This document shows positions 1 through 39,203 of a stretch of 39,203 nt of DNA, piece by piece. Made by a program: the position numbers and the translations under genes. The notes beneath the pieces were generated by a model. The model was not told where the DNA came from. It saw nothing but the letters and a program-made list of their open reading frames with translations, and did no database searches. The stretch comes from a virus. Location: positions 1 through 39,203 of the IMG/VR virus record IMGVR_UViG_3300007735_000709, one strand, 5' to 3'. Each line of letters starts with the position of its first letter. Position 1 is the stretch's first letter.

Positions 1-39
1 GGTCTGCTGTGAGCGTGATGAGTATTTACGTGTTGTCAT
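1..39 (-). CDS. Tail-appendage protein, N-terminus only (cut by window edge)
   Basis: An ATG at 39 opens a frame that stays open to the window edge, giving 13 residues (MTTRKYSSRSQQT). It follows the upstream stop by 8 nt. The start resembles the first residues of tail-fibre-like proteins in environmental actinophages, but 13 residues cannot prove function. The partial fibre gene at the other end of the window is in a compatible frame, so the two could be the ends of one gene interrupted by the contig boundary. This is inference. Confidence 0.5.
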   Translation of the reverse strand, partial: MTTRKYSSRSQQT

Positions 40-47
40 TTAGTTAC

Positions 48-980
48 CTATCGGCTGTAGTGGATGCGGATTGGATATGATACTTGTTGACGCTGTACTT
101 CTTCTTGTAAGCGTTGTGTGTATAGGGCTAGCAATTGACGTGATGCGTTCTGTGAAGAACCATATGGCCTCTTGCTATCTGTTTCATCTGCCTGTGGGCT
201 AACTTGAGCAGCACGTGCTGGGTCAAGGTAGGTAAGTAGACGATATGAAGCACCAAGAACTACCACATCTTTGCAAGATTCTGGTAGTCCAGTTTGTGTT
301 GTAAAGACTTGAGAGTTAGTTGTAAAAGCAGTTGGCTCAGTTGCATAAACAACCTTTACAGTTCTGCCTGGGGTGATGTAATCACCAATAGTTACTGTTT
401 GCACATTATCAGTTGAGGCATATCCAAAGGCTGTAGGTTCGGCAAAGGAATCAAAAGACCAACGTCTTACTGGTATCCATTCTTTAGATGGACCAACTTC
501 TTGCCACATAATTGTTAAAATATTATCTATGTTTAAGTTAGCAAATGCATAGGTAGTAATTGCTGCATTATAAGTAAATGAAGTATCTCCTACTGCAAAT
601 ATAGAAGCACCCATTGCTCTTACAGTGTCATTAACTGCACGCTTAATTACGTAACGTGGGAAGGTAGGGGAGATAGTAACCTTAGTGTCTGCTGTATGTG
701 TAGCAGCAGTAGTGCCTAGATAACCACGGCCATACGGGGCTACAGTGGCTGTATTAGCCACACGGTCAAATGAGTCTACCCATAATAACTCTTCATCAAT
801 CTCAACAATACCTTTACCTAGATTCTCGGTAGAGCCTAAGTATAAAACTGTAGGTGATGTAGATGATGACGTTAAGGTAGAGACTGCACTACTTAAGTGT
901 GTTGCTCTATCCTGTTGGTATGTATATCCAGCAAGGTTAATCTGGATTTCATCCATTATGTTCGATAGGGTAGTTGTCAT
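48..980 (-). CDS. Virion structural protein, probable head-tail adaptor/tail protein (310 aa)
   Basis: The 310-aa product is rich in Thr, Ser, Val and Ala and looks largely beta-structured after a helical N-terminus. A ribosome-binding site (AAGGAAG) precedes the ATG at 980. A segment around residues 45-90 (GKGIVEIDEELLWV, then PYGRGYLGT) resembles structural proteins of environmental actinophages. The C-terminal part (about 225-300) is helical and rich in Arg and Gln. It is the last complete gene before the tail-fibre region, downstream of capsid and the small basic proteins, where an adaptor or tail-completion protein is expected. I recognise no enzymatic motif; the exact role is inferred from position. 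Confidence 0.55.
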   Translation of the reverse strand: MTTTLSNIMDEIQINLAGYTYQQDRATHLSSAVSTLTSSSTSPTVLYLGSTENLGKGIVEIDEELLWVDSFDRVANTATVAPYGRGYLGTTAATHTADTKVTISPTFPRYVIKRAVNDTVRAMGASIFAVGDTSFTYNAAITTYAFANLNIDNILTIMWQEVGPSKEWIPVRRWSFDSFAEPTAFGYASTDNVQTVTIGDYITPGRTVKVVYATEPTAFTTNSQVFTTQTGLPESCKDVVVLGASYRLLTYLDPARAAQVSPQADETDSKRPYGSSQNASRQLLALYTQRLQEEVQRQQVSYPIRIHYSR

Positions 981-991
981 ATCTTCCTTTA

Positions 992-1732
992 TTATCTAGG
1001 TGTAATGATTTTCTTGTCGGGTGTAATTAATTTTGATTTAGGTTCTTCTTTAGGCTTACCAAAAAATGCCTTGTAATAATGTTCATCTAATGAGAATCGT
1101 TTCATATGTGGTACAGTTGCTCCAGTATGGCAATAAACTGGTATCTCAGCCTTATCGCATAGGGCAAAGAAGAATATATCTTCTCCCATAAACTTAGTGC
1201 CTCTACCTATTTCCATAAAGACTTGACCATCAGGTCCAGCCTCACGAACTTTAGGTACAATACTACGATGCATTAGGATAAATCCCATACCTGCTGCATC
1301 TACCTTGATTAATTGATTCTCTGGTAGTGGGTGTACTCTAGTTATACCTACTCCACCATCACCATCATTAACAAAACTATATACTGTAGGCATTGGAACC
1401 ATCAAAGGTTCCTCTGGATTATCTGTAGTAAAGTATACTCCAGTAACCAATGGACGCTTCTCAGCATCTCTATTATCCCATAATAACTTAAACTTCTCTG
1501 GACTAATTACTACATCTGAGTCTACCCATAGTAGCCATTCGTAATCAGTCTTATCATACCAGTAATCAATTACTGTCTGACGTTGCCTAGCAATCTGGTT
1601 GCCTTGACTACGTAATGATGTAGCAAACTCTACGCCAGACTTTAACATTACATCTGTTACGCCTTGCATAAACTTGCCGTCTACCATTCCATTGTCGCAC
1701 CAAACTAGTGCAATAGAATTTTTTTTACTCAT
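992..1732 (-). CDS. Glycosyltransferase, GT-A fold (246 aa)
   Basis: The N-terminus has a beta strand (SIALVWCDNG), then an Arg/Gln-rich helix, then WLLWVDSDVVI near residues 66-76. This contains the Asp-x-Asp metal/nucleotide-sugar motif typical of GT-A enzymes. A later GEDIFFFALCDKA segment followed by a conserved His (HTGATVPHMKR) fits the acceptor and metal side of such enzymes. No signal peptide or membrane segment is seen, so it should act in the cytoplasm. It sits inside the virion module, so likely acceptors are a virion protein, host surface sugar or DNA base; I cannot choose. A GGGGA sequence precedes the ATG at 1732. Confidence 0.7.
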   Translation of the reverse strand: MSKKNSIALVWCDNGMVDGKFMQGVTDVMLKSGVEFATSLRSQGNQIARQRQTVIDYWYDKTDYEWLLWVDSDVVISPEKFKLLWDNRDAEKRPLVTGVYFTTDNPEEPLMVPMPTVYSFVNDGDGGVGITRVHPLPENQLIKVDAAGMGFILMHRSIVPKVREAGPDGQVFMEIGRGTKFMGEDIFFFALCDKAEIPVYCHTGATVPHMKRFSLDEHYYKAFFGKPKEEPKSKLITPDKKIITPR

Positions 1733-1746
1733 AGTCCCCTATGTCC

Positions 1747-1983
1747 CTATCTGTATTTAGCAGCCTTCTTGGCTATTGATTTAGGTTGTTTAACAAACTG
1801 CTTACCCTTAGCATTACCTGCAGCCTTGGCTTTATTAGTAGCAGCCTTCTCAGCAGGGCTTAATGCAGCCCAAGCCTTCTCAGGTAAATATCTTTTCTTA
1901 CCCTTAGATGGCTTACCATCAGAAGTTTTCCACTTCTGTGCAGTCCAATCCTTTAAAGACTTCTGAGATTTAGCAAGTGCCAT
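1747..1983 (-). CDS. Small lysine-rich phage protein (78 aa)
   Basis: This is a 78-aa, strongly basic protein. The N-terminus SLKDWTAQKWKTSDGKPS and the central RYLPEKAWAALSPAEKAAT motif are familiar from small hypothetical proteins of many environmental phages. The C-terminus (FVKQPKSIAKKAAKYR) is a run of Lys and Ala. Its ATG overlaps the stop of the upstream gene (TAATG at 1983), so translation is probably coupled. It is the last of the chained basic proteins between capsid and glycosyltransferase. A DNA- or RNA-binding or internal capsid role is inferred from charge only. Confidence 0.8.
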   Translation of the reverse strand: MALAKSQKSLKDWTAQKWKTSDGKPSKGKKRYLPEKAWAALSPAEKAATNKAKAAGNAKGKQFVKQPKSIAKKAAKYR

Positions 1984-2168
1984 TACTTATATCCTCCGCC
2001 AGCCTTCTTATATTGAACAGCAAGTAGTTGTGCTTTGCGGGCTGACCATTCTCCTGGGTCTCCGCCCTTAGAACCAGCCTTAATCTTCTTAAACAATGCA
2101 GCCCTCATGCCAGGCTTGGTATAATTACCAGCAGCATTTACTTTAGACTTAGTCTTTTTGGCTGGCAT
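1983..2168 (-). CDS. Small basic phage protein (61 aa)
   Basis: The 61-aa product starts with a disordered Lys-rich tail (PAKKTKSKVN). It ends in a conserved-looking block, MRAALFKKIKAGSKGG then WSARKAQLLAVQYKKAGGGY, of a type frequent among uncultured phage hypothetical proteins. Both ends overlap neighbours by TAATG (at 2168 and 1983), the tightest form of coupling. Function is unknown. Charge and position next to the capsid gene suggest a nucleic-acid-contacting or packaged protein. Confidence 0.8.
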   Translation of the reverse strand: MPAKKTKSKVNAAGNYTKPGMRAALFKKIKAGSKGGDPGEWSARKAQLLAVQYKKAGGGYK

Positions 2169-2467
2169 TATTTTTTCTTTCCTTTGTTTCTTTTAGATAT
2201 TGCTGCTGCCTTAGCCTTAGCATCGGCCTTTGAACTAGCACCCCATGCTTGTAGCGATAGTAATAATCTTGTTGGCTCACCATTAGGTTTACGCTCAGGT
2301 CCTGGCATCCCGCCCATACGGGCCAAGAATGAGGCTCTACGAGGGTTATCCCCGCTCTTTACAGGTGCCTTGAGGGTTCCACCCTTATAGGATGCTCTGC
2401 CCTTGGCATTGAGTCCGCCTTTAGGATTTTTACCTTCCTTGCGTTGCCATGCTGCTGTCTTTGCCAT
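2168..2467 (-). CDS. Small basic phage protein, DUF6321-like (99 aa)
   Basis: The protein begins TAAWQRKEGKNPKGGLNAKG and continues with GDNPRRASFLARMGGMPG and LLLSLQAWGASSKADAKAKA. This is a Lys/Arg/Gly-rich pattern I associate with a conserved phage family of unknown function (DUF6321, from memory, not checked). Its start lies inside the 3' end of the preceding 52-aa frame (38-nt overlap), and its stop overlaps the next start. Gly/Lys richness and lack of hydrophobic segments suggest a soluble, partly disordered nucleic-acid-binding protein. No catalytic motif is seen. Confidence 0.8.
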   Translation of the reverse strand: MAKTAAWQRKEGKNPKGGLNAKGRASYKGGTLKAPVKSGDNPRRASFLARMGGMPGPERKPNGEPTRLLLSLQAWGASSKADAKAKAAAISKRNKGKKK

Positions 2468-2588
2468 ACTCCCCTTGCTTTCCTAGTACTTGTCTGACTA
2501 TGCCATTCTTGCCAATACGCACAACAAATCCGTTTTTAATCTGTATTGGATTAAATCCATCGTGTCGTTTGTATTGGCCAGATGACAT
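2430..2588 (-). CDS. Small basic protein (52 aa)
   Basis: The ATG at 2588 overlaps the previous stop (TAATG), and the frame ends at 2430 inside the following gene. The 52 residues (starting MSSGQYKRHDGFN) contain a short beta-like stretch (GFVVRIGKNGIVRQVLG) flanked by basic residues. The exact TAATG junction and lack of a gap are the main support. The 38-nt overlap with the next gene is longer than others in this chain, so the 3' end may be less constrained. No family recognised. Confidence 0.6.
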   Translation of the reverse strand: MSSGQYKRHDGFNPIQIKNGFVVRIGKNGIVRQVLGKQGEYGKDSSMATQGR

Positions 2589-2761
2589 TACTTTTTCTTA
2601 CCCTTTACTTTTAATAAGTTTGGATTTTTTTTCTTTGCTGACTTACTTGCTTTTCTTGCACCTGCAGCCAAAATAGCGCCAGCACCTTCCATAGAGATTC
2701 CTTGTTTTTTTGCAATTTGTTTCTGGGCTGCTTTAAAGCCCATTCCTTTTTTTGCTTTCAT
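2588..2761 (-). CDS. Small Lys/Ala-rich basic protein (57 aa)
   Basis: The frame runs from an ATG at 2761 to TAA at 2588 and gives 57 residues. The middle (GISMEGAGAILAAGARKASK) is Ala/Gly-rich; both ends are Lys-rich (MKAKKGMGFKAAQKQIAKK and KVKGKKK). Start and stop both form TAATG overlaps with neighbours. The composition resembles histone-H1-like or nucleoid-type tails. No enzyme motif is present, and a DNA-condensing or packaged role is inference from composition. Confidence 0.7.
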   Translation of the reverse strand: MKAKKGMGFKAAQKQIAKKQGISMEGAGAILAAGARKASKSAKKKNPNLLKVKGKKK

Positions 2762-2964
2762 TATCTAGCCCTGTATACGCCAGCAGTTGTGCGTGTTTCT
2801 GGTATAAACATTCCTGGATATTTTTCTTCAAGTGCTTTTTTAGCAGCAGCATCTGCTGCAGCCACACCTTCAGGAGATATTTGTTTTTGATTTTCCTTAA
2901 GAGTCTCTTCACGCTTTTGACTCTCTGATAATTTTGGTTTAGGCTTTGGCTTAGGAGTAGCCAT
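2761..2964 (-). CDS. Small charged Lys/Pro/Ala-rich protein (67 aa)
   Basis: The 67-aa product starts with a Lys-Pro ladder (MATPKPKPKPKLSESQKR), followed by a charged helix (EETLKENQKQ), an Ala-rich helix, and a short C-terminus (YPGMFIPETRTTAGVYRAR). The ATG follows the preceding stop by 1 nt, and its TAA overlaps the next ATG. The Lys-Pro repeat is likely extended and disordered and could bind nucleic acid or capsid. No known domain recognised. Confidence 0.7.
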   Translation of the reverse strand: MATPKPKPKPKLSESQKREETLKENQKQISPEGVAAADAAAKKALEEKYPGMFIPETRTTAGVYRAR

Positions 2965-2965
2965 G

Positions 2966-3115
2966 TTACTTCTTTTTGCCCATCTTCTTCATACCCTTTT
3001 TCATTTCCATCATCTTTTCAGACTTGGATTCCATCTTCTCACCCTTAGCATAAGCCTTGGCTGCAGCCTTTCCTTTGGCTGTGTATGGGAACTTTTTCTT
3101 TCCTACTTTTGGCAT
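2966..3115 (-). CDS. Small Lys/Met-rich basic protein (49 aa)
   Basis: The ATG at 3115 overlaps the stop of the 103-aa gene (TAATG); the frame ends in TAA at 2966. The product has a Lys-rich start (MPKVGKKKFPYTAKGKAAAK) and a Met/Lys helix (KMMEMKKGMKKMGKKK). About a third of its 49 residues are Lys, and it lacks hydrophobic runs beyond Met. It belongs to the chain of tiny basic proteins after the capsid gene. Nucleic-acid binding is the obvious guess, without direct evidence. Confidence 0.7.
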   Translation of the reverse strand: MPKVGKKKFPYTAKGKAAAKAYAKGEKMESKSEKMMEMKKGMKKMGKKK

Positions 3116-3426
3116 TACATTCCTACCTCTCGCATTGTGTTGGCTACCCGTTGGTCAATTTTCTGAGCCGCTGGCATAGTGTTTGCATCATATGGTTTGT
3201 TTAACTTCTCAGAGGCTTCTCGTGCTGCATTAATTTGCCGCCAAGTTGTCCCTCCTGGTTGGATACCTTCGGCTCTTGCAGCACGATAAGCAGCCAATTC
3301 TCCGTCCCATTTTTTCTGGGCTATTGGTTTTCTAGCATCCCCTGGGGCTAACTCAAGGGTACTAATTTTGCAACCAAAACATCCTTCTATAAATTCTGGA
3401 TGTGTTCTTTCTTGATGTAAACTCAT
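3115..3426 (-). CDS. Conserved actinophage hypothetical protein with CxxC (103 aa)
   Basis: The N-terminus carries PEFIEGCFGCKISTLELAPGDA, with a single CxxC, then a helical region (KKWDGELAAYRAARAEGIQPGG) and a C-terminal helix. I associate this CFGCKIS and GIQPGGT pattern with hypothetical proteins of actinobacteriophages. Its ATG overlaps the previous stop by ATGA at 3423-3426. A single CxxC could bind metal only with a partner or dimer. Position just after the capsid gene suggests a head-completion or connector-associated role, unproven. Confidence 0.7.
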   Translation of the reverse strand: MSLHQERTHPEFIEGCFGCKISTLELAPGDARKPIAQKKWDGELAAYRAARAEGIQPGGTTWRQINAAREASEKLNKPYDANTMPAAQKIDQRVANTMREVGM

Positions 3427-3692
3427 AGTGCTGTAAAGTTGGCTGAAGTAACGCCAACACCACCAGCAATTAATGCTGCTCTAGTTGTATCATCAACTGT
3501 ATGAGTATAGCCACCACGATAAAATTCATCATAGTCTGCTATATCTTCATCTACTGGATATCTTACCTGTGAATAAGTAGCACCAGATTTAGCAATACTA
3601 ATACCTCTATTTAGTTTATAGAAGTGAAACAGTCTATGTCCACCTGCTGGTCCCTCTTCTACATTAGGTGTTTTAAATAGATAATACGCCAT
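3423..3692 (-). CDS. Small virion-module protein (89 aa)
   Basis: I place the start at the ATG at 3692 (MAYYLFKTPN), because an AAGGAG ribosome-binding site lies just upstream; an upstream in-frame start at 3728 lies in the hairpin stem and lacks one. The product is mixed, with Tyr/Gly-rich central sequence (RLFHFYKLNRGI, YDEFYRGGYTHTV) and an Ala/Gly/Val-rich C-terminus. It directly follows the capsid gene and its hairpin, a position often held by head-decoration or head-tail connector proteins. I recognise no family. Confidence 0.65.
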   Translation of the reverse strand: MAYYLFKTPNVEEGPAGGHRLFHFYKLNRGISIAKSGATYSQVRYPVDEDIADYDEFYRGGYTHTVDDTTRAALIAGGVGVTSANFTAL

Positions 3693-3714
3693 TGTTCTCC
3701 TTAATGAACTTACT

Positions 3715-3756
3715 GTTAGGCACTGCAACGTATTCGCCGTATAAGCAGTGCCTAAC
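3715..3756 (-). terminator. Perfect 12-bp hairpin after the capsid gene
   Basis: GTTAGGCACTGC (3715-3726) and GCAGTGCCTAAC (3745-3756) are perfectly complementary around an 18-nt loop, 11 nt beyond the capsid stop. There is no U-run after it on the minus strand, so a processing site, a 3' stabiliser or a weak terminator that lowers expression of downstream genes are all possible. Confidence 0.6.
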
Positions 3757-3766
3757 CGTCAATCAA

Positions 3767-4735
3767 CTAAGCAGCGATTGAAGAACCTGATTCGATTCTG
3801 TATAAAGCCTCTTCACGGTAGCGCTTAAATCCTAGTACGCCATACCAACCCATTGGGCGATGACGCATTAAGCGGTCAACTACTGGTCCGATAACTGTAT
3901 GTGGCTCTTCTGCTACAGCCTCAGCAAGTGCTTGCTGTCCGCAAATAATTGTGCGGTATACGCTGTTAGCAGCAGTTCCACCAGAACCGTCTGCAGCCTT
4001 GTACATACGTGCAGTTTCTACGAAGTATGCTCCGCCGTATACACCAATCTCTCCTGCCCAAACACGGTCTTGTGTAGCACCGTATTGGTTTGGTACTAAC
4101 CAGTTACCTGTGTCAGTAGCAAGACGGAAATCGTGTGATACCTCTGGGTGGATACCAGCCCAGAAGTTTGAACCCTTACGAGGGGCAGCATTGTTAGCAC
4201 GTAGTTTTGCAACTGCTTTTAAAACGTTAGCAGAACTTAAAGTTGCTGCTGCAGTAATTGTTGCAGTTGAAGTTGCTGTTGAACCTGAATAGATTACGTT
4301 TGAACCGCCACGCAATTCAGTCATTGCGATAGCATCAATAGAATCTGCTAGGTTGAAAGCGATAATGTTTGCGATTGCTGGGTCTACATCAGCAAGGCTG
4401 AATAGTTCCAACGCACGAGTTACCAACACTGAGTTACCGTACTCTGCAAGAGTAATGGTTACTGAGGTTGGTGTTGACAACGCTACTGAATCGACATCAT
4501 CTGTCTCAGTCAGTGCAGTTGTTGCTTTTGCTAGGTCAACATAACGTTGTAGAACAACTGTTGAACCTGGGATTGCTTGACGTGCTGGACGCTTATCTGC
4601 AACTGAACGAATTAGTGGTTCAGAACGGAGAGCGAATTCCAGAAGACGGTCATACGCCTTCTGTACTAGGCCAGCACCACCAGCAGTTCCGCCTAATGAA
4701 GCAGAACCTGTGGTTGTGTAATTTACTGTAGGCAT
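3767..4735 (-). CDS. Major capsid protein, HK97-fold (N4-gp56-like) (322 aa)
   Basis: The 322-aa protein has a Gly/Ala-rich N-terminus and then EPLIRSVADKRP, a conserved N-arm. It continues with LTETDDVDSVALSTPTSVTI and LAEYGNSVLVTRALELFS, a strand pattern typical of N4-gp56-type HK97-fold capsid proteins. Later segments (FWAGIHPEVSHDFR, GEIGVYGGAYFVETARMYK, RTIICGQQALAEAV) match the P- and A-domain part of that family. A strong GGAGGTGA site precedes the ATG. It follows the scaffold gene, as in many tailed phages. Codon use is more GC-rich than the neighbouring large genes, consistent with high expression. Confidence 0.88.
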   Translation of the reverse strand: MPTVNYTTTGSASLGGTAGGAGLVQKAYDRLLEFALRSEPLIRSVADKRPARQAIPGSTVVLQRYVDLAKATTALTETDDVDSVALSTPTSVTITLAEYGNSVLVTRALELFSLADVDPAIANIIAFNLADSIDAIAMTELRGGSNVIYSGSTATSTATITAAATLSSANVLKAVAKLRANNAAPRKGSNFWAGIHPEVSHDFRLATDTGNWLVPNQYGATQDRVWAGEIGVYGGAYFVETARMYKAADGSGGTAANSVYRTIICGQQALAEAVAEEPHTVIGPVVDRLMRHRPMGWYGVLGFKRYREEALYRIESGSSIAA

Positions 4736-4770
4736 TTCGTCACCTCCAAGTGACTATGAACGGAATTAAA

Positions 4771-5238
4771 TTATTGTGACCGCAATAATGCAATGAGTTC
4801 ATCAGCAGATTGAGCATTGTCAATCTTTGTGTTGAAGTCTTGCTCACGGTCTGGTGTAACCGCACCTTGAGTAACTACATCCTGTTGGCGTAATGCCGCT
4901 AGGGATACGTTATCTGCATTAGACTGAGCAGGAACATTTATTCCAAACAAATCTGCGTTATCATCAAGCCAGTTAGAAACTGTCTCTTCGCTAACATCAT
5001 CTAAGTCTTTTAATACTAGTCTTGCTGCTTTAAGGTTTACACCTTTTTTCTCTAGGACTTCTTTGACGACTCGCTCACGCTGCACCTTGGATAAACCCTC
5101 AAGTTGCTCAGTAAGTTCCTTGATACGTTTCTCATCTGCACGTTTGGCTTTTCTTAGTTTCTTAACTAAGTCATCACCTTGCAGAGGTGTATCGTTATCT
5201 TGGTCTTCGTCTTCGTCTTCCCAGTAATTGTTGCTCAT
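4771..5238 (-). CDS. Capsid scaffolding protein (155 aa)
   Basis: An acidic N-terminus (WEDEDEDQDNDT) is followed by a Lys/Glu coiled-coil (about residues 20-60), a helical middle and an Asp/Gln-rich C-terminal helix ending DELIALLRS. Acidic start, coiled coil, size and position just upstream of the capsid gene are the signature of scaffolds. I start at the ATG at 5238, behind AAAGGG; a GTG three codons upstream is also open. No protease motif is visible, so scaffold removal may need another protease, perhaps the Ntn hydrolase at 13932-14501. The 120 nt before the gene contain short inverted repeats and may hold its promoter. Confidence 0.8.
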   Translation of the reverse strand: MSNNYWEDEDEDQDNDTPLQGDDLVKKLRKAKRADEKRIKELTEQLEGLSKVQRERVVKEVLEKKGVNLKAARLVLKDLDDVSEETVSNWLDDNADLFGINVPAQSNADNVSLAALRQQDVVTQGAVTPDREQDFNTKIDNAQSADELIALLRSQ

Positions 5239-5358
5239 AGCAACCACCCTTTCTATTCGTTGATTAGTTCGTAGACCACAGTTCAGTTCGGGGAAACTGG
5301 CTGGCTTCTACTACCAGGCTTATACACCTCACGGGGCTGGTATATCCGTGTAGGGAAT

Positions 5359-6522
5359 CTATATTTGTCCTTTAGGACTTTTACTTAATGAAACTTTAGA
5401 TATTCCAGATAAACCTTTAAAGGCTGCTTTTTCTCGCTGTATTAATTCTTCTTTCTTTCGTTTAGCACTTGCAGAACTTTTAAACCGTTCTTCTTCTGCT
5501 TGTGTTTGTCCATAAGTAATATTCATTTCATCATATATAGAACTAAGTTTAGTAGCAGTAGGAAGTTCTTCTGCAATAACTGAGTAACCTTCTCTTGCTT
5601 TTGCAAGATTTACTCCATATGTTTGCAAATCTTCAAACCTTGTTAAACCAGTTTCTAACATACCAAACTGTTTTGCAGTAGCCCCAATTTCTGCTACTGT
5701 AGTTTTTCTTTCTAATTCTGGTAATGTTTCTGCTGGCTTTAAAAAGTAAGAAACAATATCTGTATCAGTAATAGTTGGATAAAAACTTTTAAGAGTTTTT
5801 AAAATTTCTGGGTCAGCATTTTTAACTCTTTTTACTGCAGCATCTATACGTTTAGTTGTTTCAGTTACTGATACATTACCACCAATTAATGAACTAAATT
5901 GAGCACGAGAGGATAAATTTCCTACACCATACATTTTAAATATTTCTGCATAATCATTTTCTTGTTGTAAATATTGTGATTCAGATAATGCATTTAAACC
6001 AGCACTAATTCTTGCTGCATTACCAGCAAATCTAGCCTTATATGTAGGTAATTCTCTCATATCTAATTTAAGTTGTTCTGGTCCCATTTTAGCATTAGTT
6101 AAACCAGCCTCAATAAATGTATTTAATTCCGCAATTTCTGCATCAGTAAATCCATAAGTTTTTAAAGTAGCCTTAATAACAGCAAAAGCATCACGCTTTG
6201 ATGCCATTTCTTTTTCTTCTGCAGCCTTTTTATCTGCTGCTTCTTTTGCTGCTTTTGCTGCTGCTGCAGCGGCTGCTTCTTCTGCTGCTATTTGTTCTGG
6301 AGTTTTACCCGTTACTACTGGTGTTCTTGGTCCACCAGTAAGTGGGTCAATATTTGCACCTGGTCCAGTTGGAGCAAAGTATGCATCAGCCTGTGCTTGG
6401 TATCTAGCAGATGATGCAGCCCCTGCTTTAGTTGCACCAGCCTTTATCATTTTTTCTATATATGCATCAGGATTTGGTGTATACTCTGGAGTATAAATTT
6501 TAGTAACTGGGTCGTATGCCAT
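5359..6522 (-). CDS. Putative virion protein, helical (387 aa)
   Basis: The 387-aa product has a Pro/Gly-rich N-terminus (residues 1-75), an Ala/Glu/Lys coiled-coil stretch (EEAAAAAAAKAAKEAADK, about 80-105), a largely helical body, and a basic C-terminus. Its ATG overlaps the upstream stop by TAATG (6522), and it shares AT-rich codon use with the 495- and 1833-aa genes. The three together look like one set of internal or structural virion proteins made before the scaffold. I recognise no fold or catalytic motif. Confidence 0.6.
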   Translation of the reverse strand: MAYDPVTKIYTPEYTPNPDAYIEKMIKAGATKAGAASSARYQAQADAYFAPTGPGANIDPLTGGPRTPVVTGKTPEQIAAEEAAAAAAAKAAKEAADKKAAEEKEMASKRDAFAVIKATLKTYGFTDAEIAELNTFIEAGLTNAKMGPEQLKLDMRELPTYKARFAGNAARISAGLNALSESQYLQQENDYAEIFKMYGVGNLSSRAQFSSLIGGNVSVTETTKRIDAAVKRVKNADPEILKTLKSFYPTITDTDIVSYFLKPAETLPELERKTTVAEIGATAKQFGMLETGLTRFEDLQTYGVNLAKAREGYSVIAEELPTATKLSSIYDEMNITYGQTQAEEERFKSSASAKRKKEELIQREKAAFKGLSGISKVSLSKSPKGQI

Positions 6523-8009
6523 TAGCCTACCTTACCGAATGTTTTAAGAAGTGAATTTAAAAATTGCGCAGCACTTTCATTTGCTGTAGAACTATATTTC
6601 CAATTAGGATTTTTTCTAACCAATGTAGTAAAATCTTCTGGACCTAATAGTTTTTCTCCAGTAATTGCTGCTTGAATATCTGGGTCAAAAACATTTATTT
6701 CTTTTGCGCTCATATCTAATTCTCTTGCTTTAATTGTTGCAAAATCTGCAATAAAATCTCCAACACTTATACCAGCATCTATATATGGAGCAAGGGCTTT
6801 ATACTTTAATTTAGATGCTTGAGTTAAAGAACGTTTTTGTTCTTCAATAGAACCACCTGGTCTATTAATTTCTTCAACCTTTGATAATAGTGTTTCATTA
6901 CTTAAACGTATACCAGTTTTGTATGAGTGTCCAAGTAATTCAGTATAATAATTACCAATTTCTCCACCAGCATCTTGAAGTTTTGTTGGTTCTACTTCTT
7001 TAATACCAGTGCTTTTAGCCTTAGTACTACCTCTGGTAATAAGTTTAATACGCATTTCAAGTCTATCTAAATCTGTTAATTGTGCGTAACTTCTAGTACT
7101 TGATACTGATTGTCCAAATGGATTGGTTGTACTAAAACCAGTACTAACTCGTTTTAATTCTTCTGCATGTAGTTCAATCCAATATTGATTAGCAAGTTTA
7201 TCTAACTCATTAACTAATTTAGGGTCTCCAACATAATCTTGAACGGTTCTATAAAACTCTCTTAATGCATCTTCTTTAGTTGTTAATTGACTAGTTCTTG
7301 AACTTGTTGAAGTTGGGTCTGCTAGTGGGTCTCTAGTTTGAACAAAGGTTTCAAAAGAATACAATTGACCACTTGGGTCAAAATTAGGATTTGTTTTCTT
7401 TTGTTCTGCAATTTTTACAGCAGACCTAAAATTATCAACGCTAGTTGCTTGCAATGCTTTTTTAACAGCAGCCTGAAAACCTAAATCATTTTCTACTACT
7501 GGACCACCCGCTAATGATATGGCATAATCTTTTGTAGTTGGATAATAATTTTTTAATTTTTTCTTGTATGCTTCTTTTGCAATATTAGGTATTCTATTTA
7601 TATATTCTTCAACTGCTGCATCTAAATCTTGTGCAAAATAACCTTTACCATCTCCACTAGGTAAAATAATTATTGATTTAGGATTTGGTCTTCCATCTGC
7701 CAGTGGCGCACCAGAAATATATGGTTGTCCAGAAATTGAACCTTCTGTTGCCCCAGAGTTTAATACAAAACTACCATCAAGGAATTTACTCCAATCAAGT
7801 TGAACACCTTGAGGAATTGGATTTAAATTTGGGTTTGGTGTTCCACCTGTTGGGTCTGATTTAGGACCACTAGATGGAGTTGCATTTGCTGCAGGAGGGT
7901 CTGATAATTTATTAGGATTTGGAACATTAGCATGAGTTGGGTCATTTTTATATCCAGTACCATCATTAACAAATACCCATTTACCAGATGAATTTTGCGA
8001 CCAAGTCAT
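6522..8009 (-). CDS. Putative virion protein (495 aa)
   Basis: The N-terminal 90 residues are Asn/Pro/Gly/Ser-rich and probably flexible. The rest is mostly helical with charged segments, and the C-terminal 60 residues (FTTLVRKNPNWKYSSTANESAAQFLNSLL) look folded. The ATG overlaps the stop of the 1833-aa gene by TAATG (8009), and the stop overlaps the next ATG in the same way. Such strict chaining suggests fixed stoichiometry among the three products. Candidates are ejection or portal-associated internal proteins of a short-tailed phage; no homology is recognised. Confidence 0.6.
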   Translation of the reverse strand: MTWSQNSSGKWVFVNDGTGYKNDPTHANVPNPNKLSDPPAANATPSSGPKSDPTGGTPNPNLNPIPQGVQLDWSKFLDGSFVLNSGATEGSISGQPYISGAPLADGRPNPKSIIILPSGDGKGYFAQDLDAAVEEYINRIPNIAKEAYKKKLKNYYPTTKDYAISLAGGPVVENDLGFQAAVKKALQATSVDNFRSAVKIAEQKKTNPNFDPSGQLYSFETFVQTRDPLADPTSTSSRTSQLTTKEDALREFYRTVQDYVGDPKLVNELDKLANQYWIELHAEELKRVSTGFSTTNPFGQSVSSTRSYAQLTDLDRLEMRIKLITRGSTKAKSTGIKEVEPTKLQDAGGEIGNYYTELLGHSYKTGIRLSNETLLSKVEEINRPGGSIEEQKRSLTQASKLKYKALAPYIDAGISVGDFIADFATIKARELDMSAKEINVFDPDIQAAITGEKLLGPEDFTTLVRKNPNWKYSSTANESAAQFLNSLLKTFGKVG

Positions 8010-11000
8010 TATTTTTCCATCACTTTCGTAGGAGTAGTATAAACTTCATCAAGCAATGGACGAATAATACTTTCATAAGCATCGGTTAAGGCTCTGTTAC
8101 CTTTTGCTAAATTTTCTAAATTAGCCATACCTTGTATTTTTTCCTTTTCCAATGTTTCTGTTCCATTAAACTGACTTCTTACATTAGTATCTTCAAAAAT
8201 ATTTAATAATCTTCTTGATAAAGAAGTCATTAATTGTAATGTCTTTACTTGTTCTTTAGGAAGTTTATCAATAAATTCTTTATCACGAACCATTGATTCT
8301 AAATTACTAAATTTAGTAATTTGACTTTGTCTTTGTTCAAATGCTTTTTGAACCAATGCTTCTCTTAATGCCCAGTTACCACTTAGTAATACTTTTTTCT
8401 GTGCATCTGCATTGGCTAATATTGACCTACGATAATCAGCCCTATTTCTATCAGGATTATTTGGGTCTGTAAATAACTTGTTAACATCTTTATCTATTTG
8501 ATAATACTTGTATCTATCTTTAGCAGCAGTAACATTAATAATATAATCCTTCAATCCTTTTCCTTGGAAATCAAAAGGATTTTCTTTTGGACCAATTAAA
8601 TCACTAGCCTCTAAGAAGTACATTACATTTGGGTCATACTCACCAACATGTGGAGCAAATACCCAGCCTACGGTTGGATATCTTTCTAGTAATTTTTTGT
8701 TTCCTATTGCCCAATTTTTTGTTTCTTTAGTATAGTTAATAGCAACTTTGGCTGCTCTACTAGACTTAGATACAGTATAGACAAGTCTATCTGGATTATC
8801 ACCAATATACATTGCAGTAGCAAGGGCTATTGGGTCATGTAAATAAAATCCATTTTCAGAATTATTAATAGTAACACCACGAATAATTTCTCCCCAATAT
8901 TGATTAAGAGAAACTATGCCTTGTTTTCTTAACTCACTTGGAATATCTGCTTGTGTATTTCCTAGTGGTATCGGAGACAAAGTATTAAAACCAGCACGAA
9001 TTGCTACAATATTATGTGCAGCAAGTCTTAACCTTTTATAAAATAAATCCATTTTAACTGGGTCTTGTAAATCTGCACCACTAACTCTAGTTGCTGGATT
9101 CATTTGTAATGCAGCAGCAGCCTGCATAACTATGTTTGCTTCAAGACCAGTTTTTTGTCCACCTGGCATTTGTGCCCAAGCATTCATTAAACTTCCTGGA
9201 ACTAAAGCCCTTACCCAGTTTGTATTATCACTAGTTGGACCAAGAACCCAGTTATCTAAGTTTTCAGCAAACTGTACCATTTGTTTAATATCTAAAGATT
9301 GTCCTGCTGAAGTTAATAAAGCCTTTGTTGCTAGGGTTGGTATTGCCATAGTAGGACCAACAAGTGACCAAACACCAGCACCTTCAGAATAAGATGGGTT
9401 TAAGAAAGAAATTTTAGCAGTATATTGATTCCACTCTGGTTGTTTAAAGAAACTCCAGTCATCTTCAGTTAATCCTCTATATACCCCACCCGCTGCTTTT
9501 AATGGATTAGCAAGAGATGCCATTACTGGCGCAACATTTCTCCAAAAAACTCCATCATTAGGAACAAGAATATATTGATTGCCATCTTGGTCTTCATAAA
9601 CCATACCACTACCATTTGAAGCGTGAACATACATGCCAGCCCTATAAGCAACCTTATCTGGATTCTGACTCATGTAGCGAACCATACGTCTAGCATAATC
9701 ATTAGTAGCACGGATAAATCTACCAACTACTCTTGTATTAAAATCAAGTTGATTTTTAATTGCTGGATTATCTATCTGTGTTAATACTTGATTTTGAGCA
9801 TTTACTTGGGCTAAATTATTAAAATAAGAATCAGCCTGTAATTCTGCTTGAGCAGTAATTGCATCTATGTCAATTTCTTTACCTTTATTAGCCCGTAAAG
9901 TATCTTGAATAATATCTTTAACCATTTGGTTTTCAAAATTTTCAGTAAGTGCACGATTTTGTAAAACTTTAATAAGATATATATCAGAACTATAAAGGTC
10001 AACCATTTGTTGGTCCATAATTTGCCATGGAACAGTACCAAATTTTTTAAATATTGAATCTGGCTTAAATCCAAGTTCTTGAAAATCAATATCTGTTTTT
10101 AAAGTACCTTCAATTGGAAAATCTTTAGTAACTTGTCTAAATTCATCAACTGTTAAATTATCTATTTGATAAGTAACAGTAGATTGTTCTTTAAGATTAG
10201 TTAAACGTAATGCTTTTTGTAATTCAGTCTCACCTGGCACATCTTTACCTAAAACTTTTTGAACAGTTTCTATTTTTATTTTTATTAAATCTAATAAATC
10301 TTGATTAAATTTACCAGCACTACCATGAAATACATTATATAACTCAGCCATGCTGCCACGAATAATACTTTCAGTTATTTCTGCGTCTGTTTTACCCTCT
10401 TGTTTAAAAGTAGAAGACTTAAGAAATAAACCATTAAAATTTTTAATTTTTTGTAAAGATTTTTTGTCATCAACAATTATTTTACCATCTTTACCTTTTT
10501 TAATACCCTGACCACTAGCAACATATTTACCTGATGAATTTTTAACCCAACCAATTTTACCCATAAGTTGAGTAACATAATTTTCAACATCATTTGCAGT
10601 TTTTAAACCATTGTTTTCGATAAATGCTGCACCAAAATCTACATTTCCTTTTTTGTTAAATGCAAAATGTTGACGAAATGTAGCCATATGAGCCAATGCT
10701 CTATTACTATCACTAATAACATTATGTGAATCTATAACATATTTGCCAGTTTGTTTTCTACCAGCCTCTTCAAGGGCTAGTGCCCAAGAAGATTTACCAA
10801 AAACTTCATCAGCCATGCCACTATCAACTATTTGATTAGCAAATGTTGCAGCAACTGAGGATTGTGTAATACCTTCTACAGCATGAGAACTTTGTGTAAG
10901 AAAAGTAGTAAACCATTTGGCTTCTTTTTCGTTTAAATTGCCGTATTTTGCAATTGCTGCTTTTGCAATTCTTTCTTGAACTGAACCTTCAAATAATTCT

Positions 11001-13510
11001 CCTAGTGGAAGTGTTGTTTTAATTTTTACTTTTGTACCACTTGGTAATTCAACTATTCTTTCTACGTCTTGAAATCCACGAAGTCTTTTTCTTTCGGCAG
11101 AACTAATAGATTCTGCTGGATTTTTTTTAATTAAACTAAGAAATCTACCCTTAAGCATTCCTTGTGTTTGTTTATTGGCAGTATATGCTTGAACTGTTTT
11201 GCTTAAACTTTTACCTTTACCACTAAAAAGACTAATTAATTCATCTGGTCCATGTACCATAACTCCAATAGTAAAATTATCAAAAGCATTTTTTGATGCA
11301 ACTTTAGGAAGTAATACTAATCCAGTCCAACCAGTTTGAACAGCACGCATACCAGAGTTATAGGTTGGAAATGCTGCTATATTTTTAAGTAAACTACCAC
11401 GAAGACCATCTAAGTCATATGTTTGTTTAAGAACATCATCAAATGGAATTTGTGAAATACCTGGAGTTGTATGAAAAATTTGACTAGCAGCAGGGGCTAA
11501 AGTTTGTCCAACATCTACAGAACCTAAACTAGAGTTATCCATATGTTTTGGAATGGTCATATTTATAATTGGTCTTAAACCAAACTCTGAACCAAAAATT
11601 TTTTCTAAATATGCACGCTTTGCAGTTAAACCATCTGGAGTAGAACCCATACCAATTTTATCAAGATAAAAATTATACATTACTTTAAGAGTATGTAATC
11701 TTTCTTCTGGACTTCTAGATAAATATCTTTGAGTAATCATATTTGCAACTAATTTATCGCCAATTAAAAATCTTGCTAATTGTCTAAATGTATCTGCTGA
11801 TTTATAAACAAATTCATCTTGATGATAAATTACACTATTTGCTGGCATTTTTGCAAATAATTTATTATATGATTTAGTAAGTTTATTTTTTTGTAAAGTT
11901 AATGTTTTAATAATATCATCAGTAGGTTGAACAAGTTTATTTAAATCAATATCTTTAAGAACAAAATTTTCCCATGCTTCTAATGTTTTAGTTGCTTCTG
12001 CTGGTATGGGTTTTTTACCACTTAAAACACTACCTTCAATACCATTTACTAATTCATCAAATAATACTTTTCCTTTATCAGTAAAGGCTCTTGTTCTACG
12101 TTCTAAAGCAATATTGTGTGCTCTTTGTTGAATTATACCATTAATTTTTAAATCAGTAATAAATCCTACATTTTCTCCACGTTCAAAAAACTTTTGCATT
12201 GTTCGAAGGTCTGTAATTGGAACTTCTTTTAAATCATCATCTAAAACTTTAGTAGTTATTAAATGATTAATCAATCCGTCATTATCATATTCTGGATGTA
12301 ATGTGGCTATACGAGTTCTAATTAATCCTGCTTGAGCAAAATCTTTTGCTTCAGTTGCTGCTCTAAGTTGATTAATTTCATCTGCAACTTTAGATATTTT
12401 TTGATTAAATTGTGGATTTTTAAATAATTGAGCAACTGATTCAACTGTTCTACCAGCATAAACTTCTTGCGCTAATCTTTGTCCAGCCATTAATGATTTA
12501 CTTGAACCAGCAGTTAACCAAGTAAGTGGGTCACTAAGTATAGTATAGGCAAAATTAATTTGACCAGACGGTGAAGCCCATTGATTTTCTTTAAAAGTAA
12601 ATGGGTTAATGTTTTTAACTGCCCAAGTATTTTGTTCTGCAACTGGTACTGGTATAAATGGAATTGTACCAACTGTATTCTTAATAAAATCACCAACAGT
12701 GCCTAAATCTTTGGGTGGAAGTGTTTTATTTAAAAAGTTAGTTAAATCATTACCTGGATTAATTTGTTGGCCTTTATGTTCTGCATAAAGTTTTTTCCAA
12801 CTATCACTATTAGATGCAAAATCTTGAAAAGCCTTAGTTAATGGTGCATCAATCTCACCATACTCTCTTAAAATATCTGCTGGTTTTACACCATCAATTA
12901 TTTTTCTAGCCAAATAAGATGCAGCATATCCATATTTATTTTCAAGTTCTTTAATACTTGATTCACGCCATGAATTTTTACCTTCATAAATATCAGACCA
13001 AGATTTATTAGTTAATGATTTTTTAAAATTTTCTGCAGTTGATGGAGTTCCACCAGTTAATTTTATTATTTCATTTTTTACTTCAGGTTCATTTATAGCA
13101 ACACCAAGTTTATAAACAGATTTAACACCTTTGCCAAATTTTTCAAGAGTATCTAACGTAGACCTAAATGGTTCAGTTACTTGGCTTACACCTGCTTCAA
13201 GAACTTTTTTAAAAATACTTTTAGGTTGTTGTTGATAGTCTGCTTCTGGATTTAAAAATTTTAAAAATTCTTTTGTATCTTTATCTAAAGAATTAAATTT
13301 TTTTCTTGCTTTTCCTATATCTTTATTTTTAACAAGTTCATTATCTAATGATAAATAACTTAAAAGATTAGTAACTACAACAGCCTCTTCTTGTGTCCAT
13401 GAACCAGCATTTGTTGCTGCATATAGCAATGGCTCTGCAGACGCAAGTGTTGGATTAAATGGGTTTGGCTCTAATGGAGGCAATTGTGTTGATGGAGAAG
13501 TAAATGACAT
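8009..13510 (-). CDS. Giant virion protein, putative internal/ejection protein (1833 aa)
   Basis: This single open frame of 1833 codons fills about one seventh of the window. It starts with a Pro-rich segment, then long helical regions with several apolar amphipathic stretches, for example FVPF-type segment TIPFIPVPVA near residue 285, TGWTGLVLLPKVA near the middle, and VGPTMAIPTLATKALL in the last third. There is no signal peptide and no SLT, NlpC or peptidase motif that I can identify. Size and location fit a large internal virion (ejection) protein like those that cross the envelope in podoviruses; a tape measure is less likely because no tail tube genes are seen. Start ATG overlaps the previous stop (TAATG). 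Confidence 0.65.
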   Translation of the reverse strand: MSFTSPSTQLPPLEPNPFNPTLASAEPLLYAATNAGSWTQEEAVVVTNLLSYLSLDNELVKNKDIGKARKKFNSLDKDTKEFLKFLNPEADYQQQPKSIFKKVLEAGVSQVTEPFRSTLDTLEKFGKGVKSVYKLGVAINEPEVKNEIIKLTGGTPSTAENFKKSLTNKSWSDIYEGKNSWRESSIKELENKYGYAASYLARKIIDGVKPADILREYGEIDAPLTKAFQDFASNSDSWKKLYAEHKGQQINPGNDLTNFLNKTLPPKDLGTVGDFIKNTVGTIPFIPVPVAEQNTWAVKNINPFTFKENQWASPSGQINFAYTILSDPLTWLTAGSSKSLMAGQRLAQEVYAGRTVESVAQLFKNPQFNQKISKVADEINQLRAATEAKDFAQAGLIRTRIATLHPEYDNDGLINHLITTKVLDDDLKEVPITDLRTMQKFFERGENVGFITDLKINGIIQQRAHNIALERRTRAFTDKGKVLFDELVNGIEGSVLSGKKPIPAEATKTLEAWENFVLKDIDLNKLVQPTDDIIKTLTLQKNKLTKSYNKLFAKMPANSVIYHQDEFVYKSADTFRQLARFLIGDKLVANMITQRYLSRSPEERLHTLKVMYNFYLDKIGMGSTPDGLTAKRAYLEKIFGSEFGLRPIINMTIPKHMDNSSLGSVDVGQTLAPAASQIFHTTPGISQIPFDDVLKQTYDLDGLRGSLLKNIAAFPTYNSGMRAVQTGWTGLVLLPKVASKNAFDNFTIGVMVHGPDELISLFSGKGKSLSKTVQAYTANKQTQGMLKGRFLSLIKKNPAESISSAERKRLRGFQDVERIVELPSGTKVKIKTTLPLGELFEGSVQERIAKAAIAKYGNLNEKEAKWFTTFLTQSSHAVEGITQSSVAATFANQIVDSGMADEVFGKSSWALALEEAGRKQTGKYVIDSHNVISDSNRALAHMATFRQHFAFNKKGNVDFGAAFIENNGLKTANDVENYVTQLMGKIGWVKNSSGKYVASGQGIKKGKDGKIIVDDKKSLQKIKNFNGLFLKSSTFKQEGKTDAEITESIIRGSMAELYNVFHGSAGKFNQDLLDLIKIKIETVQKVLGKDVPGETELQKALRLTNLKEQSTVTYQIDNLTVDEFRQVTKDFPIEGTLKTDIDFQELGFKPDSIFKKFGTVPWQIMDQQMVDLYSSDIYLIKVLQNRALTENFENQMVKDIIQDTLRANKGKEIDIDAITAQAELQADSYFNNLAQVNAQNQVLTQIDNPAIKNQLDFNTRVVGRFIRATNDYARRMVRYMSQNPDKVAYRAGMYVHASNGSGMVYEDQDGNQYILVPNDGVFWRNVAPVMASLANPLKAAGGVYRGLTEDDWSFFKQPEWNQYTAKISFLNPSYSEGAGVWSLVGPTMAIPTLATKALLTSAGQSLDIKQMVQFAENLDNWVLGPTSDNTNWVRALVPGSLMNAWAQMPGGQKTGLEANIVMQAAAALQMNPATRVSGADLQDPVKMDLFYKRLRLAAHNIVAIRAGFNTLSPIPLGNTQADIPSELRKQGIVSLNQYWGEIIRGVTINNSENGFYLHDPIALATAMYIGDNPDRLVYTVSKSSRAAKVAINYTKETKNWAIGNKKLLERYPTVGWVFAPHVGEYDPNVMYFLEASDLIGPKENPFDFQGKGLKDYIINVTAAKDRYKYYQIDKDVNKLFTDPNNPDRNRADYRRSILANADAQKKVLLSGNWALREALVQKAFEQRQSQITKFSNLESMVRDKEFIDKLPKEQVKTLQLMTSLSRRLLNIFEDTNVRSQFNGTETLEKEKIQGMANLENLAKGNRALTDAYESIIRPLLDEVYTTPTKVMEK

Positions 13511-13923
13511 TAAGACATATTCAATCTGTTATATAATGCTTCTAATTTTCCAGATGTATCATATGACATCATTCTATAAACAACATTTGTTGGATTGCTT
13601 CCAGATATACCACCAAGAGAATTAGGATTAATGGTTGGGCTATCACCCCATGATGCTCCATGATGTATTGGCTCATTAGGAAATTCTGTTGGTGCAGATA
13701 AATCTGTGGTTACATCTGCGCCTTCAATGTCTTCCATTTTTACTGCACCCATCATTGGTGCTGCTACTTGTTGGTCGTAAGTTGCTTGTCCTTCGCCTTG
13801 TGGTAATCCTGGAATGTAGGTTGCAGGTTGTGTTGGACCCCCGTCAGTACGTTGACTAAGAGAGCCAGGGCCTGATACTGGGGCTGGGTTATTTGGTTTT
13901 CTATATCCACCTTGTTGTTCCAC
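13510..13923 (-). CDS. Pro/Gly-rich small virion-module protein (137 aa)
   Basis: It starts at a GTG (13923) behind a strong AGGAGG site. The first 60 residues are Pro/Gly/Gln-rich (NNPAPVSGPGSLSQRTDGG) and likely disordered. The C-terminus (VYRMMSYDTSGKLEALYNRL) forms a predicted helix that may be a docking peptide. It sits between the Ntn hydrolase and the 1833-aa gene, linked to the latter by TAATG. The layout of a disordered body with a terminal helix suggests an adaptor or chaperone for the giant protein; this is inference only. Confidence 0.65.
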   Translation of the reverse strand: MEQQGGYRKPNNPAPVSGPGSLSQRTDGGPTQPATYIPGLPQGEGQATYDQQVAAPMMGAVKMEDIEGADVTTDLSAPTEFPNEPIHHGASWGDSPTINPNSLGGISGSNPTNVVYRMMSYDTSGKLEALYNRLNMS

Positions 13924-13931
13924 GCTTCCTC

Positions 13932-14501
13932 CTACTTAGTAAATTGTGTTTTAACGGTTGCGGTTCCACCGCACCATACGTTGTATTCAATTGCTATATT
14001 GATTGCTTTCTTTGCGGCCCCTGATGCTTTTGCGTGAGTCTTAGTTTCAGACTCCATTGCTGCTAATGCTCCAAGGGCTAAGGTTCCACCAGAACCTATT
14101 GCATATAAACCTTTGTCATCTCGCATATATCCATAGTCATCGCTAATTTGATATAACCTACCATTAAAACAAACTAATGCATCCCAACCTGAATCATCAT
14201 CATTTTTTGTTTTAGGTGTTGGGTCATATCCGCCATCTATTATGGTTTGTTTCATAGATGGTAATACTCTAATCATCATAAATCTATCTGGGTCTTGCGT
14301 CTTAATTACTTTTGGTGGTTGCCATAAGTTATTAAGAATATCTCCTACAATTGCATCACCTGCAACTGCAATTAGATACTCACCAATCTTAACTATCTTC
14401 TCACATCCTTTAGCCACGTATGGTCTATCTTGATATGAGGTTGTAGTATCTGCGCCTAGAACAGCCCAGCCTTTACCCTGTATTCCAACTATTGCTGTCA
14501 T
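13932..14501 (-). CDS. Proteasome beta/HslV-like Ntn hydrolase (189 aa)
   Basis: The sequence begins MTAIVGIQGKGWAVLGADTT. Removal of Met would expose Thr1, followed by the Asp17 equivalent in LGAD, a Lys at mature position 34 (GCEKIVKI, Lys33 in the families), and the glycine-rich LIAVAGDAIVGDIL turn. These are the hallmarks of proteasome beta subunits and HslV, N-terminal-nucleophile threonine peptidases. Length (189 aa) is near HslV size and it lacks a propeptide. Placed directly after portal, in the slot where many phages carry a head-maturation protease, it may process scaffold or head proteins. Alternatives are degradation of host proteins, or a non-proteolytic Ntn amidase. Family call is firm; role is inferred. 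GAAGGGG precedes the ATG. Confidence 0.8.
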   Translation of the reverse strand: MTAIVGIQGKGWAVLGADTTTSYQDRPYVAKGCEKIVKIGEYLIAVAGDAIVGDILNNLWQPPKVIKTQDPDRFMMIRVLPSMKQTIIDGGYDPTPKTKNDDDSGWDALVCFNGRLYQISDDYGYMRDDKGLYAIGSGGTLALGALAAMESETKTHAKASGAAKKAINIAIEYNVWCGGTATVKTQFTK

Positions 14502-14515
14502 GGTCCCCTTCTAAA

Positions 14516-16276
14516 TTATCTTCTAATTACACGTCTAGCGCTTGCCGTTCCTTTACCGCTTGAACTTAAACTAGAAAGTAAACTTTGAATATCTGGGGCG
14601 CCTTGTTGTGCTTGTGGCGGTACTGGAATAGGACCTCCTGGTGATGCTTCGGGAGCAGGGGACGTTTGCTCAACCATTTGTTCGGCACCAGCAGGAGGTA
14701 ATTCTGGTGCAAATATATCTTCTATTGCATCCTCAAGTGTTACGCCTTTTTGACGTGCTTTAATAACTTCTGCTATTTTTTTAACCACAGTTGTAGGGTC
14801 TTGTCCTTGAACTGCCATTTGTGGTATTGCTTGAGAGTATGCTTGCATTGATGCAATTAATGCAGTTCTCATATCTTCAATTTCAATTTTTTCTTGTTCT
14901 TGAGTTACGTTAATACCAAATGGTAACTCACGCATAGCCATATCTTTGGAGATTAATTTACCTCCAAGGGCTTGCAACATAAAAATAAGTCCCTGTGCTG
15001 GATTAAGACCAGCAAGCATGCCGTAACGAACATCGGCTGAATAATCTTTTTTGATATCCTTTGATGGCTTGTAGTCAATGCTGTATGGAGAACCAGCATC
15101 TACACCACGAACTGTCTTTTCAAAGTCAAAGTATTTTTCATCTACTTCAAAACAAACAGAAATAACATCTTTAAGTGCTGATGCAAAGATAGCCTGAGCA
15201 GATTTAACTTGTGTATCAAAGCCACCCATAAGTGCTTGTACACCTTGGCCAGTAATAATTGACGCATCAATATTACCAGTACGTGACTCTGGATATCTAG
15301 TTCCAGTTCTTAACTCTTGTTGTAGTAATGTTTGTTCAGTAAATGCACCATTAGGTATAGGCAGTTCAACACGGCGTACACCTGCTGGATTGGCTGTGCG
15401 GATAATAGAATCTCCGCCAAACTCAATTTCTTGAACATCTTGTGGAACAACAATTGGTGATTGAACAGATTTCTCTGCTGCTTCCATCGCAAGTAATGCG
15501 AACCTATTACGAAGCAGTTGGATACCTAGAACATCATCAAACTGTCCACGCATTTCACCATCAACACTAGGACGTCTAGCAACTACAATCATCATTTTTC
15601 CAAGCGGATTAATTGCTTGAGATAAAATTAAATTGCTACGGCTAGGAACATAAATAACAGATTGGTCTTTATCGTAATAACGAATAAAATCAATTCTGGC
15701 ACTTAGGTTTTGTTCATAACCTTCTTTGCCTAGTAATTGCATTTCATACTCTGGGAATTGAGATACTAATTCAGCAATTGATAGTTCATATCTTTTAGCA
15801 AAGGCAATGCAACGTCCGTAGCGGTCAAACTCTGGGTAAGCCCCAATCGGACTTTCTACACGGATACGTGGCAGCCCTGCCTCTTCGTCTAATTCAACTA
15901 TGAATGGGACGAAACCAAATGTGATGTAATGGTCTGCACCTGTGTACATCTGCACTTGTAAATCTGAATGAGCAAAATAATTAGAAGCAATACGAGTACG
16001 CTTATCGGCAAAAGAACGAGCACGGTCAGAGACCTGATTAGCGGCCGAGCAGTTAACCGCAGGAAGTGGCGCCATAACTTCTGACAAGTCACGGGCAACA
16101 ATGTCAATAAAATTTGCAACGACATTTGCGTCTACACCTTCTGGAAAAAATGCTGGATAGACAGATGAAATTTTACCTTTACGGACGGCAAGTACATCTT
16201 GTGCCCTTGCATCTCTATCAGCAGCACGGTCTTTAAGAGAATCTACTCTTGCTGCAATTTGATTTATTGATAACAA
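14516..16276 (-). CDS. Portal protein (586 aa)
   Basis: The product is 586 aa, usual for portals, and lies directly behind the terminase. It has an N-terminal helical clip region, a mixed core (YITFGFVPFIVELDEEAGLPRI, ESPIGAYPEFDRYGR), the helical stem-like QLLRNRFALLAMEAAEKSVQ, and a disordered Pro/Gln-rich C-terminus. The best start is the TTG at 16276, preceded by AAGGAAT at proper spacing; no ATG gives a better fit. It would form the dodecameric DNA gate of the head and dock the terminase. Confidence 0.85.
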   Translation of the reverse strand: MLSINQIAARVDSLKDRAADRDARAQDVLAVRKGKISSVYPAFFPEGVDANVVANFIDIVARDLSEVMAPLPAVNCSAANQVSDRARSFADKRTRIASNYFAHSDLQVQMYTGADHYITFGFVPFIVELDEEAGLPRIRVESPIGAYPEFDRYGRCIAFAKRYELSIAELVSQFPEYEMQLLGKEGYEQNLSARIDFIRYYDKDQSVIYVPSRSNLILSQAINPLGKMMIVVARRPSVDGEMRGQFDDVLGIQLLRNRFALLAMEAAEKSVQSPIVVPQDVQEIEFGGDSIIRTANPAGVRRVELPIPNGAFTEQTLLQQELRTGTRYPESRTGNIDASIITGQGVQALMGGFDTQVKSAQAIFASALKDVISVCFEVDEKYFDFEKTVRGVDAGSPYSIDYKPSKDIKKDYSADVRYGMLAGLNPAQGLIFMLQALGGKLISKDMAMRELPFGINVTQEQEKIEIEDMRTALIASMQAYSQAIPQMAVQGQDPTTVVKKIAEVIKARQKGVTLEDAIEDIFAPELPPAGAEQMVEQTSPAPEASPGGPIPVPPQAQQGAPDIQSLLSSLSSSGKGTASARRVIRR

Positions 16277-16285
16277 TATAATTCC

Positions 16286-18172
16286 TTATCCGTAAGTTTG
16301 TTGCCATTGCTCTGCAAAGGCTTCGTCTAAATTAACTGAGTATCTTTTTTCTGTTTGTGCTCTTGTTGCCCAACGATTTCTTGCGTACTTACTAATGTTA
16401 TTAGTCTGTTGCATAAACTCCCGTGCTCTTAACACAACAAACCATAATGCCATAACACAGTCAGTTTTACCACGAGTATTAGGTTTCCAAGTTATTAACT
16501 GCTGGACTAATGCCTTCATACCCTCTGAGTTATCTGTTGAAGGAAACTCAATAATGTTATTCTTTTGGAACTTATCATCTCTTAAAGTTCCCATTAGCAT
16601 AGACATACCTGCTACACCAAAGTTAGAGTCCCATTTATTTTTGTTAGTATAATGAGATTCTAAACGACAGCCATATGCTGCTAACCAATTTCTTAAATTA
16701 TCATCCAATGCATAGGCTTTTTGATGAGCATTAATCTCAACTCGTAATTCTTGTGGTCTGTATTTTTCTACCAAATGCTCAATGATGTCTTGAATTTTTT
16801 GTGGAGTAGGGTCTGACATATTTACGCAATCAAGAACATATATTTTACTATCTGCTCTGTTATATGTGGCCACCACAAACGCAGCATTCCCGCCCATTGC
16901 GGGGTCAAATCCAATGATTGTGTACCCCTCAATGTTGCGGGGATGTCCTACGGCACCTGCTTTCAGCAGGCCACGTTTGCGTTGGCCGTTGATACAACCC
17001 TGAACAATTGCGGGTGGAAATATACTGTCTTCAGAAACATCTTCTTGTTGGTAAACCAACGCCCATGTTTGCGGTGTTACTTCGCTTCGTCTGCGGAATA
17101 AGGCTTTGCCGTCCCATTTCGGGAAGTACCCTTCTTTGTCAGGTATGTCAGTATCCCCATCCCAAGGAAGGTCCGACTTAGGCCAGAGCGTTTTCCAATC
17201 TTCAGGCTTTTCTGAATATTCCAAAACAGCAGGCATGCCCATATAAGTAAAAGGGCTTTTACCACCAGACCAGTGTTTGGCCTCACGGAGTTCTTTGTAG
17301 AAGTCTTGCGCTGCAATTCGTGTCCCTACGATTAGTAACTTACCATTTTTACCCAAACGGGTAATAACTTCTTTTTGTAGCCAGTTGATTTGTTTTTCAT
17401 ACTCATGGGCGTTTGCTGTAGTAATGCAGTCATCTAAAATGATGAGGTCAGCACGTGCACCGTAAATCTGTCCACCCATACCAAGTGCTTGGATGGTGGG
17501 GTCTTTCTCGCTAGAATTTCTAGCATCGCTCCCAAGGTAAACGGTATCAACTCGCCAAGTGTCTGAATCTTCTTTCCAACCACCTTCGGGGCCAAAAGTT
17601 GTTTGCAACTTTAACCAACGTGGATGGGAGAGTCTCTGCTTGATTGCGTACACGAACTCACGTGCTTTGATTAACGTTTTAGAAACCACGATAATGCGGA
17701 TATTTGGATTGAGAGCGATACGGTATGTGGAGTAGTTTACGGTTATGACTGTGCTCTTGGCATGCTCAGGTGGCACGTTAAGCAAGAGACGGGCTGGGTC
17801 ACCCTTCTCGTAAACCATACTAGGGTGCAGCCATGAAGGCTCTCTATCCTCTAGTAAGTCAATCCAATCTTGATGGTGGGGAAATACCCTCTGTTGTAAA
17901 AAAATTTCGGAGAACCTAGGGAAATCTATTTCTTCTTTTGGGATACCTAGGGCTGCAAGGGAAGCATCCTTTGCGGTAGCCTTAGCCTCTGTTAGGTCAG
18001 CAGCAAACTTCTTATCCCTAAGACACCAGATTCTTACAGTGTCAGGTTTTTTGCCGCACATATCCATAGCCTTATGGACAGAGTGGCCTTCGGCCACCAA
18101 GGCTAAAACCTTAGCCTTTGCTCCTGCCATAGCATGGGTTCTGGGGTTATTGCCCCCTTTTTGAAAAGTCAT
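16286..18172 (-). CDS. terL: Terminase large subunit with N-terminal HTH (628 aa)
   Basis: Residues 18-65 look like a helix-turn-helix (AEGHSVHKAMDMCGKKPDTV) of the kind found in small terminase subunits. The ATPase follows: a deviant Walker A, PPEHAKST (134-141), and Walker B LIILDD (243-248). The nuclease half carries the acidic residues expected for an RNase H-like fold (TIIGFDPAMGG, LRVEINAH, GKTDCVMALW). No separate small subunit is visible, so the N-terminal HTH may stand in for it. It is the first gene of the leftward late block and sits next to the structured intergenic region, where its promoter must lie. Confidence 0.92.
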   Translation of the reverse strand: MTFQKGGNNPRTHAMAGAKAKVLALVAEGHSVHKAMDMCGKKPDTVRIWCLRDKKFAADLTEAKATAKDASLAALGIPKEEIDFPRFSEIFLQQRVFPHHQDWIDLLEDREPSWLHPSMVYEKGDPARLLLNVPPEHAKSTVITVNYSTYRIALNPNIRIIVVSKTLIKAREFVYAIKQRLSHPRWLKLQTTFGPEGGWKEDSDTWRVDTVYLGSDARNSSEKDPTIQALGMGGQIYGARADLIILDDCITTANAHEYEKQINWLQKEVITRLGKNGKLLIVGTRIAAQDFYKELREAKHWSGGKSPFTYMGMPAVLEYSEKPEDWKTLWPKSDLPWDGDTDIPDKEGYFPKWDGKALFRRRSEVTPQTWALVYQQEDVSEDSIFPPAIVQGCINGQRKRGLLKAGAVGHPRNIEGYTIIGFDPAMGGNAAFVVATYNRADSKIYVLDCVNMSDPTPQKIQDIIEHLVEKYRPQELRVEINAHQKAYALDDNLRNWLAAYGCRLESHYTNKNKWDSNFGVAGMSMLMGTLRDDKFQKNNIIEFPSTDNSEGMKALVQQLITWKPNTRGKTDCVMALWFVVLRAREFMQQTNNISKYARNRWATRAQTEKRYSVNLDEAFAEQWQQTYG

Positions 18173-18424
18173 AGTCCTGTCCCGTTTTCATCAGTTGTAA
18201 CAGTTCTTATATACAGTCTGTAACGCAAGTCCCCCAAGGACTTGCTACTGTTAAAAAGAAACAGCCTCTATATAGTATAACCTGTTCAAACAGCCAAAGC
18301 GAACGCTTTGAAACAAAATATTTTTTTTAGTATGCCAAAAATTAGTACAAAATAGGACAAACTGGGACTGGTATGGGGGATACTTCTGTACGGGAAAATC
18401 TTTTATGTAGAGTACATAGATGAG
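18173..18424. promoter_or_regulatory. Divergent intergenic region with AT-rich promoter candidates and short hairpins
   Basis: No gene is seen here. Perfect stems occur at 18225-18245 (GCAAGTCC/GGACTTGC) and 18295-18310 (CAAAGCG/CGCTTTG, 2-nt loop). An AT-rich block at 18271-18281 (TATAGTATAAC) could serve as a -10 region on either strand. A TTGGGG to TATATA pair with 18-nt spacing on the minus strand would point at the terminase. These promoter calls are weak; position between divergent blocks is the main argument. Confidence 0.35.
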
Positions 18425-18510
18425 TTAGCGACTGGTTAATAAGCCTAGGGTCATTTAGACCCTTCGGCTTAAGGGCTGATAGGGCTGTCAGCACTGTAAC
18501 AGTTCGCTAA
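18425..18510. ncRNA. Multi-branched structured element (three-way junction)
   Basis: TTAGCGA (18425-18431) pairs with TCGCTAA (18504-18510), and CTG/TTA inside pair with TAACAG, closing a junction. Two hairpins sit inside it: 18441-18470 (AAGCC T AGGGTC / GACCC TTC GGCTT) and 18475-18492 (GCTGA/TCAGC). A further hairpin, 18522-18557 (CCTCTGGC/GCCAGAGAGG), follows. No coding frame explains it. It could be an RNA in either direction or a DNA-level structure. Confidence 0.45.
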
Positions 18511-18574
18511 TCAGGCCTGACCCTCTGGCTAAGTTTAAAACTGATGCGCCAGAGAGGTTCCGATAAATTAAATT

Positions 18575-18942
18575 GCTAACTGATTTCTTAAATCAGTTTC
18601 CCAATTTAATTTGGCTACAATTTCCTGAATAGAAATTGTTAGCCGCTTATCAGACTTCGTGTCTGATAAGCCTGAACCAGCCTAAGCAAAACAGTAGCCT
18701 GACGCAAGCATCTGCTGGCAACTCGTTAGAGTTGGCAAGCAGTTGTGCTGGCGTGGCTACTGCGTTGCCTGTAATGAACTATTGGCAAAGGCTTGTCCTT
18801 TGCCTAGAGTTCCCCATTACGGTGTCATCAAACGCCCTTGCTCTTGCGTTTGATTACTGTTCTGAGACTGGCTGTCTGAACTGATTTACAAGACTGCCAG
18901 TTCAGCAACCTGAAATGTCGAGCAACTTCGTCATGACATTTC
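18575..18942 (-). pseudogene. Non-coding inverted copy of the 101-aa gene, hairpins retained
   Basis: Read on the minus strand from 18942, this stretch aligns in order with 19096-19436. Shared blocks include GAAATGTCA, ACGAAGTT, ACATTTCAG, GCTGAAC, TTCATTACA, GGCTACTGTTT, AGGCTGGTTCAGG and AAATCAGTTAGC. The equivalent ATG (18939) is followed by TCA and then TGA, so no protein is made. The hairpins of the coding copy are all present, several lengthened or with compensatory changes: 18912-18942, 18862-18905, 18827-18854, 18771-18820, 18692-18762, 18645-18671 (11-bp perfect), 18613-18644 and the terminator-like 18578-18598. It may be a decayed duplicate, or a structured RNA descended from the gene. 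Confidence 0.7.
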
Positions 18943-18949
18943 TGAGACA

Positions 18950-19098
18950 CCTGCTATTCTGCCTTTTTTCTGACAGAAGCGCATCATAACACAGGGGCAC
19001 CCGCCATCAAATAACTGGAAAGAGTGTTATTTGACAGCAGGACCCACCCCTGTGTTATTTGATGCCTGCCAGAAAAAACTGGCAGAAAGCAGGTAGAA
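18950..19098 (+). promoter_or_regulatory. Structured 5' leader of the OB-like gene, sequesters its RBS
   Basis: CCTGCT-TTCTGCC (18950-18963) pairs with GGCAGAAAGCAGG (19081-19093), closing a large fold and covering the AGCAGG ribosome-binding site. Inside are a 17-bp stem (18981-18997 with 19047-19065, 2-nt bulge) and a 9-bp apical stem (19007-19015 with 19026-19034). A second hairpin, CTGCCAG/CTGGCAG (19066-19085), uses the same GGCAG bases as the closing stem, so the two pairings exclude each other. This is the layout of a translational switch. It is also the centre of the inverted duplication (about 19020). Confidence 0.6.
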
Positions 19099-19404
19099 AT
19101 GTCACACGAAGTTACATTTCAGAACGCTGAACTTGCTGGTCTTGAAATCAAGACAGCCAAGAACAGCAATCAATACGCAAAGGGCGTATTGATTCTCCGT
19201 AATGAGGAAGGCAAATTCCAAGCATCTTTGCCGTTCATTACATTCACCGCAGTGGAGCCACTGGCAAAACTGCTTGAGTCAACTCCTAGAGTTGCTGGCG
19301 CAGACGCAAAGCGTCCTGTGGCTACTGTTTCAGGCTGGTTCAGGACTTCTCAAACACCTGATAAGGCTTGGCTAACGAATTTCACAGTAAATTCTGTAGC
19401 CTAA
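19099..19404 (+). CDS. OB-fold-like, probable ssDNA-binding protein (101 aa)
   Basis: The 101-aa protein alternates short beta strands: VTFQNAELAGLEIKTA, YAKGVLILRNEEGKFQASL, PVATVSGWFRTSQ, AWLTNFTVNSVA. This resembles a small OB-fold single-strand-binding protein; recognition is by pattern only. It opens the rightward early block and has its own terminator, so it is a single-gene transcript. Its coding sequence holds consecutive stems, including the start codon hairpin (19096-19102 with 19114-19120), an 11-bp stem (19168-19178 with 19184-19194), 19199-19241, 19250-19327 and 19370-19401. The sequence is visibly more GC-rich than the next genes. A non-coding inverted relative lies at 18575-18942. 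Confidence 0.7.
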   Translation: MSHEVTFQNAELAGLEIKTAKNSNQYAKGVLILRNEEGKFQASLPFITFTAVEPLAKLLESTPRVAGADAKRPVATVSGWFRTSQTPDKAWLTNFTVNSVA

Positions 19405-19410
19405 TAAATC

Positions 19411-19441
19411 GGGCTAACTGAGAAATCAGTTAGCCCTTTTT
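19411..19441 (+). terminator. Intrinsic terminator after the OB-like gene
   Basis: GGGCTAACTGA (19411-19421) pairs perfectly with TCAGTTAGCCC (19426-19436) around a GAAA tetraloop, followed by TTTTT. It lies 7 nt past the stop codon. The inverted copy has a matching but GC-poorer hairpin at 18578-18598. Confidence 0.9.
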
Positions 19442-19493
19442 ATTTATCTCCACTAATGATGGCTAGTTATATCACCAATAAAGAGGTGCTAAC

Positions 19494-19808
19494 TTGACAG
19501 CCAATTATCAGCCCATCAATGATGAGTTCCTTTGTGATTCAAAGGAACTTCTGACAATACCTAATGTGTTATACGAGTCAATGATATACACACACAGCAC
19601 TAAGCCCATGACAATAACTCATGCATTATGCGAGCCATCATTACACCTTAACAAAGCGGCCCAAAAATACCACGCCCAGCAAGATGGGTTCGTCAAGGGG
19701 TCGCAGTCAATGATAACTAATTGCTCGCCCTTGACTAACCCGCTGGGCATGGTGTGGATTAGCCGCTTTATTAAATTAATAAAGTGTAATGAAAGGATAA
19801 ATAAATAA
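19494..19808 (+). CDS. Hypothetical protein from a hairpin-rich frame (104 aa)
   Basis: A TTG start at 19494 lies behind AAGAGGTG at good spacing, and the stop overlaps the next start (TAATG at 19808), both supporting translation. The protein (MTANYQPINDEFLCDSKELL onward) shows no domain I know and mixed composition. Two strong stems lie within it: AGTTCCTTTG/CAAAGGAACT (19525-19549) and a long imperfect hairpin, 19653-19769. The sequence may therefore be selected as RNA as well as, or instead of, protein. The start region TGACAGCC..ATCAGCCC is echoed, inverted, at 18473-18492. Confidence 0.5.
   Translation: MTANYQPINDEFLCDSKELLTIPNVLYESMIYTHSTKPMTITHALCEPSLHLNKAAQKYHAQQDGFVKGSQSMITNCSPLTNPLGMVWISRFIKLIKCNERINK
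19653..19769 (+). ncRNA. Long hairpin inside the 104-aa frame
   Basis: Nested complementary blocks occur in order: AAAGCGGC with GCCGCTTT (outermost), CCAC with GTGTGG, GCCCAGC with GCTGGGC, GGGTT with AACCC, and TCAAGGG with CCCTTGA (innermost). Five matched blocks over 117 nt are unlikely by chance in a coding frame. The structure could act in the mRNA, as an antisense target, or as a processed RNA. Confidence 0.5.
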
Positions 19809-19975
19809 TGAGTAAATTATATAGGGCTTGTGATAAATGTAGATATAATATAGATATAGTAGGTGTAAATGAATGTAAGTTTGATGAGCATGATTGGCAC
19901 GAGTTAAATATAACTGGTGTTGTTTATGTTATGTGTTGTAAGTGTGGTAAAGATGAGGAATACTTATGGAAATAA
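19808..19975 (+). CDS. Small zinc-ribbon-like protein (55 aa)
   Basis: The 55-aa product carries CDKC near its N-terminus (residues 8-11) and CCKCG near its C-terminus, two Cys pairs about 35 residues apart, with a beta stretch (LNITGVVYVM) before the second pair. This is a minimal zinc-ribbon layout. The ATG overlaps the previous stop (TAATG), and the 3' end overlaps the NADAR start by 10 nt. Strongly AT-rich codons differ from the GC-richer frame upstream. It may bind nucleic acid or a host protein; no target is evident. Confidence 0.7.
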   Translation: MSKLYRACDKCRYNIDIVGVNECKFDEHDWHELNITGVVYVMCCKCGKDEEYLWK

Positions 19976-20463
19976 ATAATTTAAGAGGTAGTTTTTTAAG
20001 TAATTTTTATGAAAGTTCTATAGAACTAGATGGTATAGTTTATAGAAATGCTGAGGCTGCTTACCAAGCCATGAAATCTAATGATAATTTAGTAAGAGTT
20101 AAGTTTATAAATTTAAATGGTGCGAATGCTAAAGCGCTAGGAAAAAGAATAGAGTTAAGAAAAGATTGGAATGATATTAAATTAGATATTATGTATAAAA
20201 TAATAAAAAATAAGTTTACGCAAAACCCTACCCTTACTAAGTTATTAGTAGATACTAATGATAAAGTAATTATAGAAGGTAATACTTGGGGAGATACTTA
20301 TTGGGGTATGTGTAAAGGTAAAGGAGAAAATCATTTAGGAAAAATCCTAATGAAAGTAAGAGAAGAAATAAAACTCTCACATCACAATGATGTGCTTGTC
20401 GAACTTTCCCGCCGCACAAGTGAGCGGGAAAGTTCTCACTCAAATGCAAAGGAGATAAAATGA
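19966..20463 (+). CDS. NADAR/YbiA-family protein (165 aa)
   Basis: The family core is clear: GSFLSNFYESSIELDG (8-23), YRNAEAAYQAMK (26-37), GKRIELRKDWNDIKLDIM (59-76), IIEGNTWGDTYWG (102-114) and NHLGKILMKVREE (122-134). NADAR proteins act on ADP-ribose-linked substrates, and members have been reported to remove ADP-ribose from guanine in DNA. A phage copy could thus counter DarT-type defence or trim NAD-related metabolites; that use is inference. The last 27 residues are not part of the domain and arise from sequence that also encodes a 12-bp hairpin (20401-20435). Its very AT-rich codons stand out. Confidence 0.85.
   Translation: MEINNLRGSFLSNFYESSIELDGIVYRNAEAAYQAMKSNDNLVRVKFINLNGANAKALGKRIELRKDWNDIKLDIMYKIIKNKFTQNPTLTKLLVDTNDKVIIEGNTWGDTYWGMCKGKGENHLGKILMKVREEIKLSHHNDVLVELSRRTSERESSHSNAKEIK
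20401..20435 (+). promoter_or_regulatory. 12-bp perfect hairpin before an AAAGGAG site (module 1)
   Basis: GAACTTTCCCGC (20401-20412) and GCGGGAAAGTTC (20424-20435) pair perfectly; AAAGGAGATAAAATG follows 12 nt later. A smaller stem (CACATCA/TGATGTG) lies just before. The hairpin falls in the 3' end of the NADAR gene and probably serves the next gene as a processing site or 5' stabiliser. Confidence 0.6.
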
Positions 20464-20843
20464 AAACAAGTAACCATGAACTAGTAATTAGTAATGGTAT
20501 TACTGTAACTAATGACTGCTACCAATGCACACAACTCAACGAGTTATGTGGAGAATGTCTAGACAAAAGAGAAGCACAAGCAGCAGATATAGCGCATGAG
20601 ATTGTTGACGAAGGCAATCTTACATATCTAAAAGTCTGGAGTAAACCAACTGATTGGACCCATGATAAGGGTGCTAATCACAAATGGACTGAGCGAGAGG
20701 ATGAATACCTTGACCCAGTAGTAGAAATGGCAGATAGATTCTTTGATTTAGAAGATGCCATTGAATTGCAAACATCTGAAACTATATGTTCTAGTTGTCA
20801 TTATGTTTACAATAAATATACAGTTTGTCCTAATTGCAATTAA
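20460..20843 (+). CDS. Acidic protein with two Cys pairs at each end (127 aa)
   Basis: The N-terminal part has CYQC and CGEC (about residues 19-42), and the C-terminus has CSSC and CPNC (within residues 109-126). So it has either two half-ribbons or one zinc ribbon at each end. Between them is an acidic region rich in Trp and Glu (KVWSKPTDWTHDKGANHKW). The ATG overlaps the NADAR stop (ATGA) and sits behind AAAGGAGATAAA. Zinc binding is likely; partner unknown. Confidence 0.75.
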   Translation: MKTSNHELVISNGITVTNDCYQCTQLNELCGECLDKREAQAADIAHEIVDEGNLTYLKVWSKPTDWTHDKGANHKWTEREDEYLDPVVEMADRFFDLEDAIELQTSETICSSCHYVYNKYTVCPNCN

Positions 20844-20853
20844 TTGAATAGCA

Positions 20854-20884
20854 GTTGCCCCTGTAACAAGTTGACAGGGGCAAC
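20854..20884 (+). promoter_or_regulatory. 11-bp hairpin before an AAAGGAG site (module 2)
   Basis: GTTGCCCCTGT (20854-20864) pairs perfectly with ACAGGGGCAAC (20874-20884). No U-run follows; AAAGGAG begins 12 nt downstream at 20897. This favours an mRNA processing or stabilising role over termination. Confidence 0.6.
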
Positions 20885-20908
20885 CGCCCTAAATGAAAAG
20901 GAGATAGC

Positions 20909-21208
20909 ATGAATAATGTAGATATAACTGGCTATATAAAGTCAGTTCGTGAAGCAGGAACTAGTAACTATAAAGTGTTACTAGCAAGCATCAGCCAACG
21001 AGATGCATTTGGCAAGTGTGTATACACTGGTCAGATAGTTGCAATGGATGATGAAGTTAAGGCACAGTTATTATCAGTGCCAATGCGTGATGGTGTATCA
21101 GATATCATCCGTGTCAAAGGTTCTTTAAAGACTTACTTTGACCGCCGTAATCCAGATAAACTGGAATCCCGTCAACAAATTGTTGCCCACTCAATAACAG
21201 TAGGGTAA
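20909..21208 (+). CDS. Small beta-rich protein, possibly OB-fold (99 aa)
   Basis: The 99-aa sequence reads as beta strands: VDITGYIKSVREA, YKVLLASISQRDAFGK, YTGQIVAMDD, and IIRVKGSLKTYFDR before the C-terminal SRQQIVAHSITVG. The ending is reminiscent of OB-fold nucleic-acid-binding proteins, but no diagnostic motif is present. It has a strong AAAGGAGATAGC site preceded by hairpin module 2 and followed by module 3, so it may be its own processed transcript unit. A second single-strand-binding protein is a fair guess. Confidence 0.6.
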   Translation: MNNVDITGYIKSVREAGTSNYKVLLASISQRDAFGKCVYTGQIVAMDDEVKAQLLSVPMRDGVSDIIRVKGSLKTYFDRRNPDKLESRQQIVAHSITVG

Positions 21209-21217
21209 CATATAACA

Positions 21218-21247
21218 GGCTGGCTGCCACTACCTGCGCAGCCAGCC
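21218..21247 (+). promoter_or_regulatory. 10-bp GC-rich hairpin before an AAAGGAG site (module 3)
   Basis: GGCTGGCTGC (21218-21227) pairs perfectly with GCAGCCAGCC (21238-21247). AAAGGAG starts 8 nt further on. No U-run is present. Same placement as the other modules, but an unrelated stem sequence. Confidence 0.6.
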
Positions 21248-21266
21248 CTATAACAAAGGAGATAAT

Positions 21267-21395
21267 GTGAGTAACGAGAGAAAGAATGGCAAAGCCTGGA
21301 AGAAAAAACCAAAGGTTCAAAAGAAAACAGGTAAGACAATAGGTGGATATAGTCCAGCCAAATTGGCTATCCGTGCACAGAAAAGAGGCAAGTAA
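21267..21395 (+). CDS. Tiny lysine-rich protein (42 aa)
   Basis: A GTG at 21267 lies 5 nt behind AAAGGAG; the nearby ATG at 21265 runs into TGA at once, so GTG is the start. The 42 residues are very basic (AWKKKPKVQKKTGKTIGGY), with a short C-terminal helix (AKLAIRAQKRGK). Its stop overlaps the next start (TAATG). Likely binds nucleic acid; no family recognised. Confidence 0.65.
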   Translation: MSNERKNGKAWKKKPKVQKKTGKTIGGYSPAKLAIRAQKRGK

Positions 21396-21550
21396 TGTAT
21401 CTAGATACAGGAACAATAATAGGTATTATGATATCCCTAGTTGTCAGCATCTTGACCATTGGCTATAGCATTTATATAATCAAGACACAAAACGAAATCA
21501 TTCAGCGTATGAGTGATTCCGCTGCAACCAGACGCAAGATGCAAAGGTAA
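21395..21550 (+). CDS. Single-span membrane protein (51 aa)
   Basis: The 51-aa product has one clear membrane segment (about residues 6-29, TIIGIMISLVVSILTIGYSI), followed by a charged cytoplasmic tail (TQNEIIQRMSDSAATRRKMQR). The positive tail predicts N-out, C-in topology. The ATG overlaps the stop of the basic 42-aa gene. Its place a few genes before the secreted transglycosylase makes a role in host envelope change or lysis possible, unproven. Confidence 0.7.
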   Translation: MYLDTGTIIGIMISLVVSILTIGYSIYIIKTQNEIIQRMSDSAATRRKMQR

Positions 21551-21556
21551 ATAACA

Positions 21557-21721
21557 ATGAGAACTAGAGAAGAACTACTCAAGATTAAAGAAGCCTTCGC
21601 ATATGCCATGCTAGATATGCTAGATGTATATGATGAGTTACTTGCGACAGGCAGAGTATGGGTAGCCCCAGAGCCAACAGTTAATGACCTTCTAAAGAAT
21701 GATGAGGAAGCCAATGCTTGA
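21557..21721 (+). CDS. Small helical acidic protein (54 aa)
   Basis: An ATG at 21557 opens a 54-aa frame that is mostly helical (REELLKIKEAFAYAMLDMLDVYDELLATG), with an acidic C-terminus. Spacing is tight: 6 nt after the previous stop and an 8-nt overlap with the next gene. No membrane segment or Cys motif occurs. The intact frame within a packed operon is the main support. Function unknown. Confidence 0.6.
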   Translation: MRTREELLKIKEAFAYAMLDMLDVYDELLATGRVWVAPEPTVNDLLKNDEEANA

Positions 21722-21899
21722 AGAAGATACCCCACAATGGGAGCATACCGTGTGGATTATGGCCAAAGTTAGGTGCCGAACTACACATATAAATATAGAT
21801 ACAGCAGGCGATGAAGCCCTTGATGACCCATCAGAGTGGCATGTGTTAGAGTTTGATAAGGGTATAAAGCATAGCCAAGAGATTGTAAGGGTGAAATGA
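21714..21899 (+). CDS. Small hypothetical protein (61 aa)
   Basis: I start at ATG 21714 (MLEEDTPQWEHTVW) since GAGG lies 6 nt upstream; an ATG at 21699 is also open. The 61-aa product has a beta-like centre (WIMAKVRCRTTHINI) and an acidic/His C-terminal half. The stop overlaps the next ATG at 21896 (ATGA). No domain recognised; may be a small regulatory protein. Confidence 0.55.
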   Translation: MLEEDTPQWEHTVWIMAKVRCRTTHINIDTAGDEALDDPSEWHVLEFDKGIKHSQEIVRVK

Positions 21900-21994
21900 T
21901 TGACGAGTTCATTGCGAGTTCATACCTCACACCATCACAATCCTGGACATTCCTCATACTCTTTGGATATCTCACATGGAGGTTTATTAAATGA
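21896..21994 (+). CDS. 32-aa membrane peptide coupled to the transglycosylase
   Basis: The ATG at 21896 overlaps the previous stop, and the TGA at 21992-21994 overlaps the next ATG (ATGA on both sides). The 32 residues contain one membrane segment (SWTFLILFGYLTW) and end in RFIK. The size and the double ATGA coupling to a secreted muralytic enzyme suggest a small holin- or pinholin-like or export-helper peptide. With 32 residues, this rests on overlap and hydrophobicity alone. Confidence 0.55.
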   Translation: MIDEFIASSYLTPSQSWTFLILFGYLTWRFIK

Positions 21995-22410
21995 AGAGAT
22001 TGTTAGCAGGGTATTTAAGTTGGCTACTAGCGTTCTTGTCCGCACCATTCTTACCGAGTCCAACATACGCAGCAGCAGTAGCAACACAATTGCAAGCCAA
22101 CTGCATAGACACATCTATCTGGACACCACGCATGGCGAAGGCATACGCCCAAGCCTTAATGCAATGGGAGTACCCACATTGGAACAGGTCTGAATGGCGT
22201 GCACTCGCCAAACTTTGGGGCAAAGAATCTGGATGGCAACACGATGCAAACAACCCTAAGTCTACTGCATATGGCATAGCCCAAATGTTAAACACTAAAC
22301 CTGGAACGCCAGCCCCGCTTCAGGTTGAGCGGGGGCTGGCTTATATCCAGCACCGTTATAACAAACCATCACAAGCATGGGCACATTGGCGTGCCAAAGG
22401 ATGGTATTAG
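21991..22410 (+). CDS. Secreted SLT-type lytic transglycosylase (139 aa)
   Basis: A signal peptide is visible (KRLLAGYLSWLLAFLSAPFL, probable cleavage around residue 27). The mature part holds the SLT/goose-lysozyme-like core: WGKESGW with catalytic Glu79, AYGIAQM (93-99), and GLAYIQHRY followed by AWAHWRAKGWY at the end, a pattern common in actinobacterial and actinophage transglycosylases. It cleaves peptidoglycan outside the membrane. It lies in the early block, far from the CHAP endolysin, so it may aid local wall remodelling, superinfection control or lysis. A 12-bp GC-rich stem with one bulge (22308-22340) lies inside the coding sequence. Confidence 0.85.
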   Translation: MKRLLAGYLSWLLAFLSAPFLPSPTYAAAVATQLQANCIDTSIWTPRMAKAYAQALMQWEYPHWNRSEWRALAKLWGKESGWQHDANNPKSTAYGIAQMLNTKPGTPAPLQVERGLAYIQHRYNKPSQAWAHWRAKGWY

Positions 22411-22413
22411 AAT

Positions 22414-22552
22414 TCTACCTTGCGCTTCCGTATGGATTCCCTAGGTAGATTTTCTACGAGAGATGCAGGTCTAACCAGCGTAATCGTAGATTCGCACCAC
22501 TTGGATAAGTGATTATGGAAGGTGGGTTATACCGCTACCTGCGAACACGGTA
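22414..22552 (+). ncRNA. Structured intergenic RNA candidate
   Basis: TCTACCT/AGGTAGA (22414-22449) forms a first hairpin. Then GCAGGT and TAACC (near 22465-22476) pair with GGGTTA and ACCTGC (near 22523-22551), closing a junction. The junction holds GCG-AATC/GATT-CGC and CACTT/AAGTG hairpins. A TATACCG/CGGTATA stem overlaps its 3' side. It resembles a cloverleaf, but I find no T-loop or anticodon arm, so it is not a normal tRNA. It could be a leader RNA for the gene at 22579. Confidence 0.4.
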
Positions 22553-22578
22553 TACTAACAACTAACAAAGGAGATACA

Positions 22579-23007
22579 ATGGCAAGAGGAAATGGCAGGA
22601 CAATTAATGTAAAGATACCTACAGTTAAGGTAATCAATGCATTAGAAACTAAGTTAGCCCAGATAAAGACTGACTATGCAAAGCAAGATAAACTAGAAGC
22701 AGAGTATCAAAAAGCCCGCACAAAATGGGATAAAGATATAAAAGCATGGGCAGTTAATAACTTCAGCAAAGCAGAAAATATCAGAACAAACTATCGTTCA
22801 TGGAATTCAACTATGAATGTTGACTTTGATATACTTTGTGATGCTAAAGATTTTCCACAAGAACCTGACCGTGACTATGAAGTTATACCTACGCACCAAT
22901 ACAAAGATGATGTCGAAGAGATTGAGAATGCTATTCGTATTCTTAAACTTACAGATGAAGAGACGGTGTCAACATCTACTTACAATTCAATAGCCAGATA
23001 CCTATAA
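22579..23007 (+). CDS. Coiled-coil hypothetical protein (142 aa)
   Basis: The start is the ATG at 22579 (MARGNGRTINVKIP) behind AAAGGAGATACA; an open start at 22522 lies in the structured leader. Residues 15-65 form a charged helix or coiled coil (ALETKLAQIKTDYAKQDKLEAEYQKA split over the helix). The middle carries aromatic and acidic residues and the end is helical. No catalytic or membrane motif. Position in the middle of the early block suggests a host takeover or DNA-metabolism accessory role. Confidence 0.7.
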   Translation: MARGNGRTINVKIPTVKVINALETKLAQIKTDYAKQDKLEAEYQKARTKWDKDIKAWAVNNFSKAENIRTNYRSWNSTMNVDFDILCDAKDFPQEPDRDYEVIPTHQYKDDVEEIENAIRILKLTDEETVSTSTYNSIARYL

Positions 23008-23012
23008 CAAAT

Positions 23013-23043
23013 CGGGCGTCTGCCAAAAGGGGCAGAGCGCCCG
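23013..23043 (+). promoter_or_regulatory. 12-bp hairpin before an AAAGGAG site (module 4)
   Basis: CGGGCG-TCTGCC pairs with GGCAGAGCGCCCG (23013-23043) with one bulged base and a 6-nt loop. AAAGGAG begins at 23049, 5 nt downstream. The strong GC stem in an AT-rich genome, with no U-run, matches the other modules. Confidence 0.6.
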
Positions 23044-23060
23044 TAAATAAAGGAGATAAA

Positions 23061-23609
23061 ATGCTAGACATAAATTATGACACACTTCGTAATGAAGTAA
23101 AAGACGAGTTAATCAAACAAGAAGGAACATATAATCCAGATAACCGTGATACAAATGTTCGTATTGTTGAAGACATTCGTAAAGCAATTGATAATGTAGC
23201 AGATGGTGTTATACCATCAGCCCAACACATAGCAGAGGTAGCCATTGCTACCAATGAAAACCTACAAATCCGTGACTTTCTAATGGGTGTTCAGTTAGAA
23301 AAAGACATTGATTATGTAAGTCAATACATATCATTACTTGGTAATGTTATTGTTAAAGACAAAGCAGTTCCATTAGCCACAGTATTTTGTGGATACTTAT
23401 ATCAAGTTGAAGAAACAGAGCAGGCTAAGTCAATGTTGATTGAGGTATTAAATCTTAATCCAGATTATGCATTGGCTAAATTACTTAACAGAGTATTTCT
23501 TGCTGAGTGGCCAGCAGGTGCATTCAAACAAATGGCTGAAGAACTACATACTAAAGTTGTAGATACTATCTATGCAATAGAAACAAAGGAGATAAATAAT
23601 GACAAGTAA
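23061..23609 (+). CDS. DUF4192-like protein (182 aa)
   Basis: The C-terminal half has the DUF4192 pattern known from Actinobacteria: PLATVFCGYLYQVEETEQA, then MLIEVLNLNPDYALAKLLNR and WPAGAFKQMAEEL, a pair of TPR-like helices with AL..NPDY..A. The N-terminal half is acidic and helical. Full-length cellular DUF4192 proteins are longer; here only the end is recognisable. Its biochemical role is unknown, but its presence supports an actinobacterial host. The 3' end overlaps the next gene, whose RBS lies inside this frame. Confidence 0.6.
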   Translation: MLDINYDTLRNEVKDELIKQEGTYNPDNRDTNVRIVEDIRKAIDNVADGVIPSAQHIAEVAIATNENLQIRDFLMGVQLEKDIDYVSQYISLLGNVIVKDKAVPLATVFCGYLYQVEETEQAKSMLIEVLNLNPDYALAKLLNRVFLAEWPAGAFKQMAEELHTKVVDTIYAIETKEINNDK

Positions 23610-24597
23610 TACACTTATACATGGAGCCGTACGTAAAAGCGCATGGCATAAAGCAGGTATAGCAGTCGAGGCTACATCAGCCAGTGAGGTAGCCAGTCAA
23701 GCAGGACTAGACTGGTCAGTATCACTACACGATATAACTGCAACCTATACAGTTCCAGGTGAGAATGGAACTAATATGGTTAAAGATTATATCCCTGTTG
23801 AAAATAAAAAAGCAGTTATTAAAACAACACCATATGGTCAGACATCAGCCATTGGTGTAGTAGGTAATCGCTATAAAGTATTTCAGAATGCAGAAATCTT
23901 TGGTGCATTAGATAATCTTATTGACAGCAGTGGGATTAGATATGCAGCAGCAGGTGAGTACGATGGCGGTGCAAAGGTTTGGATGTTGATGGAAACTCCA
24001 TTGGAAATGACCATCGCCAACGACCCACATGCAGCATTCTTATTAGCCAAGACTAGTCATGATGGCAGCAGTTCAGTTATAATTAAACCAGTAATTGAAC
24101 GGTTGTTTTGTATGAATCAAATCAATAAGATATACAAAAAGAATAACAAGTATACTTATACTTTGAATCATACAAGCAACGCAGTTTTGTCAGTATCAGA
24201 GATTGCTAATATCATACAACTAACCTATGATATGGCTAATGATTACACAGCACTAGCAGATACATTGCTTAGTAAAAAAGCAAGCCACGAGCATGCTAAG
24301 AATTATTTCAAGCGTGTGTTTCCACTACCAAGTAAGATAGAGGAAGCACCGTATCATTTGCTATCAACAGGTGAGAAGAAACAATTTACTAATGCAATCA
24401 ATGCCAGGGCTAAAGCCTTTGACATATACTCAGCCTCACCTACACAAGAAAACATACGAGACACAGAGTTTGGTATGTGGCACGCAGTTATAGAGTGGGC
24501 TGACTACAACGCTAAAGGCAAAAACCTTGCAGTTAGTACAATGGCTGGTCGTAATGACGGCATTAAAACTAGAGCACTTGAATTGTTGATATCATAA
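23599..24597 (+). CDS. DUF932 / phage-plasmid-like (TIGR03299-type) protein (332 aa)
   Basis: The N-terminus AWHKAGIAVEATSASEVASQ followed by AGLDWSV, and the later VVGNRYKVFQNAEIFG and GGAKVWMLMETP, match the DUF932/TIGR03299 family found in phages and plasmids. The length of 332 aa is normal. The biochemical role is unsettled; family members are usually encoded with DNA-metabolism genes, as here. AAAGGAGATAAATA precedes the ATG within the end of the previous gene. The C-terminal half is helical and ends in a conserved-looking TMAGRNDGIKTRALEL. Confidence 0.8.
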   Translation: MTSNTLIHGAVRKSAWHKAGIAVEATSASEVASQAGLDWSVSLHDITATYTVPGENGTNMVKDYIPVENKKAVIKTTPYGQTSAIGVVGNRYKVFQNAEIFGALDNLIDSSGIRYAAAGEYDGGAKVWMLMETPLEMTIANDPHAAFLLAKTSHDGSSSVIIKPVIERLFCMNQINKIYKKNNKYTYTLNHTSNAVLSVSEIANIIQLTYDMANDYTALADTLLSKKASHEHAKNYFKRVFPLPSKIEEAPYHLLSTGEKKQFTNAINARAKAFDIYSASPTQENIRDTEFGMWHAVIEWADYNAKGKNLAVSTMAGRNDGIKTRALELLIS

Positions 24598-24758
24598 TGA
24601 GTATAATATCTGCAATCAAAGAATGTAATGTATGTAGAAAAGAAAAACGAGTAGTATCGGAATCACTCTTTGCCAATGGCCTATATGGTTACTGGTGTAA
24701 AGAGTGTGATGCACTTGAAGGCGCAAGCCCTATACAAACATCAATCAAAATAAAATAA
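24597..24758 (+). CDS. Small zinc-ribbon protein (53 aa)
   Basis: The frame starts in a TAATG overlap with the previous stop. CNVC (residues 10-13) and CKEC (34-37) are spaced as in a short zinc ribbon, with basic residues after the first pair (RKEKRV) and aromatics before the second (YGYWCKEC). At 53 aa it is one of several mini zinc ribbons in this block, suited to binding nucleic acid or RNA polymerase. No specific family assigned. Confidence 0.75.
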   Translation: MSIISAIKECNVCRKEKRVVSESLFANGLYGYWCKECDALEGASPIQTSIKIK

Positions 24759-24768
24759 AGGAGATAGC

Positions 24769-25221
24769 ATGACAATGTATTACAGTGAGATAGATGGTAC
24801 TGAACCAACTATCTCTATCCAGGTAAAAGATACTAAGTATACCTTTACCAATGAATCACTAACCAGATTAATAGAAGAAAAAGAAGTTATCAAGACAGAG
24901 TTATTACAAGTTGAGCGTAAGTTTAAAAGCGCTCAGTTTGATGTCCGAGAGTTCTTTCAATCTAAATATGAAACAGATAGTGATGAAATTGTAGTTGAAG
25001 TAAATGATGTTAATGAACTGCTCAGACAAATAGGTAGTGAAGAACTAACTAAGAGTTGGTCTGCAACAGTAACTATTACTACTACAATTACAGGCATAGA
25101 AGCACCTAATAAAGAAGCAGTAGAAGACATGATTACAGACAATATTGATGTCAACTTTACTGCTGATGGTGACCTATGGGTAGACGACATCACGGTAGAT
25201 TCCGTCTATCCTGAAGCCTAA
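24769..25221 (+). CDS. Acidic hypothetical protein (150 aa)
   Basis: A strong AAAGGAGATAGC site precedes the ATG. The N-terminal 45 residues look beta-structured (ISIQVKDTKYTF), then a helical coiled segment (RLIEEKEVIKTELLQVERKF), then a Thr-rich beta stretch (SWSATVTITTTITGIE), and an acidic C-terminus (DLWVDDITVDSVYPEA). The high negative charge could mimic DNA, a common feature of anti-defence proteins, but I have no direct evidence for that. No catalytic motif. Confidence 0.7.
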   Translation: MTMYYSEIDGTEPTISIQVKDTKYTFTNESLTRLIEEKEVIKTELLQVERKFKSAQFDVREFFQSKYETDSDEIVVEVNDVNELLRQIGSEELTKSWSATVTITTTITGIEAPNKEAVEDMITDNIDVNFTADGDLWVDDITVDSVYPEA

Positions 25222-25241
25222 TGTGATATACTAATCTTGAG

Positions 25242-25290
25242 CAGCCCTGGTTTCGGCTATCTCCTTTCTCAGGGCTGACTCATAAAGGAG
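25242..25290 (+). promoter_or_regulatory. Hairpin with anti-Shine-Dalgarno loop (module 5)
   Basis: CAGCCCTG (25242-25249) pairs with CAGGGCTG (25270-25277), extendable by GAG/CTC. The 20-nt loop contains ATCTCCTTT, perfectly complementary to the AAAGGAG ribosome-binding site at 25284-25290. Loop and RBS could pair as a pseudoknot and hold translation of the nuclease gene. This is the only module whose loop carries an anti-RBS. Confidence 0.6.
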
Positions 25291-25293
25291 AAT

Positions 25294-26058
25294 ATGGCAC
25301 AAGAAATAGATAGAGATAGATATGGTAGGCCATTAATAATTCCACCAAAAGGTGGTAAGCCAGTGGCTTATACACGTGCAACAACTATTGCTAATTCATT
25401 AGATGATGCATCAGCATTAACTGCTTGGAAAATGCGAATGGCAGCAATTGGTTTAACTACACGACCAGATATATTGCTATCAATAACAGCAGCACATGAT
25501 GATAAGTTGGCAGTTAATTCTTTAATTGAAGATGCTATGCAAGTAGCAGGTGCAAATAAAGCAGCCAACATAGGTACAGCAATTCATTCGTTTGCTGAAC
25601 AATTAGATTTAGGACATGACTTAGGCGTGGTGCCACCAGAGTGGATGCCAGATGTAAAAGCCTATGAACAAGCAACTAAGATTCTCAACAAACAGTTCAT
25701 TGAACAGTTTAGTGTGTTAGATAAATACAAAATTGCTGGCACACCAGATAGAGTTGTTGAGTATAAAGGCGAGTTATTTATTGCAGATATTAAAACTGGT
25801 CGTATAGACCATCCAAGTAATATCGCAATACAGTTAGCAATATATGCTAACGGCTTGCCGTATGATAGTGCCACGGCAAGCCGTGGTACATGGGGCGAAG
25901 TAAACAAAGATAAAGCAATCATTATTCATCTACCTGCAGGAACAGGCACGTGTAAGTTAGTGTGGATAGATATTAAAGAAGGCTGGAAAGGTTTACAATT
26001 AGCCATGAAAGCAAGAAAGTGGAGAGACCAGAAGGGTTTAACCACTACATTTGAATAG
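25294..26058 (+). CDS. PD-(D/E)XK nuclease, RecB/Cas4-like exonuclease (254 aa)
   Basis: The motif set is complete: GTAIHSFAE (94-102), GTPDR with Asp152, IADIKTG with Asp165 and Lys167, and IAIQLAIYA with Gln180. This is the RecB-type nuclease core. The first 60 residues (YTRATTIANSLDD, TAWKMR) match the N-terminal part of phage exonucleases of this kind. It likely resects DNA for recombination or degrades host DNA. An 11-bp perfect stem (25850-25860 with 25874-25884) lies inside the gene in the Gly-Leu-Pro codons after the Gln motif. Translation may be controlled by the upstream anti-RBS loop. Confidence 0.85.
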   Translation: MAQEIDRDRYGRPLIIPPKGGKPVAYTRATTIANSLDDASALTAWKMRMAAIGLTTRPDILLSITAAHDDKLAVNSLIEDAMQVAGANKAANIGTAIHSFAEQLDLGHDLGVVPPEWMPDVKAYEQATKILNKQFIEQFSVLDKYKIAGTPDRVVEYKGELFIADIKTGRIDHPSNIAIQLAIYANGLPYDSATASRGTWGEVNKDKAIIIHLPAGTGTCKLVWIDIKEGWKGLQLAMKARKWRDQKGLTTTFE

Positions 26059-26065
26059 GAGAAAA

Positions 26066-26518
26066 ATGAGTAGCACTGAAGCACCAATCAGTATCAATCT
26101 CAAAACAGCAGGAGGCACACAGATAACTCTGCGTGCAGAAACAGCAGACCAGTTTGCTGACATGATTGCACAAGGTATACATATAATTACCGATGCAGTT
26201 ACTGAAGTAGAACTAGCAGTAAAAGGGACATCAGCAAGTAAGCCAATGTCCGTAGCAGATATTGCTTCTAGTTTTAATGCAAACATTTCATCCACAGAAT
26301 CAGGTGGAGAAGAAACAGTTGAAGATAAATGGGGTAACACTTGGGTATATAACAAACCAGGTGCGCCATCATGTGAGCGGGGAGTTATGGTTCTTAAATA
26401 TGGCAAAGCACAGGCAACTGGCAAACCATATAAAGCATTCTATGACCCAGCAGCAGGTCCTCGTTGGACAGGTCCCAAGATTCCAACTGAACTACGTACT
26501 AAGCCAATCTTTGCTTAG
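26066..26518 (+). CDS. Hypothetical DNA-metabolism neighbour protein (150 aa)
   Basis: I start at ATG 26066 (MSSTEAPISINLK), 5 nt behind TAGGAGA; an upstream in-frame start at 26051 lies inside the end of the nuclease gene. The N-terminal 55 residues form beta strands and a helix (ITLRAETADQFADMIAQGI), a Ser/Glu-rich linker follows, and the C-terminal part (CERGVMVLKYGKAQATGKPYKAFYDP) resembles a C..G.M..K.G..GKPYK tail found on some actinophage proteins next to nucleases. It may be an accessory ssDNA-binding or nuclease partner. Confidence 0.6.
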   Translation: MSSTEAPISINLKTAGGTQITLRAETADQFADMIAQGIHIITDAVTEVELAVKGTSASKPMSVADIASSFNANISSTESGGEETVEDKWGNTWVYNKPGAPSCERGVMVLKYGKAQATGKPYKAFYDPAAGPRWTGPKIPTELRTKPIFA

Positions 26519-26528
26519 TATTTAACAG

Positions 26529-26566
26529 TAAACGGGGGCTGAGTCGTGGTGCCCAGCCCCCGTTTA
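26529..26566 (+). promoter_or_regulatory. 13-bp perfect hairpin before an AAAGGAG site (module 6)
   Basis: TAAACGGGGGCTG (26529-26541) pairs perfectly with CAGCCCCCGTTTA (26554-26566). Only TATT follows, then AAAGGAG at 26571. It could act as a weak terminator or attenuator, but placement matches the other hairpin-RBS modules. Confidence 0.65.
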
Positions 26567-26581
26567 TATTAAAGGAGAGTA

Positions 26582-27400
26582 ATGAAAACATTAATTAGAA
26601 GTGTTAATAACACTAATGTAGGTGGCGAGCCATTACCTGCTGTGTTTAAAGTATTTGAAAACGCAGGAATTATATTGCGTAGAGCAGAAGTAACAGTTAT
26701 TGCAGGCACCCCAGGTGCAGGCAAATCATCAATTGCATTAGCAATTGCGGCTAAAACTAAATTACCTACCCTTTACTTTAGTGCGGATACTAATGCACAC
26801 ACTATGGCTATGAGATTAATTGCAATGACAGGAAACATTAGCCAACAACAAGCAGAACAATTAATCAAGCGTCAGCCAGAGAAAGCAAAAGAAGTATTAG
26901 CCAATGGTAATCATTTGTTTTGGTGCTTTGAATCCAGCCCAACACTAAAAGATTTAGATGAAGAAGTATCAGCATTTGAAACCATATGGGGTAAGAGTCC
27001 AGCACTTATAGTTGTAGATAATTTAATGGACATAGCAATGGATGGACACGATGAGTTCGGTGGTATGCGTGCAGCAATGAAAGAACTTAAGTATCTAGCC
27101 AGGGATACAAACGCAGCACTACTTGTATTGCACCATACCAAAGAAGGATACGAGGGCAGTCCGTGTCAGCCAAGGTCATCAATCCAAGGATTAGTTAATC
27201 AGATACCAGCAATGGTATTAACTATCGGCCAGATGAAGCAGGCAGATATGAACTATCTATGTGTAGCAGCAGTCAAGAATCGCTATGGCAAAGCAGACCA
27301 AACAGGTAACAACTATGTTACCCTTGCATTCAACCCAGAATCTATGTATCTAGATGATGTTATGATTCGTTATATGCCACAACAACAGGAGTTTGAATGA
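26582..27400 (+). CDS. RecA/DnaB-type ATPase, probable replicative helicase or loader (272 aa)
   Basis: Walker A AGTPGAGKSS (41-50) and Walker B ALIVVDNLMD (141-150) are clear, followed by the sensor-like LLVLHHTKEG (180-189), all in a single RecA-fold domain. This matches the C-terminal ATPase domain of DnaB/RepA-type helicases. The N-terminal DnaB primase-binding domain is absent, and 272 aa is short for a replicative helicase, so a RepA-like helicase or loader is equally possible. It lies directly before nuclease and primase genes; its stop overlaps the next start (ATGA). Confidence 0.8.
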   Translation: MKTLIRSVNNTNVGGEPLPAVFKVFENAGIILRRAEVTVIAGTPGAGKSSIALAIAAKTKLPTLYFSADTNAHTMAMRLIAMTGNISQQQAEQLIKRQPEKAKEVLANGNHLFWCFESSPTLKDLDEEVSAFETIWGKSPALIVVDNLMDIAMDGHDEFGGMRAAMKELKYLARDTNAALLVLHHTKEGYEGSPCQPRSSIQGLVNQIPAMVLTIGQMKQADMNYLCVAAVKNRYGKADQTGNNYVTLAFNPESMYLDDVMIRYMPQQQEFE

Positions 27401-27738
27401 GCAATCCACGCAAAGCAAAGGGTTCCAACGCAGAACGAGATGTAGTTAATTGGTTAAAGAAATGGTTCCCATATGTAGAGCGTAGAATTGCAGGTGCACA
27501 TTTAGACAAGGGAGATATAGCAGGAGTTAATGGTGTAGTTATAGAGGTAAAGAACCATAAGAAATTAGATTTATCTGCATGGATAAAAGAGTTAGAAATA
27601 GAAATTAAAAATGATAAAGCATGGACAGGTGTAGTTATACATAAACGAATAGGTAAAGGAGATGTAGGAGAATGGTATGCAACAATGCCAGCAAAAATAT
27701 GGATAGAATTAATTAGGAAGATTAATGGACAAACATGA
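27397..27738 (+). CDS. Holliday-junction-resolvase-like PD-(D/E)XK nuclease (113 aa)
   Basis: The 113-aa protein has the Hjc-like order GSNAERDVV (Glu13), RRIAGAHLDKGDIAG (Asp40) and GVVIEVKNHKK (Glu50, Lys52), and is small as resolvases are. It probably cuts branched DNA during replication or packaging. It starts 4 nt inside the ATPase gene, and the primase zinc-finger frame starts 14 nt before its stop, so these form one tightly coupled DNA-processing group. Confidence 0.8.
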   Translation: MSNPRKAKGSNAERDVVNWLKKWFPYVERRIAGAHLDKGDIAGVNGVVIEVKNHKKLDLSAWIKELEIEIKNDKAWTGVVIHKRIGKGDVGEWYATMPAKIWIELIRKINGQT

Positions 27739-28066
27739 TATATCTGCCTACTTAATGCACGTAGGCGCCACCCTGCCAGCCGTGGGGCATGGTTGGCGCA
27801 AAATGAAATGCCCATTTCATGGTGATAAACATGCATCAGCAGCCATTAATTATGATGAAAATAGATTTAAATGTTTTGGTTGTGAAGCATCAGGTGACGT
27901 ATACGATTTAATAATGTACAGACAAGGAGGTAATTACATTGAGGCTATCAAATTCGCAGAGAGCATATCTCTTGCAGGCAGCAGACCAGTACGCAAAACA
28001 TCTGCATCTGGCAGAGGAATATCTTTCAACCCGACATCTCTCGGTAGAAGAGGGCAGAAGTTTTAA
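27725..28066 (+). CDS. Primase zinc-binding domain, separate frame (113 aa)
   Basis: CHC2-type ligands are present: Cys29-x2-His32 (KCPFHGDKH) and Cys50-x2-Cys53 (FKCFGCEASGDVYDLI). The standard continuation, NYIEAIKFAESI, follows. After that the frame runs on for about 27 residues of unlike sequence before the stop, overlapping the Toprim gene by 128 nt. Normal DnaG-type primases carry this domain and Toprim on one chain. Here the zinc domain is its own polypeptide, or is joined to the next frame by ribosomal frameshifting. Confidence 0.8.
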   Translation: MDKHDISAYLMHVGATLPAVGHGWRKMKCPFHGDKHASAAINYDENRFKCFGCEASGDVYDLIMYRQGGNYIEAIKFAESISLAGSRPVRKTSASGRGISFNPTSLGRRGQKF

Positions 28067-28574
28067 TTTAGGTGTAGTAGCAGAACCATTGCCAGGTCAT
28101 GAAGCATACAAAAATAGATTAGCAATTCCTTATATGACCCCATCAGGTATTGTTGATATACGATTTAGAACTACTAATAACCATGAAGACCCTAAATATA
28201 TGGGTATGCCTGGTGCTAAAACTACAATGTTTAATGCACAAGTAGTACTAACAGCAGGTAGTTATGTATGTGTAACTGAAGGTGAGTTAGATACAGTAGT
28301 ACTATCAGTTAAGACTGGACACCCATCAGTTGGTATACCTGGAGTTAATAACTGGCGACCATACTATACAAAAATATTAGATGATTTTGAAACAGTAATT
28401 GTATTAGCAGATGGTGACAATGCTGGCTTAGAGTTTGGCAAAAGATTAAGTAGAGAACTACATAATGTTAATCTATTACAAATGCCAGAAGGCCATGACG
28501 TTAATAGTATAATTGTACAAGAAGGAAAGGAGTGGATAGATGAACGAATCAAAAAATGCTTGGGACAATCCTAA
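27939..28574 (+). CDS. Primase Toprim catalytic part (211 aa)
   Basis: The catalytic Toprim motifs are visible: CVTEGELDTV with Glu114, and VIVLADGDNAG with Asp158 and Asp160. Before them, LAIPYMTPSGIVDIRFR and PKYMGMPGA match the DnaG core. A TTG at 27939 is preceded by AAGGAGGT at ideal spacing, inside the zinc-domain frame, so a separate polypeptide is probable. Its N-terminus (AYLLQAADQYAKHLHLAEEY) would follow the zinc domain in a fused primase. It makes RNA primers; with the ATPase upstream it forms the core of the phage replication set. Confidence 0.85.
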   Translation: MRLSNSQRAYLLQAADQYAKHLHLAEEYLSTRHLSVEEGRSFNLGVVAEPLPGHEAYKNRLAIPYMTPSGIVDIRFRTTNNHEDPKYMGMPGAKTTMFNAQVVLTAGSYVCVTEGELDTVVLSVKTGHPSVGIPGVNNWRPYYTKILDDFETVIVLADGDNAGLEFGKRLSRELHNVNLLQMPEGHDVNSIIVQEGKEWIDERIKKCLGQS

Positions 28575-28851
28575 AGATTTTTGGGAACATGTAAACTCTA
28601 ATAAAAAATTAGTTGGTATAGCAGTATCTGACGAGCAAGGTTTAGATATTTTAAATGCATTAAGAGATATTTATTTCCGAATAGAAGAAGAACCAGATGA
28701 TGCAAAACAAATGTTAACTATGTTAGGAATGATATTATTAGCAAGCAGTGAAGGAAATGGTAAAATTATTTCTAATGAAATAGCAGTACAAGCAGCAATG
28801 GAAGAATTTGAGATGCATATGAATAGGATGTTAGATGAAGAATCCAAATGA
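28540..28851 (+). CDS. Helical hypothetical protein (103 aa)
   Basis: It starts within the last 35 nt of the primase gene behind GGAAAGGAG. It is mostly helical and acidic (LDILNALRDIYFRIEEEPDDA, MLTMLGMILLASS, AAMEEFEMHMNRMLDEE). The Met/Leu-rich stretch is amphipathic rather than a membrane span. It sits between primase and DUF1599, with 17-nt overlap on the far side, so it is probably part of the replication or nucleotide group. No family recognised. Confidence 0.65.
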   Translation: MNESKNAWDNPKDFWEHVNSNKKLVGIAVSDEQGLDILNALRDIYFRIEEEPDDAKQMLTMLGMILLASSEGNGKIISNEIAVQAAMEEFEMHMNRMLDEESK

Positions 28852-29116
28852 TGTTGATATAATTCTTAATGAATTACGTAGTATTATGATGAAAAAACAA
28901 GAAGACTATGGACCCCTGAATATAGCCCTTGCCCCTGGTGGGGCTATGAATGGGCTGCGTGTAAGAATGTATGATAAGTTGGCTAGGTTAAATAACCTGG
29001 CTGATAAAGACGCCACGCCCAATTTTGAATCTATAGAAGATACCCTTATAGACCTGGCTAACTATGCAATAATAGGACTATTGGTACAAAGAGGGCAATG
29101 GGAAGGTATAAATTAA
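28835..29116 (+). CDS. DUF1599-like nucleotide-modification-associated protein (93 aa)
   Basis: The core KKQEDYGPLNIA, then LRVRMYDKLARLNNLADK and ESIEDTLIDLANYAIIGLLVQRGQW, matches the DUF1599 pattern (nucleotide modification associated domain 1), an all-helical MazG-like fold with Glu/Asp metal ligands. In phages this family occurs with enzymes for modified deoxynucleotides, and it may hydrolyse or handle noncanonical nucleoside triphosphates. No other base-modification enzyme is clear in this window, so whether the phage DNA is modified is open. Length of 93 aa is normal. Confidence 0.75.
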   Translation: MKNPNDVDIILNELRSIMMKKQEDYGPLNIALAPGGAMNGLRVRMYDKLARLNNLADKDATPNFESIEDTLIDLANYAIIGLLVQRGQWEGIN

Positions 29117-29119
29117 ATA

Positions 29120-29779
29120 GTGACTGAGGCGTGGGTACAAGAGTATGATTTGTTGGTATCCACCCTTGCCATAGAATATTCCAGAAAATATTCTATAGTT
29201 GAAACTGCAGATATAAGACAGATTTTATGGATGTGGTTTGTTACCCATCCAAATAAATATACAGAGTGGTCTAAGTTACCACCAAAAGATAAAGAAAAAT
29301 TAATTGCTAAATCATTACGCAATGCAGCCATTACTTATTGTGAAAAAGAAAAAGCCCGTAAGTTTGGCTACGATATGGTTGACCTTTATTATTATGACCC
29401 ATCAGTTATTGAAGCATTTTTACCATCTATTATTTCAGGTAGTTATGAAATACCTATTAAAATAAAAGACCTTAACTTTAAACCAGATAAGTCAGGCCAA
29501 GTTACAGATGGAAATAATTGGTTAGTTCTTAGGGCAGATATAGAAAAAGCATACAACAAACTAGCAGAGGCAAAACAAAATATTTTAAGACTAAGATTTT
29601 CTGTAGAAAATTGCGAGTGGACAGAACTTGGTAAAGAATTAAATACATCTGCTGATGGTGCAAGAATGAGGGTTAGCCGTGCAATTAATTCTTTAATTAG
29701 AATACTGGGTGGATGGCGTACCTATACTGATACAGATAATATAGAAGTTAAAGAAGAAGAAGATGACACAAGAGCCTAG
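29120..29779 (+). CDS. Sigma-70-family (ECF-like) transcription factor (219 aa)
   Basis: It starts at a GTG (29120). The N-terminal half has a region 2-like helix set (EYSRKYSIVETADIRQILWMWF), and the C-terminal half has a region 4-like HTH: AEAKQNILRLRFSVENCEWTELGKEL, then TSADGARMRVSRAINSLIRIL. An acidic tail ends the protein. This two-domain layout is that of small sigma factors. It should direct host RNA polymerase to phage promoters, perhaps the late ones. Region 2 is divergent, so -10 contacts cannot be predicted. The next gene overlaps by 17 nt. Confidence 0.75.
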   Translation: MTEAWVQEYDLLVSTLAIEYSRKYSIVETADIRQILWMWFVTHPNKYTEWSKLPPKDKEKLIAKSLRNAAITYCEKEKARKFGYDMVDLYYYDPSVIEAFLPSIISGSYEIPIKIKDLNFKPDKSGQVTDGNNWLVLRADIEKAYNKLAEAKQNILRLRFSVENCEWTELGKELNTSADGARMRVSRAINSLIRILGGWRTYTDTDNIEVKEEEDDTRA

Positions 29780-30002
29780 AGAAATAAAAGATTTATTTAA
29801 AAAAGATTATAGCAGAGCAATGGACTTACGTGGTAATTCAATAGGAGATATTTGTGTATGTGGTTCAGAATTATTTACTGCTATAGTAGCCTTTGAATAT
29901 GGTGAAATATGTTTTTACTTTTTAGATGGGGAATGTGTAGACTGTGGTTCGTTGGTTACATTACCCACCCCAATAGATGACCACGGAATGGATTGCGACT
30001 AA
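29763..30002 (+). CDS. Small zinc-ribbon protein (79 aa)
   Basis: CVCGSE (about residues 32-37) and CVDCGS (about 57-62) form a zinc ribbon, with a beta hairpin between them (AIVAFEYGEICFYFLDG). The acidic C-terminus ends HGMDCD. It starts inside the end of the sigma-like gene, behind AGAAGAAGATG-type sequence, and its stop overlaps the next start (TAATG). With sigma-like, FmdB-type and WhiB neighbours it sits in a transcription-related group. Confidence 0.75.
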   Translation: MTQEPREIKDLFKKDYSRAMDLRGNSIGDICVCGSELFTAIVAFEYGEICFYFLDGECVDCGSLVTLPTPIDDHGMDCD

Positions 30003-30127
30003 TGTGTTATCGTAATTTTGTATGTCTTATTTGTTCTAATACTAGACGACAATGGATATACCATAAAAAATACCAGTTTTATATAGTTAGATGTTCATGT
30101 TATAGTGCAATGCAAGAGGTTATTTAA
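30002..30127 (+). CDS. Tiny Cys-rich protein (41 aa)
   Basis: The ATG overlaps the previous stop (TAATG). Within 41 residues, CLIC (8-11) and CSC (31-33) could bind zinc, with basic and aromatic residues between (TRRQWIYHKKYQFYIVRC). The stop lies 2 nt before the next ATG. Too short for family assignment; the conserved overlap and Cys spacing support it as a mini zinc ribbon. Confidence 0.6.
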   Translation: MCYRNFVCLICSNTRRQWIYHKKYQFYIVRCSCYSAMQEVI

Positions 30128-30129
30128 CA

Positions 30130-30291
30130 ATGCCATTTTATGATTTTGAATGTAAGGTCTGTACTAAGGTAATAGAAACAAATGATTCTGCTCCACCATT
30201 TTGTTCATCTTGCGGAAATCTTATGACTCGTATATGGTCCTCCACACCAGTACATTTCAAAGGAAGTGGCTTCTATTCAACAGGAGGGTAA
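30130..30291 (+). CDS. FmdB-family zinc-ribbon protein (53 aa)
   Basis: The sequence MPFYDFECKVC, then PPFCSSCGNLMTRIWS and the ending VHFKGSGFYSTGG, is the FmdB-type pattern (Cys8, Cys11, Cys25, Cys28, terminal GFY.T). FmdB-like proteins are small putative transcription regulators common in actinophages. It is 53 aa, slightly shorter than cellular versions. It starts 2 nt after the previous gene, and its last codons contain the AGGAGG site of the next. Confidence 0.85.
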   Translation: MPFYDFECKVCTKVIETNDSAPPFCSSCGNLMTRIWSSTPVHFKGSGFYSTGG

Positions 30292-30292
30292 T

Positions 30293-30415
30293 ATTAAAAG
30301 ACTACGTCATTTGTTTTGTTTTAATTATATGTGGAAAGTAATAGACCCAAGTAAATCTTTATGGAATCTTGAATGTACTAAGTGTGGTTATCAAACGGTG
30401 ATTAACCTTGATTGA
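30293..30415 (+). CDS. Small Cys-pair protein with probable ATT start (40 aa)
   Basis: AGGAGGGTA lies directly before ATT (30293), from which the frame gives KRLRHLFCFNYMWKV, then LWNLECTKCGYQTV, a pattern typical of phage mini zinc proteins (RL.HLFC..H.W ... C..CG). The first ATG in frame (30329) would remove the conserved front half and has no ribosome-binding site; a TTG at 30311 is also without one. The likely start is therefore the rare ATT. The stop overlaps the WhiB start. Confidence 0.55.
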   Translation: MKRLRHLFCFNYMWKVIDPSKSLWNLECTKCGYQTVINLD

Positions 30416-30692
30416 TTATCCAACATGGAAAGATATACCAGCATGCAATGGTATTAATGTAGAGATATTCTTTACTGAAGAAAGAGGTAACTATCCCCAT
30501 CTTGATTATGTTAAGAAAATGTGCAACACTTGTCCAGTACGAGTCCAGTGCCATGACTATGCAATAGACAATCTAGTGCACGGAATATGGGCAGGAACTA
30601 CTATGGAAGAAAGGAATAGATACAGAAGTAAACGTGGAATAGTTGGTAAAACAGTTGTTCCTATATCTGTATTTAATAGTAACTATGAGTAA
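30408..30692 (+). CDS. whiB: WhiB-family iron-sulfur transcription regulator (94 aa)
   Basis: The four cluster ligands are present: Cys13, then Cys39-x2-Cys42-x5-Cys48 (CNTCPVRVQC), followed by the G(I/V)W-G turn, HGIWAGTTMEER (58-69), and a basic C-terminus (RYRSKRG) for DNA contact. WhiB proteins bind a 4Fe-4S cluster and the sigma-A subunit in Actinobacteria; phage copies are known to act on host genes. It starts at a TTG, overlapping the previous stop. It is the best host-range marker in the window. Confidence 0.93.
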   Translation: MIDYPTWKDIPACNGINVEIFFTEERGNYPHLDYVKKMCNTCPVRVQCHDYAIDNLVHGIWAGTTMEERNRYRSKRGIVGKTVVPISVFNSNYE

Positions 30693-31068
30693 ACTATCTG
30701 ATTTTGATTTAGATTTATCCGTTGGACATGAGGGTGAATCATTAGTCAATCAACTACTAACCAATGGTAAAACCATTGAGGTTAAGACAGACCTTAAATG
30801 GAAGAACACTGGTAACCTATATATAGAAACTGTATGCTGGTCACACAATAATGAAGAGTGGTATCCATCTGGTTTAACTGCAACTAAGGCTGCATACTGG
30901 GCATTTGTACTAGAAGGAATTATATTTATAGTACCTATAGAACATTTACGGCATGCCGTTACCTTGTATGGGCACCCTATTACCTGTAATATAGAACCTA
31001 ATCCGTCAAAGGGTTATCTGATACGACCAGATAAAATCCTCCAAGTGGTGCAAGAGTTATCTAAGTAG
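30685..31068 (+). CDS. PD-(D/E)XK-type nuclease (127 aa)
   Basis: I start at ATG 30685 (MSKLSDFDLDLSVG), overlapping the WhiB stop by 8 nt; an upstream open start at 30643 would lie inside WhiB. The core is GHEGESLVNQLL (first Glu), then TIEVKTDLKW with the Glu-x-Lys pair, and GNLYIE, the usual order in small phage PD-(D/E)XK nucleases. It is the third such nuclease here and ends the rightward block. Likely roles are host DNA breakdown or repair. Confidence 0.75.
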   Translation: MSKLSDFDLDLSVGHEGESLVNQLLTNGKTIEVKTDLKWKNTGNLYIETVCWSHNNEEWYPSGLTATKAAYWAFVLEGIIFIVPIEHLRHAVTLYGHPITCNIEPNPSKGYLIRPDKILQVVQELSK

Positions 31069-31087
31069 CAGGGGAACTGCTTAGAAA

Positions 31088-31137
31088 ACAAAAAAGACCC
31101 CCGCTCCTAGTATTTCTACTAAGGCGGGGGTTTTTCT
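31088..31137. terminator. Bidirectional terminator between convergent blocks
   Basis: CCCCCGCTCCTAGTA (31098-31112) pairs with TACTAAGGCGGGGG (31117-31130) with one bulge, flanked by an A-run on the left and TTTTT on the right. The A-run becomes a U-run on the minus strand, so it can stop both transcripts, 20 nt past the nuclease stop and about 40 nt past the holin stop. Confidence 0.9.
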
Positions 31138-31178
31138 TGTCTCTAATGGGCCTTTAAAGCCCAATTAGGGGTATATAA

Positions 31179-31370
31179 CTAGTTACTTCCACGTCCAAAT
31201 TCTGTTGCTGATGGGTCTAACGCCTTCAGAACTGGGCCTGCAACGGCTGCTACACCTGCCATGGCTAGAGTCTTTAGGTCAGTTGTGCCAGCAAGGTATA
31301 GAGCAAGCACGGCTGCTACTGCAGCACGAGCATAACTTGCAACAATTGCTTTTACTTTTTTTGTATTCAT
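31179..31370 (-). CDS. Holin-like membrane protein (63 aa)
   Basis: I start at ATG 31370, 6 nt behind AAGG; an ATG two codons earlier (31376) is too close to it. The product has a basic N-terminus (MNTKKVKAIVASYAR) and two hydrophobic Ala-rich spans (AAVAAVLALYLAG and TLAMAGVAAVAGPVLKAL), then a polar end (SATEFGRGSN). It directly follows the CHAP endolysin, the usual holin place. Actinophages carry proteins much like this next to endolysins. It should form the membrane lesion that triggers lysis. Confidence 0.75.
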   Translation of the reverse strand: MNTKKVKAIVASYARAAVAAVLALYLAGTTDLKTLAMAGVAAVAGPVLKALDPSATEFGRGSN

Positions 31371-31378
31371 ATCCATCC

Positions 31379-31834
31379 TTAAGGGCGTGCAACGCCCATT
31401 ACTAGGGAGTAGGCACGTTTCCTAAGATACACACCATCTCCATTTGATTGACTTCCTTTATTGCCACTAGAGGTATTACCCTCAATGACAGTAAGGAACT
31501 TCTTTCCATCGTTGCTTTCGCATATGCCAACGTGGTCAGCCTGTGCGTCATCATCGAATTGGAAGAATACTATATCACCAGGTTGGGCTTTGCCAACTGG
31601 GACTATCTTACCGTGTTTAGCAAACCATTTAAGACCAGCATCGCAAGATGCAAAACCTTTTTTAGTTTGGGCTGCTACCTTAGATACTAAACCTGCTTTA
31701 TCAAAGCACCAAGATACAAACATTGCACACCAAGGATTATTATTTAATCCATACCACTTGCCATACATACTGTCATTGTTCTTGCCTACCTCAGTATATC
31801 CAATCTGAGATTTGGCTATATCTACAACTGTCAT
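31379..31834 (-). CDS. CHAP-domain endolysin (151 aa)
   Basis: The ATG at 31834 overlaps the preceding stop (ATGA); an ATG 4 codons upstream is open but less well placed. The CHAP triad is visible: WCAMFVSWCF (first Cys), QADHVGICE (His) and VIEGNTSSGN (Glu/Asn), with AQPGDIVFFQF before the His. The whole protein is one catalytic domain without a wall-binding domain. CHAP enzymes cut peptidoglycan peptides or amide bonds. There is no signal peptide, so export needs the holin. Confidence 0.88.
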   Translation of the reverse strand: MTVVDIAKSQIGYTEVGKNNDSMYGKWYGLNNNPWCAMFVSWCFDKAGLVSKVAAQTKKGFASCDAGLKWFAKHGKIVPVGKAQPGDIVFFQFDDDAQADHVGICESNDGKKFLTVIEGNTSSGNKGSQSNGDGVYLRKRAYSLVMGVARP

Positions 31835-31974
31835 ATTGACCACCATCCATTGAAGCCAGCATCAGGATTGTCCTGTAGCCATTTCTCTCTTAAGTAATTC
31901 TGTTTAGGCCAACATATGTCGTGGCTTTCGCAACCACAACCTTGACAATCGTTGTCTACTTTTTCCTTATCCAT
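31831..31974 (-). CDS. Small Cys-rich protein (47 aa)
   Basis: The ATG at 31974 lies inside the end of the methyltransferase gene, and the TGA overlaps the endolysin start (ATGA). The product has a compact cluster, CQGCGCESHDIC (residues 10-21), then a Trp/Asn-rich tail (WPKQNYLREKWLQDNPD). Four Cys and one His within 12 residues suggest a tight zinc or Fe-S site. It has no membrane span and no known family, and it stands in the lysis cassette. Confidence 0.65.
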   Translation of the reverse strand: MDKEKVDNDCQGCGCESHDICWPKQNYLREKWLQDNPDAGFNGWWSI

Positions 31975-32534
31975 ACTTGCCATCCCTTACGCAGTATTTC
32001 AATTTCATTCTTATGTTTATTTAACCAAGCATCTATTGCTGGCTTTGGGTTCTTATCTGTACCATCTGGGTGGTCCCACTCGTAATCATCAAAGGCCATA
32101 ATACCACCAACCTTAAGTAAGTCCCAAGATAAGTCAGCATCTAAGGTTACTGATTCAGGTAAATGGTCACCATCAATATAGATAAAGTCATACTTAAGTT
32201 CTCTATGTTCTTTTAACCAGTCACCACTAAATGCTTTATGTGCTTGAACTTTCTTGCCATACGGAGCAGTCTGCTCTTTGTAGGCTTCTTGTATATCTGC
32301 CCAATCATATACTGACTCGTGGGGTAGGTTGCCACACCAAGGGTCTACATCTACCAGTAATGATGATGAGTCTGTAAGTATATTCTTTAGTAGCCAAGCA
32401 GATGCGTTGCCAGTAAAGACACCTATCTGCAGGAACTTAAGATTCTTTTTACCCTTGAACTCTGCTAGTCCTGATTCAAAATCAGCAACAGTAGCGTTGT
32501 CATAGAACCATTTAGGAAAGTTATCGGCCTTCAC
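31956..32534 (-). CDS. Class I SAM-dependent methyltransferase (192 aa)
   Basis: Motif I is FLQIGVFTGNASAWLL (35-50). An acidic strand end, LLVDVDPW (59-66), would bind the ribose. YDFIYIDGDHLPESV and VGGIMAFDDYEWDH are motifs IV/V of the Methyltransf_24 type. The substrate cannot be read from the sequence. It lies between the second membrane protein and the lysis genes, linked by ATGA overlap at 32531-32534 and an 18-nt overlap downstream. Candidates are host surface glycans, virion proteins or small molecules; a DNA methylase is less likely because no target-recognition region is seen. Confidence 0.8.
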   Translation of the reverse strand: MKADNFPKWFYDNATVADFESGLAEFKGKKNLKFLQIGVFTGNASAWLLKNILTDSSSLLVDVDPWCGNLPHESVYDWADIQEAYKEQTAPYGKKVQAHKAFSGDWLKEHRELKYDFIYIDGDHLPESVTLDADLSWDLLKVGGIMAFDDYEWDHPDGTDKNPKPAIDAWLNKHKNEIEILRKGWQVWIRKK

Positions 32535-32725
32535 TTCTGAATTAATATTTGATAGAGCGTATCTACTTTTTCCTCTAACCTATTGACCTGGTCACGGAGA
32601 CTTGAGCCACCATTCGGTTTAAGTTCTGACAAGAAGTGTTTAACTAAGTGTCTTACTCCTACCGCTAGTGCTCCCATCAAAGTGGATATGGCTACTGCGA
32701 ATGCAGCCCAGTCATTAGGTGTCAT
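32531..32725 (-). CDS. Holin-like membrane protein with coiled coil (64 aa)
   Basis: One membrane segment (DWAAFAVAISTLMGALAVGV, about residues 4-23) is followed by a basic stretch (RHLVKHFLSELK) and a C-terminal coiled coil (LRDQVNRLEEKVDTLYQIL). This span-plus-coil layout is common in phage membrane proteins near lysis genes, including holin or antiholin candidates. It ends in an ATGA overlap with the methyltransferase. A tail-anchored spanin-like role is less likely. Confidence 0.6.
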   Translation of the reverse strand: MTPNDWAAFAVAISTLMGALAVGVRHLVKHFLSELKPNGGSSLRDQVNRLEEKVDTLYQILIQK

Positions 32726-32730
32726 AAGTA

Positions 32731-34935
32731 TTATACCGTTCTAATAGTTATTTCAATGATGCCACCAAAACCATCAAAGCGTTTGTCAGGTGGAGTCATA
32801 CGGGTGAATGAGACTTGTTCAATAACTACTTGACGGTTTTCACCAGTAGTTAAGTCTTGCCAAGCAACAACATCGCCATTCTCTTCAACATCTTCTAATA
32901 GTTGAAGTCGGGCAAATGCTTTGCCTTCATATCCAGATACTACGTTATATCTATCTGTTTCAATATCAAAGCAGTAGACTGGAAATTTCATAACTCTTTG
33001 TCTAGGTGTAGCAATAGTAGCCTTTGCTTGGTAACCTTTAAATACTGGACCTTGAGTTGTATCTGTTGTATCACGAGTGAGTGCAAACTTATAGGCTACA
33101 TACTCTTGTGCAGTAGCAGGGCTAGATGTAGTTACCTCAACAGCAGTTACTCCTGCTTCATAGGTAATGTGGTCATACTCTACGCCATCTTTATCTACAG
33201 TTTCTAATACTAATGAACCATAAGTAAAATCACCACGAGCAAGTAAACGCTTAAAGTTTTTAGGCTCAAGTGTGCCATAGCGAATATAACCTGTAGTTAG
33301 ATAGCCAGTATCTCTTAATGTAGATGCAGATTCAATATTGATAGAACCTACTTTATTAACTAATGCCGTGGCAGATGATACCGCAGTAGATGATACGTTG
33401 CTTGCAGTCTTAGCATAACTAAATGTAGTAGTAGAACCAACAACAGTAATTGTATATTTACCATTGAATGTGGAATCAACACCCTCTACCCATATCTCAT
33501 CACCTACGGATAGTCCGTGAGCAGCAGATGTAGTAAGAGTTGCTACGTTAGAAGTTAATGCTTTATTGGTAATTGTGCCAGCATTTAATGCTGTAGTACA
33601 GAATACAAGTCTGTTGGTTTCACCAGCAAATGCACAAGATGTAGTTTTATATCCAGATATATCTGATACGTATAGGTCATTAGCGTAGGCAAAGCGTAAA
33701 GTTTCTATCTCATTACCAAGGTCAATACGGATAACCCCAGGAGCACCATCTACGCCAGTTGCACACCAGACAAATCTGTCTCGTGCAGCAAAGTCATAGC
33801 AAGGCTGTGTGGTTTCCACAATAAGTGGACCATAGTTAATGGAGCCATCTTGGTCAGAGACAACTGCTGCACGGATTCCCTTGTTTGTCCCTATCATCAT
33901 ATAACCTAAGTAGTAGTAAATCTTGTGGATGATTTCACCAACTGGCATCTCTGCTGCAGTAATGGCTGTGGTAAGGGTAGGCATAACACCAGAAGTGTTA
34001 AGAGTAAACTTATAGATAAATGATTGAATTCCATCAAAGCCTGAGATATAGATAGCAGGACCAGATGCTGTGACAGATGTAAAGACTACATTTGAATCTG
34101 AATGTGTATACAATGCTGTAGGTAAAGATGTTGCTGAGCCAGATATTTCATATATGCTATTATTAATAGCCATAACAATACGGTCTTTAACATATTCCAT
34201 TATGCCTTTAGATACAACAACAGAACTTGTTTTAAACATTTCTGTATTGGCTGTAGCAGTTGTGCCAGTTAAAGCCTTCTTGTATAGAACTGTCTTATCT
34301 ACACCTGAATCAAGGATGCGTGTCATCCAGTAAGCATTAGTACCATCATCACATATAGCATAAACAGGATAATCAGTACCTGCTGCATAATCTAGAAAAT
34401 GTGTAATAGTTCCATCTACTGCAATCTTATCAACATCATATTCATCCCATAGCAATACACCATCAGTGCCACTGTATTGAATAGAACGTAATTGTTGAAA
34501 TGGTTTCTTATTGGATTGGATAGGACCACTTGTATAGTGAGCAGTTGAAGTAGAGTTAAGTAAAGTTACCTGTCCTTTAGTCCAAACATCTACACCTTTG
34601 CTATCAGCAAATCTATGTGTAATTGTCTCACCAGCAGATGGGTCATAGAACTTAATACCAGTGCCACCGTGAAAGGATGATTGACTTCTTAGCCACCAGC
34701 CAGTAAGTGATTGCTCACCTGGCTCTGCACCATTGTCAAACTGGTCCTTCTTGTATGGTGCTGTCTGCCTAATGTATGGGCGTGCATCACTAATAGCATA
34801 GAAGAATGGTTGTCCACCTACTGCTACATCATATGAGTCAGAGGTGTTCTGCCAGTATGCGCTTGTAGATACGATACCAACATCAACAGCAATTGCTTGA
34901 TTGGCCCTGCCGTCCGTAATGTCTCTGCCTGCGAT
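32731..34935 (-). CDS. Large tail protein, probable tail nozzle/hub (about 734 aa), start unusual
   Basis: The frame is open from 32731 to a stop at 34948-34950 and reads in register through AGRDITDGRANQAIAVDVG, AYWQNTSDSYDVAVGGQPFF, EPGEQSLTGWWLRSQSSFHG and LWDEYDVDKIAVDGTITHF. No ATG, GTG or TTG occurs in the first 160 codons; the first TTG (34455) would remove this conserved-looking front. GAAAGAGG lies 6 nt before an ATC at 34933-34935, so an ATC start, or a lost base in an original GTG GCC, is likely. The body is beta-rich with an inserted repeat-like domain (NVATLTTSAAHGLSVGDEIW). A long beta-propeller-like nozzle or hub fits its place between fibres and lysis genes. Confidence 0.7.
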   Translation of the reverse strand: MAGRDITDGRANQAIAVDVGIVSTSAYWQNTSDSYDVAVGGQPFFYAISDARPYIRQTAPYKKDQFDNGAEPGEQSLTGWWLRSQSSFHGGTGIKFYDPSAGETITHRFADSKGVDVWTKGQVTLLNSTSTAHYTSGPIQSNKKPFQQLRSIQYSGTDGVLLWDEYDVDKIAVDGTITHFLDYAAGTDYPVYAICDDGTNAYWMTRILDSGVDKTVLYKKALTGTTATANTEMFKTSSVVVSKGIMEYVKDRIVMAINNSIYEISGSATSLPTALYTHSDSNVVFTSVTASGPAIYISGFDGIQSFIYKFTLNTSGVMPTLTTAITAAEMPVGEIIHKIYYYLGYMMIGTNKGIRAAVVSDQDGSINYGPLIVETTQPCYDFAARDRFVWCATGVDGAPGVIRIDLGNEIETLRFAYANDLYVSDISGYKTTSCAFAGETNRLVFCTTALNAGTITNKALTSNVATLTTSAAHGLSVGDEIWVEGVDSTFNGKYTITVVGSTTTFSYAKTASNVSSTAVSSATALVNKVGSINIESASTLRDTGYLTTGYIRYGTLEPKNFKRLLARGDFTYGSLVLETVDKDGVEYDHITYEAGVTAVEVTTSSPATAQEYVAYKFALTRDTTDTTQGPVFKGYQAKATIATPRQRVMKFPVYCFDIETDRYNVVSGYEGKAFARLQLLEDVEENGDVVAWQDLTTGENRQVVIEQVSFTRMTPPDKRFDGFGGIIEITIRTV

Positions 34936-34987
34936 GGCACACCTCTTTCAATTAGTTATTAATATTTACTAGAACAATCCCCTAAGA

Positions 34988-35233
34988 TTATGCCAAAAGC
35001 AGTTTAGCCTCGGCTTCGGTTATACCAAGCCGTTCTAATAAAGCGGCTTTGGCTGATGCTTGCGCTTCGGCTTCGGCTGCTTGCGCTTCTTGTGCTAATT
35101 CAACCTCTGCCCATTTGGTAATTGTTTCTTCATATTCTTCAACATCTAATTCAAAAATTTCGTCATTGATGCCTTTAGAAATAGTTGGGTGTTTTAATTT
35201 CAATTCAGCAATTTTTTCTGCTTTAGTAGTCAT
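34988..35233 (-). CDS. Small tail-fibre-associated protein, chaperone-like (81 aa)
   Basis: This acidic, helical protein (MTTKAEKIAELKLKHPT, then a Glu/Ala-rich coiled coil) ends LLERLGITEAEAKLLLA. That ending is related to the end of the 74-aa protein at 36106-36330 (AALGLSADEIAALTK). Each follows a receptor-binding gene, so they are probably paralogous fibre-associated chaperones or assembly factors. The ATG overlaps the upstream stop (TAATG at 35233). No membrane span. Confidence 0.65.
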   Translation of the reverse strand: MTTKAEKIAELKLKHPTISKGINDEIFELDVEEYEETITKWAEVELAQEAQAAEAEAQASAKAALLERLGITEAEAKLLLA

Positions 35234-36096
35234 TATTTTTCCAATCCATAAACTGTGGCTGTTCCACTTATTGTTCCTGTTGATGGCAAAAGTTGAAATC
35301 CTGTAATGGCATTATTACCATCAATATTTAATGAGCCATAATATCCAATTCTAAAAGATACACCGCCACCGCTTTGCCAAGAAGTCATTCCAGAGGTTGC
35401 ACCATAACCAGCACCAACCAATTCAGAACCTTGAAAAATAGTTATTTCACCGCCTGAATATTGTGTGCCAGCGGATGAACCAATTTTTCCAAAAGAAAAA
35501 ACTGTTAAATAACTATTGTTAAATGCAGCCGAAGGTGTGCCAGCGGTTGAAATTTGCATTACACCACCTGAATAATCAACTAATAATGTACTTGTACCAG
35601 TATAAAACTTAATTTGCATATCAGCGTTTGCCGAACCAATTATGTTTGAAAATATAATTTTATATGTCCTATATGTGCTAGTAAAACACGATTGGAATGC
35701 TTGACTAGATACTGATGAAAAAGTTGTTGATACAACTTTTGTTAATGCACCACTTGCAGGTGTAGCCCAAGTAGGTATACCACCAGATACAGTAAGCACC
35801 TGTGATGTAGAACCAATTCCTAATCTAGCAGGAGTATTAGCAGATGAGGCATAGTAAATATCACCTGTAGTAGTTAAGGTAGACTTAGCAGTCTTACCAT
35901 CTAACTGAGTTTGAATAGCAGATGTAACTCCATCTAAATACCCAAGTTCAGTTGTAGATACGTTAGCATTGGCTGCTTGCTTGCTATCAATCTGTGTCTG
36001 TATTGCAGAGGTGACACCATCTAGGTAGCCTATCTCTGTTGCTGATACGGTAGAGGGTGCAGGTGCTGCACTCGCTATATCACGGGCTTTAGTCAT
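35233..36096 (-). CDS. Tail fibre / receptor-binding protein with repeats (287 aa)
   Basis: The N-terminal half has two repeats, ATEIGYLDGVTSAIQTQ (residues 21-37) and TTELGYLDGVTSAIQTQ (48-64), typical of phage fibre shafts. A linker (GDIYYASSANTPARLGIG) follows. The C-terminal 170 residues are beta-rich and share the ending ...NAITGFQLLPSTGTISGTATVYGLEK-type layout (strand, Gly/Ser turn, YGL) with the three paralogues upstream. It should be exposed on the particle and bind the host surface. Stop overlaps the next start. Confidence 0.8.
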   Translation of the reverse strand: MTKARDIASAAPAPSTVSATEIGYLDGVTSAIQTQIDSKQAANANVSTTELGYLDGVTSAIQTQLDGKTAKSTLTTTGDIYYASSANTPARLGIGSTSQVLTVSGGIPTWATPASGALTKVVSTTFSSVSSQAFQSCFTSTYRTYKIIFSNIIGSANADMQIKFYTGTSTLLVDYSGGVMQISTAGTPSAAFNNSYLTVFSFGKIGSSAGTQYSGGEITIFQGSELVGAGYGATSGMTSWQSGGGVSFRIGYYGSLNIDGNNAITGFQLLPSTGTISGTATVYGLEK

Positions 36097-36105
36097 TGGT
36101 TGTCC

Positions 36106-36330
36106 TTACTTGGTAAGTGCTGCGATTTCGTCAGCAGATAAACCTAGTGCTGCTAACTTTAATTCTGCGGATGCTTTGGCTGCAGCCTTGGCTGCTACTG
36201 CTGCTTCACGCTCTGCTTGCTCTGCTGCAAATGCTGCTGCATCTGCTTCACGTTGAGCAATTTCTGCATCGGTAAGTTCTACCTCAGTAGTTACTCCTGT
36301 GGAACAGTCCACGATTATTTTAGTTGGCAT
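36106..36330 (-). CDS. Small tail-fibre-associated protein (74 aa)
   Basis: The first 20 residues form a strand pair (TKIIVDCSTGVTTEVELT); the rest is a long Ala/Glu coiled coil (AEQAEREAAVAAKAAAKASA) with the conserved-looking end LAALGLSADEIAALTK. It is related in layout and end to the 81-aa protein at 34988-35233. Small proteins of this type are frequent next to fibre genes in environmental phages; an assembly role is plausible but not shown. Confidence 0.65.
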   Translation of the reverse strand: MPTKIIVDCSTGVTTEVELTDAEIAQREADAAAFAAEQAEREAAVAAKAAAKASAELKLAALGLSADEIAALTK

Positions 36331-36344
36331 TGTTTTCTCCTTAG

Positions 36345-36857
36345 TTAGTTTTTCTTGATTCCGTATAGATAAGCACTTGAGTATTGGACTAAATCACCAA
36401 CCTGTGTATCTAAAGTTATAGAGGTTATAGCAGCAGAGTTTGACCAAAGCCCGCTAGTAAATCCCATATATGCCTCTGTCGCATTGCGTTCTTGAGCGCC
36501 ATCTATTGAAATTGATTTATTGTTGGCACTTGCATAATCGGGAATATAAATAGAGATATTGCCAAATGAACTCGCAGTTGCAGTTGCACCATTTACCTGT
36601 CCAACATAGATACCGTAAAGAGCACTATCACTTGATGTTGCACTAGAACCTGAACCACGCAACCATTTATTAGTTAAGTTTGAACCGCTTCCATTTATTT
36701 GTGAAATCCATAAACCATCTTCATTTGCGTTAACTGATGACCTTAAAGATAATACAAGGTATAAATCTGTATAGGTTGCAGGAATTGCACTAAATGTAAT
36801 GCTTGCAGTAGTTGTAGTTAAGGTCTTAGCCTCTATTAATACATATGTATTTGCCAT
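36345..36857 (-). CDS. Receptor-binding module, paralogue 1 (170 aa)
   Basis: The protein shares a plan with the next two: N-terminal TASITFSAIPATYTDLYLVLSLR, an Asn/Ser-rich middle, ISIYIPDYASANN, a Trp-Ser-Asn-Ser motif (GLWSNSAAITSITLD) and the ending SSAYLYGIKKN. Beta-sandwich or jelly-roll structure is likely. The Ser/Thr/Asn-rich variable loops are where the copies differ, as expected for receptor-contacting surfaces. It is separated from the next gene by only 3 nt. Confidence 0.75.
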   Translation of the reverse strand: MANTYVLIEAKTLTTTTASITFSAIPATYTDLYLVLSLRSSVNANEDGLWISQINGSGSNLTNKWLRGSGSSATSSDSALYGIYVGQVNGATATASSFGNISIYIPDYASANNKSISIDGAQERNATEAYMGFTSGLWSNSAAITSITLDTQVGDLVQYSSAYLYGIKKN

Positions 36858-36860
36858 AGT

Positions 36861-37364
36861 CTATGCCGCCGCTATTCCGTAGAGAGTGAAGGTTGAGCCT
36901 GAAGCAAAATTAACTGAAGCCGCAGGAAATAAAACGATAGAAGTAATTGCTGATGTGCTACGCCACAAACCAACAGCGGCATTAACCGCCTGAGCAGACC
37001 TAGTAAGAATTGTTTTATAGGTTGTACTGTTAGAGTAATTTTGTAGTTGGATAATACAATCTAAGAAATCTGTGGTTGATAATCCGTTTTGTATGTAACC
37101 TGCTCTTATGCTTGTTTCACTTGTATATCCACTAGAACTAGCAGAAGGTGAACCGCCTATATCAGCAAATAAATTAGTCGTTGAATAATTTGTGCCTGTA
37201 TCGCTATTGAATTGCATACGCATACTTTGTGGAGATGCGCCTTTTGCAACACAAACTAATATTAAATCGGTATAACTTCCGCTTATACTGGAGAATGTAA
37301 CATTTGCTTGCGCACTACCTAAAGTAGTTGTCGCTATTGGTTCGTATGTACTACCTGCTGGCAT
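36861..37364 (-). CDS. Receptor-binding module, paralogue 2 (167 aa)
   Basis: It has the same plan: EPIATTTLGSAQANVTFSSI, SYTDLILVCVAKG, IIQLQNYSNSTTYK, GLWRSTSAITSIVLFPA and the ending TFTLYGIAAA. Identity to its neighbours is concentrated in these framework strands, while the loops differ. It is the middle copy of three tandem genes and therefore probably arose by duplication. No enzymatic motif is seen. Confidence 0.75.
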   Translation of the reverse strand: MPAGSTYEPIATTTLGSAQANVTFSSISGSYTDLILVCVAKGASPQSMRMQFNSDTGTNYSTTNLFADIGGSPSASSSGYTSETSIRAGYIQNGLSTTDFLDCIIQLQNYSNSTTYKTILTRSAQAVNAAVGLWRSTSAITSIVLFPAASVNFASGSTFTLYGIAAA

Positions 37365-37366
37365 TG

Positions 37367-37957
37367 TTAGGCTCCTTTAATTCCGTAGAGGGCAAATGAT
37401 GAATACTGGTTGTAGTTTGAACCATTACTCTTAATAACTATTTGATTTATTGCGGCTGTGTTCATCCATAATAAAGATGAATACCATACATAGCCACTGC
37501 CATTGGCATCATAACCATTTAACGAGCGTAATGTTGTATATTTATTTGTATTTGCATAATCTAAAATATCTATAATATGCGAGGCTGGGCCAGTCGTCAT
37601 TGCTGAACCTTGCATTCCAATATAAGGATAATTGCCATCTGTGGCAGCAACAGCAGAAACGCCATTACCATAAAGTATATGGTCTCTATAATTTCCATTT
37701 GTAGTATCACCATTAAAATTGATAGATGATGAAGCGGTAGGGCTAGAAGAACTTGTTAAACATCTAATTTGTAAATGTGTATAAGTGCTAGGTATAGAAC
37801 TAAAAGTAATGCTAGAACTACCACCTGAACCAACAGTAACAGTCGCTATTGATTCGTAAGATGGAAAAGTTGCTTTGGGATTACCAGCCAAAAAACTAGA
37901 GTAATTAGTTCTAGGTGTGGCTATGCCTCCCGCAGCGGAGAGTTTATATACACCCAT
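37367..37957 (-). CDS. Receptor-binding module, paralogue 3 (196 aa)
   Basis: This copy has an extra N-terminal arm (GVYKLSAAGGIATPRTNYSSFLAGN), which may attach it to the tail. The shared framework follows: ESIATVTVGSGGSSSITFSS, STYTHLQIRCLTSS, SHIIDILDYANTNKYTT, LLWMNTAAINQIVIK and the ending SSFALYGIKGA. The arm suggests that it is the anchor copy or the ancestral one. A beta-rich, exposed receptor-binding fold is inferred from layout. Confidence 0.75.
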   Translation of the reverse strand: MGVYKLSAAGGIATPRTNYSSFLAGNPKATFPSYESIATVTVGSGGSSSITFSSIPSTYTHLQIRCLTSSSSPTASSSINFNGDTTNGNYRDHILYGNGVSAVAATDGNYPYIGMQGSAMTTGPASHIIDILDYANTNKYTTLRSLNGYDANGSGYVWYSSLLWMNTAAINQIVIKSNGSNYNQYSSFALYGIKGA

Positions 37958-37958
37958 A

Positions 37959-38261
37959 TTAGGCTATCTCCACTCCTGAGATATGAAAGTTAACAGTAGT
38001 AGCAGATGCTAAACCTTTAATAGTCTGAGTAGCAGTTAGTGGCTGCTTTAACTGTATGATGGTTGAGTCATTGGCTCCAACAGTTACAGTCTTTGCTAGA
38101 ACTATATCGTTAAGCAATAGTTCATAAGTAGCAGAAGATGATGCTGTGTTAGCAATAACAATATCAGTTACTACAGTTGTAGTTGCTGAAGGAGTTGTGT
38201 ATAGAGTTGTGCTTGATGTTGATGCTGCTCCCCTAAAGAGGATTTTTGAAGTTGTAGCCAT
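37959..38261 (-). CDS. Small beta-rich tail protein (100 aa)
   Basis: The sequence is Thr/Ser/Val-rich with regular beta strands (TTVVTDIVIANTASSSATYELLLN, IVLAKTVTVGANDSTIIQL, TVNFHISGVEIA). It resembles small structural proteins found beside fibre genes in many environmental phages and may form a trimeric or ring-like tail accessory. It lies between the large fibre and the paralogue array, 1 nt from the latter. No catalytic motif. Confidence 0.7.
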   Translation of the reverse strand: MATTSKILFRGAASTSSTTLYTTPSATTTVVTDIVIANTASSSATYELLLNDIVLAKTVTVGANDSTIIQLKQPLTATQTIKGLASATTVNFHISGVEIA

Positions 38262-38276
38262 TAGTTACTACCTTTC

Positions 38277-39203
38277 TTAGTATGCACCCATCAAGGACAT
38301 TACCTCAATGGATTGTGTGTCGACTGTACCCCAAGACTCTGAAGTACCATTTGTTGTTAAAAACTTACCTGAATTACCAGTCTGTGAAGGTAATGAATAC
38401 TGAGATACTGCTGCCCACTCAAGACCAGTTGCAGTTGCTGAGTTAGTCTTTAAATAGTATCCATTAGTTCCTGCTGTTAGTTTACCTACAGTATCTGCTG
38501 CGGTTCCTACAATCAAATCACCTTTAGCATCAATTACTGTGTTAGGAATTGCTGTAGCCAAGTCAAAGGCAGTAAAGGTAATTATCTCAAGTACATCAGA
38601 TGCAGCCAAGGCTGACAAAGATGTAATGCTAGTTCCATTAGATGCTGTGTAATCTGAACCACGAACTAATAGAACACCATTTAGGTATACCTGCTCTTTA
38701 CCTGCTAGATATGAAAGAGTTAAACCATTAGCATCTGTTCCAGATACTGAAGTTTCTCCACCAGTTGCTACGAACTTGTAGCGATAGATTGCTGCAGTTG
38801 AAGAGATTGAACCCCAAGCAGAACCTGACCAAGCATACATAGAATTATCTACTGAGTTCCAATATAAAGCACCAGTAAGTAACGCATTGCCATCATTATC
38901 CAATGTAGGAGCAGATGACTTAGCACCTAAGTATCTATCATCAAAATTATCATAAGTTGTAGCAGCGGCAGCAGCAGAGGCTGCAGCAGCAGTAGCAGAA
39001 CCAGCCACATCATCTACATACAACTTAGTAGCAGCGTGTAGGTTTTGAGTTGGAGCACCAGCAAGGGTTAGGTTGCCAGTCATTGTTCCGCCAGACTTGA
39101 ACAGAACTGAATCGTAGAATGTACCACCAGCCTGAATCTGGTCAGCAATTTCCTTAAGGGTATCTAATGTGCCAGGAGCACCATTAACAAGGTTAGTAAT
39201 CTG
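38277..39203 (-). CDS. Tail fibre protein, 5' end cut by window edge (309 codons visible)
   Basis: The frame continues upstream of the ATG at 39083 without a stop to the window edge, reading QITNLVNGAPGTLDTLKEIA and then TFYDSVLFKSGGTMTGNLTL, so that ATG is internal. GAPGTLDTLKEIA and TMTGNLTL are classic fibre-shaft motifs. An Ala-rich coiled segment, YDNFDDRYLGAKSSAPT, WNSVDNSMYAWSGSAW and a Gly/Thr-rich C-terminus follow. It is the main fibre, at the head of the appendage array. Confidence 0.85.
   Translation of the reverse strand, partial: QITNLVNGAPGTLDTLKEIADQIQAGGTFYDSVLFKSGGTMTGNLTLAGAPTQNLHAATKLYVDDVAGSATAAAASAAAAATTYDNFDDRYLGAKSSAPTLDNDGNALLTGALYWNSVDNSMYAWSGSAWGSISSTAAIYRYKFVATGGETSVSGTDANGLTLSYLAGKEQVYLNGVLLVRGSDYTASNGTSITSLSALAASDVLEIITFTAFDLATAIPNTVIDAKGDLIVGTAADTVGKLTAGTNGYYLKTNSATATGLEWAAVSQYSLPSQTGNSGKFLTTNGTSESWGTVDTQSIEVMSLMGAY

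Follow-up and report, generated by a model that had tools for sequence, protein, structure and literature searches.

Organization of the locus

The window analyzed here is the whole stretch of 39,203 nucleotides of an IMG/VR virus record. Its genes for the portal protein (14516-16276) and TerL (16286-18172) are annotated on the minus strand, and beyond them lies the start region of the early operon with its leader (18382..18560, plus strand), which is common to relatives and contains a conserved TACGGGAAAATCTT. Two arms are inserted just downstream of this leader, the left arm on the minus strand at 18562..18985 and the right arm on the plus strand at 19060..19445. An alignment of the reverse complement of 18541-18985 with 19061-19460 reached a Smith-Waterman score of 248, while 300 shuffles gave a mean of 19 and a maximum of 27, which bears out the inverted duplication that had been proposed in the sequence-only reading. 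The limits given there were too short, as the similarity of the oppositely oriented copies extends from the promoters (about 18985 / 19060) to the 3' ends (about 18562 / 19445). As both promoters and 3' hairpins fall within this similarity, the duplicated unit comprised promoter, gene and terminator.

The right arm is the coding copy and contains a 5' hairpin, a second hairpin with the start codon inside it, the predicted 101-aa reading frame (19099-19404), which was confirmed, and an intrinsic terminator with hairpin and T-run (19411..19436, plus strand). The left arm, as delineated by alignment and consensus fold, is a non-coding inverted copy that forms a nearly perfect series of hairpins and in which the former gene is, as had been noticed, stopped at codon 3: it reads ATG TCA TGA, and ATG TCA TAA in the carrier genome L009. 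Both arms had been described as sharing the same hairpins including a terminator. This holds for 93 of the 130 left-arm pairs in the window, for which both bases are identical in the right arm, with one more kept despite one change, but 15 pairs are broken and 21 are without a counterpart; the left counterpart of the terminator hairpin is without the T-run, and the terminator scan found no T-run terminator after the left arm. Concerning individual stems that differ between the arms, ATCAATACGC versus ATCAAACGC constitutes a paired indel and the difference in the GGCTA helix a register shift, in which RNAalifold counts two double changes.

Two promoter-like sites, assigned by their match to the consensus, stand back-to-back between the arms and face outward. 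The leftward site (18983..19010, minus strand) reads TTGATG-16-TATGAT with a TG before the -10 box, and both hexamers are unchanged in the alignment of all relatives covering this stretch. The rightward site (19031..19060, plus strand) was read from the sequence as TTGACA-18-TTATTT with a weak -10 box; it is the mirror image of the leftward site and homologous to it, although a scan at 9 of 12 consensus positions listed the leftward site and not the rightward one. Both -35 boxes and the left -10 box are invariant in every relative covering them. A central palindrome (19007..19034) lies between the two -35 boxes. It contains AATAAC/GTTATT in the window and GGAAT/ATTCC in L005-L008, so that both sides differ, and this is the cleanest paired double change observed. 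Being located upstream of both predicted transcripts it cannot result from selection on the RNA of either arm; it is explained by template switching.

Carriers and relatives

A degenerate pattern scan for the element yielded 11 IMG/VR contigs. Both arms are present in 8/8 contigs spanning the locus, the other three end inside it, and no contig was shown to have one arm only. The carriers sampled comprise about ten distinct genomes of one lineage. A search with TerL found 423 relatives and the 80 best were retrieved; most relatives are without the element, even those with a TerL up to 95% identical, and relatives without the left arm are also without the right arm. Homology to the element-free relatives ends at 18411-18418 and picks up again near 21255-21395, which places the arms in a variable early interval. 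The nearest named records by TerL are the Planktophila phages OX376640/OX376641 (about 61%), followed by Streptomyces phages at about 45%. The carriers form a small group of freshwater phages, and the similarity of their TerL to that of Planktophila phages points to Actinobacteria as the probable host. The phages LanE43AprE7/F5 are cultured Planktophila phages (PMC10202952). These nearest named phages are of the same genome size class as the carriers and have a sigma factor in common with them, but their DNA matches neither the arms nor the early control region.

The arms were found neither in INPHARED phages nor in the bacterial genomes searched. A covariance model of the left arm matched only the arms of both sides, the opposite strand of these palindromic sequences and a single short hairpin, and gave no match in element-free relatives. 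An exact copy of the hairpin GCAAAGGACAAGCCTTTGC in two contigs was rejected as a homologue of the element and ascribed to chance, as the stretch fetched there contains no arms, no TerL and no similarity to the window. In L005 (5360-5600), and also in L007, L091, L096 and L099, about 200 nt are inserted between the right arm and the gene P0002; the insert has a closed multi-branched fold reusing the left-arm hairpin GCAAAGGACAAGCCTTTGC.

The early-operon start region, for which no match was found in Rfam, is diverged in the window. Its equivalents in the relatives L014-L090 start with the invariant TACGGGAAAATCTT, followed by about 160 nt. In many relatives the leader carries a GGGTCA/TGACCC hairpin, and its terminal hairpin AGTCTTCGGCGC..GCGCCTCAG is conserved in relatives and contains one true covarying pair.

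The right arm encodes a predicted SSB-like protein

The product of the right arm, P0001 (101 aa; 19099..19404, plus strand), gave no match of note by sequence to Pfam, PHROGs or the PDB. AlphaFold reached a pLDDT of 44 with the four sequences of P0001 itself, and a pLDDT of 69 and a pTM of 0.60 with OB topology upon addition of distant OB-like early proteins of relatives. A Foldseek search with this model returned SSB or PriB for all 50 PDB matches listed, with a best TM-score of 0.64. An SSB/PriB-like OB fold is accordingly predicted at moderate confidence, and only with the distant OB-like proteins added, which makes P0001 a likely SSB-like protein. A profile comparison of P0001 with these OB-like early proteins was not significant, and a common ancestry with them is therefore not supported by sequence. 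A type III toxin-antitoxin system was rejected: there is no tandem repeat array in 17500-20500 and the protein is SSB-like.

The right arm is under protein-type constraint. Third codon positions account for 11 of its 13 coding changes, and dN/dS is about 0.09 in the comparisons involving L005-L008. Its dS is 0 to 0.10, while dS of TerL in the same pairs is 0.24-0.83, except for the near-identical L003 (0.07). In the window's own fold, paired and unpaired positions of the right arm do not differ in variability (10/260 versus 6/126, p 0.79; 9/248 versus 8/131 in the repeat count). A consensus fold gives 2/236 versus 16/144, so that constraint on the fold of the right arm is conceivable in addition to that on the protein.

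Constraint on the fold of the left arm

For the left arm, 12 arms were aligned and RNAalifold predicted 181 pairs, some of them in a domain further downstream that we now attribute to the early leader. Variable columns within the left arm comprise 12/278 paired versus 49/146 unpaired positions (odds ratio 0.09, p about 2e-15). Between L001 and L008 only 1 of 262 stem positions differs, compared with 24 of 154 unpaired ones; pairwise divergence is 0.4-2.7% in stems and 9-20% at unpaired positions, and among L001, L004, L005 and L008 it is 0.4-1.2% in stems versus 11-16% in loops. Since consensus fold and conservation share one alignment, this test has a circular bias, and it was repeated with single-sequence folds, which avoid the bias but make a weaker test. 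The size of the circular bias can be judged from five control windows in TerL, in which the consensus-fold test gave odds ratios of 0.26-0.69, compared with 0.09 in the left arm. The single-sequence MFE test of the left arm of L001 gave an odds ratio of 0.26 versus 0.81-0.93 in the same five TerL windows, and over a longer region the single-sequence folds of the window and of L008 gave 0.30 and 0.23, respectively. Pairing positions of the left arm are thus more conserved than unpaired ones when measured against the TerL controls. Folding z-scores are -5 to -12 over most windows of 18401-19200.

It had been suggested that the fold itself was kept after coding was lost. This is supported for the left arm: stems are near-invariant, loops are free to change, and no genome spanning the locus lacks the left arm. 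The paired changes put forward in favor of an RNA fold do not prove it. Among the 12 left arms only 3 of the 181 predicted pairs show double changes, two of these belonging to a single local rearrangement seen in the window and in L003, and most pairs never vary; moreover, the stems are nearly pure Watson-Crick on both strands, and the cleanest double change is explained by template switching. A search of 18150-19900 against Rfam 15 at gathering and relaxed thresholds gave no credible match, the best sub-threshold hit being far below the cut-offs. We consider it very probable that the left arm descends from the right-arm unit as a non-coding element under selection for its fold.

Two kinds of change within the arms were observed besides. 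One stem of the left arm (minus strand, about 18868-18910) is longer in the window and in L003 owing to a multi-base change common to both, with CTGAACTG facing CAGTTCAG, which is consistent with a template-switch event. An identical base change is shared by the two arms within individual genomes at 19344 and 19366 and their left counterparts (L008 only; L005-L008). In a hand-chosen count these concerted changes amount to one exact site (L008 only) and one near-exact site, and they are suggestive, not more, of conversion between the arms.

Origin and nature of the left arm

The data are best explained by an accessory unit of promoter, SSB-like gene and terminator located just after the early leader, of which a second copy would have arisen in head-to-head orientation; fold-back template switching at the central palindrome would be the simplest route. 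The SSB-like protein is still encoded by the right copy. The left copy has lost coding but kept its outward promoter-like site, and with its hairpins held by purifying selection it would now represent a structured element of about 420 nt without coding function, which is most likely transcribed. We assign a probability of roughly one half to this reading as a whole, i.e., a fold-back duplication of a self-contained SSB unit with a fold-selected and probably transcribed left copy. Transcription from the leftward promoter and the fold-back origin are the steps that we infer from sequence features; the inverted duplication itself, the presence of both arms wherever the locus is spanned, the loss of coding, the strong constraint on left-arm pairing and the protein-type constraint on the right arm are observed.

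A possible though less probable explanation is that the left arm acts at the level of DNA, forming single-stranded or cruciform hairpins beside an SSB-like gene, e.g., as a priming or origin-like site, any transcript being incidental. The stems are nearly pure Watson-Crick, with G-U pairs making up 3-6% on either strand versus 11% in shuffles (left arm and leader domain), and both strands fold about equally well, with consensus energies for the left arm alone of -144.1 on the minus and -138.9 on the plus strand. About equal strand stability and rare G-U pairs do not pick out a single RNA strand and would suit a DNA-level element, as would the adjoining SSB/PriB-like gene and the minimum of the cumulative GC skew at 18-19 kb, where transcription diverges. 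Against this, most relatives replicate without the element, which therefore is not a required origin, and the outward promoter-like hexamers are conserved. The variable pairs of the left arm moreover fit the minus strand slightly better (5 kept and 4 broken) than the plus strand (5 kept and 7 broken), although the G-U changes only lean slightly toward the minus strand.

If the left arm is transcribed, it might form the 5' leader of a transcript running leftward into the TerL operon, paired with the right arm as divergent leader or antitermination RNAs. Outward promoters with homologous leaders and the scan result of no T-run terminator beyond the left arm would agree with such an arrangement, which nevertheless appears unlikely: the same non-coding region upstream of TerL is also present in relatives that do not carry the arms, the right arm has its own terminator at its end, and a leader of this kind would be long at about 420 nt.

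It is likewise improbable that the hairpins are a mutational by-product, made and repaired by template switching in a left arm that is a functionless pseudogene. Hairpins and multi-base compensatory changes are documented products of template switching (PMC8794818), and both the difference in the central palindrome, lying between the -35 boxes, and the stem-lengthening change shared by the window and L003 conform to this mechanism. The left arm resembles hairpins born in this way in its perfect Watson-Crick stems and multi-base paired changes, but its stems have stayed constant over a long period of divergence, and for this selection is required. Errors in copying would be expected to carry changes to both sides of a stem and not to prevent them, and the contrast of 0.4-1.2% divergence in stems with 11-16% in loops would be left unexplained.

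A recent decaying duplicate too young to have diverged, to which the 90-99% identity of the left arms to that of the window might point, is very improbable, since TerL dS of up to 0.83 and unpaired left-arm divergence of up to 20% in the same pairs mean that neutral sites had time to change, and the stem/loop contrast contradicts it.

Possible function and comparison with known systems

Our working choice is a transcribed structured RNA, and regulation of or by the SSB-like gene is the leading, if weakly held, functional guess. The left RNA might, tentatively, be a decoy or regulator for a binder of the homologous right-arm mRNA, e.g., the SSB-like protein. That it would mimic the mRNA of the SSB-like gene and regulate this gene or its protein in trans, as a phage mRNA-derived decoy, is a rather doubtful extension.

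T4 gp32 is a phage single-stranded DNA-binding protein that represses its own mRNA. The right arm is similar in its predicted SSB-like product and in the start codon inside a hairpin; different from the T4 scheme is the second, non-coding inverted gene copy, and autoregulation, known for gp32, is putative at most here. The put sites of HK022 are short two-hairpin antitermination RNAs and, as predicted here, structured RNAs lie just downstream of outward-facing promoters; in contrast to put, about 420 nt are involved and one arm is coding and ends in a terminator. GOLLD, ROOL and OLE are large structured phage and bacterial RNAs (PMC12286853). The left arm is, like these, long, dense, highly paired, non-coding and located in or near phage genomes, but it has no Rfam match, measures about 420 nt, derives from its coding neighbor and is known in one phage lineage.

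The two arms constitute a naturally controlled pair, in which one copy is kept as a protein and the mirror copy as a fold. With such a pair the conversion of a coding sequence into a functional non-coding element can be tested directly, and the evolution of hairpins can be apportioned between selection and template switching. If transcribed, the left arm would constitute a structured non-coding element in phages whose hosts may be abundant freshwater Actinobacteria.

Structured early mRNAs in the genome

Excess folding relative to codon-shuffled controls was found for the right-arm gene (z -3.8), and likewise for P0002 (-5.8), the NADAR gene (-4.8), the OB-like gene at 20909 (-4.0) and an early gene of the relative L090 (-4.9); two downstream genes were without excess, and the mean over 118 gene segments was -1.3. 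A structured mRNA special to the right arm is therefore rejected, as other early genes have an equal or larger excess. Structured early mRNA is a feature of the genome, and the unusual part is the fold-only conservation of the left arm.

P0002 (19494-19808) is a TTG-start ORF found only in carriers of the arms. Its dN is about equal to or above dS, yet at the DNA level the 3' part (about 19650-19770) hardly varies and forms a long hairpin. In the NADAR-domain gene (19966-20463) the second half is strongly over-folded compared with codon-shuffled controls. A sigma-factor-like gene, as in the cultured Planktophila phages, is located at 29120-29779. Further long perfect hairpins are present in the early half at 20401-20435, 20854-20884, 25850-25884 and 26529-26566.
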